Of a DNA stretch of 64,000 nucleotides, positions 1 to 64,000 are shown piece after piece (position 1 is the stretch's first letter; each line of letters begins with the position of its first letter). Source of the DNA: Bacteroidota bacterium (GTDB taxonomy: Bacteria > Bacteroidota > Rhodothermia > Rhodothermales > UBA10348); contig JAJCYP010000046.1 of NCBI GenBank assembly GCA_029262855.1, forward strand, positions 1-64,000. The letters run 5' to 3'. Below the pieces are notes generated by a model. It ran no database searches. It worked only from the letters and a program-made list of their open reading frames with translations, and was not told where the DNA came from. The position numbers and the translations under genes are program-made.

Positions 1-29
1 CGGCGGGATTGCCAAGAGCCACCAGGCGG

Positions 30-1268
30 TCACCGGAGCACCGAGTACCAGTCGGAAAGTCGCTGCGTGATCCGAAGCGTCCCAGCCTGGAGTCCCTCGC
101 CGGAAAAGCCGAGAATGACCGAGACGATTTCCAGCCCCGACTGGCGGGAAACCAGACGGGAACCTATCCCCATGGTCGGCTCCAGCGGAACGCTGCCGGC
201 GAAGGCCGTACGGTCAGGGGCGATGGCTAAGCGAGCTCCGAAGTCCTTCAACACATCGCCGTAGACCTGCGAGAGTCCGAAGTTGACCATGCCCTCGTAA
301 GCGTGGCTCTTCAGGATCTCGACGATCGGGTGGACATAGGTCGCACCGATCACGACCCGATCATTGCCATAGAAACGGAATCGATCCAGGCCGGGCGCGA
401 GCCGATCGTCAAGACGGGGCAGGAAGTAGTACGGAATGGCGTCCGATCGGTACACGGTTCGATCGAGCATCAGACGTGCGGTGATCGTGCGGTGATTGCC
501 GAGCAGCCACGTGCGATCCACGACCACGCCGACGATAGCCTGAACGAGGCTCCCGTCGGTGGCGCGGAGGGTACTGGACACCTGAAAGGCACCCTGTGGA
601 ACGGGCAGGCCCGCGTCGATCCCACCCTCGAAGGAAACACGGGCACCCTCGTCATCGCGGACCCGCAATTCGGTCGTGAGTTCTGCGCGAGGGGTGGCCT
701 TGGGATCTGCCGAGCGGAACGAGAGCAGATGGTCAAGCCGGACCGCGATCCGAGGCTGGATCCAGGCGCCTGCCCGAATGGCCTGGCTGCGGCGGAGTTC
801 GAGCACGGCCTGCTGGCGATGCACAACCTGTTCGTCGGCCGCCGCCGAGGACGGACCCTCCCCATAGAAGCCCTCGTGCAGATTCCGGACGAGGTTCAGG
901 TTCACCATCCAACCTGACCAGCCGAACCCCGGGCGGCCGGAGGCCCATCCCAGGCTGGTGGACTGGCGAAACTGCTGAACGCGGGTTCGCATCCGCACGG
1001 CATCGCCGGAGGCCAGCAGGTGACGCCCATCGATCCCCGCTCCGACCCCGAATCCCGCCGACGGGGAATAGAAATAGGCGGGCTTGAAGATGGGGTACCA
1101 CTCAAAGGACTCCTGTGCCACGGCGGGCTCGGCCCGCAGACTGGCCAGTACAGTGAGCAGAGCCAGGGCAACCGAGGAGGCAAGGCAGCCGATTCGGGAT
1201 GGAAAGAGCGTGGAGATGGTGCGGCAGGCGTATTGGGTGGTCGTCAGGCGTATTTTAGCGCCCGTCAC
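30..1268 (-). CDS. Outer-membrane beta-barrel protein (surface-antigen/BamA-barrel-like)
   Basis: The 412-residue protein begins at a GTG (1268), the only usual start codon that keeps an intact export signal. The signal has a hydrophobic stretch at about residues 30-45 and a likely Ala-X-Ala cleavage near residue 50 (PAVAQ). The mature part is rich in alternating hydrophobic and polar strands with many Gly, Arg and aromatic residues, and has the FYGNDRVVIGATYVHPI type of segment seen in the barrel half of bacterial surface-antigen (BamA/TamA-like) proteins. No POTRA domain is visible, so it would be a barrel-only member. It starts only 29 bases from the purD start on the other strand, so each promoter must lie inside the neighbour's coding sequence. 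The family assignment rests on overall character, not on a diagnostic motif. Confidence 0.55.
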   Translation of the reverse strand: MTGAKIRLTTTQYACRTISTLFPSRIGCLASSVALALLTVLASLRAEPAVAQESFEWYPIFKPAYFYSPSAGFGVGAGIDGRHLLASGDAVRMRTRVQQFRQSTSLGWASGRPGFGWSGWMVNLNLVRNLHEGFYGEGPSSAAADEQVVHRQQAVLELRRSQAIRAGAWIQPRIAVRLDHLLSFRSADPKATPRAELTTELRVRDDEGARVSFEGGIDAGLPVPQGAFQVSSTLRATDGSLVQAIVGVVVDRTWLLGNHRTITARLMLDRTVYRSDAIPYYFLPRLDDRLAPGLDRFRFYGNDRVVIGATYVHPIVEILKSHAYEGMVNFGLSQVYGDVLKDFGARLAIAPDRTAFAGSVPLEPTMGIGSRLVSRQSGLEIVSVILGFSGEGLQAGTLRITQRLSDWYSVLR

Positions 1269-1297
1269 CCTGGATGAATGTGAAAAGCGCGGTCTCT

Positions 1298-2587
1298 ATG
1301 AGAATACTCGTTGTTGGAAGCGGAGGGAGGGAGCACGCCATTATCTGGTCCCTCTCCCGAAGTTCGGGGGAGCATCGGCTCTACTGTGCACCGGGGAATC
1401 CGGGAACGGTTGCTCTGGCGACGAACGTTTCCATTGCGGCAGACCATGTGCCCGACCTGGTGGAGTTTGCGATCTCGGAGAGCATCGACCTGTGTGTCGT
1501 GGGCCCCGAAGTGCCCCTCGTCATGGGTCTGGCGGACCGACTTCGCGACGCCGGGATCCTGGTGGTGGGTCCATCCGCCGCCGCCGCGCGGCTGGAGGGA
1601 AGCAAGGCCTTCTCCAAGGCATTCATGCAGCGGAACGGCATCCCGACCGCCGCGCACCGCACCTTCCAGGGATTGGAGCATGCCGAGGCGTTGTCCTACG
1701 TCCGGCAGGTTGGCGCCCCCATCGTCATCAAGGCCAGCGGCCTGGCGGCCGGAAAGGGGGCTGTGGTGTGTATGACGATGGCCGAGGCCGAGGACGCGCT
1801 GTCGGCCATGATGCAGGAGCACGTGTTCGGCGAGGCGGCCTCGGAGGTCGTCGTCGAGGAGTTCATGGAAGGGGAGGAGGCCAGCCTCTTCGCCCTCTGC
1901 GACGGATCGGACTATGTGCTGTTGTCCCCGGCGCAGGACCACAAACGCATCGGAGAAGGCGACACGGGGCCGAATACCGGAGGAATGGGGGCGTATTGCC
2001 CGGCCCCCGTATTGTCGGAGGCACTTCTGGAGTCAGCCTGTTCGAGCGTGATCGAGCCGACTCTTGCCGGAATGGCCCGAGAGGGGCAGCCCTACTCGGG
2101 CATTCTGTATGTCGGCCTCATGCTGACGCCTGACGGACCGAAGGTGGTCGAGTACAACTGCCGCCTGGGTGATCCCGAAACGCAGCCGGTGCTCATGCTT
2201 CTGGAGTCTGACGCCGTGGAGCTGTTCACGGCTGCCGCAGCCGGAGAGCTGAAGACGTTTGACGTGCAGGTCGCGTCCGATTCGGCGGCGTGTGTTGTGC
2301 TGGCTTCTGAGGGGTATCCAGGGAGCTATCCGAAGGGTCGCCGAATCTCAGGTGTCGAAGCGGCGGGTGCACTTCCCGGGGTCGAGGTCTTCCAGGCTGG
2401 CACGTCACTGACCCCGGACGGACTGGAAACCTCAGGAGGTCGGGTGATGGCGGTGACTGCGCGCGCTCCCGAACTCAAGGAGGCGCTGGCGATGTGCTAT
2501 GAGGCGGTCGAGCTGATATCGTTTGAGGGCATGCAGTATCGCCGGGATATCGGCAGGAAGGGTCTGGCGCACCTGACTCCGGCGTGA
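1298..2587 (+). CDS. purD: Phosphoribosylamine--glycine ligase (GAR synthetase)
   Basis: PurD catalyses ATP-dependent joining of glycine to phosphoribosylamine, the second step of de novo purine synthesis, in the cytosol. The 429-residue product starts with the family N-terminus MRILVVGSGGREHAI, followed by the ATP-grasp fold with the HRTFQGLEHAEALSYV linker, the ATP-binding VIKASGLAAGKG loop and the metal-binding VEYNCRLGDPETQ segment. The length is normal. An ATG lies in frame at 1274, but the one at 1298 matches the family start. The downstream gene overlaps its stop by one base. Other purine genes (purE, purK) lie 20 kb away on the opposite strand, so the pathway genes are split. Confidence 0.97.
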   Translation: MRILVVGSGGREHAIIWSLSRSSGEHRLYCAPGNPGTVALATNVSIAADHVPDLVEFAISESIDLCVVGPEVPLVMGLADRLRDAGILVVGPSAAAARLEGSKAFSKAFMQRNGIPTAAHRTFQGLEHAEALSYVRQVGAPIVIKASGLAAGKGAVVCMTMAEAEDALSAMMQEHVFGEAASEVVVEEFMEGEEASLFALCDGSDYVLLSPAQDHKRIGEGDTGPNTGGMGAYCPAPVLSEALLESACSSVIEPTLAGMAREGQPYSGILYVGLMLTPDGPKVVEYNCRLGDPETQPVLMLLESDAVELFTAAAAGELKTFDVQVASDSAACVVLASEGYPGSYPKGRRISGVEAAGALPGVEVFQAGTSLTPDGLETSGGRVMAVTARAPELKEALAMCYEAVELISFEGMQYRRDIGRKGLAHLTPA

Positions 2588-3480
2588 TGGGGCCGCGCCG
2601 CGCAATCGCGCTCGTTCTGCTCGGCCTGAGCTTGGCGGCCCAGGCCCAGCCGGCGGACACCCTCGCCACCTTCATCTCGGCCAGTTCGCTGTCCATCGAC
2701 CTGACAGGAACAGTCTGGGTCGCCGACCCCGGCGCCGGCTACCTGGTGAAAATCGCCCCGGACGGGACACGGTCAAAGGCCGGGTTGCCCGGAGGAAGGC
2801 CGACGGCAGTGGATGCCTCCGGCGGCCTGCGCGTGCTTGTCGCTGACGAGTTGGAGGGAACGATTGACGTTCACGGTCTGTCCGGGGATCTGTTGATGCG
2901 GCTTCGACTCCCCGTCAGCGCGGAAGAGGGCTTTACGTCAACTCCCGAGTTTCTCGACGATCAGGCAGACGCTGCCGACCGTCCATCCGGCACGGCCGGG
3001 GATGTGGTTCACATGCTGTCAGGGGCGGTGGTCGCGGTCGAGTCCAGCGGAGGGTTCCTCGTCTTCTGGGACGAGTCCGGTCGCGCCCAGCGGACCGTCG
3101 CCGAAGCCGCGGGCACTCGGATCCAGCCTCGACATCTTGCCCGGATCCCTTCGGGTATCGCGGTCACGGAGCCCGACCGGAGCCGTGTTCTCTTCTTCGA
3201 CGCCTTCGGCACGCTATCGGGACAACAACCGCTGCCGGCCGCGCCACTCAGCATTGCGGCGTCCACCGAAGAAGTCTGGGTGGCGACCAAAGATCACCTG
3301 ATTTGCCTCAGCCCCCTTGACTCGAAGGCCCCCCCAGTCCGCTCATGCACGACTGGACCGGCAATCGTCAGCAACCCGGCCGGCCTCGGAATCGTGGACC
3401 TGGCCGTTTCCCCCGACGCCTTCTACCTCCTCACTCGGCGTGCGCTCCTGCGTTTGTCTCGCGAATCAGGCGGTCTATAG
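2587..3480 (+). CDS. Secreted hypothetical protein with NHL-like/propeller character
   Basis: The 297-residue product starts at an ATG that overlaps the purD stop as TGATG (a GTG at 2584 is also possible), which indicates translational coupling. A signal peptide is clear (RRAIALVLLGLSLAAQAQ, cleavage after AQA). The mature part has repeated strand motifs of the type VWVADPGAGYLVKIAPDG and FLVFWDESG, which resemble NHL or six-bladed propeller repeats that read out as 'value-along-a-path' proteins in Bacteroidota. No catalytic residues can be named. The last 50 bases overlap the end of the convergent regulator gene. Function unknown; export to the periplasm is the best-supported statement. Confidence 0.7.
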   Translation: MGPRRAIALVLLGLSLAAQAQPADTLATFISASSLSIDLTGTVWVADPGAGYLVKIAPDGTRSKAGLPGGRPTAVDASGGLRVLVADELEGTIDVHGLSGDLLMRLRLPVSAEEGFTSTPEFLDDQADAADRPSGTAGDVVHMLSGAVVAVESSGGFLVFWDESGRAQRTVAEAAGTRIQPRHLARIPSGIAVTEPDRSRVLFFDAFGTLSGQQPLPAAPLSIAASTEEVWVATKDHLICLSPLDSKAPPVRSCTTGPAIVSNPAGLGIVDLAVSPDAFYLLTRRALLRLSRESGGL

Positions 3481-4939
3481 CAGCCTCTCGTCGCAGCAGT
3501 CTGGTTTTGGCGGCGTGGACACTGCCCTCGGCGAGTCGATCTGCGCAGTCGGCAGCGCTCATGGGGCACCGCTCGCACGTCACATTGACCACCTCGATCG
3601 GCAAGGCCGGATCTTCAGCAAAGGCGACCGCCTCGCGGAAGTTGTCGTCGATCTTGAAGCCCAGGCTCACACACGAGTACGACGCGCTCGACAGTCGCAG
3701 CGGTCTGGCCATGGAGATGACAAAGAACTCGTCACGGCTCCCCAGGAATCGTGATCGCTGTGCTCGAACGTGCGTGCCCTTCTCGCCCTTGGCCAGCCCC
3801 TCGACGAGGCGTCGACCGGCCCATCGGGCGCAGTAATGCTCGTCCTGCCAGAAGCCGGCCGGCAGGGGAACGGCGGTCTTGTTGAAGACCTTCGACAGGC
3901 GCGTCTCGCCCGAACGCTGGTCGTGGTTCAGGCGCATGAAGAACATGTTCTGAAAGCCGAGAAGCGCCGGAAGCAGTTGACCGAGTCGATAGAGAAACAT
4001 CTCCGGCGTGGCCGAGAAGTCATTCATGAGCCGAAGGAAGTCGGGCCCGGACCAACGCTTCTTCCGCAGGAACAGTTTGATGGCTTCGGTGACCTCGTCC
4101 CGGTCGATCAGTACCGCACCGGCGAAGTAGGAGGCTCTGAAGTTGTTCAGCACCTGCTCGAATGACGTGACGTGAAGCCACGACGACGTTTTCGCGCGTT
4201 CGCCGAGGGCCATCACGTGGTACGCCAACTCGCGGCCCAGGACAAAGGCCTGCTGGGCTGGGAGGAGATTCGAGTTGACGAAAAGCGTCGGGTCCGACTC
4301 ATCGGCCAGAACGGAGCGGAGGTCCCGCAACTCGGGCTGGGCCGCGAGTCCAACCCAGTCCAGCTGATATCCGTAGACCCGCTCCAGAGTCCGGGTCAAG
4401 GCGCCAGCCGGGTCTTCTCGCAGCGCCTCGGGGCCGACCTGAGAACGGAATCCCGCCGCTGCGTCCTCAATCTCCACGAAATAGTTGTCGTGCATCAACT
4501 GGTAGGAACGAAGAGCCGCAAAGAGGAAGTGCTCCACGCGCATGTCGTAGATCTGCCCGATCTCCAGCAGCGTGCGAACCAGCGCACCCGCGCGCGAGGG
4601 ATCCTCCGAGAACAGGCTGAAGAGGTCCTGAGCCTGGAGACCAAACACCTCGAAGGGAAACTCCGTAAAGAAGGGTGACCTGAGGGTCTTTGTCACGGCG
4701 TCCAGCTGTTCGTCCACGCGAACCGAAACCAGATCGTCGTACGAAACATCCAGCGCCCTCGCCAGGCCCAGTAGTTTCTCAGGCTTCGGGTACTTCTTGC
4801 CCTTCTCTATCTCGCTCAGGTACGAGATGGACATCCCGGAGGAGCCGGCGAGCTGCTTGAGCGAGAGGCCGCCTGCCTGCCGGAGGTTCTTCAACTTCAG
4901 GCCCAGAATAAATCGGAGGTTGTCTTCGCTTACGGCCAC
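3431..4939 (-). CDS. XRE-family regulator with PrpR/ScfR-like C-terminal domain
   Basis: The 502-residue protein has an N-terminal Cro/C1 helix-turn-helix (about residues 8-65, with LSLKQLAGSSGMSISYLSEI), a central alpha-helical region in the position of the degenerate IrrE/ImmA-like domain (no HExxH is present; the segment reads GRELAYHVM), and a C-terminal DUF2083-like domain with cysteines at about 423, 455, 458 and 465 (CERCPMSAADC). In the characterised relatives RamB, PrpR and ScfR these proteins sense short-chain acyl-CoA status and control acetate, propionate or glyoxylate metabolism. Mycobacterial PrpR holds an iron-sulfur cluster through similar cysteines. Cluster binding here is inference. 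The gene is divergent from adk over a 208-base gap containing three TTTCG/CGAAA dyads, plausible self-operators. Confidence 0.8.
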   Translation of the reverse strand: MAVSEDNLRFILGLKLKNLRQAGGLSLKQLAGSSGMSISYLSEIEKGKKYPKPEKLLGLARALDVSYDDLVSVRVDEQLDAVTKTLRSPFFTEFPFEVFGLQAQDLFSLFSEDPSRAGALVRTLLEIGQIYDMRVEHFLFAALRSYQLMHDNYFVEIEDAAAGFRSQVGPEALREDPAGALTRTLERVYGYQLDWVGLAAQPELRDLRSVLADESDPTLFVNSNLLPAQQAFVLGRELAYHVMALGERAKTSSWLHVTSFEQVLNNFRASYFAGAVLIDRDEVTEAIKLFLRKKRWSGPDFLRLMNDFSATPEMFLYRLGQLLPALLGFQNMFFMRLNHDQRSGETRLSKVFNKTAVPLPAGFWQDEHYCARWAGRRLVEGLAKGEKGTHVRAQRSRFLGSRDEFFVISMARPLRLSSASYSCVSLGFKIDDNFREAVAFAEDPALPIEVVNVTCERCPMSAADCADRLAEGSVHAAKTRLLRREAAIDRLIRETNAGAHAE

Positions 4940-4953
4940 GGGTGTTCCGGAAA

Positions 4954-5114
4954 TTTCGCTGTGGGCGAAAATCTAGGAGTTCCGGGCACACGAAGCCAGC
5001 GAAAATTCGCTCTTGCTTGGTGGTTTTCGTCGGGGAGGCGGAATCGACAGGTTTCGGGAGGCACGTGATTACCGTATCATTACCCATAGCCCTCGTCGGG
5101 TCCCGTTTTCGAAA
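4954..5114. promoter_or_regulatory. Three TTTCG/CGAAA dyads in the regulator-adk divergent gap
   Basis: Three inverted repeats sharing the same half-site are visible. TTTCGC at 4954-4959 pairs with GCGAAA at 4965-4970 across five bases. AGCGAA at 4998-5003 pairs with TTCGCT at 5006-5011 across two bases. TTTCGAAA at 5107-5114 is a perfect palindrome. Operators of the RamB/PrpR family are short TTTGCAAA-like palindromes, so these are reasonable candidate sites for the adjacent XRE/PrpR-like protein, controlling itself and possibly adk. The symmetry is seen in the sequence; the link to this regulator is inference. Confidence 0.45.
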
Positions 5115-5121
5115 GGACGCC

Positions 5122-5139
5122 GCCGGTTGCGAAACCGGC
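5122..5139 (+). promoter_or_regulatory. GNRA-capped hairpin directly upstream of adk
   Basis: GCCGGTT at 5122-5128 and AACCGGC at 5133-5139 form a perfect 7-bp stem closed by the tetraloop GCGA. The stem ends eight bases before the adk ATG at 5148, in the position normally used for ribosome binding, and no Shine-Dalgarno sequence is visible there. It could modulate adk translation or mRNA stability. There is no T tract, so it is not a typical terminator. Confidence 0.45.
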
Positions 5140-5147
5140 CTCTATTC

Positions 5148-5807
5148 ATGCGCATCGCACTATTTGGTCCGCCCGGCGCGGGGAAGGGCACTCAAGCCCA
5201 GATCCTGGCATCCGAGTACGGACTCGTGACCATCTCAACGGGCAACCTGATTCGCGAGGCCATGCGAGAAGGCTCCGAACTCGGGGAAGAGGCCAGGGGG
5301 TATGTCACGTCCGGCCAGCTGGTACCGGGCGAACTGGTCCGCAAGCTGGCAGATTCTGCTGTGGCCGCGGCCGGGTTCAACAAGTTCATCCTGGACGGAT
5401 ACCCTCGAACCATCGAGCAGGCCCGCTGGTTGGACTCGTTCCTGCGCGCCTACAAGGCGGAACTGCATGGGGTCATCTTCCTGTCTGTTCCGGACGAGGT
5501 GATCATCCGGCGTCTGTCAAAACGGCGCGTCCACCGGGTGACCGGCGAAAGCTATCACCTGGACTACCTCCCTCCGCCGCGCGACGTCGCTCCCGAGGAT
5601 ATCGTGCAGCGCCCGGATGATCAGCCGGAAGCCATCGCCGCGCGTCTTCGGGGCTACCGCAGGGAAACGGAGCCACTCGAGAATCACTACCGGGAGACGG
5701 GACTTCTTCGGGAAGTCAACGGAGACAGTTCAGTCGATGTGGTACACTCCCGTATCATGCGCTTCCTCAAGTCTTCTCCAGTAACTGCCGCTAGAAAGGC
5801 GGGCTGA
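5148..5807 (+). CDS. adk: Adenylate kinase
   Basis: Adenylate kinase interconverts ATP + AMP and 2 ADP in the cytosol. The 219-residue protein starts at MRIALFGPPGAGKGTQ, which contains the P-loop at residues 7-16. The NMP-binding segment (STGNLIREAMREGSELG), the FILDGYPRTIEQA motif and the LID segment ending in VQRPDDQPEAIAARL are all present. The LID is about five residues shorter than in the common long-LID bacterial enzyme and has no zinc-binding cysteines. The reading frame is open further upstream to 5013, but that extension has no family similarity, so the ATG at 5148 is chosen. A small hairpin occupies the leader. Confidence 0.97.
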   Translation: MRIALFGPPGAGKGTQAQILASEYGLVTISTGNLIREAMREGSELGEEARGYVTSGQLVPGELVRKLADSAVAAAGFNKFILDGYPRTIEQARWLDSFLRAYKAELHGVIFLSVPDEVIIRRLSKRRVHRVTGESYHLDYLPPPRDVAPEDIVQRPDDQPEAIAARLRGYRRETEPLENHYRETGLLREVNGDSSVDVVHSRIMRFLKSSPVTAARKAG

Positions 5808-5856
5808 TCTCGGCGGGCCTTCCTCGCTCGCGCCTCAGCCCCCGCGGACGCACTTC

Positions 5857-7110
5857 ATGGCAATCGCCGACCGCACGAGGCGGACTCACGCCGGCCCCGT
5901 AGATCTGGCTCTTCTTCCAACGGCCGTGAAGGATGTCGTCACGATCCGTGGATCCATCGACACCAGCCCGAATTACGTCGCCGGAGGCGAGCTGGCTCAG
6001 GACTGGATGGTCCGAACGCTGGACAAGGGCACCGCGTCGCGTGATCGTTTTGAGGTGGCCTCAGTACTCGAGAACCTGGGTGCCCAGCTGGGTTTTTCGA
6101 GTTCTGCAGCCCGCGTTCGGTTCTCGGCCCGGTGCCTGCGGGCGGACGTGCGCACCGTTGTCGAGTTGCTGTTCGAACAGCTGAAGCAGCCGGCGCTTGA
6201 GGAGTCCGAACTGACCAAGAGTCGCGACCGGCTCCTCGCCTCGATTCAGCGTGGAATCACGGATGCCGGCTACCGGGCCGATGTGGCGCTCTCCCAGGCC
6301 GTTTTCGCCCCCTCGCACCCGAACTACATGCACGACCCCGCGCAGGAGAAGTCCCTGGTCGAATCGCTTGCGATCGCAGACGTCAAACAGGCGCACAACG
6401 CCACGGTGACGGGAAGCCCGAGGATGGTCATCGTGGGTGACCTGGACGTGGAGGCGTGCTCGGAGATGGTCGGCGAAATCGCGGCTGATTGGACAGTCTC
6501 GAACGACGGGGCGCTCGATCCACCATCGAAGGTCGCAACGGCAGGCCAGAGCGAAGTCGACATCGCCGACCGCGACAATCTGGAAGTCCGTTGGGGGCAT
6601 GCGATGCCGATCACACGCCTGGATGAGAATTTTCTGCCGGCGTACATGGCCAGCTTCATTCTGGGAGGCAATTTCTCAGCGCGCCTGATGAACGAGGTCC
6701 GGGAAAAGAGAGGCCTCACCTATGGTATTGGCTCGGGCCTGCGCGGGGTGGACTCACGGTACGACGGCATGTGGCGCATGCACGTGACCCTGTCCCAGGA
6801 CAACCTGGATCACGGTATCAAGGCCACGGAGGAGGTGGTTCGGGGCTTCCGGGCCGGCGGCGTTACCGCTGAGGAACTCGCCGAAAAGCAGGAGACCATT
6901 GCCGGGAGCTACCAGGTTCGCATGGCCACCACGGCCGGTCTCGCCGGTGCCCTGCTCCAGCAGATGGAGGACGGCCGCCCACTCTCATGGGTCGATTCCT
7001 ATGTAGACCGCATCAGGGCCTGCTCGCTGGAGCGGGTCAACGCTGCCATCGACACGCACTTCCGGCCGGACGAGCTGTCCCGCGTTGTTTCCGGGACGAT
7101 CCCGGGGTAG
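5857..7110 (+). CDS. M16-family peptidase-like protein lacking the zinc-binding motif
   Basis: The 417-residue protein has the two-half M16 (insulinase/PqqL/MPP) fold. The first half ends near residue 200 (VIVGDLDVEACSEMV), and the second half contains NEVREKRGLTYGIGSGL, the conserved R/Y substrate-binding segment. The catalytic HxxEH motif expected near residues 45-55 is absent; the region reads GELAQDWMVRTLDKGT. Family members without zinc act as the non-catalytic partner of a zinc-bearing subunit, as in mitochondrial and bacterial heterodimers. No such partner is in the window. No signal peptide is visible. It follows adk by 49 bases on the same strand and may be co-transcribed. Confidence 0.85.
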   Translation: MAIADRTRRTHAGPVDLALLPTAVKDVVTIRGSIDTSPNYVAGGELAQDWMVRTLDKGTASRDRFEVASVLENLGAQLGFSSSAARVRFSARCLRADVRTVVELLFEQLKQPALEESELTKSRDRLLASIQRGITDAGYRADVALSQAVFAPSHPNYMHDPAQEKSLVESLAIADVKQAHNATVTGSPRMVIVGDLDVEACSEMVGEIAADWTVSNDGALDPPSKVATAGQSEVDIADRDNLEVRWGHAMPITRLDENFLPAYMASFILGGNFSARLMNEVREKRGLTYGIGSGLRGVDSRYDGMWRMHVTLSQDNLDHGIKATEEVVRGFRAGGVTAEELAEKQETIAGSYQVRMATTAGLAGALLQQMEDGRPLSWVDSYVDRIRACSLERVNAAIDTHFRPDELSRVVSGTIPG

Positions 7111-7123
7111 TGCTGCGGGCGTG

Positions 7124-7315
7124 TCAACGCTCAGGCATCACCAGGGCGAGCACGATGTATACGATCAGCCCTGGAAACCCCACAGACAGGAGCGACAGCA
7201 GCACGTAGCCTGCCCGCACGAGCGTAGGGTCAAGGTCGAAATAGTCGGCGAGTCCGCCGCAAACGCCGGCGACCATTCGATCGGAGGTGGAGCGGGTGAG
7301 GGTTCCTCTGCTCAT
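7124..7315 (-). CDS. Short PspC-domain membrane protein
   Basis: This 63-residue protein is a single PspC domain: a motif MVAGVCGGLADYFDLDPTL followed by a hydrophobic segment and the ending VMPER. PspC domains are small inner-membrane modules linked to envelope-stress signalling in proteobacteria; in Bacteroidota they occur as short proteins of less certain role. The ATG at 7315 is chosen because it lies one base after the stop of the longer PspC gene, the tight spacing of an operon. An in-frame ATG at 7351 would overlap that gene. The two PspC domains look like an old duplication (CGGLADYFDLDPTLVR against AGGIADYFNIDPTLVR). Confidence 0.85.
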   Translation of the reverse strand: MSRGTLTRSTSDRMVAGVCGGLADYFDLDPTLVRAGYVLLSLLSVGFPGLIVYIVLALVMPER

Positions 7316-7316
7316 G

Positions 7317-8009
7317 TCAGCTGTCTCGAATAATGGTGATGCGCTCTTCAAACGTGTGCTTTTCTGGGTCGGGCATCACAAAGCCCAGAATCAGATAGGC
7401 CAGGAAAAACGGGCCACCCGAGGCGATCGTCCCGATCACAAAGGCGATTCGGACGAGCGTCGGATCAATATTGAAGTAGTCAGCAATCCCGCCGGCAACG
7501 CCCATCAGCTTCTTGTCGCGAGTCTTGCGGAGTTTGGGCTTGTCTGACGAGCGCGCCTTCTTGGCCTCGGTCCGGGCTTCCTTGGATGAAAGCCGCGTTT
7601 CCGCCTTCTCGGCGGCACGCTCGGCCCGACGCTCACGCGCGGACATTTTCTTCTTCTTCGCCTTGCGACCCGGACGCCACGAGAGGACGCCGAAACCAAG
7701 CAGGATGATCAGGATGCCCGCCATCCAGGGCAGCATGGCGGCCAGCACACTCAAGTCGACGCCTGGGGCAAACCCGAGCAGCTGGAAGATGTAGGCGATC
7801 CCCACCAGAATCAAAGAAAAGCCCGCGATGGTCGGGAGGTTGAAGAACCCGTTGGAGGGTTTCTCCTCATCGGAAAACAGGTCCTCCAGTTCGTCCTCGG
7901 ACAGATCCTCCAGATCCAATTCGTCGTCCGAGAACAACAGGGAATCGATTCGCCCGGAGTCATTCTCGGGCGAGTCCGTTCGTGTGCTTTTTCTGGTTCG
8001 GGTTGCCAT
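7317..8009 (-). CDS. PspC-domain membrane protein with acidic N-terminus
   Basis: The 230-residue product has a hydrophilic, very acidic N-terminus (about residues 20-50, DDELDLEDLSEDELEDLF), two hydrophobic helices at about 55-110, a basic Lys/Arg/Ala-rich coiled linker at about 112-165, and a C-terminal PspC domain (GVAGGIADYFNIDPTLVR plus a final membrane segment ending in GFVMPDPEK). It is probably an inner-membrane protein with a cytosolic charged linker. A 14-base dyad at 8054-8067 lies 45 bases upstream of its start. The role is inferred to be envelope homeostasis from the PspC domain only. Confidence 0.8.
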   Translation of the reverse strand: MATRTRKSTRTDSPENDSGRIDSLLFSDDELDLEDLSEDELEDLFSDEEKPSNGFFNLPTIAGFSLILVGIAYIFQLLGFAPGVDLSVLAAMLPWMAGILIILLGFGVLSWRPGRKAKKKKMSARERRAERAAEKAETRLSSKEARTEAKKARSSDKPKLRKTRDKKLMGVAGGIADYFNIDPTLVRIAFVIGTIASGGPFFLAYLILGFVMPDPEKHTFEERITIIRDS

Positions 8010-8053
8010 GTTGTTATGCCAAGTGGGAGGATCCCGGGCCGGTGATGCCTACG

Positions 8054-8067
8054 CGTATCAGGATACG
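8054..8067. promoter_or_regulatory. CGTATC/GATACG dyad upstream of the PspC pair
   Basis: CGTATC at 8054-8059 and GATACG at 8062-8067 are perfect inverted repeats separated by two bases, in the 61-base gap between the stop of the cyclo-ligase gene and the start of the longer PspC gene, all on the minus strand. The compact two-base spacing is typical of a dimeric repressor site. No binding protein can be named. Confidence 0.35.
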
Positions 8068-8070
8068 TTG

Positions 8071-8682
8071 TTACGCACGAGTCCGTGTCCGGATCACTTC
8101 ATCCGGGGTAATGATCAAATCCACTGACCGGTCATGCGCCTCGACCGGCAGCGTCTGGACGAGTTGCTCTCGAAAAACCGGCGCAACCGCCAGGGCACGG
8201 GTGGCCCGTGTCAGGTACTCGTCATAGTAGGCGCGACCGTGCCCGAGGCGTTCACCCGCGCGCGAGATGGCGACGGCGGGGATGAGCACGATGTCCAGAG
8301 ACTCCGGACCAACCTCTGCGCCCTCCGGCTCACGAATTCCCCACTGGTTGGTGACCAGAGCATCCGCGGACCCGTACTGTCGAGCGACCATTCGGGGCTC
8401 GCGCGCCTCGGAGACGGACTCGAAGCGAGTAATGACTGGCAAGGCCACCTGGACCCCCCGCGCCACCAATCGGTCCAATAGGATCGAAAGGTCAGGCTCC
8501 AGCGTCATGGGCCAAAACGCCATCACCGAGGACGCCCGATTGATCTCCGGGAGTCTCGCCAGGGCGTCCACCAGGGCGAGGCTTTGCGCTTCTCGGTCCG
8601 AGGCTACCATTTCGCTCAGCCTCTCAAGGACTTCCTTCCGGAGTTTCCGCTTCGCGCGGAGGATGTCAGTGGGAGTGGTCAT
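8071..8682 (-). CDS. 5-formyltetrahydrofolate cyclo-ligase
   Basis: This enzyme converts 5-formyl-THF to 5,10-methenyl-THF using ATP, recycling the storage folate into one-carbon metabolism. The 203-residue product begins MTTPTDILRAKRKLRKEVLERL, with the usual N-terminal basic helix, and has the family signature GERLGHGRAYYDEYL near residue 160 and the ending DLIITPDEVIRTR. The open frame continues upstream to 8820 without family similarity, so the ATG at 8682 is used. It is divergent from ffh across a 193-base gap. In many bacteria this gene sits near ssrS (6S RNA); I see no clear 6S candidate here. Confidence 0.93.
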   Translation of the reverse strand: MTTPTDILRAKRKLRKEVLERLSEMVASDREAQSLALVDALARLPEINRASSVMAFWPMTLEPDLSILLDRLVARGVQVALPVITRFESVSEAREPRMVARQYGSADALVTNQWGIREPEGAEVGPESLDIVLIPAVAISRAGERLGHGRAYYDEYLTRATRALAVAPVFREQLVQTLPVEAHDRSVDLIITPDEVIRTRTRA

Positions 8683-8740
8683 GGCACCCAAGATAGCAGT
8701 GAAGATAGAAAGGATAGACTTGGTGCGGCATGCAGGTCGA

Positions 8741-8769
8741 TTGTCAAAAAGGAACGATCCGCCTACCTT
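8741..8769 (+). promoter_or_regulatory. Candidate sigma-70-type promoter of the ffh cluster
   Basis: TTGTCA at 8741-8746 and TACCTT at 8764-8769 are separated by exactly 17 bases, in the gap between the divergent cyclo-ligase and ffh genes. Transcription would begin about 100 bases upstream of the ffh ATG. The leader contains a small hairpin (GGATCA at 8822-8827 with TGATCC at 8832-8837). The -10 element matches the consensus only moderately. Confidence 0.45.
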
Positions 8770-8875
8770 CTCCTTTCTGTTCAATAATTCCTGAAAGGAA
8801 ACCAGTTCACGGTCCCGCACCGGATCACCTCTGATCCATCCCGGCCACCGGAAGTCCTTCCCTTAATCCAAGCCT

Positions 8876-10228
8876 ATGTTTGATAGCCTATCCGATAAGC
8901 TGGAAGGTGCGCTAAAAACACTTAGCGGCCAGGGGAAGATAAATGAACTGAACGTCGCGCAGAGCATGCGCGAGATCCGGCGTGCGTTGCTGGATGCGGA
9001 CGTCAACTACCAGGTTGCCAAGGACTTTACCGAGCGGGTGCGCGAAAAGGCACTCGGAGATGAGGTAGTCAACTCGGTCTCCCCGGGTCAGCAGATGATC
9101 AAGATCGTCTATGACGAACTGGTCCATTTCCTGGGAGAAGAGCACGTTGCGGTTGAGCTGGCCCCGACGCCGCCGACCGTGATTCTGGTGGCCGGGCTGC
9201 AGGGGTCGGGAAAGACCACCTTCTGTGGCAAACTGGCGCAGCACTTCAAGAGCAAGGGGCGTTCGCCCATGCTGGCTGCCGCCGACGTCTATCGCCCGGC
9301 CGCCGTCGCGCAGTTGTCCATGCTGGCCGAGCAGGTCGGAGTCCCGGTCTTCTCGATCATGGACGGCGACACTCCGGTCAGCGACGCCGTCCGCGTAGCC
9401 CGGGAGAGTTTGGTCGCGGCCCGCAAGCAGGGCAGGGATGTGCTCATCGTCGATACCGCGGGTCGCCTGGCCGTCGACGACGAGATGATGCGCGAGGTGT
9501 CCAACATCAAGGATGCGGTCAAGCCGCACGAGATCCTGTTCGTCGTTGATTCCATGACAGGCCAGGACGCGGTCAACACCGCAGTGGCCTTTAATGAACG
9601 TCTGGACTTTGACGGCGTCGTTCTGACCAAGCTGGATGGTGATACCCGCGGTGGTGCGGCGCTGTCCATCCGGACCGTGGTCAACAAGCCCATCAAGTTT
9701 GCGTCCACAGGTGAGAAGCTGGATGCCCTGACTCCGTTCTTCCCGGACCGGATGGCCCAGCGCATCCTGGGGATGGGCGATGTGGTCTCCTTCGTGGAGA
9801 AGGCCCAGGAGCAGTTTGACGAGAAGCAGGCCGAGAAACTCCGCGCGAAGATGCGCTCGGAGAAGTTCGACCTGGAGGACTTTCTGGATCAACTCGACAA
9901 GATCAAGAAGATGGGGTCACTCAAGGACCTCGTCGGGATGATCCCGGGCGTCGGAAAGCAGGTGGATCAGATGGATGTGGACGATGATGCATTCAAGCAT
10001 ATCGAGGCCATTATCCAGTCGATGACCATCGAAGAACGCAGAAATCCGGAGTTGATCAACGGCCCCCGTCGAAAGCGGATTGCCAAGGGAGCGGGCATGG
10101 AGGTTCGCGACGTGAATCAACTCCTGAAACAGTTCCGCGACATGCGGAAGATGATGAAGACCATGACCAAACTCATGGGCAAGGGTCGCTCCGTCGACCT
10201 CGGGGCGCTGATGGGGCGCCCAAACTGA
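8876..10228 (+). CDS. ffh: Signal recognition particle protein Ffh
   Basis: Ffh binds 4.5S RNA and signal sequences of nascent membrane and secreted proteins and delivers ribosomes to FtsY at the membrane. The 450-residue protein shows the N domain (residues 1-90), the GTPase G domain with the P-loop [13 protein letters not shown], the DTAGR motif and [14 protein letters not shown], and the methionine-rich M domain with the ending [15 protein letters not shown]. The length is normal. It heads the conserved ffh-rpsP-rimM-trmD-rplS cluster, followed by rpsP after only 25 bases. Confidence 0.98.
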
Positions 10229-10253
10229 CTAGATAAATCAAGCAAGGAAGAAC

Positions 10254-11015
10254 GTGGTAAAGCTCCGTTTACGCAGAATGGGTCGCAAAAAGCGGCCTCT
10301 CTACGCCGTCGTCGCGGCGGACTCCCGCAGTCCCCGTGATGGTCGTTACATCGAGGATCTTGGACGGTACGAGCCGCTCCAGGAACCCGCCATGGTGGAT
10401 CTGAAGACAGATCGCCTCATCTACTGGCTTCTGGAAGGCGCACAGCCCTCCGATACCGTCCGCTCGATTCTGAGCCGCGAAGGTGTCATGCTGGCACTCC
10501 ATATGCGCCGTAAGGGTGCTGAGGAAGAGGACATTGCCGCCGCTGTCGAGGAGCACCGCACCCGCCTCGCCGAGAAGTGGGCCGGACGCACCAAGACCAC
10601 GGCAAAGGATCGCAAGCGGGCCATGCTGGCTGCCGAGAACAAGGAGGCAACCGAACGCGCTTCCGAGTTGGCCAAGATCCGTGCCGATGCTGATGCGAAG
10701 GCTCGCGAGGCCGCTGAGTCCGCGCAGAGGGATGCCGCTGAAGAGCGGATCCGTGCCGCCGAGGAAGCCAAGAAGGCTCAGGAAGAGGCCAACAAGGCCA
10801 CTGCCGACGAGCTCAAGAAGGCGCAGGACAAGGCCAACGCCGCCACGGTTGCCGCTGACAACGCGCCACCCAAGGCCAAAGTCGAAGCTCCACCTGAGGT
10901 GACTGAGCCGGCTCCTGCGGAAGCCGAGGCTCCTGCTGCGGCCAAGGCTCCTGCGGAGGCCCCGGAGGCCGTCGCGGAAGCCGAGGAAGCTGCCTCCGAA
11001 AAGGCGGAAGGCTGA
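10254..11015 (+). CDS. rpsP: 30S ribosomal protein S16 with a long charged C-terminal extension
   Basis: Residues 1-80 are a normal S16 ([50 protein letters not shown]), a primary binder of 16S rRNA. The protein then continues for about 170 more residues: a basic segment ([20 protein letters not shown]), a long Ala/Glu/Lys/Arg heptad-like helix (about 120-205) and a Pro/Ala/Glu tail. S16 is usually 80-90 residues; extensions are known in Bacteroidota, but this one triples the protein. It starts at GTG 10254 with a good Shine-Dalgarno AAGGAAG six bases upstream. The tail lies in a continuous frame with matching codon use, so it is not a frameshift artefact. Confidence 0.97.
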
Positions 11016-11024
11016 TCCAGGCTG

Positions 11025-11588
11025 GTGAGTCGGGCAGAAGACCATACCGGATATCGCATCGTGGGAAGCATTACGCGTCCTCACGGCCTCATGGGCGTCG
11101 TAAAGATGCGCCCTGAGACGGACGATCCCGGGCGGCTCGAGGGCATCGACACACTTTTCCTGGGTGAGACCGAAGATGGGCTCAGGCCCTGCACCGTTGA
11201 GAGCATCGGTTTCCAGCCCTTCAAGGCTGGACTTGCCGTTCTTCTGGAGTTGCAGGGCGTGGAAGGTCGAGAGGCCGCTGAGGCCATGGCCGGAGTGACT
11301 GTCTGGGCACGCGAGCAGGATCTGCCTCCTCTTGAGGATGGCGAGGTTTTTCTCAGCGACCTGGTGGGCTTGAAGGTGATGGCCAATGGGCGCGAGGTCG
11401 GAGAGGTAGTGGATGTGCTGGAACTCCCGGCACACCCCACGCTGTCCGTCCGCCGTCTGGACGGGTCTCTCGGAATGGTGCCATTCGTGCCGGATCTCGT
11501 CCCCGACGTGGATCTGGATGCCGGATACCTGTCCGTGGTGCCGCTTGACGGCCTGCTGGAAGGCGAAGCCGCCTCCGAGAGGGACTGA
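11025..11588 (+). CDS. rimM: 16S rRNA maturation factor RimM
   Basis: RimM binds S19 and assists assembly of the 30S head. The 187-residue protein shows the N-terminal RimM barrel ([19 protein letters not shown]) and the C-terminal PRC-barrel ([22 protein letters not shown], then [19 protein letters not shown]). It starts at GTG 11025, nine bases after rpsP, and is followed by trmD with a one-base gap after its stop. This order (rpsP-rimM-trmD-rplS) is the widely conserved one. Confidence 0.96.
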
Positions 11589-11589
11589 A

Positions 11590-12345
11590 ATGAGGATCGA
11601 TCTCATAACAGCCCTTCCGGACCTGTGTGTCTCGCCCCTCCGGCAGAGTATTGTCCAGCGGGCCCAGAACAAGGGTCTGGTAGACATTCGGGTCCACGAC
11701 CTGCGCCAGTTTGCCACGGGAAAGCATCTCAAAGTGGATGATTACCCGTTTGGTGGTGGTGCCGGCATGGTGCTGAAACCGGAGCCCCTTTTCGATTGCA
11801 TCCAGAGCCTCACGGAAGAGGCTGGACCGCCCATTGACGAAGTGATTTTCCTGACGCCAGACGGCGAAGTCCTTGACCAGCCGATGGTCAACAGACTCTC
11901 GCTTTCGGCCCGGATAATTCTCATCGCCGGGCACTACAAAGGCATTGATCAGCGGGTGCGAGACCATCTGGTGACGCGCGAGATTTCGATCGGAGACTAC
12001 GTCCTGAGCGGGGGGGAACTCCCCGCAATGGTGCTTGTAGATTCGGTCGTTCGTCTCATCCCGGGGGTCCTCGGGGACGCGGGATCCGCCTTGTCTGACA
12101 GCTTCCAGGACGGCCTTCTTGACGCTCCGACGTATACGCGACCCGCGGAATTTCGTGGGATGCGTGTGCCGGATGTCTTGCTCAGTGGTGACCACGGAAA
12201 GGTGGCAGACTGGCGCGAAGGACAGAAACTGGAGAAGACGCGGCTGAGGAGGCCGGATCTTCTCGACGATGGGGCACCGCCTGCTGAGCAGCGCGGTGTG
12301 ACCAAGCAGGCGGGACAGCGCAAGGCTGCAGCCGAGACGAACTGA
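11590..12345 (+). CDS. trmD: tRNA (guanine-N1)-methyltransferase
   Basis: TrmD methylates G37 of tRNAs using S-adenosylmethionine, preventing +1 frameshifts. The 251-residue protein starts at [17 protein letters not shown] and has the SPOUT trefoil-knot segments [35 protein letters not shown] and [16 protein letters not shown] that form the SAM-binding knot, and the RPDLL motif near the C-terminus. The open frame extends upstream through the rimM gene in another frame, so the ATG at 11590 is the proper start. Confidence 0.97.
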
Positions 12346-12378
12346 ATCAAGAACACGATTTTTACTGGAGGTCCGCCG

Positions 12379-12732
12379 ATGGCCACAGATATGATGTCCC
12401 TCATCGAGGGAACCCAACTACGCGACGATGTCCCCGAATTTTCGGCGGGCGATACCATCAACGTGCACGTCCGCGTGGTTGAGGGAGAAAAGGAACGCAT
12501 CCAGCAGTACCAAGGTGTTGTGATCGCGCTGAAGGGCTCCGAAGCCCGTCGCACGTTCATGGTCCGCAAGGTCTCGAATGGCGTTGGCGTGGAGCGGATT
12601 TTCCCGCTGCATTCTCCCAAGATTGCCAAGATCGAAGTCGTCCGTCGTGGACAGGTTCGTCGGGCGAAGCTCTACTACATGCGGGAGCGCCGAGGAAAGG
12701 CCGCCCGTATCAAGGAAAAGCGCACGCGCTAG
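12379..12732 (+). CDS. rplS: 50S ribosomal protein L19
   Basis: The 117-residue L19 lies at the 30S-50S interface. The conserved core [33 protein letters not shown], and [17 protein letters not shown] with the ending [19 protein letters not shown] are all present. A Shine-Dalgarno GGAGG is visible at 12367-12371, seven bases before the ATG. It ends the translation cluster; two hairpins lie immediately downstream. Confidence 0.98.
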
Positions 12733-12740
12733 TCGAGATC

Positions 12741-12821
12741 CGGCGGGCGTATCCCGCCGACTTCGAAGACCATCTGAGTCTGTCACGGAAACCGTCGGCG
12801 CATTGCGTGGACGGTTTCCGT
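12741..12821. repeat. Two strong inverted repeats after rplS
   Basis: CGGCGGG (12741-12747) and CCCGCCG (12753-12759) form a 7-bp stem with a five-base loop just after the rplS stop. ACGGAAACCGTC (12785-12796) and GACGGTTTCCGT (12810-12821) form a perfect 12-bp inverted repeat with a 13-base loop whose right arm ends 13 bases before the next ATG (12835). Neither is followed by a clear T run. The first could be a weak terminator or a 3' stabiliser for rplS mRNA; the second could be an operator or a structured leader of the MqnA-like gene. Confidence 0.5.
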
Positions 12822-12834
12822 ACGTATTAAGGTT

Positions 12835-13629
12835 ATGAGCGATAGCAAACGACTCCGCATATCCATCTGGGATGACCCGAGGCTTCGGGCCTTCGGCGAA
12901 GCCCTGAAATCTGACCAGACCGAGGTCAGTTTCGACACCCGGGAGGCGGGCGCCCGGCGTCTGGGTGCCGGTCTGGTGGACATGGCGCTGATGCCCGCGA
13001 ACCTGGCCGTGGATCTGTCTGAGGACTTCGATGTGCTCCCGGCAGTCGCGTACTCCGGATGGTCCACGCCTCACGCCAGGATTTCGCTGCGAGAGGGCTT
13101 CCAGGGCCGGCCGGAGTCCCTGTATTGTGCCGACCCAACGGCGCTTGAGGCCCAGGTTGCTCGGATTGTGCTTCAGGAGCACTACGGCATCGTCCTAAAC
13201 CTGGAGCCCCTCAATGGCCCGGCGGCAGCCTCCGACGCCGACGCCATTCTGGCCTTTGATGAGCCGGCACCGAATGACGGGAGCTTGACCCTGGATCTCG
13301 GCCAGGAGTGGTACGAACTCACGAACTACCCGATGGTCTGGGGTCTGTTTGTGATGCGAGAGGGCGAACTCGACGCCGGTGTAATCGGGGTGCTTCGCGA
13401 GGCCGCAGCGTCCGTCGAATCCGCCGATCACCTGGACGGCACCGTCCCCGGCGAAGACGGAATGGGGCTCCCCCGATTCCGCTTCGACGACATCGTCACG
13501 GCCAGCCTGACTGAACTCTGCCGGCACCTCTACTTCTACGGCGTCACCTCGGAACTCAGGGAGGTCGAACCGGCCAAGGTGTCTGAAACGGCGGATATCG
13601 GGAACGACACCCGTGACCCGATGCTGTAG
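12835..13629 (+). CDS. MqnA/MqnD-family (menaquinone, futalosine pathway) solute-binding-fold protein
   Basis: The 264-residue protein resembles the MqnA/MqnD family: the N-terminal RISIWDDPRLRAFGEAL, LGAGLVDMALMPANLAVDL and the characteristic LDLGQEWYELTNYPMVWGLFV (compare the DLGEEW...TGLPFVFA motif of MqnA). MqnA dehydrates chorismate to 3-enolpyruvylbenzoate in the futalosine route to menaquinone. Only the overall pattern matches, and the N-terminus lacks the usual NARPL motif, so a divergent or repurposed member is possible. No signal peptide is present. It abuts smpB directly, the next ATG following its stop codon without a gap. Confidence 0.65.
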   Translation: MSDSKRLRISIWDDPRLRAFGEALKSDQTEVSFDTREAGARRLGAGLVDMALMPANLAVDLSEDFDVLPAVAYSGWSTPHARISLREGFQGRPESLYCADPTALEAQVARIVLQEHYGIVLNLEPLNGPAAASDADAILAFDEPAPNDGSLTLDLGQEWYELTNYPMVWGLFVMREGELDAGVIGVLREAAASVESADHLDGTVPGEDGMGLPRFRFDDIVTASLTELCRHLYFYGVTSELREVEPAKVSETADIGNDTRDPML

Positions 13630-14094
13630 ATGGCAGAAGGCACAAAGACCATCGTATCGAATCGGAAGGCCCGGTATGAGTACCACATCGACGAACGTGT
13701 CGAGGCGGGTCTCATGCTGACCGGTACCGAGGTGAAGTCTCTCAGAACGGGGAAGGCCAACCTCCAGGAAGCCTTCTGTGCGGCGGTCGGGGGTGAGATC
13801 TTTCTGCAGCAGTGCCACATCGCACCCTACACCCACGGCAACCGGATGAATCACGAGCCGCTTCGTCCGCGGAAGTTGTTGCTGCACCGCAAGGAGATCG
13901 AGAAGCTGGCGAAGGCGACGCAGCAGAAAGGGTACACCCTCATTCCCCTGCGCCTGTACTTCAAGAACGGGAGAGCGAAGCTCGAGATCGGCCTTGGCAA
14001 GGGAAAGAAGCTGCATGACAAGCGGGCCGACATTGCCGAGCGGGACTCAAAGAGGCGATTGGACCGTATCAGGAAAGGCGGCGGCGACGACTGA
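13630..14094 (+). CDS. smpB: SsrA-binding protein SmpB
   Basis: SmpB binds tmRNA and brings it to stalled ribosomes for trans-translation. The 154-residue protein has the OB-fold core (SNRKARYEYHIDERVEAGL, LTGTEVKSLRTGKANL, the HIAPYTHGN segment) and the basic C-terminal tail with KLHDKRADIAERDSKRRLDR. The length is standard. The start codon follows the previous stop immediately. The tmRNA gene ssrA, often a neighbour, is not visible in the adjacent 105-base gap. Confidence 0.98.
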   Translation: MAEGTKTIVSNRKARYEYHIDERVEAGLMLTGTEVKSLRTGKANLQEAFCAAVGGEIFLQQCHIAPYTHGNRMNHEPLRPRKLLLHRKEIEKLAKATQQKGYTLIPLRLYFKNGRAKLEIGLGKGKKLHDKRADIAERDSKRRLDRIRKGGGDD

Positions 14095-14199
14095 GGCCAC
14101 CCGGCTGCTGGGTCTGTCTCGCAGGATCCCGGCTGCTCGACCGCAAAAAGTGACCGCTCAAGGCCGGCATCGAGGCGCCTTTCCAGGCGAATTCGGAAA

Positions 14200-16332
14200 A
14201 TGGCCCATCAACTGCGGGTCCGCGCCTTGATCTCCCCCTCGCCTCGACACTATTGGATTGCCGTCTCTTTGCTTATCGGTGGATTGGCGGCCGGGGATGT
14301 GGTGGCGCGTCAAGCGGATCTTCCGGCGGGATGTCTCGACCAGGAAGAAACGGCGCGCTGTCTCAGGCAGTTTGACCGTGACGCGGAGGGTCTGGGGGAT
14401 GCGTGGCGCACGCTCGGTCTTGGACTCTTGGCCGACAACAATGTCCGTGACGCGGGCCCCGCCCTGGAAGAGGCGGCCCGGTGGCACTCCGACCTGAGGG
14501 CGCTCGCCATGTGGGCGCGGCAGCACGGGAATCCCACATTGATGCAACCTGCCCGGGCTGCCCGAAACCGCGTTCATGCGAATTCCATTCTTAGGGAGGA
14601 TTCGCTGGATGCGGGCGCCAATCTGCTTATCGGTACGCAGGATGCCCGAGAGGTGGCTCGCCGCAGCCGACGCGCGAGCGTTCCGGATGGTTTCTCGGCT
14701 GATCAGGCCGCGATCCTCCTTCGTTCCGGAGGCCGCGGAATCGGACCGGGTGTCCGCATGAACCATCGGAGCCAGGACGTGGACATGGTCGTCTCATCGG
14801 CCCCGCGAGAGGGCCGGTTGATGCGTCAGACGGTCAGACGGCTCCGCGTAGCCTTGAGATCACCCGTGACGGGACCGTTTGCTCTGCGGCAACTCGGCGT
14901 TGTGCATCTGGGCTCCGGGGACTATGAGGCGCTTTCCGAGGATGCCGCGCGGCTTCGGACCATCTTGCCGAGCCATCCGGACGGCTATCTGGTGGGCGCA
15001 CTGGCCGCGCACCAGGAGGGGAGACTTCAGGCGGCCTCGACACTCGCCGAGCTTGGGCTCGACCGCTTGCCTCCCGATAGACGGGCTATGCTGACTGACC
15101 CGGCGGGCATTCTCCCGCCCGGATATCCGGTGCCAGGCGACCTCTCAAGCTGGTGGCTGGAGCAGGATCCCGTGGTGCTGACCACCATCAATGAGCGTTT
15201 CACCGAGCACGTCGCCCGGTGGGTGTATGCCGATCTCCGGTTTGGCAATCCCTATTCCGGCGAGCCCGGAGTGAACACGGACCCGGGTCGGGTGATTCTG
15301 CGCTACGGCGTCCCCAGTGGCGAGGTCCAGTTTACCGGGGGTGACAGGCCGGGCGGAGATGCGGCGGGCTGGGATCGCTATTCCATTTTTCAGTATCCCG
15401 CCTTCGATTTTCGCTTCATGGACCTGGCCCGAAGTGGCACCTGGTCGTTCTATGCGCCGAGGTCGAGGTCCTTCGAGGGCTCCCGCGCCAACACGGAGGT
15501 GCGATCAGCGGACTATGTCATCCTGTCCCGCGAGCGCTTTCGCGACACGCCCACTTTCATAGAGCCCTCGTGGGAGACGGCCGACATGCAGGCGGCCATC
15601 TTCAGGGATCCCGGCGCGTATATGGTGGTCGGGACGGGAAGAGTGCCCGAGGATCTGCTTGGCGCCGACAACGGGGCCATGGTGCTCGATGAGGGCAACA
15701 GGATTGTCTCCGTTGGCCCGTCCGATGTACTGAACTGGCGGCCCGGCGAGCATTTCGTGGCCGCGATGCGCGTTCCCCGGAGCCGAAGCCGGACGTATGA
15801 GGTCCGTGTTGAGGCCGTGGCCCCCTCAACGCTGACGAGTCCTGCACGGACTCTGGTGTTTCGGAGCACGCCCCAGCAGGCGCCGACCGGGGAGGGGCTC
15901 GTTGTTTCCAGCGTGCTGCTGGCCGACCTCATCGAAGACTCCGATGGCCTGGATTACCCCGGCGTCTGGCGTCGATCCGGACTGGCCATAACCCCTTCGG
16001 GCGATTACCGGTTCGACACCGATGCGCCTTTCTACGCCTACTTCGAGGCCTATGGCCTGGCAAGGAAACCGGCGGGGACCGCCGAGTACGACATCGCCGC
16101 GACGCTCTCTCCGGTTCGGGGCGGCCGGTCGGGTCTGGCCCGGCTGTTCCGTGGCAAAGGCGAATCCGTTGGAGTCGAATTCGGCGGGACGGGAGAGAGC
16201 GCGAACATCAATGAATATCTCCTGATCGACACCCAGGGCCGACAGGCCGGCGAGTATCTTCTCACCCTTACCATCAACGACCTCGTTGCCAGCACATCGG
16301 TTGAAACCACTGTACGGGTACATTTCCGCTAG
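14200..16332 (+). CDS. GWxTD-domain protein (first copy), exported
   Basis: The 710-residue protein has a hydrophobic N-terminal segment (HYWIAVSLLIGGLAAGDVVA) that probably acts as a signal peptide. A helical region with repeat-like TPR character follows (about residues 40-290). A GWxTD-type domain lies at about 320-480; its diagnostic stretch is degenerate and reads VNTDPGRVILRYGVPSGEV, where family members have GW.TDRG.IL.RYG.P. The C-terminal third is beta-rich. GWxTD proteins are exported proteins of unknown function found in Bacteroidota and relatives. The TonB receptor gene overlaps its 3' end. Another GWxTD gene lies downstream of the receptor and its lipoprotein; the four form one cassette. 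Confidence 0.75.
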   Translation: MAHQLRVRALISPSPRHYWIAVSLLIGGLAAGDVVARQADLPAGCLDQEETARCLRQFDRDAEGLGDAWRTLGLGLLADNNVRDAGPALEEAARWHSDLRALAMWARQHGNPTLMQPARAARNRVHANSILREDSLDAGANLLIGTQDAREVARRSRRASVPDGFSADQAAILLRSGGRGIGPGVRMNHRSQDVDMVVSSAPREGRLMRQTVRRLRVALRSPVTGPFALRQLGVVHLGSGDYEALSEDAARLRTILPSHPDGYLVGALAAHQEGRLQAASTLAELGLDRLPPDRRAMLTDPAGILPPGYPVPGDLSSWWLEQDPVVLTTINERFTEHVARWVYADLRFGNPYSGEPGVNTDPGRVILRYGVPSGEVQFTGGDRPGGDAAGWDRYSIFQYPAFDFRFMDLARSGTWSFYAPRSRSFEGSRANTEVRSADYVILSRERFRDTPTFIEPSWETADMQAAIFRDPGAYMVVGTGRVPEDLLGADNGAMVLDEGNRIVSVGPSDVLNWRPGEHFVAAMRVPRSRSRTYEVRVEAVAPSTLTSPARTLVFRSTPQQAPTGEGLVVSSVLLADLIEDSDGLDYPGVWRRSGLAITPSGDYRFDTDAPFYAYFEAYGLARKPAGTAEYDIAATLSPVRGGRSGLARLFRGKGESVGVEFGGTGESANINEYLLIDTQGRQAGEYLLTLTINDLVASTSVETTVRVHFR

Positions 16333-18583
16333 GGCCGCGCTCTGCACCGTCTTCCTGGCCCTGATACTGCCGGTCGGGATGGTGGAGGCTCAGGTGGTTC
16401 GAGGCTTCATAACCGATCTGGCAGACGGCGAGCCTCTGGAGGGTGCAACGGTCGTGCTGCGACAGGACACGTCTCTGGTGGCCGGCTCGGCCACAGACAG
16501 GGATGGTTTCTTCGCGCTGTCGCGCTTTCCCGTTGGCACGTACCAGCTGACCGTGACGTTTATAGGCTTCGAGTCCGTCGTGGATACCGTGAATGTGCGA
16601 ACGGGCGAAATCCTGCTCCGAAACTACCGGTTGGCGTCCTCTCGCGAGGCCCTGGATGAACTCCTGGTCCAGGGAGACCGCGACACAGGCCTGGCGCGGG
16701 TGGACGCAGGGAGGATCACAATCCAGCCGGCCGACATCGCCGTGGTGCCCTCGCCGGATGTCTCGGGAGACCTCATCAACTACCTCTCGGCGATTCCTGG
16801 ACTCGTCACGGTCGGAGACCGGGGAGGTCAACTGTTTGTCAGGGGCGGTGAGCCCTGGCAGAACCTGGTCCTGCTGGACGGCATGTGGGTCTATCAGCCC
16901 TTCCACGTCCTCGGGTTCTTTTCCGCCTTCCCCTCGGACATTCTCAATCAGGTCGATGTCTATGCCGGGGGATATGGTGCCGCCTACGGGGGCCGGATTT
17001 CCAGCGTGATCGACGTACAGAGCCGCTCGGGAAACAAGCGATCCTATGCGGGCGCCGCCTCGGCGGCGCCGTTCGTGACGAGCGTTCTGCTCGAAGGGCC
17101 CATCGTGGATGACCGGGTCTCGTTCCTGGCCTCGGCACGCCGCAGCGTCTTGAACTACGGCGCGGAGAACCTGGTCGGTGAGCCGCTGCCCTTTGATTTC
17201 GGCGACACCTTCCTCAAGGTCCACGCCAATGTCAACAGCAATAGCCAACTCTCGATCACCGCCTTGCGGACGTATGACGAGGGTCAGGTCGGCGCGGCTT
17301 TTCAGCCCCGCGGATCGAATTCCAACGATGTCGCCAGCTGGCGAAACCAGGCCTACGGACTGCGCTACCTGGTTCTGCCGCGGGCCTTTCCAGTGCTGGC
17401 CGAGTTTCTGGTGTCGTATTCCCGACTTCAGACGGCCGTGGGAGACCCGAACAACCCCGCCAGGACGGGCCGATTGGGGGCCGTCAACACGAACGCCAAT
17501 GTGACCCATTTCGCTGGTGATCTGGAGATCAGTTGGGGCCTTTTCGCCCGTACTCTGGAGCTGACCACCGAGTTGGGCGGGCTCTTCCAAAACGTCTTTG
17601 CCCAGCGGGAATTCCTCACCGAGGTCGGGATGTTCGTCGAGCCCTCCATTCGGCTGGACAACGGCGTGGAGGCCTCGGCCGGTCTCCGGGTACACAATTT
17701 TCCCAGCAAGAGCCGCGTCTTTGTCGAGCCCCGATTGCGGGCCGCCTGGGATCGGGGCGTCGATCGGCTGAGCGCCGCCGTTGGCGTGTACCATCAGGAA
17801 GTTGTCGGGCTTACCGATCAGCGGGACGCAGCGGGTGTGTTCACGGCCTGGAGTGCCGTTCCCTTTGCCCGGGTGCCTTCGGCCCTGCACCTGATTGCGG
17901 GCTATTCGCGGTCCATCAAGGGTCGTGTGGATGTCGGCGTGGAGGCCTACCACAAGCGGCTCGATGGACTCTTCGTCCCGGAATGGACGGCCTTTCCGCG
18001 GTTTACCACGAACCTCCAGAAGGCTGACGGGCGCATCTGGGGCGCTGACGTTCGATTGGAGGCGCGCGGACAGCACTTCCTCGGCACCATCACCTACGGC
18101 CTGTCTGCCGTGCGGTATCGCGCGCAGCAGGAGTCGCTGGAACTCTGGTATGGCGAGTCCGCCATCGACTACAGACCGGCACACGACCGTCGGCATCAGG
18201 TAAACGTGCTCGGTGCCTATCAGGTATCCGGATTCGAGATCTCGGCGCGGTGGCAGTTCGGCTCAGGTCTGCCGTACAGCCGTTCGCTCGGATTCGACGG
18301 GTTCGTCCTCATGAACGAGCCCGTCGACGTTTTCGGGGAGCCGGGGAGTCGTCGGGTGATCTACGAGAAGCCGTACACCGGCACGCTGCCCACGTACCAT
18401 CGACTGGATCTGAGTGTCGAGAAGCGATTCGTCACGCGGGGCGGGGCCCTCACGGTGCAGGCGGGCGTGATCAACATCTACGACCGGTCCAACCTCTTCT
18501 ATCTCGACACCTTCACGCTTACCAGGGTGAACCAACTCCCGCTCATCCCCACCTTTGGGCTCAAGTACGGATTCGGGCAATGA
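16286..18583 (+). CDS. TonB-dependent receptor with carboxypeptidase-regulatory-like domain
   Basis: The 765-residue outer-membrane receptor has a signal peptide (AALCTVFLALILPVGMVEAQ), a carboxypeptidase-regulatory-like domain (about 37-115, VRGFITDLADGEPLEGATVV), a plug domain with VRGGEPWQNLVLLDGMWVY and YGGRISSVIDVQSRSG (about 130-260) and a long barrel ending in PTFGLKYGFGQ. Such receptors import large substrates using TonB energy. The start is uncertain: TTG codons at 16286 and 16301 both give a usable signal peptide, and both overlap the preceding gene. The next gene, a DUF4249-like lipoprotein, starts inside the stop codon (ATGA), which supports a receptor-lipoprotein pair. Confidence 0.9.
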   Translation: MPAHRLKPLYGYISARAALCTVFLALILPVGMVEAQVVRGFITDLADGEPLEGATVVLRQDTSLVAGSATDRDGFFALSRFPVGTYQLTVTFIGFESVVDTVNVRTGEILLRNYRLASSREALDELLVQGDRDTGLARVDAGRITIQPADIAVVPSPDVSGDLINYLSAIPGLVTVGDRGGQLFVRGGEPWQNLVLLDGMWVYQPFHVLGFFSAFPSDILNQVDVYAGGYGAAYGGRISSVIDVQSRSGNKRSYAGAASAAPFVTSVLLEGPIVDDRVSFLASARRSVLNYGAENLVGEPLPFDFGDTFLKVHANVNSNSQLSITALRTYDEGQVGAAFQPRGSNSNDVASWRNQAYGLRYLVLPRAFPVLAEFLVSYSRLQTAVGDPNNPARTGRLGAVNTNANVTHFAGDLEISWGLFARTLELTTELGGLFQNVFAQREFLTEVGMFVEPSIRLDNGVEASAGLRVHNFPSKSRVFVEPRLRAAWDRGVDRLSAAVGVYHQEVVGLTDQRDAAGVFTAWSAVPFARVPSALHLIAGYSRSIKGRVDVGVEAYHKRLDGLFVPEWTAFPRFTTNLQKADGRIWGADVRLEARGQHFLGTITYGLSAVRYRAQQESLELWYGESAIDYRPAHDRRHQVNVLGAYQVSGFEISARWQFGSGLPYSRSLGFDGFVLMNEPVDVFGEPGSRRVIYEKPYTGTLPTYHRLDLSVEKRFVTRGGALTVQAGVINIYDRSNLFYLDTFTLTRVNQLPLIPTFGLKYGFGQ

Positions 18584-19461
18584 GAAGAACCTGCACCCGC
18601 TCCAACGGCTCCTTCCTGGCGATGGGCCTCCTCCTGATTCTGCTGGCTGCGGGCTGCGAGGAGGCGGTCGCTCCTGTCTTGGAAGGTGAGCGGCCATTCT
18701 CCCTGTATGGCTATCTCGATCCGGGGGCAGATCAGCAGGCGATTCGCGTTTTTCCGATTGAGCAGCTCCTGGCGCATACCGATCCCGCGCCGCTGGATGC
18801 CACGGTCCAGATATCGGGCCCGAGCGGCTCCACCTTGTTGCGGGATTCAGTCGTCACGTTCTGGGATGGTTCAGTGGGACACGTGTACCACGGGCCTTTC
18901 AGGCCAGCGTTCGGAACCACCTACGTGGTCCGCGCGGAGGAGCCCGAAGGCAGGGCTACGACAGTCAGCGTCCGGATGCCCCAGCGGGCGTCCCTTACTC
19001 TGGGCGATGTCGAGGGGGTCCTCGGCAATGTCTTCTTCCCGGTTGAGTTCACGGGCGCCGAGCAGGTCCTGCGTCCACGCGTGATCTATTCCGTCGAAAG
19101 CACGCGTGCCCCCTTCAAGTGGACCATCCCGGTGGTGTATTCGAACTTCGTGGTTCGGTCCGGAGACCGGTGGAGGGTCCTCGTGAATATGTCCCGCGAC
19201 ATCGGAGTGATCTTTTCTGTCACAGGGCTCCAGCCCGGCACGGATCCAGTGATCCTCACAGACCTGTCGGTGGAGGCCTTCATCACGACCACAGAATGGA
19301 CTCCGCCCGGCGGGGACTACGACCCCGAACTTCTGGTTCAGCCGGGTACTTTCTCCAACGTTGAGAACGGATTCGGCTTCGTCGGTGGTGGGTACTTCGA
19401 GACGGCCCATACCCTTCCGCCCGCTGAGACACTCCGCCTCGCAGGATTCTCAAATCAGTAG
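18580..19461 (+). CDS. DUF4249-like surface lipoprotein
   Basis: The 293-residue protein starts at an ATG overlapping the receptor stop codon. The N-terminus is a lipoprotein signal with lipobox LLAAGC (Cys about residue 26). The mature part shows the DUF4249 pattern: SLYGYLDPGADQQAIRVFP near the start, then VQISGPSGSTLL and ATTVSVRMPQ. DUF4249 lipoproteins regularly follow a carboxypeptidase-regulatory-domain TonB receptor in Bacteroidota, where they are presumed substrate-binding partners by analogy with SusD. The substrate is unknown. Confidence 0.75.
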   Translation: MRRTCTRSNGSFLAMGLLLILLAAGCEEAVAPVLEGERPFSLYGYLDPGADQQAIRVFPIEQLLAHTDPAPLDATVQISGPSGSTLLRDSVVTFWDGSVGHVYHGPFRPAFGTTYVVRAEEPEGRATTVSVRMPQRASLTLGDVEGVLGNVFFPVEFTGAEQVLRPRVIYSVESTRAPFKWTIPVVYSNFVVRSGDRWRVLVNMSRDIGVIFSVTGLQPGTDPVILTDLSVEAFITTTEWTPPGGDYDPELLVQPGTFSNVENGFGFVGGGYFETAHTLPPAETLRLAGFSNQ

Positions 19462-19593
19462 CCGCCGGTTGAGACGCCGATTCTCACCATTCGGCTCAAT
19501 GATGCTGCCGAACATACCGGCGACCGAATCAAGCGATACGGGTCCGCGTTGTACTCGGATCGAGCTTCACATCGCACTTCCGTGCACGCAGTC

Positions 19594-22041
19594 ATGGCCC
19601 GCATAGTTTTCTTGATTCTCCTGTTTGCCAGCGTCTCCGGACCCGCTGCCGTGGCGCAGTCGTCCTCGGATCCCATGGTAACCGGGATTCTGGCCTTCCG
19701 CGAAGGCCGGTTTGTGGAGGCTGCTGCGGCTTTCCAGAAGGCCGTGGACCAGGATGCCAACAATGCACAGGCGCACTTTCTGTTGGCCCGGGTCTACTTC
19801 GAAACCGAGCTCAAGGACGACCGCCAGGCCGGGCGCTCGCTGGACAAGGCGCTTGAAATCGAGCCCGAAAACGTGGTCTATCTCACGGCCCGCATGCAGC
19901 AGCTGGGCGTCGATTCGAAGAGTTTCCTCCGGGACAAGATCCGGGAGACCCGTCGCCGCGAGCTGGCCCGAAAGATCCTCAAGTTGGACTCGACGAATGC
20001 GTTTGCTCACGCCGAACTTGGCGACGCCTACATCCGCGACTTCTGGCGCTACCGGAATGCGCTGATGTATCCCACCGTGCAGTTCAATGAGTACCAGTAT
20101 CGTGCCCGTCAGACTGTAGACCCGCTGGCCACGGCGCTGCAGGATCAGATCAGCCAACTCGGCACGTTTGACCCGGACAATCAGGAACCAGCCACCCCCG
20201 ACGCCAATGCGGCGATGGGGACGGCCCTCCCGTCCCTCAATCCCGAGTCTATATTTCTGGCTGACCAGTTTGATGTCGAGACCCTGAAGGCACAGGGTAT
20301 TCCGGTGGTTGACTTCGCAGTTCGGGCCCAGAAGGCGTATGAGCGGGCGGTGGATCACCTCTTCAAGGCGCTCGATGCCGATCCCCGAAACAGGGTGGTC
20401 TATGACCGTCTCATGGAGGTATATGCCCTGAAAGGCGAGTGGTCCGAGGCCCTCGAGATGCTTCAACAGATGTACGTTTACTTCCCAGAGGATCCGGAAC
20501 TGTGGACGTACCTGGGACTGGCGCACCACCGGTTCGGGAATCTCGATGCGGCGGCCAAGGCCTTCGAGAGTTCGTTCGAGAGCATGGATACCCAGACGCT
20601 GACAGCGTTTTCCGACATCGAATTCCTCATGCCGGATGACGAAAAACGCAGGTATCGGGAGGATCCATCGGGGTATACGGCCCGATACTGGACGTCCAAG
20701 GACCCGCGCTATCTCACGCCCTACAACGAGAGAAAGCTGGAGCACTACAGCCGACTGACCTACGCTGATCTGCTGTACGGATCGAGTGAACTGAAACTGC
20801 GCGGTTGGGAAACCGAGCGTGGAGCGATTCTGGTGCGCTACGGGGTGCCCAAGGGCGATGTGGTCATCATCCCGAAATCGACCTCAGGCGTGCAGCGGGG
20901 CACGCCCGGCCAGCTTGGGACCCAATCGACGGATCCGACTCAGGCCGGGACGCGGCTCGCCCTTCAGGTTGCCCAGCGCGGCACCGATTTCAGTCTCTCG
21001 GATGAGGCAAATACATTCAATATCTGGGACTATGGCGACTTCAAGTTCGTCTTCGAGGACCCGTATCGGAACGGGGAATACCGGATGTTCAGCCCGTCCG
21101 CTGCCGACCTTTCTCAGGGCGCTCTGCCATGGGTGAATGACTACACCATCAAGGCGGCGGAGACCATTCGGAAGACGCCGGATCGATACGAGTACGAGGC
21201 GCCTGGACGTCAGATCGAGCTGCCATACCTCGTGTCTGCCTTCAAGGGCTCGGCCGGGAGGACGGATCTGTATGTCAACTACGGCATCCCGATCCTGGAG
21301 TTTGGCGATCAGGGTGACATGATTGACATCACGGCCAACGCCGGCACGTTTGTCATCAGCGAGAACCGCGACATCCTGGCCGAGCGCAGACGGACCATCT
21401 ACGGACTGCGGACCGATCAGATTGTCGAGTTCGAGGAGGCCAATCTCTGGATCGACTCCGAGGAGGTCTCCGTGCCCCCCGGGAAGGTGGATGTTTCTGT
21501 CGAGTTTGAAACGACCTCGGGTGGGACGGTGGCCGTCCAACGCCGGAGCGTGGACGTGCCCGACTTCGACACCGAAGACCTGAACATCAGTGACATCATG
21601 CTGGCGTACCGCGTTGAGGAGACCGATGACGGGCGGCCGCTGTCCGGCTCGGACGTGGTCCGCAACGGACTCTCCATCACGCCGGCCCCATGGAGTGTCT
21701 TCTCTCGGGCGAATCCAATCTACCTCTACTTCGAGGTCTACAACCTGGACGTGTCCGGCGATGGCCGGGGCGACTACGAGGTCGAGGCCGCGCTTCGACC
21801 CAAGCAGAAAGGATCAGCCGTCGGCCGTTTCGTCAAGGGGATTTTCGGCGGGAACGAGCGCGGCGTGTCGGTTACCGTGCCCGTCTCGGTCGCCTCAACC
21901 TCGGACGGTCAGTACCTGATCATGGACGCCGAGAACCAGGAGGAAGGTCTGTACACCCTGTACGTGAAGGTTCGGGACCGGAAGTCCGGCAAAGAGGTGA
22001 CCCGCCAGCGCGATCTGTTCCTGGAAGGCGCTACGCGGTAG
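19594..22041 (+). CDS. TPR and GWxTD-domain protein (second copy), exported
   Basis: The 815-residue product has a signal peptide (MARIVFLILLFASVSGPAAV, cleavage after VAQ or near it). TPR-like repeats at about 25-95 (VTGILAFREGRFVEAAAAFQ, AHFLLARVYFETE) are followed by a second TPR region at about 240-340 and the full GWxTD motif RGWETERGAILVRYGVP near residue 404. The C-terminal half is beta-rich. The start at 19594 is preferred because an upstream ATG at 19549 would add 15 residues before the signal sequence. It is the intact form of the domain seen degenerate in the first copy. Function unknown; surface or periplasmic location inferred. Confidence 0.85.
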   Translation: MARIVFLILLFASVSGPAAVAQSSSDPMVTGILAFREGRFVEAAAAFQKAVDQDANNAQAHFLLARVYFETELKDDRQAGRSLDKALEIEPENVVYLTARMQQLGVDSKSFLRDKIRETRRRELARKILKLDSTNAFAHAELGDAYIRDFWRYRNALMYPTVQFNEYQYRARQTVDPLATALQDQISQLGTFDPDNQEPATPDANAAMGTALPSLNPESIFLADQFDVETLKAQGIPVVDFAVRAQKAYERAVDHLFKALDADPRNRVVYDRLMEVYALKGEWSEALEMLQQMYVYFPEDPELWTYLGLAHHRFGNLDAAAKAFESSFESMDTQTLTAFSDIEFLMPDDEKRRYREDPSGYTARYWTSKDPRYLTPYNERKLEHYSRLTYADLLYGSSELKLRGWETERGAILVRYGVPKGDVVIIPKSTSGVQRGTPGQLGTQSTDPTQAGTRLALQVAQRGTDFSLSDEANTFNIWDYGDFKFVFEDPYRNGEYRMFSPSAADLSQGALPWVNDYTIKAAETIRKTPDRYEYEAPGRQIELPYLVSAFKGSAGRTDLYVNYGIPILEFGDQGDMIDITANAGTFVISENRDILAERRRTIYGLRTDQIVEFEEANLWIDSEEVSVPPGKVDVSVEFETTSGGTVAVQRRSVDVPDFDTEDLNISDIMLAYRVEETDDGRPLSGSDVVRNGLSITPAPWSVFSRANPIYLYFEVYNLDVSGDGRGDYEVEAALRPKQKGSAVGRFVKGIFGGNERGVSVTVPVSVASTSDGQYLIMDAENQEEGLYTLYVKVRDRKSGKEVTRQRDLFLEGATR

Positions 22042-22084
22042 GTCCTGAGAGGGCGCTGCTCGCCAGGTCCCGAGAGGGTGCTCC
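22041..22084. repeat. Imperfect tandem duplication in a convergent gap
   Basis: GGTCCTGAGAGGGCGCT at 22041-22057 recurs as GGTCCCGAGAGGGTGCT at 22066-22082 with two differences and a period of 25 bases. It fills most of the 53-base gap between the converging GWxTD and purE genes, the first copy beginning on the last base of the GWxTD stop codon. A similar duplication occurs at 49691-49731 in another convergent gap. Confidence 0.6.
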
Positions 22085-22094
22085 GGGCCGGCAC

Positions 22095-22613
22095 TCACTC
22101 GGACGTGCCGCGGGCCAGACGGCCCACGCGGGCATCCATGTCGCGCACCAGTTCCTGGAGTTCGGCCTTGTAGGTCTCCAGTTTCCGGCTGAGATCCGGA
22201 TCACCGGTCGCTAGAATCTGGATGGCCAGGAGGCCGGCGTTCTTCGCTCCTCCAATCGCCACGGTAGCGACGGGTACTCCGCCCGGCATCTGTACCACGG
22301 ACAGCAGCGAGTCCAGACCCTTCAAGTTTCGCGTCGGAACCGGGACGCCGATTACCGGGAGAATGGTTGAGGCCGCGATCATGCCTGGAAGATGAGCGGC
22401 ACCGCCGGCTCCGGCAATGATGACCTTCAGGCCCCGCCGGGCGGCCGATTCGGCATACTCCTGCATGGCAGCCGGCGTGCGGTGCGCACTCAGGACACGG
22501 GCCTCGAAGCCGATGCCGAAAGACTCAAGGACCTCGACAGCGGCTGTCATCACGGGCCAGTCGGATTCGCTGCCCATGGCCACGCCGACGAGGGGAGAAT
22601 CACTTTCCTTCAT
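22095..22613 (-). CDS. purE: N5-carboxyaminoimidazole ribonucleotide mutase
   Basis: Class I PurE moves the carboxyl group of N5-CAIR to give CAIR in purine synthesis. The 172-residue protein has the family hallmarks [37 protein letters not shown] and [19 protein letters not shown], which include the catalytic Ser-His-His region. The class I type fits with the adjacent purK, whose product it uses. It sits five bases after purK in the minus-strand operon. Confidence 0.97.
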
Positions 22614-22618
22614 AGCTG

Positions 22619-23758
22619 TCAGAGTTTGATTGCGGAGGCCGCCGCTTCAGCCAGCCGCCTTACTTCTTCAGGATCCGTTCCAGTCACCGTCACATGGCCC
22701 ATCTTTCGGCGCGGGCGGGCCTCCCGCTTCCCGTAGAGATGTACGGCTGCACCCGGAATGTCCAGTGCCGTGGGAAGCGAGGTGGACGAAACGGGCGCCG
22801 AACGGTACCCCAGGATATTGATCATCACGGCCACCGGAACGCGCAGTCCGGGATTCCCTAGGGGCCATCCCAGCACCGCACGGGCATGGTTCTCGAACTG
22901 TGACGTGTGGCTCCCTTCAATGGTGTAGTGCCCGGTATTGTGGGGCCGAGGAGCCAGTTCATTCAGCAGGACCGCACCGTCCTGGGTCTCGAACAACTCG
23001 ACACCCAGGACGCCGACCGACTGCACGGCCTCGGCCGCCGCGCGAGCCACTTCCAGGGCACGATCCCGGGTAACGGCGCTGATGTTCGCGGGGACCACCA
23101 CGGCGTGGCATCGATGGTCCCGTTGCTCGGTGTAGGCGGGCGGGTAGCAGACCATCTCGCCGCCATCAGACCGGACCACCAGCACGGACAGCTCCTGCCG
23201 GAACGGGACAAAGGCCTCGACCAGCAGCCCGTCGTCGCCCGCAAGGGAATCCCAATGCAGGGCGAAGTCCTCCAGGCTTCGGGCGGAGGCATTGCCGTAG
23301 CCGTCGTAGGAGCCCTCATATCGCTTCAGGATCACGGGGAGTCCCAGACGCTCGGCCGCGTCTTGTGCCTCGGCGAGAGTCTTGCAGAGTTCAAAGGCGG
23401 CCACCGGGAGGCCCGCCTGGGCAAGCGTCGTCTTTTGAACGCCCTTGTGGCGGATCAGCTCAAGCGTTTGCGGGGTCGGAAAGAGACGCACGCCTTTGGG
23501 AAGGACCGGGAGAAGTTTCTCGGCCGGAGCCCACTCGCTTTCTACCGTAATTGCCGAGCAACCCTCAGCGAATGCACGCAGGACATCCGGATCCGTCCAA
23601 TCGCCCACGAGAGCCTCTCCAAGGCCCTCAACGGGCCCGGCGGGACTGGGGGAAAGGGTGCGGATTCCCACCCCCATGCGGATGGCCGCCAGTGCTGTCA
23701 TTCGGCCCAGCTGTCCACCGCCGAGGATGCCCAGGACTGGAAAGGGAGTGTCAGCCAT
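22619..23758 (-). CDS. purK: N5-carboxyaminoimidazole ribonucleotide synthase
   Basis: PurK is an ATP-grasp enzyme that carboxylates AIR with bicarbonate to N5-CAIR. The 379-residue protein has an N-terminal nucleotide-binding segment ([20 protein letters not shown]), a central ATP-grasp region ([32 protein letters not shown]) and the active-site stretch [20 protein letters not shown]. The length is normal. Its start overlaps the ftsK stop by one base, and purE follows; this operon supplies CAIR synthesis. Confidence 0.97.
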
Positions 23759-26229
23759 CAGCGGGACTTCAGGAGAGCGTCGAGTTCGAGTTCGTCGGCT
23801 ACACGAACCTGCCGGGCCTTGGAGCCCTCGAAAGGCCCGACTATCCCGGCATCCTCCAGCTGGTCGACGATGCGCGCCGCGCGCGAGTAGCCCACGGACA
23901 GCTTGCGCTGGAGCAGGGAGACCGATCCCTGTTGGCTGCGGACAATGATCCGGGCGGCCTCGCCAAAGAGGTCGTCGCGTTCGGAGGCGGTACCACCGGT
24001 GCTCACGTCGAAGGCCTCTTCCATGGAGGGAAGCACGTACGGACCCGGCCCGCGCTGCTCACCAATGAACTGGGTCACGCGATCGATTTCGTCCAGTGAG
24101 ACGTACGGACCCTGCAGCCGGATGATCTTGCTCCCGAGCATGTACAGGAGGTCGCCGTTTCCTACGAGTCCCTCGGCGCCGTTCTGATCCAGGATAGTCC
24201 GCGAATCGATCTTGGAAGCGACCTGGTACGCAATCCGCGCCGGGAAATTGGCCTTGATGAGTCCCGTGATGACATCCACAGAAGGGCGCTGGGTGGCCAG
24301 AATGAGGTGGATCCCAATCGCGCGGGCCATCTGCGCCAGACGCGCGATGGGTGCCTCGATGTCCTTTCCGGCCGTCATCATGAGATCGGCCAACTCGTCG
24401 ACCACGACCACGATGTACGGAAGATGCCGGTGGCCTTCCTCCGCATCCAGGACTCCTGAGGCAAACTTCTGGTTGTACTCCCGGATGGAACGCACCCGGG
24501 CGGCAGACAGCAGGTCGTAGCGATCCTCCATCTCCTTCTCGCAGCTCTTGAGCGTTCCGAGAGCCTGTGCGACGTCGGTGATGATGGGCGTTTCGGCCTC
24601 CGGCGGCATCGCGACGTAGTGGGAGGCAATCCGGCCGTAGGCGGACAGTTCGATCTTCTTCGGATCGATCATGACGAACTTCAGATCGTCCGGAGAGCAG
24701 GCATACAGAAGGCCGGCAATGAAGGTGTTCAACCCGACCGACTTTCCTGAGCCCGTGGCGCCCGCGATCAGGCCGTGCGGGAGCTTGGTGAGATCCTGAA
24801 GCACCACCTCGCCTTCAATCGACTTGCCCAGAATCAGCGGCAATTCCATTCCGTGATCGCGAAAGCGTGCCGTCCCGATGACATCACGGATGCGAACCAG
24901 CTCACGGTGACGGTTGGGTATCTCGACGCCGATCGCGGTCTTCCCTGGAATCGGGGCAATCATGCGGATTCCTGGCGCCGCCATGGCCATCGCCAGGTCA
25001 TTCTCCAGGGCCGTGATGCGGCTGATCTTGATACCCGGAGCGGGGGTCAACTCATAGAGGGTCACCGTGGGGCCGATGATCGCGTTGATCTCGACAATCT
25101 CAATGCTGTAGGTGCTCAGCTTGTCGAGCAGGATCCGCTTGTTCTCCTCAAGCTCCTCATAGTCTACCTCGGCGCGGCCGCCGGTATCCTCGTCCAGAAG
25201 CGTGAGTGGCGGCATCCGAAATGGCGAGCGCGAGGACGGCGAATCCAGTCGGTCCGTTCGCTCTTCCTCGCGACGTTCGGCCACGTGAAGTTCGAGTTCG
25301 CCCTCTGGCGTGGCGCGCGCGGGACTCGAGGGTGTCTGGGGATCCAATCGTGGGGGTTGGGACGGGGGGAGGGTCCTGGCGGTCGGGCCAGCCGACACCG
25401 CGGGCGCGGGTTTCGGCATCATCTCCGCCTCGCGCGGGGTTGAGAATCGGGCGTCGGGGGTCGCGGGTGAGGCCATCCCGGTCCTTGCCGCCACCGTTGG
25501 GGATGCGGCCTTGCGGGCTTCGCGCCTCTCGGCCAGGGCCTCCTTGCGTGCCTCTTTTCGCTCGAGGCGATCCAGGCTGAAGTTCTCCCAGCCCTCGCGA
25601 AAGCGTTTGCCAGCGCGGACGACGAAATTTTCGACCCGGTCCAGGGACCGCTGAATGTCATGGTCAACAATCAGGAGCACGGTGACAGCCAGCAGCAGCA
25701 CGATGAGGCCGAATGAGCCCGGTCGGCCGAAGACCTGCTCCATCCACCCGGCCATTCCCAGACCCACCGAACCGGCCCAGGCGGTCATGTCGGACTCGCC
25801 AACGACTCCGATCCATCCAAAGAGCGTCGCCGAAAAGAAGGCGCCGCCGATTACCAGCCAGGAGACCAGAGGGAGGTAAACCGGAATGCGGTTTCGGAAC
25901 CAGACCCAGCCCCAACTGCCCAGCAGCATGGGGAGAAGCAGCGAGCAGTATCCCAGGAAGTTGGGGACCAGAAACCAGGCGACCCATGAACCGGTGAGGC
26001 CCAACGCGTTGGTGGCGCGGTCATCTCCGGGATCCAGAATGGCGTCGAGCGAGAAACGCCGGGCCAGACGGTCATCCAGAGCGCTGTAGGTCAGAATCGC
26101 CAGAACGACCAGAAACGACACCACGAGCAGAATCAGGCCGAGAATCTCGCGTTTCCGTTGACCGGACACGAACGGCTGATCCTGCGTCTTCTTCCTGGTC
26201 GTGGAGCGCTTCTTGACGGTTGATGCCAT
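23758..26229 (-). CDS. ftsK: DNA translocase FtsK
   Basis: FtsK pumps DNA at the septum to clear chromosome ends and activate XerCD recombination. The 823-residue protein has four to five membrane segments in the first 190 residues, a Pro/Ala/Arg-rich linker (about 215-330), the RecA-like motor with Walker A GATGSGKSVGLN near residue 490, Walker B VVVDELADLMM and the IHLILATQRPSVDVITG motif, and the C-terminal winged-helix gamma domain (about 755-815). This is short compared with the E. coli protein, as usual in other phyla, mostly by a shorter linker. Confidence 0.97.
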   Translation of the reverse strand: MASTVKKRSTTRKKTQDQPFVSGQRKREILGLILLVVSFLVVLAILTYSALDDRLARRFSLDAILDPGDDRATNALGLTGSWVAWFLVPNFLGYCSLLLPMLLGSWGWVWFRNRIPVYLPLVSWLVIGGAFFSATLFGWIGVVGESDMTAWAGSVGLGMAGWMEQVFGRPGSFGLIVLLLAVTVLLIVDHDIQRSLDRVENFVVRAGKRFREGWENFSLDRLERKEARKEALAERREARKAASPTVAARTGMASPATPDARFSTPREAEMMPKPAPAVSAGPTARTLPPSQPPRLDPQTPSSPARATPEGELELHVAERREEERTDRLDSPSSRSPFRMPPLTLLDEDTGGRAEVDYEELEENKRILLDKLSTYSIEIVEINAIIGPTVTLYELTPAPGIKISRITALENDLAMAMAAPGIRMIAPIPGKTAIGVEIPNRHRELVRIRDVIGTARFRDHGMELPLILGKSIEGEVVLQDLTKLPHGLIAGATGSGKSVGLNTFIAGLLYACSPDDLKFVMIDPKKIELSAYGRIASHYVAMPPEAETPIITDVAQALGTLKSCEKEMEDRYDLLSAARVRSIREYNQKFASGVLDAEEGHRHLPYIVVVVDELADLMMTAGKDIEAPIARLAQMARAIGIHLILATQRPSVDVITGLIKANFPARIAYQVASKIDSRTILDQNGAEGLVGNGDLLYMLGSKIIRLQGPYVSLDEIDRVTQFIGEQRGPGPYVLPSMEEAFDVSTGGTASERDDLFGEAARIIVRSQQGSVSLLQRKLSVGYSRAARIVDQLEDAGIVGPFEGSKARQVRVADELELDALLKSR

Positions 26230-26246
26230 GCCTGAACCTACGACGG

Positions 26247-27083
26247 CTACCCGGCTGATGAAAGTTCGCCCGAGTCACGGGACTCCTGCGCCACAGGGGT
26301 AATCCCGAGCTCGCCGGCCCGCGAAAGCCGCTGTTCGGAAGCAGCGGTCAGAATGAGTCGTGATTCGTGCAGCCGGGGGACGACCGGCCAGGCGTCTACT
26401 TCGATGCAGACGGGAATATCCGGGCCGTGCCCGAGCGCCTCCAGCCGACGCGCGTGGTTGCATCGGGAAATGGGGATGGAGAGATCCTGCTGATCGTGTC
26501 GATACTGCCACAAGGCCATGTAAGCCGTGTCGGAGAGATTCGCTGGACTCGCGCCACCCAGGAGGAGGTCGACCAGAAAGCCGGCGCAGAGCGTGTCCTC
26601 CAGCGAGACCCGGTTCTCCCACCCGGCGCAGATGATGGTCACATCATTCCCGGCGTCGCGGACGGCTTGCGCTACGGCGTGGGCGTTGACGAAGCCGCCC
26701 ACAAGCAGCTCCGCAGCCTCGACGGAAGCCTGAATGGCAGGCGTTCCGTTGGTCGTGCTGAGAATCACGGTCTTGTCCGCGACCCGGCCGGCCGTGTACT
26801 CCAACGGAGAGTTTCCCAGGTGGTAGCCCTCGATCTGCTTGCCTCCTCGTTCACCGCCGAGGACGTAGCTGGCCGGGTCGAGGGTGGAGGCCATGCGGCC
26901 AGCTTCGCCACGATTGGCAACAGGAATGACCTCACGCGCACCCTGAGACAGCGCGTAGATGATGGTCGAACTGGCCCGCAGCACGTCGATTACGACGACG
27001 GTGCGCCCACTCAAGTCGTCAGGCTGTACTCCGGCCGGAGAGAGAAAGACCTCGATATGCCGATTGAATCCGAGTTTGCTCAT
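26247..27083 (-). CDS. comB: 2-phosphosulfolactate phosphatase (ComB family)
   Basis: ComB hydrolyses 2-phosphosulfolactate to sulfolactate. The 278-residue protein shows the family segments VVVIDVLRASSTIIYAL, VLGGERGGKQIEGYHLGNSP, VILSTTNGTPAI and IICAGWENRVSLEDTLCAG. In archaea this leads to coenzyme M; in bacteria the role is less clear, with sulfolactate or sulfonolipid metabolism as candidates. No comA or comC is in the window. The ATG overlaps the gcvT stop (ATGA), and ftsK follows 17 bases later. Confidence 0.88.
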   Translation of the reverse strand: MSKLGFNRHIEVFLSPAGVQPDDLSGRTVVVIDVLRASSTIIYALSQGAREVIPVANRGEAGRMASTLDPASYVLGGERGGKQIEGYHLGNSPLEYTAGRVADKTVILSTTNGTPAIQASVEAAELLVGGFVNAHAVAQAVRDAGNDVTIICAGWENRVSLEDTLCAGFLVDLLLGGASPANLSDTAYMALWQYRHDQQDLSIPISRCNHARRLEALGHGPDIPVCIEVDAWPVVPRLHESRLILTAASEQRLSRAGELGITPVAQESRDSGELSSAG

Positions 27084-28177
27084 GTGTGGAGGGGAGCCTT
27101 TTTCACGACGGCAGGCAGCACCCGGTTTCGGACTTGAATGCCGATGGCACTGCCGGGTTTGCGGAATTCCGGCTCATTCCGGACGTACCCCATGCCGATG
27201 CCCTGCCCGAGCGTAGGCGATTGGGTGCCGCTGGTGACATGGCCGATGATCTCGCCGGCTTCATTGACGATGTCACATCCGGCACGAGGAATGCCGCGTC
27301 CTTCCACCACAAAGGCCACCAACCGGCGGCTCAGACCGGCCTCTTTGGCGGCAATGAGGGCATCACGGCCCACAAAGTCGCCCGCATCAAATTTGACGAG
27401 CCAACTCAAGCCCGCCTCCAGCGGGTGGGTGTCACCAGTCAGGTCATTCCCGTACAGGCAGTAGCCCGCCTCGAGGCGGAGCGTGTCCCGGCAGCCCAAT
27501 CCCGCGGGTTTGAGACCACGGGACTCGCCTGCGGCCGAGACCGCGTTCCAGATTTCCACCGCGCGCTCATTCTCGCAGTAGATCTCAAGGCCGGGCTCGC
27601 CGGTGTATCCCGTGTGGGAGAGGATAATTTTTTCGGCTCCCATGAATTCGCCCGGCTCTGGCTGGAGAAACCGGTAGAACGGCAGGTCGCTCAGGTCTTT
27701 CCCGGCCACCTCTGAAACGATGTCGAATGCCGCCGGGCCCTGGACGGCAATCAGGGACATCTGATCGGAATAGTCTCCCAGTTCAGCACCCGCGCCGTTG
27801 TTTGCCTCCATCCAGGCGATGTCGGTGGCGATGTTGGAGGCATTGACAACCAGCATGTAGACGTCTGCCCGCAGGCGGTAGACCAGGAGGTCATCCACGA
27901 TTCCACCGTCCGGGCGACACATGACCGTGTACATGGCCCGGCCATCATCCAGCTGGTTCACATCGTTCGTGACCAGATTCTGGATGAATGCGGCCGCATT
28001 CGGGCCGGTTACGAAGACCTCGCCCATGTGGCTGACGTCGAACATGCCCGCCGCTTTCCGCACCGCATGATGCTCCTCAATGATGCTGCCGTAATGGACG
28101 GGCATGTCGAAGCCCGCGAATTCCATCATTCTTGCGCCAAGGCCGACGTGAATGCCGTGAAGTGGAGTCTCTTGCAT
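27080..28177 (-). CDS. gcvT: Aminomethyltransferase, glycine cleavage T protein
   Basis: GcvT transfers the methylene group from the H-protein-bound intermediate to THF, releasing ammonia. The 365-residue protein has LGARMMEFAGFDMPVHY, the SHMGEVFVTGPNAAAF segment, ILSHTGYTGEPGLEIYCENE and the C-terminal GHVTSGTQSPTLGQGIGMGY. The length is typical. The other glycine cleavage genes are not in the window. It lies between tyrA and comB, eleven bases after the tyrA stop. Confidence 0.97.
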   Translation of the reverse strand: MQETPLHGIHVGLGARMMEFAGFDMPVHYGSIIEEHHAVRKAAGMFDVSHMGEVFVTGPNAAAFIQNLVTNDVNQLDDGRAMYTVMCRPDGGIVDDLLVYRLRADVYMLVVNASNIATDIAWMEANNGAGAELGDYSDQMSLIAVQGPAAFDIVSEVAGKDLSDLPFYRFLQPEPGEFMGAEKIILSHTGYTGEPGLEIYCENERAVEIWNAVSAAGESRGLKPAGLGCRDTLRLEAGYCLYGNDLTGDTHPLEAGLSWLVKFDAGDFVGRDALIAAKEAGLSRRLVAFVVEGRGIPRAGCDIVNEAGEIIGHVTSGTQSPTLGQGIGMGYVRNEPEFRKPGSAIGIQVRNRVLPAVVKKAPLHT

Positions 28178-28188
28178 GGGGGGTGGGT

Positions 28189-29286
28189 CTAGAGCGAGTA
28201 AGCGTGCAATCCCGACGCAGACAGGACGTCAACGGCCTGCGCAGACGAGTCGGCGTCGCGGAATCCGAGGCGGAATGTACCCCCGGTACCCTCGCGGATC
28301 TTCAGAAGTTCGATGTCCTTGATATCCACGTCGGCCTCGGAGAGGACCTTGACGATGGTCAGCAACGCCCCGGGTTCGTCGGGCGTGTAGACGAAAACGT
28401 CGGAGAGCGGGTTCAGGAAACCCTTCGAGTTGGATGGGATCGCGTTGCGGGTTGCCGCGGCCGTCCTGAAGCATTCGGCGACGGCCTCCATGTCCCCCTC
28501 AGCGATGCGGTTTCGCAGGCGCTGAATTGAGGCCGAGACCTGCGCGAGTTCGTCAAGAACGGGGCCCTTGTTCCCGAGGAGAATATCCCTCCACATCTCG
28601 AAAGAGGAGGAGGCGATTCGGGTCATGTCCCGAAATCCGCCTGCGGCCAGGCTGGCCGCATCGGAATCGTCCAGAATCTGATTGACGAGCGTAATGGCGA
28701 GCAGTTGGGGAATGTGCGAAACGCGCGCGGCCGCGCGGTCGTGCTCTTCGGAGCCCATCACACGAACATGCGCGCCGGTTCGTGCCAACAGTGCCGACAA
28801 GGCCCTGAACCCGGCCGTATGAGTGGACTCGGGGCACAGGACGTACACGGCATTCTCGAAGAGCACCGCGTCGGCGTGGGAGATCCCTGTCTTTTCCGAT
28901 CCCGTCATGGGGTGCCCACCAATGAACAGGGCATGATCGGGGAGCACGCTCTGGGCATGCCGGGTAATGGGGTTCTTGACCGATCCGACATCTGTGACGA
29001 CCGCTCCGGCCTTGATGCCCGGAGCGATGTCGGTCAAGAGCCGAAGCGCAGGGCCCAGAGGCGTAGCCAGAATCACAAGGTCAGCATCCTGAACGCAGGC
29101 CTCTGCGCTTGCCGCCTTCTGGTCAATCGCGCCACGCTCCCGTGCCAGGTCCAATACCTCCGGGCTGTCAAACCCGGTGATCGTGAGGGCAGGGACGTGT
29201 CGCTTGAGCGCCAGTCCCAGCGATCCTCCGATCAGGCCGACACCCAGCAGGGCGACGCGATCAAATGATGTGTGTGAATCTGCCAT
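28189..29286 (-). CDS. tyrA: Prephenate dehydrogenase with C-terminal ACT domain
   Basis: The enzyme oxidatively decarboxylates prephenate to 4-hydroxyphenylpyruvate for tyrosine synthesis. The 365-residue protein has an N-terminal dinucleotide-binding motif (VALLGVGLIGGSLGLALK), the DVGSVKNPI and FIGGHPMTGSEKTGISHA substrate segments, and a C-terminal ACT domain (about 295-365, VYTPDEPGALLTIVKVLSEA). The ACT domain points to allosteric feedback, probably by tyrosine. It starts the minus-strand block ending in purE and is divergent from the acyl-CoA dehydrogenase gene. Confidence 0.95.
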   Translation of the reverse strand: MADSHTSFDRVALLGVGLIGGSLGLALKRHVPALTITGFDSPEVLDLARERGAIDQKAASAEACVQDADLVILATPLGPALRLLTDIAPGIKAGAVVTDVGSVKNPITRHAQSVLPDHALFIGGHPMTGSEKTGISHADAVLFENAVYVLCPESTHTAGFRALSALLARTGAHVRVMGSEEHDRAAARVSHIPQLLAITLVNQILDDSDAASLAAGGFRDMTRIASSSFEMWRDILLGNKGPVLDELAQVSASIQRLRNRIAEGDMEAVAECFRTAAATRNAIPSNSKGFLNPLSDVFVYTPDEPGALLTIVKVLSEADVDIKDIELLKIREGTGGTFRLGFRDADSSAQAVDVLSASGLHAYSL

Positions 29287-29438
29287 CCGCTCAAGATACT
29301 CGCCCCTGAACCCAGCGAACCGATCGCCGCGGACTGCCGGAGTGAAGATGGGTTGAGATCAGGGGAGTGGAAGCGGTACCGAAAAACCACGTCGTATCTT
29401 GTGTGTTGTCCCCTGACACCCACAATTTGAGACGGCGA

Positions 29439-30695
29439 ATGGCCAAGCCAACCTTCAACCCGCAGGACGCATTCAACTTTGAGGCACTCCTCGGTGAGGA
29501 AGACCGCCTGATAATGGAAACGGCGCGGGACTATGCGCAGGCCAACCTGGAGCCGCGTGCGCTGGAAGGCAACCAGGACGGTGTCTTCCACGATGACATC
29601 CCCCGGGAAATGGGCGAATTGGGCCTGCTGGGCGCGACCATCCCCGAGGAGTATGGCGGAGTCGGCGCGTCCTATACCGCCTATGGGCTCGTCGCCCGGG
29701 AACTGGAGCGGGTTGACTCGGGATACCGCTCCTTTGCATCCGTCCAGTCGTCGCTGGTGATGCATCCCATCCACGTCTTCGGGACCGAGGAGCAGCGTCA
29801 GAAGTACCTGCCGCGGCTGGCTACAGCGGAACTCATCGGCTGCTTTGGACTGACCGAGCCGGATCACGGCAGCGATCCCGGATCCATGAAGACTTCGGCG
29901 CTCCGCGCGGAGGGTGGCTGGATCATGAACGGCGCCAAGATGTGGATCACAAATTCGCCGGTCGCCGACCTGGCCGTTGTCTGGGCCAAGGCGAAGGAGA
30001 CCAGCGATGACCCGGGCGTCATACGCGGTTTCCTGCTGGAGCGTGGCATGGAGGGGTTTTCCACGCCGGTGACACACAACAAGATGTCGCTTCGAGCCAG
30101 TCACACGGGCGAGATCGTGATGGAGGACGTTTTCGTCCCCGACAACATGGCGTTTCCCGACGTGCGCGGGCTACGCGGTCCCTTCTCGTGTCTGAATAGC
30201 GCCCGCTACGGCATCGTCTGGGGAGCCCTCGGAGCCGCGGAGAACTGCTACCACCGCGCACTCCAGTATGTGATGGAGCGGAAGCAGTTCGGGTATCCGC
30301 TCGGCGCCATGCAGTTGGTGCAGACCAAGCTGGCCAACATGGTCACCGACATCACCCAGATGCAGCTATTGGCCCATCGCCTGGGCCAGTTGAAGGATGC
30401 CGGTCAGGCGCATCCGGCGATGGTCTCCCTGGCGAAGCGCAACAACTGCGGCAAGGCGCTGGAGATTGCCCGGATAGCCCGCGACATGCTCGGTGGAAAC
30501 GGCATCACGGGCGAGTACCGCGTGGTGCACCATATGGTTAACCTCGAAAGTGTCAACACCTACGAAGGCACCTACGATATCCACGGACTGATTCTGGGCC
30601 GGCAGTTGACCGGCATCCAGTCGTTCACCCCCCGCGGGAATGACATGCCCGAGGTGGCGCCGGCGCACGAAAAGCAGATGGCCGCGGCTGAGTAA
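29439..30695 (+). CDS. gcdH: Acyl-CoA dehydrogenase, glutaryl-CoA dehydrogenase type
   Basis: The 418-residue flavoprotein has the FAD-binding segments CFGLTEPDHGSDPGSMKT and WITNSPVADLAVVWAKA, and the C-terminal NTYEGTYDIHGLILGRQLTG, which holds the catalytic glutamate and matches glutaryl-CoA dehydrogenases better than straight-chain ones. These oxidise and decarboxylate glutaryl-CoA to crotonyl-CoA in lysine and aromatic catabolism. The ATG at 29439 (MAKPTFNPQDAFNFEALL) fits the family; the frame is open to 29367. A TATCTT element lies 39 bases before the start. Substrate assignment is by motif only. Confidence 0.88.
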   Translation: MAKPTFNPQDAFNFEALLGEEDRLIMETARDYAQANLEPRALEGNQDGVFHDDIPREMGELGLLGATIPEEYGGVGASYTAYGLVARELERVDSGYRSFASVQSSLVMHPIHVFGTEEQRQKYLPRLATAELIGCFGLTEPDHGSDPGSMKTSALRAEGGWIMNGAKMWITNSPVADLAVVWAKAKETSDDPGVIRGFLLERGMEGFSTPVTHNKMSLRASHTGEIVMEDVFVPDNMAFPDVRGLRGPFSCLNSARYGIVWGALGAAENCYHRALQYVMERKQFGYPLGAMQLVQTKLANMVTDITQMQLLAHRLGQLKDAGQAHPAMVSLAKRNNCGKALEIARIARDMLGGNGITGEYRVVHHMVNLESVNTYEGTYDIHGLILGRQLTGIQSFTPRGNDMPEVAPAHEKQMAAAE

Positions 30696-30750
30696 TCGGA
30701 GGTTGCGAAGTGGGCGTCTGGTGGTGGTGCGCCACCGCTCAGATTTGAGG

Positions 30751-31989
30751 CTACTGGTACACCGAATCATAGAACGTCGAGTCCGACTGAAATACCAAAT
30801 GAATGGTGCCGTCCGGCGCCTTGGCCACTTTTCTGGTGGACGTGGTCGGGAAGTTCACAAATAGCTCTTCCGGCTCAGACCAGGCTCCCCCAGTTAGGAC
30901 AGAGTGGAAGGTCCGCTGTTTGGGCGGTGTGGCGTGGTGACCCCAGACCAAGTGAATCTGGCCATATATGCCCTCTATGAACATGGGGCTTCGTGAGTAC
31001 AACGAGGGGTGTCTGAAAACCTCCTGCCTCTCCGACCAATTGATGCCAAGATCCGTCGAGCTCGCGTGATAAAGGATGATCTCTCCCGACCTTCTGCGCG
31101 TCATCCAAGCTATGTGCACAACTCCGGCTTCTGAGAGAAGCCCCGCGGTTCTTTCAACGCTTTCAGATACGTCTCGAAACACTGTCGACGGGGATGACCA
31201 GGTGGTACTGTTCCAGCGACGAGTGACCAAACCCCAACCGGCTTCTCCGTCCACGCGGCCTGCAGCAACAATCAAGAGACTCTCGGGAAGCCTCAACAGG
31301 CTTGGAGATGTGCCGCCGGCAAAACCCAGGCGCTCGACCCCGGAAGCCGTAGCCCGCACATGGTAGACCAGGGAGTTTTCATAAACGACATGCTGGTCCC
31401 CATCGTATTCGACGACTTGACTGAAATCGACGAAATTGCGGGGCTCGTGGGACGCAGAGTCCACTCTTGCGCATTGAGTGTCCTGCCACATGCACGTATA
31501 CACCGTCGATGATACGAAGGTGCGAAATGTAGGCGGGTAGGGGAGCGGAGGCACCTCTCCAGGCGGGTCGCCCGACCAGAAAATCCTATCCCCCGCCGGC
31601 AACGATATGGCGCTTGCTCGGTGGAACTGAGAACTCCCCCGTACGACCCCTTGGATGGTCCATTCCGAGCCGTTGTTTCGGACAATCGTCAGGGCATGAC
31701 GTTGTGCCGGTCGCGTGAATGGGTCGTCGGGCGTACTAAGCAGAAGCAGGAGGCCATCTCGCGCTGGCTCAAGCCCCAAGACGAATGTCTGGACGCCTTC
31801 GACCCGAGACATTATCGAGATCTCGGTAGGGCGAGACCAACTACCCCCGATTCTCAACCCCCGGCCAGAGACGAAGGTCTCGACATTACCGGGGATGCCC
31901 CCCCCGTCCGAGCACGAGGTGGTAAACAGCGAACAGAAGACGACCAGCAGGGGGAGAACGCTCCCCCCCTGCTTCAGCAACACTCGCAT
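30751..31989 (-). CDS. Lipoprotein with BNR/sialidase-like repeats
   Basis: The 412-residue protein has a lipoprotein signal (LLVVFCSLFTTSC, Cys26). The mature region has Asp-box-like repeats (STDLGINWSERQEVF, SPMFIEGIYGQIHLVWG, APDGTIHLVFQSDS), which suggests a six-bladed propeller of the BNR/sialidase class. The catalytic arginine triad of true sialidases cannot be identified. Base composition and codon use are visibly more A/T-rich and irregular than in the flanking genes, and the gene stands alone between gcdH (convergent) and a small membrane gene, so it may be a recent arrival. Function unknown. Confidence 0.65.
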   Translation of the reverse strand: MRVLLKQGGSVLPLLVVFCSLFTTSCSDGGGIPGNVETFVSGRGLRIGGSWSRPTEISIMSRVEGVQTFVLGLEPARDGLLLLLSTPDDPFTRPAQRHALTIVRNNGSEWTIQGVVRGSSQFHRASAISLPAGDRIFWSGDPPGEVPPLPYPPTFRTFVSSTVYTCMWQDTQCARVDSASHEPRNFVDFSQVVEYDGDQHVVYENSLVYHVRATASGVERLGFAGGTSPSLLRLPESLLIVAAGRVDGEAGWGLVTRRWNSTTWSSPSTVFRDVSESVERTAGLLSEAGVVHIAWMTRRRSGEIILYHASSTDLGINWSERQEVFRHPSLYSRSPMFIEGIYGQIHLVWGHHATPPKQRTFHSVLTGGAWSEPEELFVNFPTTSTRKVAKAPDGTIHLVFQSDSTFYDSVYQ

Positions 31990-32204
31990 GGTGTCTATAG
32001 GGTTATACTTGCCGTTGCCGTGCTGACATACTCCGTATCATGTGCAATCGCATAGCAGTATACACGATCAAGGCGCTGAACTGCGTGATGCCTCGGCGGC
32101 TTCACCCCAATGCACTCAGTCGGGCGTACCGGACGCACGCATGCTGAAACCGCATCGCCACCGGCAACGTACCGGGCGTTTAACGGAAAGCGGAGGCTCT
32201 ATCC

Positions 32205-32537
32205 ATGCCTGAAGAAATTATGGTCATCGCCGTTGTGGCGATCTTTTCAGGAATGGTCATCTCACTGACCAAGATGGTCCTGGCCCATCGGGAGAAGACA
32301 CGCGGAGTCGGGAAATCTGACACCTCGAGTTCCTCCAGCGTGACCACCAGCGAGTTGGAGCGGATGATGCATCGTGCTGTCCGAAAGGCTACGGATCCGC
32401 TTGCGGATCGAATCGAGGAGCTGGAAGATCGTTTCGAGCTGCCCGCCCTGCCTGCCAAGGGCGAGCGCATTGATCTCGATGCCGCTGTGGAAGAGCGGTC
32501 GCCCGCGATGGCACCCCGGCGGTCCAAGACCCGATAG
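32205..32537 (+). CDS. Small single-span membrane protein, PspB-like layout
   Basis: The 110-residue protein has one N-terminal transmembrane segment (about 4-26, IMVIAVVAIFSGMVISLTKM), a Ser-rich linker, a short amphipathic coiled region (ELERMMHRAVRKATDPLADR, IEELEDRFELP) and a basic tail. The layout of one membrane helix followed by a coiled coil resembles phage-shock PspB, but sequence similarity is not sufficient to name it. A Shine-Dalgarno GGAGG lies at 32192-32196, eight bases before the ATG. rsgA follows after eight bases on the same strand. The 215 bases upstream are noticeably A/T-richer. Confidence 0.7.
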   Translation: MPEEIMVIAVVAIFSGMVISLTKMVLAHREKTRGVGKSDTSSSSSVTTSELERMMHRAVRKATDPLADRIEELEDRFELPALPAKGERIDLDAAVEERSPAMAPRRSKTR

Positions 32538-32545
32538 CGAGGCCC

Positions 32546-33517
32546 TTGCCAAGTCAGAAGGCTTCGCGACTGGGAGAAGAGCTTGAGGGCCGCGTCATGC
32601 GGTCTACGGGCAGTTGGTATGACGTGGAGGCCGCGGGCGAACGGATCGACTGCACGGTCCGCGGCAAGTTCAGGCTGTCAGGATCACGCGAGACGAATCC
32701 TGTTGTGGTCGGGGACCGGGTCTCCATTCGTCTGAATGAAGACGGGACCGGCGTGATCTTTCGGATCGCGCCCCGCGACCGCAGTCTGGTTCGTCGGGCC
32801 GCCGGCCGACAGATTGGCAAATCCCACGTACTGGCAGCCAATATCGACCGTGCTTGGGTGGTGCAGGCCGTGGATGAACCCAAATTGAACACCGGATTCG
32901 TCGATCGCTTCCTGGTCATGGCCGCAAGTCAGGATTTACCGGCCGGGCTGATCATCAACAAGATCGACCTCCTGGAGGGCAAGCAGGCCCGCGCGGACCT
33001 GAAGGAGCTCGTCACGCTCTACGAAGGTCTGAGCTATCCCGTCTTCCAGATCAGTGCTGAGCGCAAGAAGGGCCTGCGCAAGCTCGGGAAGGCGCTGCGG
33101 GACAGCACCAGCGTCGTCGCCGGGCCATCCGGCGTCGGAAAGACCACGCTGCTCAACCTCCTCTCGCCAGGGTTGGATCTGCGTACCGGGGAGATCAGCC
33201 AGGCTACGGGGAAAGGGACTCACACCACGACGTTTGCGTCCCTCCATCCGCTTCCGGATGGAGGATACCTGGTGGACACGCCGGGCCTCCGCGAGTTTGG
33301 CCTGATCGGTCTGGAGGTGGGGCAGCTGGCCCACTATTTCCCCGAAATGGTCCCACTCTTGCCCGGATGCCGGTTCCCCAACTGCACGCACGATCACGAG
33401 CCGTCCTGCGCCGTGAAGGACGCAATCGACGAGGGCCGTTTTCCCATCAGTCGCTATGACTCCTACCTGAGCATGCTGTACAACCTGCACCTCGGTGCGG
33501 GCGACGTGGGGCGATAG
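32546..33517 (+). CDS. rsgA: Ribosome small-subunit-dependent GTPase A
   Basis: RsgA is a circularly permuted GTPase that checks late 30S assembly. The 323-residue protein has an N-terminal OB fold (about 10-75, EELEGRVMRSTGSWYDVEA), the permuted G motifs INKIDLLEG, then GPSGVGKTTLLNLLSP, then DTPGLREFGL, and the zinc-binding tail CRFPNCTHDHEPSC. The start is a TTG at 32546, eight bases after the preceding stop. It converges on topA, with only six bases between the stop codons. Confidence 0.96.
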   Translation: MPSQKASRLGEELEGRVMRSTGSWYDVEAAGERIDCTVRGKFRLSGSRETNPVVVGDRVSIRLNEDGTGVIFRIAPRDRSLVRRAAGRQIGKSHVLAANIDRAWVVQAVDEPKLNTGFVDRFLVMAASQDLPAGLIINKIDLLEGKQARADLKELVTLYEGLSYPVFQISAERKKGLRKLGKALRDSTSVVAGPSGVGKTTLLNLLSPGLDLRTGEISQATGKGTHTTTFASLHPLPDGGYLVDTPGLREFGLIGLEVGQLAHYFPEMVPLLPGCRFPNCTHDHEPSCAVKDAIDEGRFPISRYDSYLSMLYNLHLGAGDVGR

Positions 33518-33523
33518 GACCGA

Positions 33524-36124
33524 CTACTTCTTCTTCGCGGCGGGTTTCTTCTTGGCTGCGGGTTTCTTCTTGGCCGCAGGCTTCTTCTTCTTCGCTGCCC
33601 GGGCATTCAGCAGCTCGACGGCCTGCTCGACCGTGATTGCGTCCGGATCCGAGCCCTTGGGTAACGAGGCATTCACCTTGGCATGCTTGACGTAGGGGCC
33701 ATAGCGCCCCTCAAAAAGCTCTATCGGATCACCCGTTTCCGGGTGATCACCCACGGTACGGAGTGGCTTGTTCTTGGCCTCCTTCTTGGCGATCAGCTCC
33801 AGGGCACGGGGCTCGTCCACCGTCAGGACGTCATCGGCCGGTGTGAGGGACGCGAAGGTCCGCTTGTGCTGGACGTATGGCCCGTACCGACCGATGTTGG
33901 CGAAGAGGTCCTCGCCAGATTCCGGATGGGTACCCACCATGCGGGGCAGGTTCAACAGAGCGATTCCGGTCTCCAACTCCACGGTGGCGGGGTCCAGGGC
34001 CTTCGGGACCGACATGCGCTTGGGCTTGCCCTCCTGGTCCTTCTCGCCCAGCTGCACGTAGTAGCCGTACGGCCCGCGACACACGAAAACCGGCATGTCG
34101 TGATCCGGGTGGATACCCAGAAGACGATCTCCCTCGTTCGAGTCCCTGAGGAGTTTGGCGATTTTGCCGGACGTCACGTCGCCCGGAGTCCAGTCCTCGG
34201 GGATGGACGCCTTGAGCGTCTCGCCATTCTCTTCGTGTTCTACGTAGGGACCGTAGCGTCCGACCCGCACCGAGTACGGCAGCCAGGACGGCATCTTGAT
34301 CTCTGAAATCGTTCGGGCATCGATCGCGTCGAGTCCGGCCGCGACCTTCCCTTCCAGGCCCTCCGCACCCTGGAAAAACTTCTGGAGGTAGGGGAGAGGT
34401 TTGCGGCCCCCGCTGGCAATGTCATCCAGACTCGCCTCCATGCCTGCCGTGAATCCAACGTCCACGAGACTCCCGAAATTCGACTCCAGCAGGTTCGTCA
34501 CGGCAAAGGCGGTAAACGACGGCTGCAACTGATTGCCCTGCCTGGTGACGTAGCCCCGGTTGACGATGGTGTCGATGATCGAGGCGTAGGTACTCGGCCT
34601 TCCAATGCCCTCGTTTTCGAGGAATCGGATCAATGAAGCGTCGGTCAGGCGGGCCGGCGGCTTGGTCTCGGATCCGCGCGCTTCCAGTTTGCGGCAGTTG
34701 GGCGCATCGCCCTTCGTCATCTCCGGTAGCGGAGACTCGCGATCCTCCAACTGGGCATCGGGATCGTCCGAGCCTTCCACATAGGCTCGCATGAAGCCCG
34801 GAAACTCAATGGTGCGGCCGGATGCCCGAAACGTACAGGCATCGTCTCCCGATCCGGCTTCGATCTTGACCGTGACGGTGCGAAGGCGCGCATCGGCCAT
34901 CTGGGAGGCGACGGTCCGCTTCCAGATCAGATCGTACAGATTCCCTTCGACGCCGGAGAGCCCGAGGGTCTCGCGGGTCTTCATTTCGGTGCCGGACGGG
35001 CGAATGGCCTCGTGCGCCTCCTGGGCGTTTCGCACCTTATTGGAGTACTTCCGCTGACCGGAGTAGAGGTAGTCCTTCCCGTAGAGCCGGGTGATCGCAT
35101 CCTGACTGGCCTTGATGGCCTCTCCGCTCAGGTTGGTCGAGTCGGTACGCATGTAGGTGATGAAACCCTGCTCGTACAGGCGCTGCGCCACCCGCATGGT
35201 TTCGCGCGCTGAGAGGCGAAGCTTACGACTCGCTTCCTGCTGGAGGGTCGACGTGATAAACGGTGCCGCAGGCGACCGCGAGGACATTTTCGCCTCCACG
35301 GAATCGACCATCCAGGCGCTGTCTTTCAGGCGCTCAACCAGTTGGCGGGCCCGGGCTTCTTCCAACTGAAGGACGTCCACACCGGGCTTCAGGTCTTCCT
35401 TCAGGCGACCCGTGTCATCGTCGAAGTCGCGCCCGGCGGCAATACGAACGCCGGCCACGTGCGTGAGGGCAGCCTCAAAGGACCCGGCGGGGACCTGCAG
35501 CTTGGCATCGAGATTCCAGTAGGTGGCCGGAACGAAGGCAATTCGCTCTTTCTCGCGGTTGACAATGATGCGAACGGCGACGCTTTGCACGCGCCCGGCG
35601 GAGAGCTTGGGGGCGACCTTCTTCCACAGCAGCGGCGACAGCGTGTACCCTACCAGACGATCCAACACACGCCTGGTCTCCTGAGCCTCGACCAGGCTGG
35701 TGTCCATCTCGCGGGTCTCCTCCAGTGCTGCCTTGATGGCCTTCTCGGTGATCTCGTGGAAGACCATCCGGCGAACGGGCACCTTGGGCTTCAGTACTTC
35801 GAGCAGGTGCCAGCCAATGGACTCTCCTTCACGGTCTTCATCAGTGGCGATGAAGAGGGTGTCAGCGTCCTTGAGAGCCTCCTTCAATTCCTTGACGACC
35901 TTGGCCTTGTCCGGCGGAACCACATAGAGCGGCTCGAAGCCCTCTTCCACGTTGACGCCCAGGCGAGACCAGGCTTCCCCCTTGTACTTCTTGGGGATCT
36001 GGCTGGCTGACGCCGGGAGGTCCCGGACGTGCCCCATACTGGCTTCTACCCGGTACTCTTTGGGCAGGAAACGGCGAATGGTGCGGGCCTTGGTGGGGGA
36101 CTCGACTACTACGAGAAACTGCAT
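33524..36124 (-). CDS. topA: DNA topoisomerase I with Lys/Ala/Pro-repeat tail
   Basis: Type IA topoisomerase that relaxes negative supercoils. The 866-residue protein starts at MQFLVVVESPTKARTIRRFL (TOPRIM) and has the acidic metal site TDEDREGESIGWHL, the active-site segment FITYMRTDSTNLSGEA with the catalytic tyrosine, and several C-terminal topoisomerase repeats (GRYGPYVKHAKVNASLPKG). Instead of zinc fingers it ends in a tandem KKKPAA repeat, a basic disordered tail likely to bind DNA. The open frame extends to 36268 without similarity, so the ATG at 36124 is used. An A/T-rich TTAATTTTTTG lies just upstream on the coding strand. Confidence 0.97.
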   Translation of the reverse strand: MQFLVVVESPTKARTIRRFLPKEYRVEASMGHVRDLPASASQIPKKYKGEAWSRLGVNVEEGFEPLYVVPPDKAKVVKELKEALKDADTLFIATDEDREGESIGWHLLEVLKPKVPVRRMVFHEITEKAIKAALEETREMDTSLVEAQETRRVLDRLVGYTLSPLLWKKVAPKLSAGRVQSVAVRIIVNREKERIAFVPATYWNLDAKLQVPAGSFEAALTHVAGVRIAAGRDFDDDTGRLKEDLKPGVDVLQLEEARARQLVERLKDSAWMVDSVEAKMSSRSPAAPFITSTLQQEASRKLRLSARETMRVAQRLYEQGFITYMRTDSTNLSGEAIKASQDAITRLYGKDYLYSGQRKYSNKVRNAQEAHEAIRPSGTEMKTRETLGLSGVEGNLYDLIWKRTVASQMADARLRTVTVKIEAGSGDDACTFRASGRTIEFPGFMRAYVEGSDDPDAQLEDRESPLPEMTKGDAPNCRKLEARGSETKPPARLTDASLIRFLENEGIGRPSTYASIIDTIVNRGYVTRQGNQLQPSFTAFAVTNLLESNFGSLVDVGFTAGMEASLDDIASGGRKPLPYLQKFFQGAEGLEGKVAAGLDAIDARTISEIKMPSWLPYSVRVGRYGPYVEHEENGETLKASIPEDWTPGDVTSGKIAKLLRDSNEGDRLLGIHPDHDMPVFVCRGPYGYYVQLGEKDQEGKPKRMSVPKALDPATVELETGIALLNLPRMVGTHPESGEDLFANIGRYGPYVQHKRTFASLTPADDVLTVDEPRALELIAKKEAKNKPLRTVGDHPETGDPIELFEGRYGPYVKHAKVNASLPKGSDPDAITVEQAVELLNARAAKKKKPAAKKKPAAKKKPAAKKK
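33527..33597. repeat. topA: In-frame 18-bp tandem repeats in topA
   Basis: Three to four copies of an 18-base unit encode KKKPAA at the extreme C-terminus of topoisomerase I. The copies differ at synonymous positions (for example gcggcg, gctgcg, gccgca for the Ala pair), so they have been maintained at protein level and are not a very recent slippage product. Confidence 0.7.
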
Positions 36125-36366
36125 GCTGGCGGACAGCTGGGGCAAAAAATTAATGGCGCCCCTATACAGCGTCCCGTCGACGGACGTTCCGCTCCGGCCA
36201 ATCATCGTCGACTGGGAGGCCCCGAACCAGCAGCCGGGCAGACGGGCCTGAAAGCGCTTCCCGTGCATTAATCAGTTCTTGGCGGGAAGCCTGACCGGCC
36301 GGGCAGAGCATGACCTTATCTTCTTACGCTTTGAGCGAATGAATCTGAAAAATCAGCCAGGTCAAT

Positions 36367-39048
36367 ATGGAAACCGTGGAACAGGAGCCAGAACAGGCAA
36401 CAGCCAAGAAGCGTGTGTACGTCTTCGGTGGCGGGAAGTGCGAAGGGGACAAGTCGATGAAGGCCCTCCTTGGTGGGAAGGGAGCCAACTTATCAGAAAT
36501 GAGCTCGATTGGCTTGCCGGTGCCTCCGGGCTTCACGGTGAGCACCGAGAGCTGCCAATACTACAGCGAGAACGAGAACCAGTGGCCCGAGGGTCTGGAG
36601 CAGAGCGTCCGCGACGGGATTGACCACATCGCCAAGGCGATGGGCACCGGCTTCGGCGACCGCGAGAACCCCCTGCTGGTTTCGGTTCGCAGTGGTGCGG
36701 CCGAGTCCATGCCGGGCATGATGGATACCGTCCTCAACCTCGGAATGAATGATGAGGTCGTGGAGGGGCTCGCTGAAAAGAGCGGGAGCGTCCGCTTTGC
36801 CTTCGACGCCTATCGCCGCTTCATCGACATGTTCGGCGACGTGGTCATGGGCGTTCACCATGCGCAGTTCGAGCACGCTATTGAGGCGCTCAAGAAGTCG
36901 CGCGGCGTGGAGAATGACGTCGACTTGACGGGCGATGATCTTCGTGAGCTGGTCGACCGCTACAAGGCCATCTACCGCAAGCACACCGGGTACATGTTCC
37001 CGGACGATCCCTACGAGCAGCTCAACCTGGCGATCAACGCCGTGTTTGGCTCGTGGGACAGTGACCGGGCCCTGAAATACCGCCAGATCAACAAGATCAC
37101 GGGTCTCATCGGTACGGCGGTCAACGTGCAGGCGATGGTCTTCGGCAACCTGGGTGATGGCTCCGGAACAGGCGTTCTGTTCACGCGCAATCCTTCGACC
37201 GGCGAGCACAAGCTGTACGGCGAGTTCCTGGTCAATGCCCAGGGCGAAGACGTGGTGGCCGGAATCCGGACCCCGGAAGACATTTCGCAGATGGCCGAGA
37301 AATTCCCGGCTGCCTATCGCGAGTTGGTCGAGGCCACCCACAAGCTGGAGAAGCACTACGCGAACATGCAGGACATTGAGTTTACCGTCCAGGACGGCAA
37401 CCTCTACCTGCTGCAGACGCGGAACGGAAAGCGCACCGGACCGGCCGCCGTCAAGATCGCCGTCGATCTGGTCAAGGAAGGGCTGGTGGACAAGGAGCAT
37501 GCGGTTCGCAACCTCGTCGACCCGATCCACATCGACATGCTGCTGCACCCAAGGTTCGAGGACCCCGTAGCCTATCAGCCATCCGTGATTGCCAAGGGAC
37601 TTCCGGCGTCGCCGGGCGCCGCGGTCGGTCAGGTCGTGTTCAGCGCTGAAGACGCCGAGGCCCGCAAGGCTGAAGGTCAGGCTACGATCCTGGTTCGCAT
37701 CGAGACGAGCCCCGAAGACGTCGGTGGAATGCACGCCGCGGAGGGCATCCTTACGTCCCGTGGAGGCATGACGAGCCACGCGGCCGTGGTTGCCCGTGGA
37801 TGGGGCAAGCCGTGTGTCGCCGGCTGCGGCGACATCGTCATCAACTACGGATCGAAGTCTTTCACCAACGGTGATGTGACCGTCCAGGAGGGCGATTGGA
37901 TCTCCATCAACGGCTCAACCGGCCAGGTCATCCTTGGCAAGCAGCCGCTGGTCAAGCCCGAGATGACGGGCGAGTTTGCCGAGTTCATGAGTTGGGTCGA
38001 TGGCTTCCGCCTCATGAAGGTTCGAACGAACGCGGACACGCCGGCCGATGCGCAGGCCGCGCTCGAGTTTGGCGCTCAGGGCATCGGACTCTGCCGGACC
38101 GAGCACATGTTCTTCGAGGGTGATCGCATCGATCACGTCCGCGAAATGATCATTGCCAAGGACGAGAAGGCGCGGCGCGCAGCGCTGGCCAAGCTTCTGC
38201 CGGTACAGAAGTCTGACTTCCTCGGCATCTTCGAGGTCATGGCCGGACTCCCGGTTACGGTTCGCCTGCTTGATCCGCCGCTCCACGAATTCCTGCCGCA
38301 CTCGGCCAAGGAAGAAGAGGAGATGGCCTCCAAGCTGGGTATCGACGTTGCGGTGGTTCGTGCCAAGGTCGAGGCGCTGCATGAGTTCAACCCGATGCTG
38401 GGTCATCGCGGATGTCGGTTGGGGATCACCTACCCGGAAATCACCGAGATGCAGGCTCGCGCGATCATTGAGGCGGCGGTCGAACTCTCCCAGAAGGGCG
38501 TTGACGTTCTTCCGGAGATCATGGTACCCCTGATTGGTACCGTCGAGGAGTTCCGCAATCAGAAGGCGGTCATTCAGGCCACGGCCGAGAAGGTCTTCAC
38601 GGAGAAGGGCGCCCGGGTGGACTTCATGATCGGGACGATGATCGAGATCCCGCGTGCTGCCTTGACCGCTGACAAGATTGCCAAGGAAGCCGAGTTTTTC
38701 TCATTCGGGACGAATGATCTCACGCAGATGACCTTCGGGTACTCCCGTGACGATGCCGGGACGTTCCTGCCGCACTACGTGGAGAACAAGATCCTGGTTG
38801 ACGATCCCTTCCAGTCCATCGACATCGAAGGCGTTGGCCAGTTGGTCCGCATCGGTACGGAGAAAGGACGCTCTCAGCGCCCGCTCCTGAAGGTGGGTAT
38901 CTGCGGTGAGCACGGCGGCGATCCGGCTTCGGTTCACTTCTGTCATGCGATCGGTCTGGACTACGTGTCCTGCTCGCCCTTCCGCGTGCCCATCGCGCGC
39001 CTTGCGGCAGCTCAGGCCTACCTGAAGTCTCAGGACGCCCGCGGCTGA
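36367..39048 (+). CDS. ppdK: Pyruvate, phosphate dikinase
   Basis: PPDK interconverts pyruvate, ATP and phosphate with phosphoenolpyruvate, AMP and diphosphate, linking glycolysis and gluconeogenesis. The 893-residue protein has the N-terminal nucleotide-binding domain ([20 protein letters not shown]), the central phosphohistidine domain [20 protein letters not shown] with the swivelling catalytic His, and the C-terminal PEP domain with [16 protein letters not shown] and [17 protein letters not shown]. The length is normal. It has a clear intrinsic terminator downstream. The leader contains a TATCTT element at 36317-36322. Confidence 0.98.
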
Positions 39049-39071
39049 GTCCGCGGCGCTCGATTGATTCG

Positions 39072-39107
39072 AACGGGGCGGCTGTCGAGAGACGGTCGCC
39101 CCGTTTC
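39072..39107 (+). terminator. Intrinsic terminator of ppdK
   Basis: AACGGGGCG (39072-39080) with GCTGTC (39081-39086) pairs with GACGGT (39091-39096) and CGCCCCGTT (39097-39105), giving a 15-bp stem with two G-U pairs in RNA and a GAGA (GNRA) tetraloop, followed by T-rich TTTCTC. It begins 24 bases after the ppdK stop codon and is the strongest plus-strand terminator in the window. Confidence 0.8.
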
Positions 39108-39130
39108 TCGGTGTGCCCGGTGGTCTGCCT

Positions 39131-39177
39131 ACCTGGACCTCCAGTTGAAACCTGGACCTCCAGTTCCCGTCTACAAT
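39131..39177 (+). promoter_or_regulatory. Tandem dyad operator with promoter-like element
   Basis: The 16-base unit ACCTGGACCTCCAGTT occurs twice, at 39131-39146 and 39150-39165, identical and separated by GAA (period 19). Each unit is itself a dyad, A.CTGGA..TCCAG.T. A -10-like TACAAT follows at 39172-39177, and TTGAAA at 39145-39150 lies 21 bases before it with the second dyad between them. This arrangement resembles sites for a regulator that works at an over-long promoter spacer. The controlled gene would be the small one starting at 39215. Confidence 0.55.
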
Positions 39178-39214
39178 GGAGTGCCGCCCAGAGGCTTTAT
39201 CCTACCGAAACACC

Positions 39215-39550
39215 ATGAGTGACGAAAAGAAAACGAACGACGCCTTCCACAACCTGCGAAACAGCTTTGACGAGTTGCAGGCTGACGAGCAGGCCCGCTT
39301 CCTGGTAGAGGCGGCCATGTCGCTGGTGGCCAACGGGGCCCGCGAAGCCGGAAATGCTGTTTCCAGCGTGGTTGACGATCTTGTCGACGGCCTCAAGCGC
39401 GAGCGGGATGCCTGCTGTGATGACTCGTCCGAGAGCGCGGCCGATTCGGAGCCAAAGCCCAAAGCCAAAGCCACGACCAAGGCTGCGGCGAAGAAGACCA
39501 CGCGCAAGCGCGCTCCAAGGAAGCCGGCGGCCGACGCTGGAGATGCGTAG
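39215..39550 (+). CDS. Small conserved-looking protein with basic tail
   Basis: The 111-residue product has an alpha-helical amphipathic region (about 8-65, NLRNSFDELQADEQARFLVE, then AAMSLVANGAREAGNAVSSV), a short CCDDSS segment and a Lys/Ala/Pro-rich tail (about 85-105) like that of histone-like or phasin-type proteins. The ATG at 39215 is chosen because the in-frame codons before it lie within the leader and promoter. The next gene begins three bases after its stop. I do not recognise the family. A polymer-granule or nucleoid-associated role is only suggested by its shape. The tandem dyad operator upstream implies tight control. Confidence 0.65.
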   Translation: MSDEKKTNDAFHNLRNSFDELQADEQARFLVEAAMSLVANGAREAGNAVSSVVDDLVDGLKRERDACCDDSSESAADSEPKPKAKATTKAAAKKTTRKRAPRKPAADAGDA

Positions 39551-39553
39551 GCA

Positions 39554-39811
39554 GTGCCTGCGGAGGATCCATGGGGAGCCGAGGTAGAGTTCGACCAGCT
39601 CACTTGGCTGGGTAAAGCGGTGTACCTCTCGGGGCACGTCGCGCGGGCGGCCGGCTCCGTGCTGGAGACCGTGGTCGATGGCGCAGCGGGGCTGATCGCC
39701 GATACAGAGCGTGCCTTTCGGGACGGACTGGATCCGAACGTCGAAGACGCCAAGATCCTGGCCGAGTACGAAGAACCATCAGACGCGAATAAGCCTCCCG
39801 GGAAGGAATGA
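39554..39811 (+). CDS. Small hypothetical protein, coupled to the preceding gene
   Basis: The 85-residue product begins at GTG 39554, three bases after the stop of the previous gene. It has an amphipathic, moderately hydrophobic helix region (LTWLGKAVYLSGHVARAAGS, then VLETVVDGAAGLIADTERAF) and an acidic hydrophilic tail. The acid/base complementarity with the neighbour's basic tail would suit a pair of interacting proteins. No family is recognised. Codon use matches the neighbours, and the operon-like spacing supports it as a real gene. Confidence 0.6.
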   Translation: MPAEDPWGAEVEFDQLTWLGKAVYLSGHVARAAGSVLETVVDGAAGLIADTERAFRDGLDPNVEDAKILAEYEEPSDANKPPGKE

Positions 39812-39861
39812 CAGCAGTGGCGCGCCCGACGGGCTTTCCCGGCCCGCCAAGCGCCCCCTGA

Positions 39862-42366
39862 TCAGTTGTTGCTGACTACCAGATCCGGGGTTCCGGCGAT
39901 CGGCTGACGCTGAATCTCGGCCGCCGGGACCTTGAAGAATTCCTTGGGATCGTTCGTCGGACGCTTCACGAGGACCTGTTCCAGCACGTCTTCCATGCGG
40001 GCCAGGTACTCCACGGACAGGCCCTTGAGTGCGCCCCGCTGAATCTCCAGAATGTCCTTACGGTTCTTCTCTGGCAGATAGACCTTCTTGATGCCGGCGC
40101 GTTTGGCGGCCAGCACTTTTTCCTTGATGCCACCCACGGGAAGAACGAGGCCGCGCAGCGTGATCTCACCCGTCATCGCGACCGTGTGGCGGACCCGTCG
40201 CTGGGTGTAAATGGACACCAATGCAGAAAGCATGGCCACTCCCGCCGAAGGTCCGTCCTTGGGGATGGCGCCCGCCGGCACGTGCACATGGAGGTCCCAG
40301 TGCCGGAAGGCCGCGTTCGGAATTCCGAGATCCTCCGCATTGGCCTTCACGTAAGACAGCGCCGCCTGTGCGGACTCCTTCATCACGTCGCCCAACTGTC
40401 CGGTCAGGATCATCCGACCAGTCCCGCGCGAAACCGAAGCCTCAATAAACAGGATGTCTCCGCCGACAGGCGTCCAGGCCAGACCCGTGGCAACACCAGG
40501 CACGACCGTGCGCTCGGCCACCTCGGACTCAAAGCGACGGGACTTGAGGTAGGTTTCGATGTCCTCCCCGTCAACCTTTTCGCCTTCCAAATCACCCAGG
40601 GCCACCTTCTTGGCGACGCCGCGGGCAACCGAACCGATGGTACGCTCCAGGTTGCGGACACCGGACTCGCGTGTGTAGCCGTCTATGACCAGCTTCAGCG
40701 CCTCGTCGGTGATTTCAAACTGATCCTCCTTGAGACCGTTGCGGTCGCGCTGGCGGGGGACCAGGTACTGCTTGGCGATGGCCAGTTTCTCCTCCTGGGT
40801 GTACCCCGTAATCTGAATCAGCTCCATGCGATCCCGAAGCGGAGCGGGAATCATCTCCAGGTAGTTGGCCGTCGCGATGAAAAGGACCTTCGAGAGGTCG
40901 TAGTCCAACTCGAGGTAGTGGTCGTTGAAGGCGCTGTTCTGCTCGGGATCCAAGACCTCCAGCAGAGCCGACGACGGATCGCCACGGAAATCCGATCCCA
41001 GCTTGTCGACCTCATCGAGCATGAAGACCGGGTTGGCCGTGCCTGCTTTCTTGATTCCCTGAACGATGCGGCCGGGCAGTGCCCCGACGTAGGTGCGACG
41101 GTGGCCGCGGATCTCGGCCTCGTCCCGAATACCACCGAGACTCATCCGGACGAACTCACGGCCGACGGCCCGGGCAATGCTCTTGCCCAGGCTGGTCTTG
41201 CCGACCCCCGGAGGGCCGTAGAAGCATAGGATGGGCGCCTTCATGTCGCCCTTCAGCTTGAGGACGGCCAGGTACTCGAGAATGCGCTGCTTGACCTGCT
41301 CGAGGCCGTAGTGATCCTCGTTCAGAATCTTCTCCGCGCGCTTGATGTCGAGCTTGTCCTTGGAGTATTCCTCCCAGGGAATGTCCAGGATCCAGTCTAC
41401 ATAATTGCGAGTGACCGCATAGTCCGGTGAGGCGGGGTTGGACCGGCCGAGCTTGTCCAGTTCCTTGTTCAGGGCCTTCTGGACATGCTCAGGGAGTTTC
41501 TTTTTTTCGGCCCGCTCGCGCAATTCTCCAATCTCGACTCCGGTGCCTTCGGTGTCGCCCAGCTCTTCCTGAATGGCTTTCAGCTGCTGGCGGAGGAGGT
41601 ACTCGCGCTGCTGCTGATCCACGTCGGTCTTGACGCGGGAGCGGATCTCCTCGGACAGCTGAAGGACCTGGAGCTCTTTGTCCAGATGCCGCATCACGAG
41701 GTCGGCGCGTTCCACCAGAGGCAGGGTCTCCAGGAGTTCCTGCTTGTCGGATACGTCAATCTGCAGGTTTGACGCGATGAAGTGGATCAGAAACGTCGGC
41801 GACTCGATGTTCTGGATGGCGTAGGCCGCCTCGCTGGGAAGGTTGGGCGACAGATTCACAATCTGGATCGCCAACTCCTTGATGGACCTGATGCGCGCCT
41901 GAATCTCGACCTGATCGACGTCGGTCGACTCGTTGACCGCCTCGACCTGTGCCTTGAAGTAGGGATCGGTCTCGACAATGCCGTTGATCTTGAAGCGCCG
42001 CTTCCCTTGAATGACGATGGAACGCGAGCCATCCGGCATCTTGATCAGCTTCAGGATGCTGGCAACCGTTCCGTAGCTGTAGAGGTCGTCGCTGTCCGGG
42101 TTCTCGGTCTCGGCTGCGCGTTGAGCGACCACACCGATGAGTCGGCTTCCCGAGAAGGCGTCCTTGACCAACTTGAGGGAGGTGTCTCGTCCCACCGTAA
42201 TGGGGAGCACGACGCCCGGGAAGAGCACGGTATTGCGGAGCGCGAGTACGGACAGCACATCGGGAACGTCCGATGTGCTCATCTCCTTCTCCTCATCGGG
42301 AGTCGGGAGAGGAATGCTCTGTTCTGGATCCTCGTCGTCGATCAGGCGAAGGAATTCCGGGGTCAT
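39862..42366 (-). CDS. lon: ATP-dependent protease La (Lon)
   Basis: Lon degrades misfolded and regulatory proteins in the cytosol. The 834-residue protein has the N-terminal substrate domain (about 30-240, [20 protein letters not shown]), a coiled region, the AAA+ module with [19 protein letters not shown] and [17 protein letters not shown], and the protease domain with [18 protein letters not shown], where the Ser is catalytic, and the Lys further on in [13 protein letters not shown]. The length is standard for LonA. The upstream 131-base gap separates it from the histidine kinase gene on the same strand. Confidence 0.98.
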
Positions 42367-42497
42367 CTGATGGGGGTTTATGCGAACGGATCCAGGTAGC
42401 GGATCACGCGAATGGCCGTGATGGGAAAACTCGAAGCCTCAATGTCAAAAACCAGACCAACACGTCCAGACTGACACGATGGCAGAACGGAAAATGC

Positions 42498-43952
42498 TCA
42501 TGCCTGACGATGGGAGAGCAGGTCGACCATGGTGGCCTCGACCTCATCAATCTTGAAGGGCTTGGCGATCACCGCGGAGATGATGGAATCCGCCTGTCCG
42601 TGATAGGTATCGCCGGTCAGGAGAATAATTGGGAGATCCGGCCGCTTTTCCCGTACCCGCGCGGCGAATTCGCGTCCCTTCATCTCGGGCATGCCCTGGT
42701 CGGTAATTATGGCATCGAACGTGTCAGACTCGAGACACCTCAGGCCGGCGGCGCCGGAATCGGCCTCAGTAACCTCGTGGCCCCGAAGGCTGAGCAGCCG
42801 GCGAAGCACGGTGCGAACCATGCTCTCATCGTCCACGACCAAAACCCGAATCCCGTTTGCGCCGGGGGATGCCTCGCTGGCGACGGTCGAGTCCGGCACC
42901 TGCCCGGAGTCCGCCACGGGGAACGTGAGGGTGAAGACCGTGCCCACGCCGGATTCGGATTTGACCGCAATCGAGCCACGGTGCTCCTGGATAATTCCGG
43001 ATGCAACCGACAGCCCGATGCCGTTCCCGTCCTTCTTGGTGGTGAACTGCGGTTCAAAAATCCGCTCGGCCACGGCGGAAGACATGCCGATGCCGGTGTC
43101 CTGGAGCGTCAACACCACCTGTCCATTCACCAGGCCAGTCTTGAGGGTGATGATCCCGCCGCTACGCATAGCCTGGACAGCGTTCAGAATCAGGTTGACG
43201 AGTACGTCGCGAAGGCTGGAGGCCGATCCGAGAATTGCTGGCACCGTGTCCAACTGCTGTTGGACCGTGATGGCGATGCCGGCACTGCGGGGCTCGTTAT
43301 ACCAGTACGGCCGGGTTAGTACCACGCAGTCCTGGATGAGGGCCGGCAGGTCGACGGGGACGAAGGCGGACTCGTGCTCCCGTCGGATGTAGCGTTGGAT
43401 CTTCTTGATGAGGGCGCCTCCGTCCTGGGCGGCGCGGTGAATGGTCCGGGCGTGCTCCGAGAGCACCTCCCGGTCAAGGTCGCGGTTGAGCGCGCCTTCC
43501 ATGAGTTCAGCGTGGCCGATTATCCCGCTCAGGAGATTGTTGAAGTCATGAGCGATTCCCATCGTCATGCGGCCCAGGGTCTCCATGCGGTGGCCAAGCG
43601 TCTGGGCAGAGTTGACGGTACTGGGAAACTCCATGAACTCACCCGTGATGATCACCGCGAGGTCTTCGCTTCTATCACCGATGTGGACCGGTATGAAATT
43701 CAGCAGCAGGTTGCGCGGGATGGGCTCCGCATCAATCATGAAGACTTCCCCGAGGTTCATCTGCCCCCGCGAGGCTTTCGCTATCAATGCGCGGACCGCA
43801 GCTTTCTCGTCACCCAGGTTTCGGAAGGGGTCGTCAGCCGGACCAACGGCGTCGACCCACTCAGGATTGGGGACCGCGGCACCGGTGACCGGGTCAACGG
43901 AGGTCACCAACACCTCCTGAGCCATCGACGAAAAGAATTCAGACTGCATCAA
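42498..43952 (-). CDS. Soluble hybrid sensor histidine kinase with C-terminal receiver
   Basis: The 484-residue protein has no membrane segment. A PAS-like N-terminal sensor region (about 1-115) precedes the dimerisation box GRMTMGIAHDFNNLLSGII (phospho-His near 135), the ATP-binding domain with NLILNAVQAM, DTGIGMSSAVAERIFEPQFT and GIGLSVASGIIQEHRG, and a C-terminal receiver domain (about 370-480, VLVVDDESMVRTVLRRLL, with the acceptor Asp in AIITDQGMP). The layout is that of cytosolic NtrB-like hybrid kinases. No separate output regulator is adjacent, so the partner must be elsewhere. It sits between lon and the divergent cystathionine beta-synthase. Confidence 0.93.
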   Translation of the reverse strand: MMQSEFFSSMAQEVLVTSVDPVTGAAVPNPEWVDAVGPADDPFRNLGDEKAAVRALIAKASRGQMNLGEVFMIDAEPIPRNLLLNFIPVHIGDRSEDLAVIITGEFMEFPSTVNSAQTLGHRMETLGRMTMGIAHDFNNLLSGIIGHAELMEGALNRDLDREVLSEHARTIHRAAQDGGALIKKIQRYIRREHESAFVPVDLPALIQDCVVLTRPYWYNEPRSAGIAITVQQQLDTVPAILGSASSLRDVLVNLILNAVQAMRSGGIITLKTGLVNGQVVLTLQDTGIGMSSAVAERIFEPQFTTKKDGNGIGLSVASGIIQEHRGSIAVKSESGVGTVFTLTFPVADSGQVPDSTVASEASPGANGIRVLVVDDESMVRTVLRRLLSLRGHEVTEADSGAAGLRCLESDTFDAIITDQGMPEMKGREFAARVREKRPDLPIILLTGDTYHGQADSIISAVIAKPFKIDEVEATMVDLLSHRQA

Positions 43953-44057
43953 GACCTAATATCCGAAGATCCGAAAAGCCTCGGCGGGTGGTTACCTTGC
44001 TGGTCGGCCCTGTTGCCGATCCCCGGTGTCACAATATAGAAACCCGCGACCTGCCTC

Positions 44058-45464
44058 ATGTGGAGTGAGAACATTCTGGAGACCATCGGAAATACGCCGC
44101 TGGTTCGCCTGAACAGCCTTGCACGTCAGTTTCCGTGCACAGTTCTGGCGAAGGTTGAGTTCTTCAACCCCGGTGCCTCCATCAAGGACCGGATCGGTGT
44201 TGCCATGGTCGAGGCTGCCGAGCGGGAAGGCAAATTGAAGCCCGGCGGTACGATCATCGAGGGTACCAGCGGGAATACCGGTGCCGGACTGGCGCTGGCG
44301 GCGATCGCTAAAGGCTACCACTGCATTTTCACCACGACTGACAAGCAGAGTCAGGAGAAGGTGGATGTGCTCCGGGCACTCGGCGCGGAAGTCATTGTAT
44401 GTCCCACCGCGGTGGCCCCTGACGATCCCCGGTCTTACTACTCGGTGGCCCGGCGCCTGGAGAAGGAAACGCCCAATTCGGTGTATTTGAACCAGTATGA
44501 CAACCCGGCCAATGCGGAAGCGCACTATCGATCGACGGGGCCGGAGCTGTGGGAGCAGACCGAAGGACGCATCACCCACTACATAGCGGGAGCCGGGACC
44601 GGCGGGACCATCTCCGGGACGTCACGCTACCTCAAGGAGCAGAATCCGGATGTCCAGGTGATCGGCGTCGATCCGTTCGGGTCCGTCTATCACAAGTACT
44701 TCTTTACGCGGGAGTTCGACCAGAAGGAGATCTATCCCTACCTCACCGAAGGTGTTGGAGAGGATATCCTGGCCAAGAACATGGACTTCGATCTCGTGGA
44801 TGACTACGTCCAGGTGACCGATCGCGACTCGATGGTCTACACCCGTCGCCTGGCCCGTGAGGAGGGCATGTTTGTCGGCCAGTCCTGCGGGATGGCCATG
44901 GCTGGCGCCGTCCAGTGGATGGAGGCGAACCGGGAAAGCTTGACGGCCGACCACATCGTGGTTGTCGTACTGCCCGATTCCGGTTTCCGCTATCTGTCGA
45001 AGACCTACAACGATTCCTGGATGCGCAACCACGGGTTCCTTTCGGACCGTCCCGAGTGGACGGTTGCGGAGATCGTGTCCATGCGACGCGGTGAGCCCGA
45101 AGTGCTGGCGGTTTCTTCGACGGAAACGCTGGGGGACGCCATTGACATGATGTCCAGGAACGGGATTTCCCAGGTGCCGGTGATCGATGGAGAGGAGGTG
45201 GTTGGCAGCTTGTCCGAGACCGTAATCCTGAACACGCTGCTGTCGGATCCGGACGCCCGCGGTTCTGCGGTGGGATCCGTCATGGCGGCAGCCATACCCG
45301 TCGTTCCGCCTTCGCTGCATCTGGAGCACCTCTCTGCGTACCTTGAGCAGGAGCCTGGCGCCGTACTGCTCAAGTCGGAAAGCGGCGGGTTTCGAATCAT
45401 CACCAAGAGCGACCTCATTCGCGCTCTCTCAACAGGGAAGTCAGAAGCGGCGATTTCCGCCTGA
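44058..45464 (+). CDS. Cystathionine beta-synthase
   Basis: The 468-residue protein has a PLP-dependent cysteine-synthase-like core with LVRLNSLARQFPCTVLAKVE and NPGASIKDRIGVAMV (catalytic Lys), EGTSGNTGAGLALAAIAKGY, and GAGTGGTISGTSRYLKEQNP, and a C-terminal pair of CBS domains (about 340-460, VSSTETLGDAIDMMSRNGIS). It condenses serine or O-acetylserine with homocysteine to make cystathionine. The CBS pair points to regulation by an adenosyl ligand. It is followed by the DUF3467 gene after 18 bases. A TACCTT element lies 60 bases upstream of the start. Confidence 0.94.
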   Translation: MWSENILETIGNTPLVRLNSLARQFPCTVLAKVEFFNPGASIKDRIGVAMVEAAEREGKLKPGGTIIEGTSGNTGAGLALAAIAKGYHCIFTTTDKQSQEKVDVLRALGAEVIVCPTAVAPDDPRSYYSVARRLEKETPNSVYLNQYDNPANAEAHYRSTGPELWEQTEGRITHYIAGAGTGGTISGTSRYLKEQNPDVQVIGVDPFGSVYHKYFFTREFDQKEIYPYLTEGVGEDILAKNMDFDLVDDYVQVTDRDSMVYTRRLAREEGMFVGQSCGMAMAGAVQWMEANRESLTADHIVVVVLPDSGFRYLSKTYNDSWMRNHGFLSDRPEWTVAEIVSMRRGEPEVLAVSSTETLGDAIDMMSRNGISQVPVIDGEEVVGSLSETVILNTLLSDPDARGSAVGSVMAAAIPVVPPSLHLEHLSAYLEQEPGAVLLKSESGGFRIITKSDLIRALSTGKSEAAISA

Positions 45465-45482
45465 CTTCAGTATCGAAAGACC

Positions 45483-45803
45483 ATGGCAGCGAACAGTGAC
45501 GAGACCAACCAACAGCAGATCAACATTGAGCTCAACGAGGACACCGCTGAGGGGATTTATTCGAATCTGGTGATGATTGCCCACTCTTCGGAGGAGTTTG
45601 TGATGGACTTCATCCGGGTCATGCCGGGTGTTCCGAAGGCCCGCGTGAAGTCCCGCATCATCGTGACCCCGGCCCACGCCAAGCGCCTGTTGAGAGCACT
45701 GGCTGAAAACATTGAGCGGTACGAGCGGGCCCACGGAGAGATCGCCGAAGGCGGCTTCCCGGGGCCGGCGGTTCAGTTCGCGGGACCGAGCGGCGAAGCC
45801 TAG
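45483..45803 (+). CDS. DUF3467 protein
   Basis: The 106-residue product matches DUF3467: QQINIELNEDTAEGIYSNLV, MIAHSSEEFVMDFIRVMPG, KARVKSRIIVTPAHAKRLL. Members are small cytosolic proteins common in Bacteroidota and relatives, of unknown function and often near transcription or central-metabolism genes. It follows the cystathionine beta-synthase gene in the same direction with an 18-base gap and converges on the LptF/G gene with a ten-base gap. Confidence 0.93.
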   Translation: MAANSDETNQQQINIELNEDTAEGIYSNLVMIAHSSEEFVMDFIRVMPGVPKARVKSRIIVTPAHAKRLLRALAENIERYERAHGEIAEGGFPGPAVQFAGPSGEA

Positions 45804-45813
45804 CGTCGGCTCG

Positions 45814-46971
45814 CTACTTCGGCGCCCGCAGCAGCACCAGGATCGACGCCGCCAGAAAGAGGGCGTGCGGAATCCAGGCCGTGGCCAAGGGCGAAAGGAT
45901 GCCCTCGTACCCGAACGGCTCGAGAAATTTCATGAGTGCCAGATAGACGAAGGCAATCAGGAGACCCACTCCCATGATGAGGGCCTGGCCCTTTCGTCTA
46001 CGGACGGCCGCAAGCGGCACCGCCAGCAGGACGAGGATCAGGTTGGCGAAGGGGTAGGCGAACTTGCCCTGGAAGGCGACTCGCGGAACGCCGAGGTTGT
46101 CCACGCCGGACCGTTCCAGTACCGCGAGATACTCGCGGGCTTCGGTGATGGTCATCGATTCCACGTCGCCGTCGGTTCGCGCCATGTTCCGGGGAAGCAA
46201 TGCCAGGACCGTATCCAGTCTGGCCGGGCTCCTCATTCTCTCGGTCCCGTCCTCATGGAATGTCCGTATCACCGGGGACCGGAGCTGCCAGGTGCTGTCT
46301 TCGTCGGACCACTGCATGGACCGGGCATCTATGCGCTCCGTCAGGCGCCTGCCCTCCTCGAACCGTTCCATGGTCACCGTGTGGGCCGTCTGCGTGGCCC
46401 GGTCATAGAAGTTGACCGTGATGACGCTTCCGGGACTGTTCTGACGGTGGATGTTGTTGTATTCATCCACGGACGACTTGGCCTGGGTATGCTGTTTTTC
46501 GAACCGGATCCGGACCCGGTTTGACTCAGGGACCACCCAGCCATTGAACCAGAACATGGTGCCGGTGATGGCCAGACCGACCAGCGCAAAGGGGACTACA
46601 ATCCGGTAGAGAGAGACGCCCGACGTCTGGAGTGCGGACAGTTCAAGCTTCTGAGCCATGCGCCCGGTCATGAACAGGGTGGCCAGGAACAGGGCCAGCG
46701 GAGACATGAGGCGGACGATCTCGGGGATGTAGTTCGGGTAGTAGACCGAAAACACCTCGCCCATGGTCGCACCACTGTCGATGAAGTCATCGACGAATTC
46801 GACGTAGTGGAGGACGATGAAAAACACGATCAGGGCGCCTATCAGGACCACATACGTGACCGAGAGGCGTCGCATGATCAGGAGGTCGAACGTCTTGAGA
46901 GGCTTGCCCAACGCGATTGTGTTAATGCCAGGTGCGCCAACGACCTGAACCCGGCTCGGTTCACCCGACAT
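45814..46971 (-). CDS. LptF/LptG-family permease
   Basis: LptF/G permeases are the membrane half of the LPS-extracting ABC transporter LptB2FG. The product has about six membrane segments, three near the N-terminus (SVTYVVLIGALIVFFIVLHY, then YIPEIVRLMSPLALFLATLF, and FALVGLAITGTMFWFNGWVV) and three at the C-terminus, with a large periplasmic region between, as in the YjgP/YjgQ family. The start is uncertain. The ATG at 46971 gives 385 residues; a TTG at 46911 gives a protein beginning at GKPLKTFDLLIMRRL, which fits the family N-terminus best. It is divergent from sucC. No LptB or second permease is adjacent. Confidence 0.88.
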   Translation of the reverse strand: MSGEPSRVQVVGAPGINTIALGKPLKTFDLLIMRRLSVTYVVLIGALIVFFIVLHYVEFVDDFIDSGATMGEVFSVYYPNYIPEIVRLMSPLALFLATLFMTGRMAQKLELSALQTSGVSLYRIVVPFALVGLAITGTMFWFNGWVVPESNRVRIRFEKQHTQAKSSVDEYNNIHRQNSPGSVITVNFYDRATQTAHTVTMERFEEGRRLTERIDARSMQWSDEDSTWQLRSPVIRTFHEDGTERMRSPARLDTVLALLPRNMARTDGDVESMTITEAREYLAVLERSGVDNLGVPRVAFQGKFAYPFANLILVLLAVPLAAVRRRKGQALIMGVGLLIAFVYLALMKFLEPFGYEGILSPLATAWIPHALFLAASILVLLRAPK

Positions 46972-47078
46972 AAGGAGCCGTCCTGCGCTGTAAGAAACCG
47001 CGAAAACGTGGGCGAGAAGGATATTCCCCCGGAGCGCCCCGTAGTTTCTCTCCGTCGAGTAAAATCCTCCAATCGCTG

Positions 47079-48251
47079 ATGAAGATCCACGAGTATCAGG
47101 CCAAAGAACTGCTGGGCCGCTTCGGAGTCGCTGTCCAGTCCGGAATGGTCGCACGCACAGCTGACGAAGCGGCCGAGGCTGCCAGGAAGATGCACGCCGA
47201 ATCCGGTGCAGACCTGTTCGTGGTCAAGGCTCAGATTCACGCAGGTGGGCGTGGCAAGGGGGGAGGCGTCAAGCTGGCCCGCGGCATCGAGGAGGTGCGC
47301 GAGAAGGCCGATGCCATGCTGGGCATGATGCTGAAGACGCATCAGACCGGTCCCGCAGGGCAGCTGGTGAGGACCGTCCTGGTTGCCGAAGCCATCGACA
47401 TCGCCAAGGAGTTCTACGTGGGCGTGACGCTGGATCGCGTGCGCAGCATGCCGGTGATCATGGTTTCCACAGAGGGCGGCGTCGAGATCGAGACGGTCGC
47501 CGCCGAATCGCCCGAGAAGATCCTCAAGACATGGGTTGATCCCATGATTGGTCTTCAGCGGAGCCAGGTGTCCGCACTCGCTTTCGGCCTCGGCTTTGAG
47601 GGTCCCGCTCTCAAGCAGGCGGCCAAGTTCATTGCGGCTCTCTACCACGCGTACGACCAAACGGACTGCTCGTTGGCCGAGATCAACCCGCTTGTGCTCA
47701 CAGAGCAGGGTGAGGTGCTGGCCATCGATGCCAAGGTCACCATTGACGACAACGCGCTGTACCGGCACAAGGACATCGCCGAGCTCAGGGACGTCCACGA
47801 GGAGGATCCGCTTGAGGTGGAGGCCGGTGGCCACAACCTGAACTACATCAAGCTTGATGGGAATGTCGGCTGCATGGTCAACGGAGCCGGACTGGCCATG
47901 GCGACCATGGACATTATCAAGCTGGCCGGCTTCGAGCCCGCCAACTTTCTGGACGTTGGGGGTGGAGCAAGTCCAACCACGGTCGAGGCTGGTTTCCGCA
48001 TCATCCTCAAGGACGAAGGCGTGAAGGCCATTCTGGTCAATATTTTCGGTGGTATTGTACGCTGTGATCGGGTTGCCAGGGGCGTCGTCGAGGCGGCCAC
48101 CAAGGTGAACATGAGCCTGCCGCTCATCGTTCGCCTTCAGGGCACGAACGCCGAGGAAGGGAAGGCCATCCTGGACGAGAGCGGTCTCAAGGTCGAGACC
48201 GCCATTCTCTTCCAGGAAGCCGCCGACAAGGTCAAAGCGGCTCTCTCCTGA
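47079..48251 (+). CDS. sucC: Succinyl-CoA synthetase, beta subunit
   Basis: This subunit binds the nucleotide in the TCA-cycle step succinyl-CoA to succinate. The 390-residue ATP-grasp protein has the family opening [57 protein letters not shown], and the C-terminal ligase half [15 protein letters not shown] and [10 protein letters not shown]. sucD is not next to it; the following gene is an unrelated ABC ATPase, fifteen bases on. Confidence 0.97.
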
Positions 48252-48266
48252 GGCCGATCGCTTCCC

Positions 48267-49295
48267 ATGTCTGACACAGGTCGGTCCGCGGGTGCGGTTG
48301 CGCTCGAATCCATCGCCAAGCTGTTCGGCGATGTCCGGGCTGTGGACGGCGTCAGTCTGACGGTCGAGCCGGGGACCTTCTTTACCCTGCTCGGACCATC
48401 CGGCTGCGGAAAGTCGACCTTGCTTCGCATGATCGCCGGGCTTGAGGAGCCGTCTTCGGGACGCATACTCATTGACGGGAAGGATGTGACCGGTGTGAGC
48501 GCCCAGCGACGGCCGACGGCGATGGTTTTCCAGAGCTACGCGCTGTTCCCGACCATGACGGTGGGAGAGAACGTGGAATATGGTCTTCGCGTGCGGCGCA
48601 TTCCGAAGGCCGATCGTGCCGAGCGGGTGTCCGCGGCTCTGAATCGGGTCGGGATGGGGCATCTGGCCGCACGACCCGTGACTGCGCTCTCGGGCGGGCA
48701 GCAGCAGCGAGTCGCGCTCGCACGTGCCCTGGTGGTGGAGCCGGCGGTGATGTTGTTTGATGAGCCGTTGTCAAACCTGGATGTCGCGCTGCGCGAACAA
48801 ACCCGGGCCGAACTGAGGGAGCTTCAACAGACTCTCGGTACGACGTCCATCTACGTTACCCACGATCAGCAGGAAGCCATGGCCATCTCCGATGTCATGG
48901 CAGTGATGCGCGATGGTCGTCTCGTACAGATGGGTTCTCCAGACGAACTGTACCGCAATCCCGGAACCGCATACGTGGCCGGCTTCCTGGGCGGTAGCAA
49001 TATCATTCAAGATCGATCGCTGGCCTGGTCGCTCTTCCCGGCCGGTGCGCCGGGACCCGAGGATCGAGTCCTGAGCATCCGGCCCGAGGACCTGCGCGCG
49101 GATCCTGCCGGCGCGGTCCAGGGCATCGTCAGGTCACGTCAGTTCCTGGGTGCACACGTGGAATGGGAGGTGGAGGTTGAGCGGCAAATGCTGCGGCTCC
49201 GTATCCCGTCCGACATTACTTTGGATTCCAATCCTCGACTCAGTGCGGCCACCGCGAGTTGGGTAATAAACGACCTCAAGACGTCTTCTCCATGA
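48267..49295 (+). CDS. ABC transporter ATP-binding protein, PotA/FbpC type
   Basis: The 342-residue ATPase has Walker A LLGPSGCGKSTLLRM, the Q loop MVFQSYALFP, signature ALSGGQQQRVALARAL, Walker B AVMLFDEPLSNLD and the switch His in IYVTHDQQEAMAISD. A C-terminal TOBE-like domain follows (about 265-342). It resembles the ATPases of polyamine or ferric-iron importers. No permease or binding protein is nearby, so it is an orphan and must work with subunits encoded elsewhere. The GNAT gene overlaps its stop codon. Confidence 0.92.
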   Translation: MSDTGRSAGAVALESIAKLFGDVRAVDGVSLTVEPGTFFTLLGPSGCGKSTLLRMIAGLEEPSSGRILIDGKDVTGVSAQRRPTAMVFQSYALFPTMTVGENVEYGLRVRRIPKADRAERVSAALNRVGMGHLAARPVTALSGGQQQRVALARALVVEPAVMLFDEPLSNLDVALREQTRAELRELQQTLGTTSIYVTHDQQEAMAISDVMAVMRDGRLVQMGSPDELYRNPGTAYVAGFLGGSNIIQDRSLAWSLFPAGAPGPEDRVLSIRPEDLRADPAGAVQGIVRSRQFLGAHVEWEVEVERQMLRLRIPSDITLDSNPRLSAATASWVINDLKTSSP

Positions 49296-49690
49296 TCCAG
49301 GATCTTGAAATCAGAGTCGGACTCGAAGGTCTGACACCCGGGAAGATCATCACCCTGTACCGGCGGGCCCCGCTTCTGCGGGCCGTGGACACGCCGAGCA
49401 GAGTATGGGAGAAGTTCGAAGCGTCATCGCTCGTGATAACGGCCTGGCACGGTGACCAACTGGCCGGCATCGTTCGAGCGATGTCCGATGGTGTTTCGGA
49501 GAGTTACCTCTGCGAACTGGCCGTTGAACCCGACGTGCAGGATTCGGGAGTCGGGAGGAAGCTGCTGGACGTGGTGTTTGAGCAGTGCAAAGGCACGGAC
49601 TTGCTCCTGCGCCACAGCAGCATCTCATCCAAGTACTACGAGAAGCTCGGCTTCCGGCGGGTGGACAACGCCTGGTTCCGAAAGCTCTGA
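49292..49690 (+). CDS. GNAT-family N-acetyltransferase
   Basis: The 132-residue protein starts at an ATG overlapping the ABC gene's stop (ATGA). It has the acetyl-CoA binding pattern LCELAVEPDVQDSGVGRKLL and the C-terminal SSKYYEKLGFRRVDNAWFRK typical of GNAT acetyltransferases. The substrate is unknown. Translational coupling to the ABC ATPase may reflect a compact chromosome rather than a shared function. A 21-base tandem duplication begins immediately after the stop codon. Confidence 0.88.
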   Translation: MIQDLEIRVGLEGLTPGKIITLYRRAPLLRAVDTPSRVWEKFEASSLVITAWHGDQLAGIVRAMSDGVSESYLCELAVEPDVQDSGVGRKLLDVVFEQCKGTDLLLRHSSISSKYYEKLGFRRVDNAWFRKL

Positions 49691-49731
49691 GTGGCGCTGG
49701 GCGGTCAGGCCGTGGCGCTGGGCGGTCAGGC
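49691..49731. repeat. Perfect 20-base tandem duplication between convergent genes
   Basis: GTGGCGCTGGGCGGTCAGGC occurs at 49691-49710 and again at 49712-49731 with one base between (period 21). It begins directly after the GNAT stop codon; the second copy contains the stop codon and last residues of the BON gene on the other strand. Perfect identity suggests a recent event or copy correction. Confidence 0.85.
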
Positions 49732-50019
49732 TGCCAGCCGCTCGTGATCCAGGTGATCGACCACACGCTTCACTTCGGGGACAGACTCGATGATTTCGAG
49801 AACGGCGGCGCGATCAGCGGGCTGTTGTATGCTCCCCTTCAGTACGACAGACCCCTTGTGGACGAAGAACTGAAGGCTGCCGATCTCTGACAGGGCAAGC
49901 TCTCGCTCGAACAGATCCTGCAGCCTGCGTGCAATCCGGCGGTCCTTGTCAGAAGCCGGCTCCATTACCTTCCGGCGATCGGGAAGGAGACTGAGTACCC
50001 GTTTGGGCAGATGAAACAT
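49726..50019 (-). CDS. BON-domain protein
   Basis: The 97-residue protein has one BON domain (about 30-95: RRLQDLFERELALSEIGSLQ, FVHKGSVVLKGSIQQPADRA, VPEVKRVVDHLDHE). BON domains bind phospholipid or other envelope components in OsmY-like proteins. No signal peptide is visible; the N-terminus is short and basic, so it may be a cytosolic or membrane-edge protein. It is the last gene of the minus-strand block starting at 60.6 kb, 69 bases after the lipoprotein gene. Confidence 0.8.
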   Translation of the reverse strand: MFHLPKRVLSLLPDRRKVMEPASDKDRRIARRLQDLFERELALSEIGSLQFFVHKGSVVLKGSIQQPADRAAVLEIIESVPEVKRVVDHLDHERLAA

Positions 50020-50088
50020 GTTGTTTGCCGTTGCTGGTCGTTTCCACCAGACAATGCAAGGGCCGGGCCAAATACGCGCCGACGCGCA

Positions 50089-50649
50089 TTATTGGTCAGA
50101 ACGGTTCATCACCAGAGTCGAGGGGTCCCCGAATCGATCGGAGATCACGGTAGTGCCTCTGGACACAGGGAAATCAAGGTCGGTGTCGAGGACTATTCTG
50201 CCCCCCTCGAGTCTCCCAAACATGGCACGTGGATACGCACACCCCGAGATCCTGAAGTCAGAGAGTCTTGATCCGGAGCGCGTTCCCGAGACCGTGGCTT
50301 CTTCGGTCAGGTCTGTTCGAGTTTCTTCGCCATCAGGGTGCCGGATGCTGATGGCCGTTCTGGTACAGGAGCCCGATCCGGAAACGTCACCGTCTACGTC
50401 CTGGACAGTCACCTGGCCCGTAACCGAAAAGCGGAGTTCCTCCCAGCGGTCAGGCTGTAGGACAATCGTCTCGAAGTAGCCGTAGCTGTTTTCGAACCGG
50501 TACGTGCCGCTGGCGTCGTCCTCATCGCCGGCCAGTCCACAGCTCGTCAGTCCGCAGACCGCCAACAGGGCGATGGCCAACAGCGGGAGGGCCCGCCGCC
50601 CAGGTCCGACCCGTTTACTCCTAGAGGCTGCCAAATCGATCGCGGACAT
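50089..50649 (-). CDS. Lipoprotein of unknown function, coupled to lptD
   Basis: The 186-residue protein starts at an ATG that lies 29 bases inside the 3' end of lptD. It has a lipoprotein signal (ALPLLAIALLAVCGLTSC, Cys37). The mature part is beta-rich (GTYRFENSYGYFETIVLQPD, TDLDFPVSRGTTVISDRFG), with two more cysteines that may pair. No family is recognised. Its place next to lptD suggests an outer-membrane role, though nothing in its sequence resembles LptE. Confidence 0.75.
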   Translation of the reverse strand: MSAIDLAASRSKRVGPGRRALPLLAIALLAVCGLTSCGLAGDEDDASGTYRFENSYGYFETIVLQPDRWEELRFSVTGQVTVQDVDGDVSGSGSCTRTAISIRHPDGEETRTDLTEEATVSGTRSGSRLSDFRISGCAYPRAMFGRLEGGRIVLDTDLDFPVSRGTTVISDRFGDPSTLVMNRSDQ

Positions 50650-53314
50650 CTGATTTGGGCTGACGAATCCGCAGGAGGTCGCGGAGGTGACTGCTCTTGA
50701 CGTGCAGGTCAAAGCCCCAGGACTGGTAAAACCCGGTTGGAATCCAGTTGAACGACATCTGCCAGCAGTCAAAGTCGCGGGCCACGGCGAGGTTTGTCGT
50801 GGCGATTTCCATCTTCTCAAGATCGTAGCCGCCCCGGCCGGTGACCTTCCAGTTTGGGGTGAGGGAAAAATCGAAGGAAGCATTTACGACGGCCCGCTTG
50901 GTGGAGGTGAGCCCCGAACGATTGAGCCCGTAGGTGAAGTCCAGCCCCAGCGACCAGGGGATGGCGAAGTCGGTTTGAGGGCCGCCAAACGGCTGCTGAA
51001 AACTGTCGGCAAGCGTAGATGCACCCAGTGGGGACGCCCCGGGATTGCCCGAAAAACCAGCCCTGGGTGTGGTGAGTGGCCTGCTCTCGCCACGCGAGGT
51101 TTGGCTGCGAAGTGAGGTCCGCAGCGTCATGCTCACACTGGTCAGGCGTCCCAGAGGAGTTGAGGCCCCAAATGCGTACTCGTTCCTGGTCTGGCCCGAT
51201 TCGTTGAGCCGGTAGGGCGAGAACGAGGAACGAACATCCAGGTCGACCTGGCCCAGAATCTTGGTTCGGGCCGAAAGGGATATGGGACCGAATCCCAGCG
51301 AGTCCGCAGCGTAATTGAAACTGCTGGCCAGATTGAGGTCGAACAGCTTCACGGGCCGGCTCTGGGCCGATGCGGCAGAGTCAGCCGGAGCCCGTTTCGT
51401 TTCAAAGGTGTTGGCGAGCGAGAAGGTGAGCGACTGCTGCTCGCCGCGGGTGACGCCCGGGACGACGGCGTACTCGACCTCATCGCCATTGGCATCCGTG
51501 TAGGATTTAATATTGGATCCGGAGAACGAGTCCGGTCGATATCCGAAGCCGACACTTGGCCGTACCGTGTGACGCAGACCCCGGTACGCGCCCAGCTTCA
51601 GCGGGAAGATCCCGTAGAATACCGAGGACGCGGACATACTCGCGGTGTACTGCCGAAGGGCAAAGAACTCGGGCACCGTACTGGTTTCCACGCTTCCAGT
51701 GCTGTCGTTGAACACCCTCTCGTCCGTCCGCAGGTACCAGTTCTCGGTGTAGGATAGACTGGGAGAGAGGTTCATCCGGAAGTCCCCCAGCAGCGGCAAG
51801 CGGCTGACAGAAAAGGGAGCGGAAACCGGAATCCGGTGGGTGGCCTTGAAATCAAACCGTTCCTCAGAGCCCGTGGCCCGGACAAAGTCTTCCTGCGAGA
51901 GCAAGGCATCGATCCAGTCGATCCCCACGGCGGAGGAATCGCCTGCGCTGATCAGCGCATCATCCGACAACGGCGTGAAGTCGAACCTATTGTCCGCCGA
52001 CATGGTGTAGCTGACGGTCACTTTCTCATAGAATCGCTCGCCTGATCCCGGCGGGCGTGTGGAGCGCGCGAACGGCTTGAACGAGTTCTGGGAAAAGGAC
52101 AGACTCGGCAGTCCAAGTTGAACGGATCCCGAAGTGACCGCCTGCCGATGAGTACCGTTGATGGTCAGGCTGCGGGAACGCCAGCGTTTCGCGTACCGGA
52201 CACTGGACTGAATGGACTGGGTTACACGATCTGTGTAGTCCTGGGACACGCCCCGGAGGTAGCCGCTGGAGGACAGGTTTACGTTGGCGTCGAAGTTCGC
52301 CGTCGGACTGATGGTCTGAGCATGGTTCCATCGGAAGGACCCGGTATTCAGAATCGCAAACGCCGGGTCACCGCGAACCCCCTCCCGAAACCTCCCCATG
52401 TTCAGACCGACCTGACCGCTGAAACCGTATCGCCTGGCGTACCGGAAAAGCGAACTTCCCTGAATGCTGCCCTGGGTCCAGAAGCCGCCCTGAAGCTGCA
52501 GGTCCATGTAGTCGTTCAGCGCAAAGTACCAGCCCCAATCGCGAAGGTAGAATCCGTTCTGGTCCTCGCCGTAGCTCGGTGGGAGGGGGCCGCTCCGGCG
52601 ACCCTCCTGGGCCGGGAGAAACCCGAACGGGAGCCACAGCGGTGTCGGGATGTTGAACAGGTACAGCTGGATGGGGCCCGTGTAGATCCACTTCTGATTG
52701 ACAATCTTCATCTTGCTCGACCGGAGGGAGTACGAAGGGTCGTCGATGCACGGGCAGGTTGAATACGCGCCGTTCCTGATATACAGGGTCGAATCTTCGG
52801 TAGCCTTGACCACGTCCGCCCGCACAAAGCCCTCCTGAACCTTGGTCCGGGCCTCGACTACCCGTCCACGCTCGGTGCGCATGTTGAAGGCCAGCTGGTT
52901 ACCGGTGAACGTCTCCTCGCCCTGGCGAAACTCAGGGAGCCCTACCATCCCGGTGTCGGTCTGGAGTCCCTGCGCCTGAACCTCCTCGATATCGAAGAGC
53001 ATATCAATGCGCCAGGCCCTGAGAGCCACGTTGTCGTAATCGACGGCGGCCTGTCCAAAAAGAGAGCCGAGGTCCGTGCTCCCAAACGTGATGGTCATCG
53101 AATCCGCTGCCACGAACTGAACCGGTCCCTTCAGGTCGCGGCCAGTCCGGTTGGCCTGACCGCTTCGGGTCATCGGAGGCGTACTGGCTGACGATACCTG
53201 TGCGCTGGCCTCGAGCGCGGTGAAAAGGCCCCAGGCGCAGAGGGCCAGTAGCCCAAGCGTGCGATAGGCGATGGCGCTAAGCACTCGTCCCAGAGGCCGA
53301 CCGGTCATCCGCAT
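50621..53314 (-). CDS. LPS-assembly/OstA-like outer-membrane protein (LptD-like)
   Basis: The 897-residue protein has a signal peptide (LGLLALCAWGLFTALEASAQ), an N-terminal OstA-like beta-jellyroll region (about 50-190, QFVAADSMTITFGSTDLGSL), then AYSTCPCIDDPSYSLRSSKM and LYLFNIPTPLWLPFGFLPAQ, a stretch seen in FCB-group LptD proteins, and a long barrel to the C-terminus. LptD inserts LPS into the outer leaflet. The ATG at 53314 is used (53308 is also possible); both overlap the ROK gene's stop. LptA, LptB and LptC are not seen nearby. An LptF/G permease is encoded 3.6 kb away. Confidence 0.85.
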   Translation of the reverse strand: MRMTGRPLGRVLSAIAYRTLGLLALCAWGLFTALEASAQVSSASTPPMTRSGQANRTGRDLKGPVQFVAADSMTITFGSTDLGSLFGQAAVDYDNVALRAWRIDMLFDIEEVQAQGLQTDTGMVGLPEFRQGEETFTGNQLAFNMRTERGRVVEARTKVQEGFVRADVVKATEDSTLYIRNGAYSTCPCIDDPSYSLRSSKMKIVNQKWIYTGPIQLYLFNIPTPLWLPFGFLPAQEGRRSGPLPPSYGEDQNGFYLRDWGWYFALNDYMDLQLQGGFWTQGSIQGSSLFRYARRYGFSGQVGLNMGRFREGVRGDPAFAILNTGSFRWNHAQTISPTANFDANVNLSSSGYLRGVSQDYTDRVTQSIQSSVRYAKRWRSRSLTINGTHRQAVTSGSVQLGLPSLSFSQNSFKPFARSTRPPGSGERFYEKVTVSYTMSADNRFDFTPLSDDALISAGDSSAVGIDWIDALLSQEDFVRATGSEERFDFKATHRIPVSAPFSVSRLPLLGDFRMNLSPSLSYTENWYLRTDERVFNDSTGSVETSTVPEFFALRQYTASMSASSVFYGIFPLKLGAYRGLRHTVRPSVGFGYRPDSFSGSNIKSYTDANGDEVEYAVVPGVTRGEQQSLTFSLANTFETKRAPADSAASAQSRPVKLFDLNLASSFNYAADSLGFGPISLSARTKILGQVDLDVRSSFSPYRLNESGQTRNEYAFGASTPLGRLTSVSMTLRTSLRSQTSRGESRPLTTPRAGFSGNPGASPLGASTLADSFQQPFGGPQTDFAIPWSLGLDFTYGLNRSGLTSTKRAVVNASFDFSLTPNWKVTGRGGYDLEKMEIATTNLAVARDFDCWQMSFNWIPTGFYQSWGFDLHVKSSHLRDLLRIRQPKSDVRDRFGSL

Positions 53315-54263
53315 CGTGGAAGACCAGATGGGCAGCGCCAAGCACGCCGACCTCATTTCCTCTGGGTTCCTGGATGATCTCAATGCCCTCTCTCAGACCG
53401 TGGGTTACATACTGCAGAATGGTGCTCCTGGCGGCGTCAAAAATGAAGTCGCCGGCTGCCGAGAGGCCGCCTCCCACCACGAGCTTCCGGATATCAAGCA
53501 AATTAACGGCCGAACCGAGGAGGACGCCCAATTTGTGGCCCGCCCAATTGAGGATCTCACGTGCCGTCTCGTCACCTTGAACGGCGGCATCGTAGATGAG
53601 CCGGGGTTCCAGCTCTCCCTGGGATGCGAGCAGGTCGTTCAGGCTCGACGCAGGGTTTTGCCGAGCCATCCGGGCGGCGTGTACAGAAAGAAAGCGTTGC
53701 CCCAGATAAGCTTCCGACGCTCCACATATATCGTGATTGTCGGCTGGACCGTCGTAGTCGATGGTCATGTGCCCAAGTTCGCCTGCTCCGCCCGTCGCAC
53801 CCCGAAAAATGCGGTTCCGATATATGATGGCGCCGCCGACTCCTGTCCCCAGCGTCACCATGATGAAGGAATCGAAGCGCCTGCCGGCGCCATAGTGTGC
53901 GCACCCGAGACCGGCAACATTGGCGTCGTTTTCCACCAACACCCGGACAGGCGTTCCGATGAGGGGAGACAGGGAATCCCCGAGGTGGATGGATGTCCAG
54001 CCGGGGAGGTTGGGTGGCTGCGAGACGGTGGTTCGATCCCAATTGATGATGCCCGGACTGCCGACTCCCACGCCCAGCACCGGACTCTCGGCCCGGTCCA
54101 GCATCAGTCTGACCAGTCCGGCCATGTTGGCCAGCACCGCGTCGGGTCCGCGATCCGCCTCGGTATCACAGTGGGCGGTGTGCACAAGACCATGCCCCCG
54201 GGAGACCAAGGCGCACTTTATTGAGGTGCCGCCGAGGTCAACACCAATGGCCAACTGATCCAT
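53277..54263 (-). CDS. ROK-family sugar kinase with degenerate zinc motif
   Basis: The 328-residue protein has the ROK nucleotide-binding motifs IGVDLGGTSIKCALVS, VLVENDANVAGLG and VTLGTGVGGAIIY, and the segment TGGAGELGHMTIDYDG. These are glucokinase-type or N-acetylmannosamine-kinase-type enzymes. The cysteine cluster CxCGxxGCxE that binds zinc in most ROK proteins is missing; the region reads DNHDICGASEAY, with one unrelated Cys. Zinc is therefore probably not bound in the usual way. It abuts the ftsB-like gene with no gap, and lptD overlaps its 3' end. Confidence 0.85.
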   Translation of the reverse strand: MDQLAIGVDLGGTSIKCALVSRGHGLVHTAHCDTEADRGPDAVLANMAGLVRLMLDRAESPVLGVGVGSPGIINWDRTTVSQPPNLPGWTSIHLGDSLSPLIGTPVRVLVENDANVAGLGCAHYGAGRRFDSFIMVTLGTGVGGAIIYRNRIFRGATGGAGELGHMTIDYDGPADNHDICGASEAYLGQRFLSVHAARMARQNPASSLNDLLASQGELEPRLIYDAAVQGDETAREILNWAGHKLGVLLGSAVNLLDIRKLVVGGGLSAAGDFIFDAARSTILQYVTHGLREGIEIIQEPRGNEVGVLGAAHLVFHDADDRSASGTSA

Positions 54264-54566
54264 CTACTGTCCCTGCTGCACCGGATGGACCGTCTCTCCC
54301 TCACGCTGCATCCCATACTGCTCCCGCGCGATCCGCTCCACTTCCTCATCGGTCAGATCGGTCTCCAACTCCGACTGAAGGCGATCGATCTCGTCGGTCA
54401 ACACCTGATTTTCGCTTCGCAGGGCCTCGGCCTCACTATGCCAGGCATACCGCCTGAGGAGGCTGTGACTGTCAAGAAACCCGACCCAGATAATCACCAG
54501 CACTGCCGCAACTCCGAGCATCATGCCACGGTAACGGGCCAGTAGTTCTCGGGCTCGATCGATCAT
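54264..54566 (-). CDS. Septum formation initiator, FtsB/DivIC-like
   Basis: The 100-residue bitopic protein has one transmembrane helix (about 15-32, MMLGVAAVLVIIWVGFL) and a periplasmic coiled coil (SEAEALRSENQVLTDEIDRL), then the IAREQYGMQREGE segment that marks FtsB/DivIC proteins. These bridge FtsL and FtsQ in the divisome. It lies directly after eno, as ftsB does in many bacteria, and its stop codon is adjacent to the ROK start codon. Confidence 0.9.
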   Translation of the reverse strand: MIDRARELLARYRGMMLGVAAVLVIIWVGFLDSHSLLRRYAWHSEAEALRSENQVLTDEIDRLQSELETDLTDEEVERIAREQYGMQREGETVHPVQQGQ

Positions 54567-54607
54567 ACTTGAATCGGAGATCGTCCGGGGAGCGTGGTTG
54601 TCGGTTC

Positions 54608-57252
<2,645 letters not shown>

Positions 57253-57294
57253 GTTGGTCGTCCGTGTTGCGTCCACAGGAAATTAAACTGAATG

Positions 57295-58590
57295 TCAGCC
57301 GAGTTGGCGGCGTGCGAACCAGCGTTCTGCAAAGTTGACGTTGATCCCGATCCTGAAGTATCGATCGCGAACCAGACTCCCCGTCGCAGTGCCTCTGGTG
57401 CCCACATCCAGATTAATATCAATCCTTGTGCCGGCATTCAGTGTCGGGAGGCTCACGCCGCTTGTAATGCCATAAGAGTTGACCCGCTGGCCAGCAGCAG
57501 GAGAGATGTAGCCGGACTCCGTAAACGCGCCCAATCGATACGCTGTCCGCTCCATGAATGAAGCAAGAAGATCGCGACCCGCCGGAAAGTATTCAATTCC
57601 GCCGGAGACACGAAGCCGGTCATCGGTATTGGATTGTCCTCCGGCCGTGTATCCCGGGAAGCTGAGATCGCTCGAGAAGTTGCTCCATGGTTCGAAACGG
57701 AGGTCAGCGTTCATCGAGATCTTTGCGCTGGGCTGGTAGAGAACCCCGAGCCCAACCGACAGCGGTATCTTCGTCGAACCTGTAATCTCACTGCTCAGGG
57801 TGTCGGCGGTCAGGCCGCGGCCCTCGGCAACGACGCGCGTAGCGTCGAGCGTGGTAGGCAGATCCAACGTGAGCGCCACGTTAAAGAAGTCCGACTCGCG
57901 CAGCAGTCCCCTCAGAGAGAGGCGGCCTCCCAGACCCAGAGTGGCACCCACCAACCGGGTTGAGCGGACCACTTTCGCATCCACGTACCGGGCGTCCTGA
58001 AACACCGTCTCTTGAACATCCTCGATCAGGCCAAAAATCACGTCAGTCCGCAGTCCGAGGGACAGCGTTCGGTTCAACCGATAGCCAACGCCGGTGCTGA
58101 TGCGGTTCAGCCCTCCGCTGCCCTGGAATCTGGCGCCGAAGCTCTCACCCGAGTCAAGGGCATCGCCCAGATCCAGGGGCTTGACCACGTCGATGAGATA
58201 GCCGACCTGGCTCATCTTCGAAAAGCCGAGTGCCACACCCACCTTGTTGGGAATGAGCGGGATTCCCAGCGTCAGGCCGTCGAAAGAGCTGGATGACAAC
58301 TTGCTTTGAACGTCGAGCGCATCGGTGGTCTCGACGCCCTCGAACCTCATGCCCCCGGAGAGCCTCACCAGCCCCTGATCGCTCAGCGAGGCCGGATTGG
58401 CCAGGTTCGTGAAGGTCACCGAGTTGTAGGCCAGCCCTTCGCCACCCAACGCGTACGATTTTGAGGCGTAGTGCGGCAGCAGCTGTCCCAATCCGAATCG
58501 GGAGTAGACCGAGCCTTCACCCGACTGTTGGGCAAATGCCGTCGAACCCGTGAGGGTCGAGAGCAGGACAAATAGGAGAATGCGCCTCAT
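57295..58590 (-). CDS. OmpP1/FadL-type outer-membrane barrel protein
   Basis: The 431-residue product has a signal peptide (RILLFVLLSTLTGSTAFAQ) and then SGEGSVYSRFGLGQLLPHYA, SYALGGEGLAYNSVTFTNLA and NPASLSDQG, a pattern of barrel proteins related to OmpP1/FadL and to PorV-like proteins in FCB bacteria. The rest is a run of beta strands with a C-terminal NVNFAERWFARRQLG. The start overlaps the lipoprotein stop by four bases (ATGA), which indicates coupling. Whether it transports hydrophobic compounds or anchors secreted proteins cannot be told from the sequence. Confidence 0.8.
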   Translation of the reverse strand: MRRILLFVLLSTLTGSTAFAQQSGEGSVYSRFGLGQLLPHYASKSYALGGEGLAYNSVTFTNLANPASLSDQGLVRLSGGMRFEGVETTDALDVQSKLSSSSFDGLTLGIPLIPNKVGVALGFSKMSQVGYLIDVVKPLDLGDALDSGESFGARFQGSGGLNRISTGVGYRLNRTLSLGLRTDVIFGLIEDVQETVFQDARYVDAKVVRSTRLVGATLGLGGRLSLRGLLRESDFFNVALTLDLPTTLDATRVVAEGRGLTADTLSSEITGSTKIPLSVGLGVLYQPSAKISMNADLRFEPWSNFSSDLSFPGYTAGGQSNTDDRLRVSGGIEYFPAGRDLLASFMERTAYRLGAFTESGYISPAAGQRVNSYGITSGVSLPTLNAGTRIDINLDVGTRGTATGSLVRDRYFRIGINVNFAERWFARRQLG

Positions 58591-59693
58591 CGTTGGACGG
58601 GGGTTACGGCAAGGTGGAGAACCGGAGCCGTGGGCATCAGGATCACCGAGATCCCGTTGTCCGAGTCTGGCACCCTGAGTTCAAAATGATCCAACGCACT
58701 CTTTCCCCTCAACAGGACACTCAGCGAGTCGTGAAGTTGTATCGACTCGAACTGGAAATACGTTTCTCCGCGGGAGGCCAGTCCTATCGGCAGGCGAGTC
58801 CCGTCACGGGATATCCAATCCAACTGCAGTTGGGCGATGGCGGGTCTGGAAAAACCCGTAGGGGTGTTGACGCTGAGGGAGGTATCGGCCGGAACGCGGA
58901 CGAGTCCCCTGTTCAGCACGAGGGAAGTGGGTGCGCCAAATTGCGGGGTAAACGCGGCGGCTTGTGCCTGACCATCCTGAAAAATCAGGCCGCTGGATCC
59001 GGAGGATGGTCCCACCGGGTCAATCAACCTGGTAAGACTGCGCCCGGCGCTGAAGAAGGTCGTGTCTCCGGCGGTGACTAGCCGGATCGATGATCCCAGC
59101 ACCTGGGCCCCGAACACCAGGGATCGGGATTCGGTCGTGAGTTCGAAGCCGTGAAACGCGTCGCCGAAGGTCTCGCTCTTGAACGTGGTATCCCACCGGG
59201 CAATCCAGTCATCGGGGAGTGGAATGGCGAGCAGGGTGGACTGTGGGTGCTGCAGGGACTGCGTGACCACGTCACCCACGAAGATGGTCGTGTCCGAGTT
59301 CGTCCCAGTGCCGGACCATTCAAGATCCACGCTTCTCAAGGTGACGGTGACCTCTGTCAGCGAGTCGCCGTAGAGGTAGTTCGAAAGCAGGAGCAGGTCG
59401 GCCCGCTCAATGGGGTTGTTTTCGAAGGCCTGGGTGAACACACCGGGGGACACGAAGTCCAGATAGCCGCGAGCCTCGGTGGTGCCGAGTTCGGGATCAT
59501 CCACCGAGCCGAACAACGTCCGGGCTGCGTTGCCTGTGTTTTCAATGGCCGGAATGTACTCCGGTGCCGAGGATTGAACCTGGAGGACGTACGGAGTGCC
59601 AGACTGTTCATCCACGAGGTCGATCCCCACTGGGGCTGGATCGTCACAGGCGGCCACGGCCAAAAGGCAGAAGGCGAGAAGTAGTCGATGCAT
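58587..59693 (-). CDS. DUF4270-like lipoprotein
   Basis: The 368-residue product has a lipoprotein signal ending in LAVAAC (Cys16). The mature part begins DDPAPVGIDLVDEQSG and includes ERADLLLLSNYLYGDSLTEV and several beta-sandwich-like strands, close in pattern to DUF4270 lipoproteins of Bacteroidota. DUF4270 genes are often found beside a glycogen-synthase N-terminal-domain gene, as here. A large bulged hairpin lies 14-61 bases before its start codon. Function unknown. Confidence 0.65.
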   Translation of the reverse strand: MHRLLLAFCLLAVAACDDPAPVGIDLVDEQSGTPYVLQVQSSAPEYIPAIENTGNAARTLFGSVDDPELGTTEARGYLDFVSPGVFTQAFENNPIERADLLLLSNYLYGDSLTEVTVTLRSVDLEWSGTGTNSDTTIFVGDVVTQSLQHPQSTLLAIPLPDDWIARWDTTFKSETFGDAFHGFELTTESRSLVFGAQVLGSSIRLVTAGDTTFFSAGRSLTRLIDPVGPSSGSSGLIFQDGQAQAAAFTPQFGAPTSLVLNRGLVRVPADTSLSVNTPTGFSRPAIAQLQLDWISRDGTRLPIGLASRGETYFQFESIQLHDSLSVLLRGKSALDHFELRVPDSDNGISVILMPTAPVLHLAVTPVQR

Positions 59694-59706
59694 AAACTAG
59701 AGGGTT

Positions 59707-59754
59707 CGTTTCGCAACGATCCGGAGAGACCAGATCGTATGCCTCTGCGAAACG
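59707..59754 (-). promoter_or_regulatory. Bulged leader hairpin of the DUF4270-like gene
   Basis: On the minus strand, CGTTTCGCA (59754-59746) pairs with TGCGAAACG (59715-59707), and ACGATCTGG (59738-59730) pairs with CCGGATCGT (59724-59716) with one G-U pair, around the five-base loop TCTCT. A seven-base bulge GAGGCAT lies on the 5' side only. The 18-bp structure ends 14 bases before the start codon and has no T tract, so it looks like a structured 5' leader rather than a terminator. No known riboswitch class fits that I can see. Confidence 0.6.
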
Positions 59755-59804
59755 GAGCGCCTGGAGATCGCCAACGGAGCCAGCGCGCAGGTTTGTATCA
59801 CAGC

Positions 59805-59833
59805 AAAAACCCCATCGACAGGCGATGGGGTTT
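59805..59833 (-). terminator. Intrinsic terminator after the GlgA-N gene
   Basis: On the minus strand AAACCCCATCG (59833-59823) and CGATGGGGTTT (59817-59807) form an 11-bp stem with a five-base loop, followed by a T run, TTTTT including the last stem bases (59809-59805). It lies 45 bases after the stop codon. A nearly perfect palindrome GCCCTGCA-A-TGCAGGGC at 59838-59854 precedes it. The terminator separates the GlgA-N transcript from the lipoprotein gene, or attenuates read-through. Confidence 0.85.
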
Positions 59834-59877
59834 GCCAGCCCTGCAATGCAGGGCATGAAGTGAGGTTTCCCGGCTGC

Positions 59878-60639
59878 TCAGGCAGCCACGCCCGCCTGGA
59901 CCCGTTCGTAGACCGCCGAGGCAAGATTCATGTTGGCTTCAGGATCTTCGCCAAACTTCTGGGCACCGTTGGACGAATCGTGGGGTCCGAGGTGGATTAC
60001 GCCGTCTGCAAATGAGGCGCCGATTTCGGTGGGCTCCTTGCCGGACAGGGCACCACCTTTCGGCAGGCCGAAGTCTGTGACCATCTTGTCGGTGATCTTG
60101 CCTTCGAAGTCCACCGATTGGGGGGTGTAGACCACCTTGGCGTCGGCAAACAGGGCATGGTCGGCGTACTCGGTCTTCAGCAGGAAGGGCACCATCCCGC
60201 TGAGCCAGCCGAATGCGTGCACCACGTCCGGTTGCCATCCCAGGTTGCTGATGGTCTGGAGGACTGACTTGGCGTAGAAGATGGACCGCTCGGGGTTGTC
60301 CGCGAACAACTTGCCTGCCTTGTCCGCGAAGATGCCGCGGCGCTTGAACATGTAGGCATTGTCCATGAAGTAGACCTGAAGCCTGATCCCCGGGATGGAG
60401 GCCACCTTGACCTTCAGGGCTTCCATGGTTTCGCCCGTTGAGATCTCGGACCCGGACAGCCGAATGACCTCATGCAACCGATTGCGTCGCTCGCTGACGA
60501 TTCCGTACCTCGGCATCATGATCCGGGTCTCGACGCCGGCATTCTCATGCAGGCTTTCGGGGAGGGTCCGGACCAGTGTGGCGACTTCCGACTTATTGGT
60601 GAAGGGGGCTACCTCGTCCGAGACAAACAGGACCCTCAT
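59878..60639 (-). CDS. Glycogen/starch synthase N-terminal-domain-only protein
   Basis: The 253-residue protein matches only the first Rossmann domain of GT5 glycogen synthases: MRVLFVSDEVAPFTNKSEVA, the ETRIMMPRYGIVSERRNRL segment, ERSIFYAKSVLQTISNLGWQ and PDVVHAFGWLSGMVPFLL. The C-terminal domain that binds ADP-glucose is absent, and the gene ends normally with a terminator, so it is not simply truncated by a local frameshift. Proteins of this kind are widespread in Bacteroidota next to DUF4270 lipoproteins. Catalysis as a normal glycogen synthase is unlikely. A promoter lies about 220 bases upstream. Confidence 0.85.
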   Translation of the reverse strand: MRVLFVSDEVAPFTNKSEVATLVRTLPESLHENAGVETRIMMPRYGIVSERRNRLHEVIRLSGSEISTGETMEALKVKVASIPGIRLQVYFMDNAYMFKRRGIFADKAGKLFADNPERSIFYAKSVLQTISNLGWQPDVVHAFGWLSGMVPFLLKTEYADHALFADAKVVYTPQSVDFEGKITDKMVTDFGLPKGGALSGKEPTEIGASFADGVIHLGPHDSSNGAQKFGEDPEANMNLASAVYERVQAGVAA

Positions 60640-60952
60640 AGCGCTTTCTGATTCGTGGGCTGAATGGAGGATTCCGCAGGAACAGCCCGATGGCTGCAAG
60701 GACTCAATCCGTCATCGCGATGCGCGTCTGCGCCGGTGGGCAACGAAGCCCATGGACTGGCCTCGACAATTGTCCCTCGTACCGGCTCCTCAGATGCCTA
60801 CACCACTACGACGGAACTAGACCAGATCATACAAAGAGTTATTCCTGACGGCTCCGTAAAATACGACTATGTCACTGTTTTTCAAACGGTCAGGCAGGAA
60901 TTGATGTGGTCCTTATCCTGCGCGGGCCGCTCATCCATCCTCTTCGGACGCC
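60640..60952. other. 313-base intergenic region without a convincing gene
   Basis: This is the only gap over 300 bases. It separates the divergent GlgA-N and DCC genes. The central part (about 60820-60915) is A/T-richer than the surroundings and contains the minus-strand promoter candidate. A 107-codon plus-strand reading frame (60664-60987) crosses it, but it has no start context, no recognisable sequence and overlaps the DCC gene, so I do not call it. Confidence 0.6.
60858..60885 (-). promoter_or_regulatory. Candidate promoter of the GlgA-N gene
   Basis: On the minus strand TTGAAA (60885-60880) and TATTTT (60863-60858) are separated by 16 bases. The bases also fit a Bacteroidota-type pair, TTTG at 60886-60883 and TATTTTAC. 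Transcription would start near 60850 and give a leader of about 210 bases before the ATG at 60639. Confidence 0.5.
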
Positions 60953-61384
60953 TTGCCAACCGACAATCGCCCAATCATACTCTTTGACGGGGTCTGCAAC
61001 CTCTGCAACGCAGCCGTCAATTACGTGATAGATCACGATCCACAGGCCCGGTTCCGTCTGGGAGCGCTGCAATCCAAAGCTGGAGCCAATCTTCTGGCGT
61101 CGGTCAGCTTGCCCGATGGGTTTCTGGAGAGCATTATTCTGGTCGAGGGTAGTGAGGTTTTCCTCCGGTCGGACGCGGCGATTCGGATTGCCCGAAGATT
61201 GACGGGACCGGCCCGCTATCTCTGGTGGACCCGGGTTGTGCCGCGATTTCTCCGCGACCCGGCATACCGCCTGGTGGCTCGCTACCGGTACAACTGGTTC
61301 GGGAAGCGCGACACCTGCCGGGTACCGACGCCGGAGTTGATGGACCGCTTTATTGACCCTGGGGAGGTTGCCCTTGCTGGCTGA
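60953..61384 (+). CDS. DCC-family (DUF393) thiol-disulfide oxidoreductase-like protein
   Basis: The 143-residue protein has the family signature ILFDGVCNLCNAAVNYVID, named for its Asp-Cys-Cys pattern, followed by RFRLGALQSKAGANLL and the typical ending with ARYRYNWFGKRD. DCC proteins are small thioredoxin-fold-like proteins of uncertain function. The likely start is the TTG at 60953, which puts the signature near residue 10. Its last 35 bases overlap the end of the convergent DUF4175 gene. Confidence 0.88.
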   Translation: MPTDNRPIILFDGVCNLCNAAVNYVIDHDPQARFRLGALQSKAGANLLASVSLPDGFLESIILVEGSEVFLRSDAAIRIARRLTGPARYLWWTRVVPRFLRDPAYRLVARYRYNWFGKRDTCRVPTPELMDRFIDPGEVALAG

Positions 61385-64000
61385 GCAACTCGAAGTAGCG
61401 CCGGATCAATTCCTCGTAGTCCGGGGCGTAGCCACGTTCCAGGGCCCGGATCAGGTCACGTCTCAGTTGATCGGCCTGCTCCGAGGCTGACAGCTCATCC
61501 GGGCTCTGACGGCTGATCTGGTCAGCGGATTGGCTTTCCCGCTTACGCTCCCTGCCGCGTTCCTGAATGGACCTGGAAGCCTCCAACAGTCGAGTCAGGA
61601 TCTGCTGCTGGCGCTGTACCGTCCGGCGCGAGAGTCTCTGTTGCTGCAACTCCTCGATGGTCTCCTGCATCTGCTCGGCGACCTTTTCCAGATCCCCCAG
61701 GGCCTCGTTCTCCAGGGAACGCTCGCGGCTGAGTTGACGGAGGTCCTGTCGGATCTTCTCTTGTTGTCCCCCCAGTTGACGCAGGCGCTGCTGCACGTCC
61801 TGAGAAAGGCGATTGCCCTGCATGTCGTTGAGCAGCTGCTGAACCTGCTGGTTCATCATCTGCTGCTGGCCCGCCATGTTCTGGAGTTGCTGCATCATCT
61901 GCTCCATGGACATGTTGCCACCCGAGCCCTGACCATTCATCATCTGGTCCAGCATATCGGCCAGCATGAGGGCGAGCTCGTTCAGATGCGTCATGGCCCC
62001 CTTCTGATGACCGGACGCTCGCCTGGCGGCGCGGTCGGTCATGGCGGCTGTCGCATCGGCCATCTCGCGCAAGGCCTCGCCGGCGTGCACCTGGACATCT
62101 CTCGACATCTGGGGGATGGAGCGGGAAAGCGACTGCAGGGAGTCTGAGACGTGACTGAGTCCCTCCGAAAGGCGAAGCTGCTGCTGTGCTGTCTGTCTCA
62201 GGCGAGGACTGTCGGCCGCCAACTGCTGGACCTCGGCCCGCAGGACCTCCTCGTCATTTGACAGGCCCAAGACATCGTCCAATGCCCGGCGAAGACCCGC
62301 CATGTTCATCTGCATCTGGGCGCCCTGCATACCCTCCTGCATTTCCTGAAGGCTCTGCTGGAGGTTTTGCAGATTCTGGCTCATCTCCTGCTGCTGTTCC
62401 TGTGCCTTCTGGAAATCCTCGCTGCGCATCTGCTCAGCGTTCTCCCTCATTTCCTGGGGCATCTCCTTGTCGCGCGTGTCGTCGGCCAGCTCGTCCATCG
62501 ACTCGTTGGGTGCCTTGTTGAGCTCCTCCATGCGCTCGGATATCTCCTCCAGCTTCTTCTCGAGCTGCTCCATTTCCTCGGCCGCACGTTCCTGCTCCCT
62601 GGCAAGGTCCTCGGCGCGCTCCTGACGTTCCTCGGCCGGCATGTCGCCTTCTGCCTTCAGGGGCTCCGTTTCCTCGGCCAGCTTCTCTTCGGTCTGCGCC
62701 AGGTCCTCCGCCCTGCGAGCCGCCTCCTCAAGATCCTGCTGCACGCGCATATTCTTGAACAGCTCCAGCGTACGCTCCATGCGTTGCTGGTAGAGGTTTT
62801 CGGAGAACTCGAACTCCTCCATCGCCTCCTGCATTTGCTGCTGGTTCATCTGCTCCATGGCCTCCTGAAGGTCCTTCAGGGCCTGCATCAATTCGGGCGT
62901 ATTGATCTCCTCGGCCACCTCCCGGAGTTCCTCAAACATGTTCAGCGTCTCCTCGCTGACCAGGTCGTTCTGCGCCATCTCCTCGGTGAGCTCCTGCATC
63001 TGCTCCGCGATCTTCTCGACCGATTCCTCGAGCGCCTTCTGCTCCTCCATCAACTGACTGAGGGCTCGCTCGTCCTGCCATTCGGCCTCAGTCTTTGAGC
63101 GAAGCTCCTTCTGCAGTTCCTCAAACCGTTCTCGAAGACGCTGGGCCTCGTCCACGACTTCCTCAAGCCCGTCTTCGGCTTGATCCTCCTTGTCGTCCAA
63201 TTTCTCATACCGCTCAGCAAGCGAGGGCATGCGAAGCCGAAACACTGCTGTTCGGGCCGTTGAGGCCCCTGAATACGCGTTGTTGTCCGCGACTTCCAGG
63301 TAATAGAGGTAGACATCGCCCGGAACCGGATCCAATTCGGTATCCCGAATCAGGCCCCAATCGAATGACCCGGTCTGCTCGAGGGCCGTGGCGGCGGCGA
63401 TAGGCAGCGGCATGACCATGAAGGAGTCCGAGGGCTCCCCGAAACGGCTCTCGTCAAGCCGGTAGTTCAGGTGCAATCGCGAGAAGCCGTAGTCATCCGA
63501 CATCTGCCAGCCGAGGTCCACCAGGGCATACTCATCCAGATCGACCGATGGCTCAGGAGAGATGAATCGAATCGAGGGTGCGGCATCCTGGGTGGCGCGG
63601 ATACGGTACGCGATGGGATCTGCGTTGCGCACGCCGTCCACAGAGACGACCTCCAGTTTCCAGGTGTCCTCGCCGCGGACTGTGAACTGGCCCGTCCAGG
63701 ACCGGCCACTTCCTGTCAGTTCGGTGGTGCGCCCGGAGCCAAAAAGCACGCTCGCCGACTCGATTTCCGGGCCGGTAAAGACCGCGTCCACCACTACACG
63801 GCTGCCCACGAGGGCGGTAACCGTTCCGTCATTGTCGGGTAGTCGGATGGGGGGGAGGCGCGTGTAGGCGGGATACCTCAACGAGGCGGACAACTGGGCC
63901 ACCACGGGGCGGTCGGTGACCGAGAGGGTATACCAGGCGGACTCGAACCGTCCCGCGCGAACCCGGTAATCAAGGGTCTGGCGGAGGTTGACCAGGCCGT
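61350..64000 (-). CDS. DUF4175 family protein, N-terminus beyond the window
   Basis: The frame is open to the right edge, so only the C-terminal part of about 880 residues is seen. An extracytoplasmic beta-rich region comes first (PTY-like DYRVRAGRFESAWYTLSV, SASLRYPAYTRLPPIRLPD), followed by a very long Glu/Gln/Met/Leu-rich coiled coil (about 62000-63250) and a final segment RALERGYAPDYEELIRRYFE. This is the DUF4175 layout, whose N-terminus carries two or more membrane helices. Function unknown; it is often placed near MoxR/BatA-like genes, which cannot be checked here. A GTG at 63905 is internal, not the start. Confidence 0.88.
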   Translation of the reverse strand, partial: GLVNLRQTLDYRVRAGRFESAWYTLSVTDRPVVAQLSASLRYPAYTRLPPIRLPDNDGTVTALVGSRVVVDAVFTGPEIESASVLFGSGRTTELTGSGRSWTGQFTVRGEDTWKLEVVSVDGVRNADPIAYRIRATQDAAPSIRFISPEPSVDLDEYALVDLGWQMSDDYGFSRLHLNYRLDESRFGEPSDSFMVMPLPIAAATALEQTGSFDWGLIRDTELDPVPGDVYLYYLEVADNNAYSGASTARTAVFRLRMPSLAERYEKLDDKEDQAEDGLEEVVDEAQRLRERFEELQKELRSKTEAEWQDERALSQLMEEQKALEESVEKIAEQMQELTEEMAQNDLVSEETLNMFEELREVAEEINTPELMQALKDLQEAMEQMNQQQMQEAMEEFEFSENLYQQRMERTLELFKNMRVQQDLEEAARRAEDLAQTEEKLAEETEPLKAEGDMPAEERQERAEDLAREQERAAEEMEQLEKKLEEISERMEELNKAPNESMDELADDTRDKEMPQEMRENAEQMRSEDFQKAQEQQQEMSQNLQNLQQSLQEMQEGMQGAQMQMNMAGLRRALDDVLGLSNDEEVLRAEVQQLAADSPRLRQTAQQQLRLSEGLSHVSDSLQSLSRSIPQMSRDVQVHAGEALREMADATAAMTDRAARRASGHQKGAMTHLNELALMLADMLDQMMNGQGSGGNMSMEQMMQQLQNMAGQQQMMNQQVQQLLNDMQGNRLSQDVQQRLRQLGGQQEKIRQDLRQLSRERSLENEALGDLEKVAEQMQETIEELQQQRLSRRTVQRQQQILTRLLEASRSIQERGRERKRESQSADQISRQSPDELSASEQADQLRRDLIRALERGYAPDYEELIRRYFELLSQQGQPPQGQ

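Follow-up and report, generated by a model that had tools for sequence, protein, structure and literature searches.

Background

The closest described counterparts of the locus studied here are two kinds of promoter and one protein family. Among SigW/RpoE-type ECF promoters, PMC2375139 gives the Bacillus subtilis SigW motif as TGAAACN16,17CGTA, and PMC3397946 describes CGTC at -13 to -10 as widely shared by ECF promoters. The -10 of Tt-RpoE1 is CGTC, and in the factor of T. tengcongensis a DXXR motif reads the -12 G. MerR-type promoters have a spacer of 19 or 20 bases, according to the accessible portion of PMC1526738. The protein family is CsmC (PF11098), found in the envelope of chlorosomes, the light-harvesting organelles of green sulfur bacteria; it is presented as synapomorphic for the Chlorobium class in the available part of PMC10849945, and in that of PMC12214013 as dispensable, yet affecting chlorosome absorption and energy transfer. 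No CsmC relative outside phototrophs is described in the literature that we found, where two papers name both CsmC and Rhodothermus (PMC9316378, PMC3150298). The literature search likewise returned no described ECF promoter in Rhodothermales and no report on the ORF1-ORF2 operon considered below.

The window, that is the whole stretch of 64,000 nucleotides that was analysed, comes from a genome of the order Rhodothermales. The promoter found in it shares with the SigW/RpoE type the -35 TGAAAC, the 16-base spacing and a -10 of the form CGT(C/A). It differs by a -10 extended to CGTCTAC, a -35 extended to GAAACCTG, and the occurrence of one site of such form per genome with no visible regulon. 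With the operators of the MerR family (ZntR and others) the locus has in common a palindrome between two hexamers, whereas spacer length, arm spacing, lack of conservation and lack of a regulator gene nearby set it apart.

Results and discussion

An ECF-type element beneath the tandem palindrome

The features discussed are the following, in window coordinates:

39072-39105, no strand assigned: inverted repeat with 15-base arms, 87% complementary, and a 4-base loop, followed by TCTC
39131-39146, no strand assigned: dyad copy 1, ACCTGGACCTCCAGTT, a lineage-specific duplication with no conserved counterpart
39147-39151, plus strand: ECF-type -35 element GAAAC (extended form TGAAACCTG, 39146-39154)
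39150-39165, no strand assigned: dyad copy 2, ACCTGGACCTCCAGTT, lying mostly between the two ECF-type boxes, in their 16-base spacer
39168-39174, plus strand: ECF-type -10 element CGTCTAC
39215-39550, plus strand: ORF1, 111 aa, with a short helix, a long helix (residues 23-72) and a basic disordered tail
39554-39811, plus strand: ORF2, 85 aa, GTG start, with a conserved F..L...GKA, a long helix and an EDAKI motif

The original prediction had singled out two identical 16-base dyads with a 19-base period, and the hexamers TTGAAA and TACAAT standing 21 bases apart. Both observations are correct: the two copies are identical, and direct reading places the hexamers at 39145-39150 and 39172-39177. 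The element that is conserved among relatives is GAAAC-N16-CGTCTAC. TTGAAA starts two bases to the left of its -35 box and TACAAT four bases to the right of its -10 box; these hexamers are thus out of register with the conserved boxes, and a spacer of 16 bases appears as one of 21.

The region 39146-39174 is very probably an ECF sigma promoter, TGAAACCTG-N13-CCGTCTAC, driving the two-gene unit ORF1-ORF2. The AAC core of the -35 is present here, within GAAAC, and in all 18 sites with a 16-base spacer, and the same 18 sites all carry the CGTC of the -10 (39168-39171 in the window). The spacing of 16 falls in the 16-17 range of ECF promoters, and the genome encodes ECF sigma factors. To judge from the form of the motif, it is close to certain that a sigma factor of the ECF class would read it. 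A sigma-70 promoter scan of positions 38900-39900, at spacings of 16-18, returned none. By analogy with the promoters for which the available part of PMC3397946 places CGTC at -13 to -10, transcription is predicted to start at about 39181.

Conservation before the ORF1 family

The conservation of this element was assessed on 27 upstream regions, those of the BLAST-positive ORF1 homologues in a sample of 60 genomes, the window's genome included; three of the 30 ORF1 loci (L023, L032 and L034), which gave no match in our tblastn search, were left out. GAAAC-N15..18-CGTCTAC stands before 25 of the 27 homologues with at least 10 of 12 motif positions matched, and with all 12 in 16 of them. In 20 rounds of shuffling, never more than one of the 27 came that far (0 or 1 per round, mean 0.5). 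Spacings are distributed as follows: 16 in 18 regions, 17 in six and 15 in one. The distance from the end of the -10 to the ATG is 32-86 bases in 24 of the 25 regions and 142 in the remaining one. The two regions scoring below 10/12 are L026 and L033, and the three regions from genus g22 score no higher than 10-11/12. L084, from a contig titled Rhodothermus sp., also carries the operon, with a promoter and an ORF1 identical to those of G077, a genome of the order.

The unit is widespread. Matches to the ORF1 protein were found in 43 of the 60 genomes, covering most families of the order, and ORF2 homologues in 51, mostly beside ORF1 by their coordinates (the window's genome being counted in both cases). 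The end of lon, in convergent orientation, lies beyond the gene pair in 23 of the 30 loci, and the end of the dikinase gene precedes the pair in 13, some loci being cut by contig ends. The hairpin at 39072-39105 would terminate transcription of the preceding gene, that for pyruvate phosphate dikinase, and so separate the unit from it. The claim that the small-gene pair forms a dedicated regulated unit is thus upheld in so far as the promoter motif marks the operon in genome after genome; the route of control is very probably an ECF sigma factor and not a MerR regulator.

Two side observations concern these loci. In Rhodothermus a third gene directly follows ORF2 (L084:6917-7408); it encodes a membrane protein which, by eye, resembles a bacterial PH-domain protein. 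GCAAC takes the place of GAAAC as the -35 in four loci, L010, L014, L021 and L025 (genomes G014, G024, G008 and G022), from two genera within the family to which the window's genome belongs. Matching changes in region 4.2 could help to identify the sigma factor through this variant.

Specificity of the motif across genomes

We searched 114 genomes of the order with two patterns. Eighteen genomes contain a single match each to the strict pattern TGAAACCTN{14,16}CGTCTAC, whose control has none; 17 of the 18 matches precede the ORF1 family and the last one (L065) is at a contig end. TGAAACN{16,17}CGTCTAC has 42 matches in 38 genomes, compared to 14 for its control. Thirty-one of these are located before the ORF1 family, no genome having more than one, and ten elsewhere; the last falls at a contig end (G003 C67) and could not be assigned. 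The ten off-family matches are about as many as the control pattern predicts, and eight of them lie in or opposite long open frames. A ninth, in G001, precedes a sigma gene, at a place whose counterpart in the window's genome is within the gene upstream. The tenth, in G012 (L283), is intergenic, and the gene that begins 38 bases after it looks on inspection like one for a lipoprotein amidohydrolase; the site lies on a different contig from the ORF1 gene of that genome and is a possible second target.

In the window's genome GAAACN{14,18}CGTCTAC has three matches, two of them, apart from the site studied, within coding sequence. A larger regulon was looked for there with a two-mismatch pattern, which gave four matches against six for its control, a weak test in which the gap was one base too long and the own site was unlisted. 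As far as the exact motif goes, the element appears to be a one-operon switch; weaker targets are possible. The motif can also serve directly as a probe for such a dedicated unit under ECF control, and it finds family members missed by sequence search: ORF1-like genes were reached by the motif alone in G004, which the ORF1 protein search had missed, and in G068-G071, which are outside the sample.

The candidate sigma factor

There are 19 matches to PF04542 in the window's genome, one of which is the primary factor; five of these sigma proteins were checked against NCBIfam and all match sigma70-ECF. Sigma groups were defined as reciprocal best hits between this genome and eight others. Six other genomes that carry the motif were examined, and each has five ECF groups (L039, L040, L043, L049 and L053) in addition to the primary factor. 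The same five also occur in G040 and G029, where no site was found before the family, so co-occurrence does not single out the sigma factor. The nearest PDB match of both L040 and L043 is SigW (E 2.2e-29 and 1.4e-26, respectively). The DXXR motif is visible in seven of nine L043 orthologues, the pattern having fallen elsewhere in the other two, and the recognition helix LPLGTVKAH(I/V)FRAR is found in all 8 orthologues printed; L040 has SEYR at the position of the DXXR motif. Because SigW is its nearest PDB match, the DXXR motif and the recognition helix are kept, and L040 carries SEYR, we rank the SigW/RpoE-like factor at L043 first, as the putative cognate factor.

Signs of autoregulation were sought at 125 sigma loci of nine genomes (19 of the window's genome and 106 of 125 matches elsewhere, the 19 of G032 being left out), among which no convincing intergenic copy of the motif was found; the autoregulation that is common, though not universal, among ECF sigma genes is therefore of no help here. 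A motif copy at L053 (L053:1312-1341; 11/12, spacing 17) lies 73 bases before the sigma ATG, but within the end of the gene upstream, and we regard it as no more than a lead. Its counterpart in G001 (C1:1377833-1377862) matches 12/12 with spacing 17 before an ECF sigma gene, likewise in or near the end of the preceding gene; the orthologue in G036 has no such site. Elsewhere, TGTAACC-N-CGT-like pairs stand near the starts of the orthologous ECF sigma genes L041 and L248, and are possibly the autoregulatory promoter of these genes.

Status of the tandem dyad

The repeat itself is not a chance event, since none of 30 Markov shuffles shows any 16-mer repeated within 60 bases. The window contains three places where exact 16-mers recur within this distance, and the dyad site is one of them; the other two are at 33540, in the PAAKKK tail of topoisomerase I, and at 49691. 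Conservation of the dyads in relatives, proposed as a check, was not borne out: the palindrome is present in the spacer of just 2 of the 27 homologous upstream regions, and its second copy is missing from 26. The other carrier is the nearest relative, a sister species, with CTGGATCCAG at the same spacer position; the dyad was not found in the third genome of the genus (L007), nor in the remaining upstream regions of the 27 compared. Further copies in the genome, also proposed as a check, do exist, CTGGA-N2-TCCAG being common, with a mild excess only (31 places, compared to 22 for the reversed control pattern). The left arm of copy 2 coincides with a conserved CCTG after the GAAA of the -35 region.

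The original prediction saw here a regulator of the MerR type, which would bind the dyads and distort the promoter so as to shorten its over-long sigma-70 spacer. A dyad does sit between TTGAAA and TACAAT, and the operator of ZntR, a MerR-family member, also has CTGGA...TCCAG arms in the available part of PMC1526738. However, the same source gives 19-20 bases as the spacer, against 21 here, and 6 bases between the arms in ZntR, against 2 here; together with the near absence of the palindrome from homologous spacers and the lack of any MerR regulator among the eight neighbouring proteins scanned, this makes a MerR-distorted promoter very improbable. A second layer of control, in which a genus-specific repressor or activator would bind one or both dyads on top of the ECF promoter, has more in its favour and is nevertheless unlikely. 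Copy 2 is an exact duplicate, the sister species keeps the palindrome in place, and a 19-base period would set two dimers on nearly one face of the DNA. Against it, L007 and all other genomes do without the dyad, the left arm is half accounted for by the conserved CCTG, and the genome count shows no clear excess over the control. In the best explanation of the locus, the tandem dyad appears as an addition to the spacer that is peculiar to the species or genus and dispensable for the switch. By this comparison of upstream regions, the repeated palindrome looks mostly like a quirk of one species, with an older and strongly conserved ECF-type element beneath it.

The ORF1 and ORF2 proteins

Neither protein matches a Pfam or NCBIfam family over the cut-off. 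AlphaFold models ORF1 as a short helix and a helix of 50 residues, with a basic tail that is disordered (mean pLDDT 76.7, pTM 0.37), and ORF2 as one 41-residue helix (mean pLDDT 78.1, pTM 0.36). The hydrophobic moments of these predicted helices exceed those of shuffled helices by a factor of about 2-3. On these models, the chance that ORF1 and ORF2 act on a membrane or lipid surface seems to us not far short of even, and the pair is most likely a putative stress-induced pair of lipid-surface helix proteins. A common origin of ORF1 and ORF2 was considered and set aside as too weak to claim (HHalign probability 68-73%; the score of 27.1 compares with a maximum of 22.6 over 100 shuffles). The ORF1 alignment comprised 25 of the 27 homologues (L016 and L019 left out), and the ORF2 alignment was made without L112, which gave no match in our tblastn search, and without L099, L104 and L123, whose frames have no usable start.

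Other functions have been weighed for the pair. PhaF combines a long helix with a basic tail, and the helix followed by a K/A/P-rich tail would suit phasin-like coats of polyhydroxyalkanoate granules. However, a PHA synthase exceeds the cut-off in only three of 60 relatives, all of family f4 and none of them the window's genome, and ORF1 was not found in those three; we rejected the phasin reading, which is hardly probable in a genome with no PHA synthase above the cut-off. A role in the nucleoid, with the basic tail of ORF1 binding DNA or RNA, is rather improbable. The ORF1 tail has 11 K/R against 5 D/E in 39 residues, and that of one homologue matches the histone H1-like HC2 (E 1.6e-5); against this, the tail is unconserved and in several homologues acidic, and matches of low complexity are weak evidence.

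A relation of the helical domain to the N-terminus of CsmC is indicated by profile comparison. PF11098 is matched by 12 of the 25 ORF1 homologues with E values no greater than 1, the lowest being 0.0016, and none of the ORF1 scores shown, 13.4-17.7 bits, passes the gathering cut-off of 26.3. When 395 genomes of the phylum were searched with PF11098, the top match below true CsmC was the ORF1 homologue of G034 (E 9.3e-4, calculated for one genome), in a ranking that leaves out a 19-position fragment. Profile against profile, ORF1 and CsmC align with an HHalign probability of 95.4%, and the domain by itself scores 47.4, whereas 100 column shuffles never exceeded 16.5 and the reversed profile reached 9.8. 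What they share is the N-terminal motif Y..LR..F.EL...D...FL.E......GG...AG, over 43 aligned columns with 33% identity, the relation spanning about 43-50 residues. ORF1 thus has the N-terminal helical module of CsmC; it lacks the C-terminal half (beyond profile position ~54, the alignments ending at positions 35-54) and stays below the Pfam cut-off. As the remainder of CsmC is missing, we do not file ORF1 as CsmC. The ECF motif was found before none of the seven csmC loci inspected.

Under the preferred reading, that of an ECF-controlled pair of lipid-surface helix proteins, the cognate sigma factor would be released, probably under envelope or proteotoxic stress, and RNA polymerase would then start near 39181. 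The two small proteins would be made, and their long amphipathic helices would rest on a membrane or lipid surface; the helical module of the CsmC N-terminus would also be the basis of ORF1. A wider scenario is that Rhodothermales keep an ancient lipid-surface-helix operon under an ECF sigma factor, with one strict site in most genomes, and that CsmC was built from ORF1, or both from a common ancestor; we put it forward tentatively, as something that could be so without being the better bet. If true, part of the chlorosome envelope descends from a membrane-stress protein. The link to CsmC offers an outgroup for a chlorosome protein and a handle on the origin of chlorosome envelope proteins.

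A last observation concerns Maricaulis, in which five loci (L082, L083, L086, L087 and L088) carry an identical 30-mer, TGAAACCTGGCCTTAACGCTAACCGTCTAC. It ends 34 bases short of a gene that looks on inspection like motB, and may be a conserved promoter of ECF-like form for this flagellar motor gene.

Follow-up and report, generated by a model that had tools for sequence, protein, structure and literature searches.

The window, a stretch of 64,000 nucleotides of a Bacteroidota bacterium assigned to the Rhodothermales (assembly GCA_029262855.1, contig JAJCYP010000046.1, positions 1 to 64,000), carries a gene for only the N-terminal half of a GT5 glycogen synthase, here called GlgA-N, next to genes for a DUF4270 lipoprotein, an outer-membrane barrel and an exported TPR protein. 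The question raised by this locus is what the surface proteins do, where the half-enzyme comes from and whether its position beside them reflects a function. The reading favored here, with a probability of about 0.8, is that the locus belongs to the Bacteroidota BAM system of outer-membrane biogenesis and that GlgA-N is the maintained descendant of a full-length GT5 synthase linked to bamH.

Organization of the locus

The genes of interest are all located on the reverse strand, in the order DUF4175 protein, glgA-N, bamH, bamG, TPR protein, eno, ftsB/divIC, ROK kinase and lptD. A divergent DCC1 gene sits between the DUF4175 gene and glgA-N. The main features are the following:

59878..60639, - strand: glgA-N (ATG at 60639, stop codon ending at 59878), an apparently catalytically dead N-terminal GT5 domain of 253 aa; PF08323, E 3.8e-40
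59780..59830 (bounds approximate), - strand: terminator-like hairpin between glgA-N and bamH, AACCCCATCG...CGATGGGGTTTTT
58587..59693, - strand: bamH, predicted DUF4270 surface lipoprotein of 368 aa; PF14092, 9hjm_G, conserved N-terminus
57295..58590, - strand: bamG, predicted FadL-type outer-membrane barrel of 431 aa; NF053685, PDB BamG chains
55933..57252, - strand: exported TPR protein; TPR matches, gene order and C-terminal tail

The TPR gene lies outside the interval 57295-60639 to which an earlier note on this DNA had confined the block. The bamH and bamG genes overlap by 4 bp. That note had placed glgA-N directly before the lipoprotein gene, followed by a terminator; the two genes do adjoin, but they are 184 bp apart, and this gap contains a strong GC hairpin followed by T's, in keeping with the terminator. 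A comparable hairpin recurs 3' of glgA-N in most of the Rhodothermales relatives examined, so that in this order the gene probably forms its own transcript, and co-transcription with bamH is therefore not general. The promoter scan at glgA-N gave only a weak match on the - strand (60885-60858). In the other main class, the Bacteroidia (class names outside the named contigs, this label included, are inferred), the gap is mostly shorter than 30 bp, which fits an operon. The depletion constructs used in Flavobacterium johnsoniae (PMC12611786) took their promoter from the region upstream of fjoh_0824, whose locus tag adjoins that of bamH (fjoh_0823). Gene order predicts that fjoh_0824 is the GlgA-N gene, in which case glgA-N and bamH would share a promoter in that organism.

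The barrel and the lipoprotein as subunits of the BAM complex

The core of the Bacteroidota BAM complex consists of BamA, BamD, BamG and BamH, of which BamG and BamH are essential in F. johnsoniae and are found in most other FCB phyla (PMC12611786). The same architecture has been described in Bacteroides thetaiotaomicron and Porphyromonas gingivalis, where BamH is important but not essential (PMC12578637). The structures and names of both proteins were published in October 2025 (PMC12611786, PMC12578637), and the physical association of BamG with BamA is known from all three organisms (PMC12611786, PMC12578637). BamG sits behind BamA in the published structures and keeps hold of the lipidated BamH N-terminus; BamH, lipid-anchored where BamG meets BamA, arches as an extracellular canopy over the place at which client barrels fold.

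The identification of the window barrel (57295-58590) as BamG is well supported by sequence comparison. It matches the NCBIfam BamG model NF053685 over positions 2-396 of 397 (E 2.6e-72; 244 bits, slightly below the model cut-off of 250 bits), as well as the solved BamG chains 9hiv_F (E 1.3e-26, over 8-429), 9n2d_B (2.4e-20) and 9hjm_F (8e-15). The DUF4270 lipoprotein (58587-59693) is equally regarded as BamH, an assignment that is well supported although single-sequence matches are marginal: PF14092 is hit with E 4.7e-5 and 23.2 bits, just under the gathering score of 27, and the match to 9hjm_G, a solved DUF4270 chain, is weak (E 0.022). When 15 family members of its own class, nine of which match PF14092, are combined into a profile, 9hjm_G is found with an E of 5.5e-14, which establishes both DUF4270 membership and sequence kinship to the solved BamH. 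In the lipobox region LAVAAC-DD the lipidated cysteine is directly followed by acidic residues, a signal for surface exposure, and the N-terminus (LAVAAC-DDPAPVGIDL in the window) has a pattern, C-D-D-P-x-x-V-G-x-D-L, that recurs with variation where members of the family begin and are lipid-anchored. The AlphaFold model of this protein is too poor (pLDDT 55) to show the arch-like BamH fold, and its top matches in a fold search, growth-factor prodomains, are not meaningful. What the earlier note had described as a block of unknown function thus contains two subunits of a known machine.

Genes for all four core subunits are present in this genome, with BamA on the same contig as the window (C46:87319-89661), BamD on another (C126), a single BamH and one strong BamG. 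The window proteins share with BamG and BamH of F. johnsoniae (Fjoh_1412/Fjoh_0823) and B. thetaiotaomicron (Bt4367/Bt4306; PDB 9hiv, 9hjm and 9n2d) the family, the lipidated surface N-terminus of BamH and the FadL-type barrel, and they appear to carry the sequence features for the published BamA–BamG–BamH canopy arrangement. However, whereas in those two organisms the core genes have widely separated locus tags, in the window bamG and bamH form one overlapping pair flanked by glgA-N and the TPR gene. BamG2/BamH2 of B. thetaiotaomicron (Bt1785/Bt1786) is likewise an adjacent pair of this type in one putative operon (PMC12578637), but it is an accessory pair, undetected by proteomics in that organism. 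As its genome holds no other such pair, the window pair should represent the core subunits.

Gene order across the phylum

Genomic regions were gathered around GlgA-N matches, chosen regardless of bamH, and separately around BamG matches, and their genes were labelled by profiles built in this analysis. The survey used a simple longest-ORF gene caller, which masked the window TPR gene as well as glgA-N at three loci (L137, L142 and L161); GlgA frames of about 270-290 aa are found at these masked glgA-N places. For 68 of the 71 half-length glgA genes called (a few loci are near-duplicates), bamH is the first or second gene to follow on the same strand; three do not adjoin bamH, and in one genome (G007) glgA-N and bamH are apart.

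In the window's own class (Rhodothermia, by the named contigs L033 and L034) the order is glgA-N, bamH, bamG and TPR gene, followed in Rhodothermales by eno, ftsB, ROK and lptD. The extension of the GlgA-N/DUF4270 pairing to the barrel and the TPR gene, which had been proposed earlier, holds through this class. In one of its families (f11) glgB, malQ and comA precede glgA-N, which fits an old glycogen-gene context. Families including the named Cryomorphaceae and Schleiferiaceae contigs (Bacteroidia) have a divergent panD-panC pair, then glgA-N, bamH and glmS, and a second locus with coaX, bamG, TPR gene and lptC, from which the TPR gene is missing in some families. Deeper lineages show a full-length glgA (about 490-545 aa), a GmhB-like HAD phosphatase gene, bamH and bamG; the TPR gene belongs to the cluster in family f12 and genome G132, and the type IX secretion system genes porU-porV often lie upstream in divergent orientation. 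A glgA gene is found upstream in 13 of the 19 BamG-centred regions from these lineages. Half-length or full-length, the glgA gene has thus kept this place in most of the phylum.

This conservation of gene order, together with the sugar- and LPS-precursor genes (glmS, the GmhB-like phosphatase) in the clusters of other classes and the speculation that BAM exports surface lipoproteins (PMC12611786), could be taken to favor the earlier suggestion that the four genes form a dedicated system for surface polysaccharide or protein export. Yet the DUF4270 protein is assigned to BamH, and BamG and BamH serve general outer-membrane-protein assembly; moreover, the barrel corresponds to BamG, which, as part of the BAM structure, fills its FadL-type lateral opening with the tail at its own N-terminus (PMC12611786). 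A dedicated system of this kind is thus highly unlikely.

GlgA-N as a maintained pseudoenzyme

As had been noted, GlgA-N lacks the sugar-nucleotide-binding domain: PF08323 is the sole match of the 253-aa protein above the Pfam cut-off. Its AlphaFold model (pLDDT 76, pTM 0.82), which superposes on a GT5 synthase over ~229 columns at 2.9 A, depicts a complete N-terminal GT-B domain, so that the two-domain architecture of an active GT5 synthase is absent. The equivalents of E. coli GlgA K15, G17-G18, D137 and H161 (numbering via alignments), which have catalytic roles in GT5 enzymes, have also been lost. At the sites of the KxGGL loop and of the catalytic Asp and His the window protein has N15, S17, E18, G144 and Q174. 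These residues are gone throughout the GlgA-N clade, and are retained at 86-100% in the linked full-length proteins. GlgA-N carries fixed residues of its own, for example K78-V-A-S.

A pseudogene or a sequencing error, the latter raised in the earlier note, does not account for these features, as independent assemblies contain half-length orthologues with identities of up to 85%, and comparison with two near relatives gives a dN/dS of 0.09-0.11 (an approximate value, with dS > 1). The earlier view that the half-protein is maintained and no longer an ordinary enzyme is in this way confirmed. A role as helper in glycogen synthesis was also rejected: GlgA-N is retained by 13 genomes, drawn from nine families, that have neither another GT5 match above 60 bits nor a GlgC above cut-off (G069, G029, G053, G057, G146, G186, G166, G072, G017, G045, G041, G178 and G190). 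GlgA-N is apparently a catalytically dead protein under strong purifying selection, and, because it is maintained in these genomes, one that seems not to be tied to glycogen synthesis.

Split glycosyltransferases have a precedent in Alg13/Alg14, and the completeness of the modelled N-terminal GT-B domain would suit a half-enzyme that acts in trans with a separate C-terminal half. Nevertheless, a free C-terminal half was not detected in 15 genomes, where all matches lay inside full-length GlgAs and nine genomes had none at E 1e-8 (a very diverged C domain might escape such a search), and the catalytic residues of the N domain have themselves been lost. This arrangement is consequently considered extremely improbable.

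Origin of GlgA-N

A tree was built from 143 N-terminal domains. Of the half-length proteins in it, 68 out of 69 form one clade (SH-aLRT 100), which groups with the bamH-linked full-length GlgAs and two proteins from family f18 (SH-aLRT 98, or 99 when fewer sequences are used). The topology test does not distinguish between a GlgA-N clade nested in the linked full-length GlgAs and one sister to them (p-AU 0.40). The motif R51, L55, H56, R60 and L61 is common to GlgA-N and the linked full-length GlgAs and absent from other GlgAs. A search for a full-length glgA elsewhere in the genome, proposed at the outset, found a 525-aa frame on another contig (G000:C8); this second GlgA falls outside the group, and derivation of GlgA-N from it was rejected (p-AU 0.001).

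The tree, the shared motif and the gene order show GlgA-N to be the descendant of the bamH-linked GT5 enzyme after loss of the C-terminal domain and of the catalytic residues of the N domain. That full-length synthase, whose best NCBIfam match is NF010698/PRK14098 'starch synthase', has the same gene position, clade and motif, and still possesses what GlgA-N lacks, the entire C-terminal domain and the catalytic residues of the N domain. Most simply, the C-terminal domain was lost once, in place, before the two big classes diverged. The one half-length protein of the 69 that falls outside the clade (L216, genome G172) stems from another truncation, which arose independently at this locus. The earlier note had read the pairing of a sugar-synthase remnant with surface proteins as a sign of a coupled system. 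The pairing alone is no proof of this, because it was inherited from an ancestral glgA-bamH-bamG cluster.

Proposed roles of GlgA-N and the TPR protein

Neither GlgA-N nor the TPR protein has been reported in purified BAM complexes. No export signal is seen in GlgA-N, and for that reason it should not meet the surface BAM complex. With an even chance at best, it may be a binding or regulatory protein of the cytosol without catalytic activity, not a subunit of the surface complex, whose linkage to bamH, and to glmS in Bacteroidia, would reflect coordination with envelope synthesis.

The main rival to this envelope-linked role is that GlgA-N is a historical neighbor, which took up an unrelated cytosolic role after truncation, its adjacency to bamH being a functionless relic. 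The neighborhood was indeed inherited from a full-length glgA in the same place, the terminator-like hairpin parts the two genes in Rhodothermales, and in G007 they are separated altogether. On the other hand, the linkage persists for 68 of the 71 genes even though bamG has departed in Bacteroidia, where glgA-N and bamH mostly lie less than 30 bp apart. Such a relic is a real possibility, at somewhat less than even odds.

A more specific version of the envelope-linked role is doubtful, namely that GlgA-N is a cytosolic sensor or regulator that adjusts the supply of a BAM canopy subunit to carbon or amino-sugar status, with the TPR protein as a periplasmic BAM factor not described before. If it were true, outer-membrane assembly would have a phylum-wide layer of control and accessory functions made up of these two proteins.

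BamG and BamH of this locus are further members of a known family. Their association with a truncated GT5 protein and a TPR protein, as well as the origin of GlgA-N, was not found described in the literature searched, which likewise yielded no report on the GlgA-N or TPR genes, except for the use of the fjoh_0824 promoter; such a report may still exist. The locus shows BamG and BamH as a single-copy overlapping pair in a distant class, plus two conserved partners: a putative pseudoenzyme derived from the in-place truncation of a glycogen synthase, and a TPR protein encoded after bamG in distantly related classes. Both are candidates for further factors in the assembly of the outer membrane and of surface lipoproteins in Bacteroidota. 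The TPR protein is exported and matches no named family above its cut-off, and it is tentatively proposed as a periplasmic accessory factor working with BamG. Its gene lies directly 3' of bamG in three separate groups, and its C-terminal tail, CxWIGExxxV, is kept across classes.

Truncation of GlgA and its linkage to bamH

The GlgA encoded together with bamH has been shortened a second time, in region L216 of genome G172, where the product consists of the N-terminal domain only and the phosphatase gene begins immediately past its stop.

L216, 12568-13434: truncated bamH-linked GlgA, N-terminal domain only, 288 aa

This truncation is a second event, independent of the first, which suggests that the N domain of the bamH-linked GlgA is useful by itself. 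The pairing of the half-length glgA (glgA-N) with bamH is broken in regions L152/L191 (genome G007), where a bamH lies together with bamG, at a locus other than that of glgA-N, and it appears to be broken in regions L146 (G002) and L125 (G096) too.

Genes accompanying the cluster

Window 61350-63998, minus strand: large DUF4175 protein whose Gln/Glu-rich coiled-coil stretch is very long
Window 50621-53383, minus strand: lptD, last gene of the run containing bamH-bamG-TPR

The DUF4175 gene adjoins glgA-N, a position conserved in Rhodothermales. Gene-order comparison showed that lptD closes the run shared with bamH-bamG-TPR in Rhodothermales and that lptC comes after bamG-TPR in Bacteroidia, so that lipopolysaccharide-transport genes accompany the BAM canopy genes in both classes.

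T9SS and BAM canopy genes are also tied by position in deeper Bacteroidota lineages, where the type IX secretion system gene porU (NF033707), in most cases along with porV of that system, is divergent from the glgA-bamH-bamG cluster and adjoins it upstream of glgA (regions L195-L200, L210, L211 and L216).

The window's genome holds a second, weak match to the BamG model (29 bits; G000:C5:1399-2115, regions L113 and L232), probably another FadL-type barrel.
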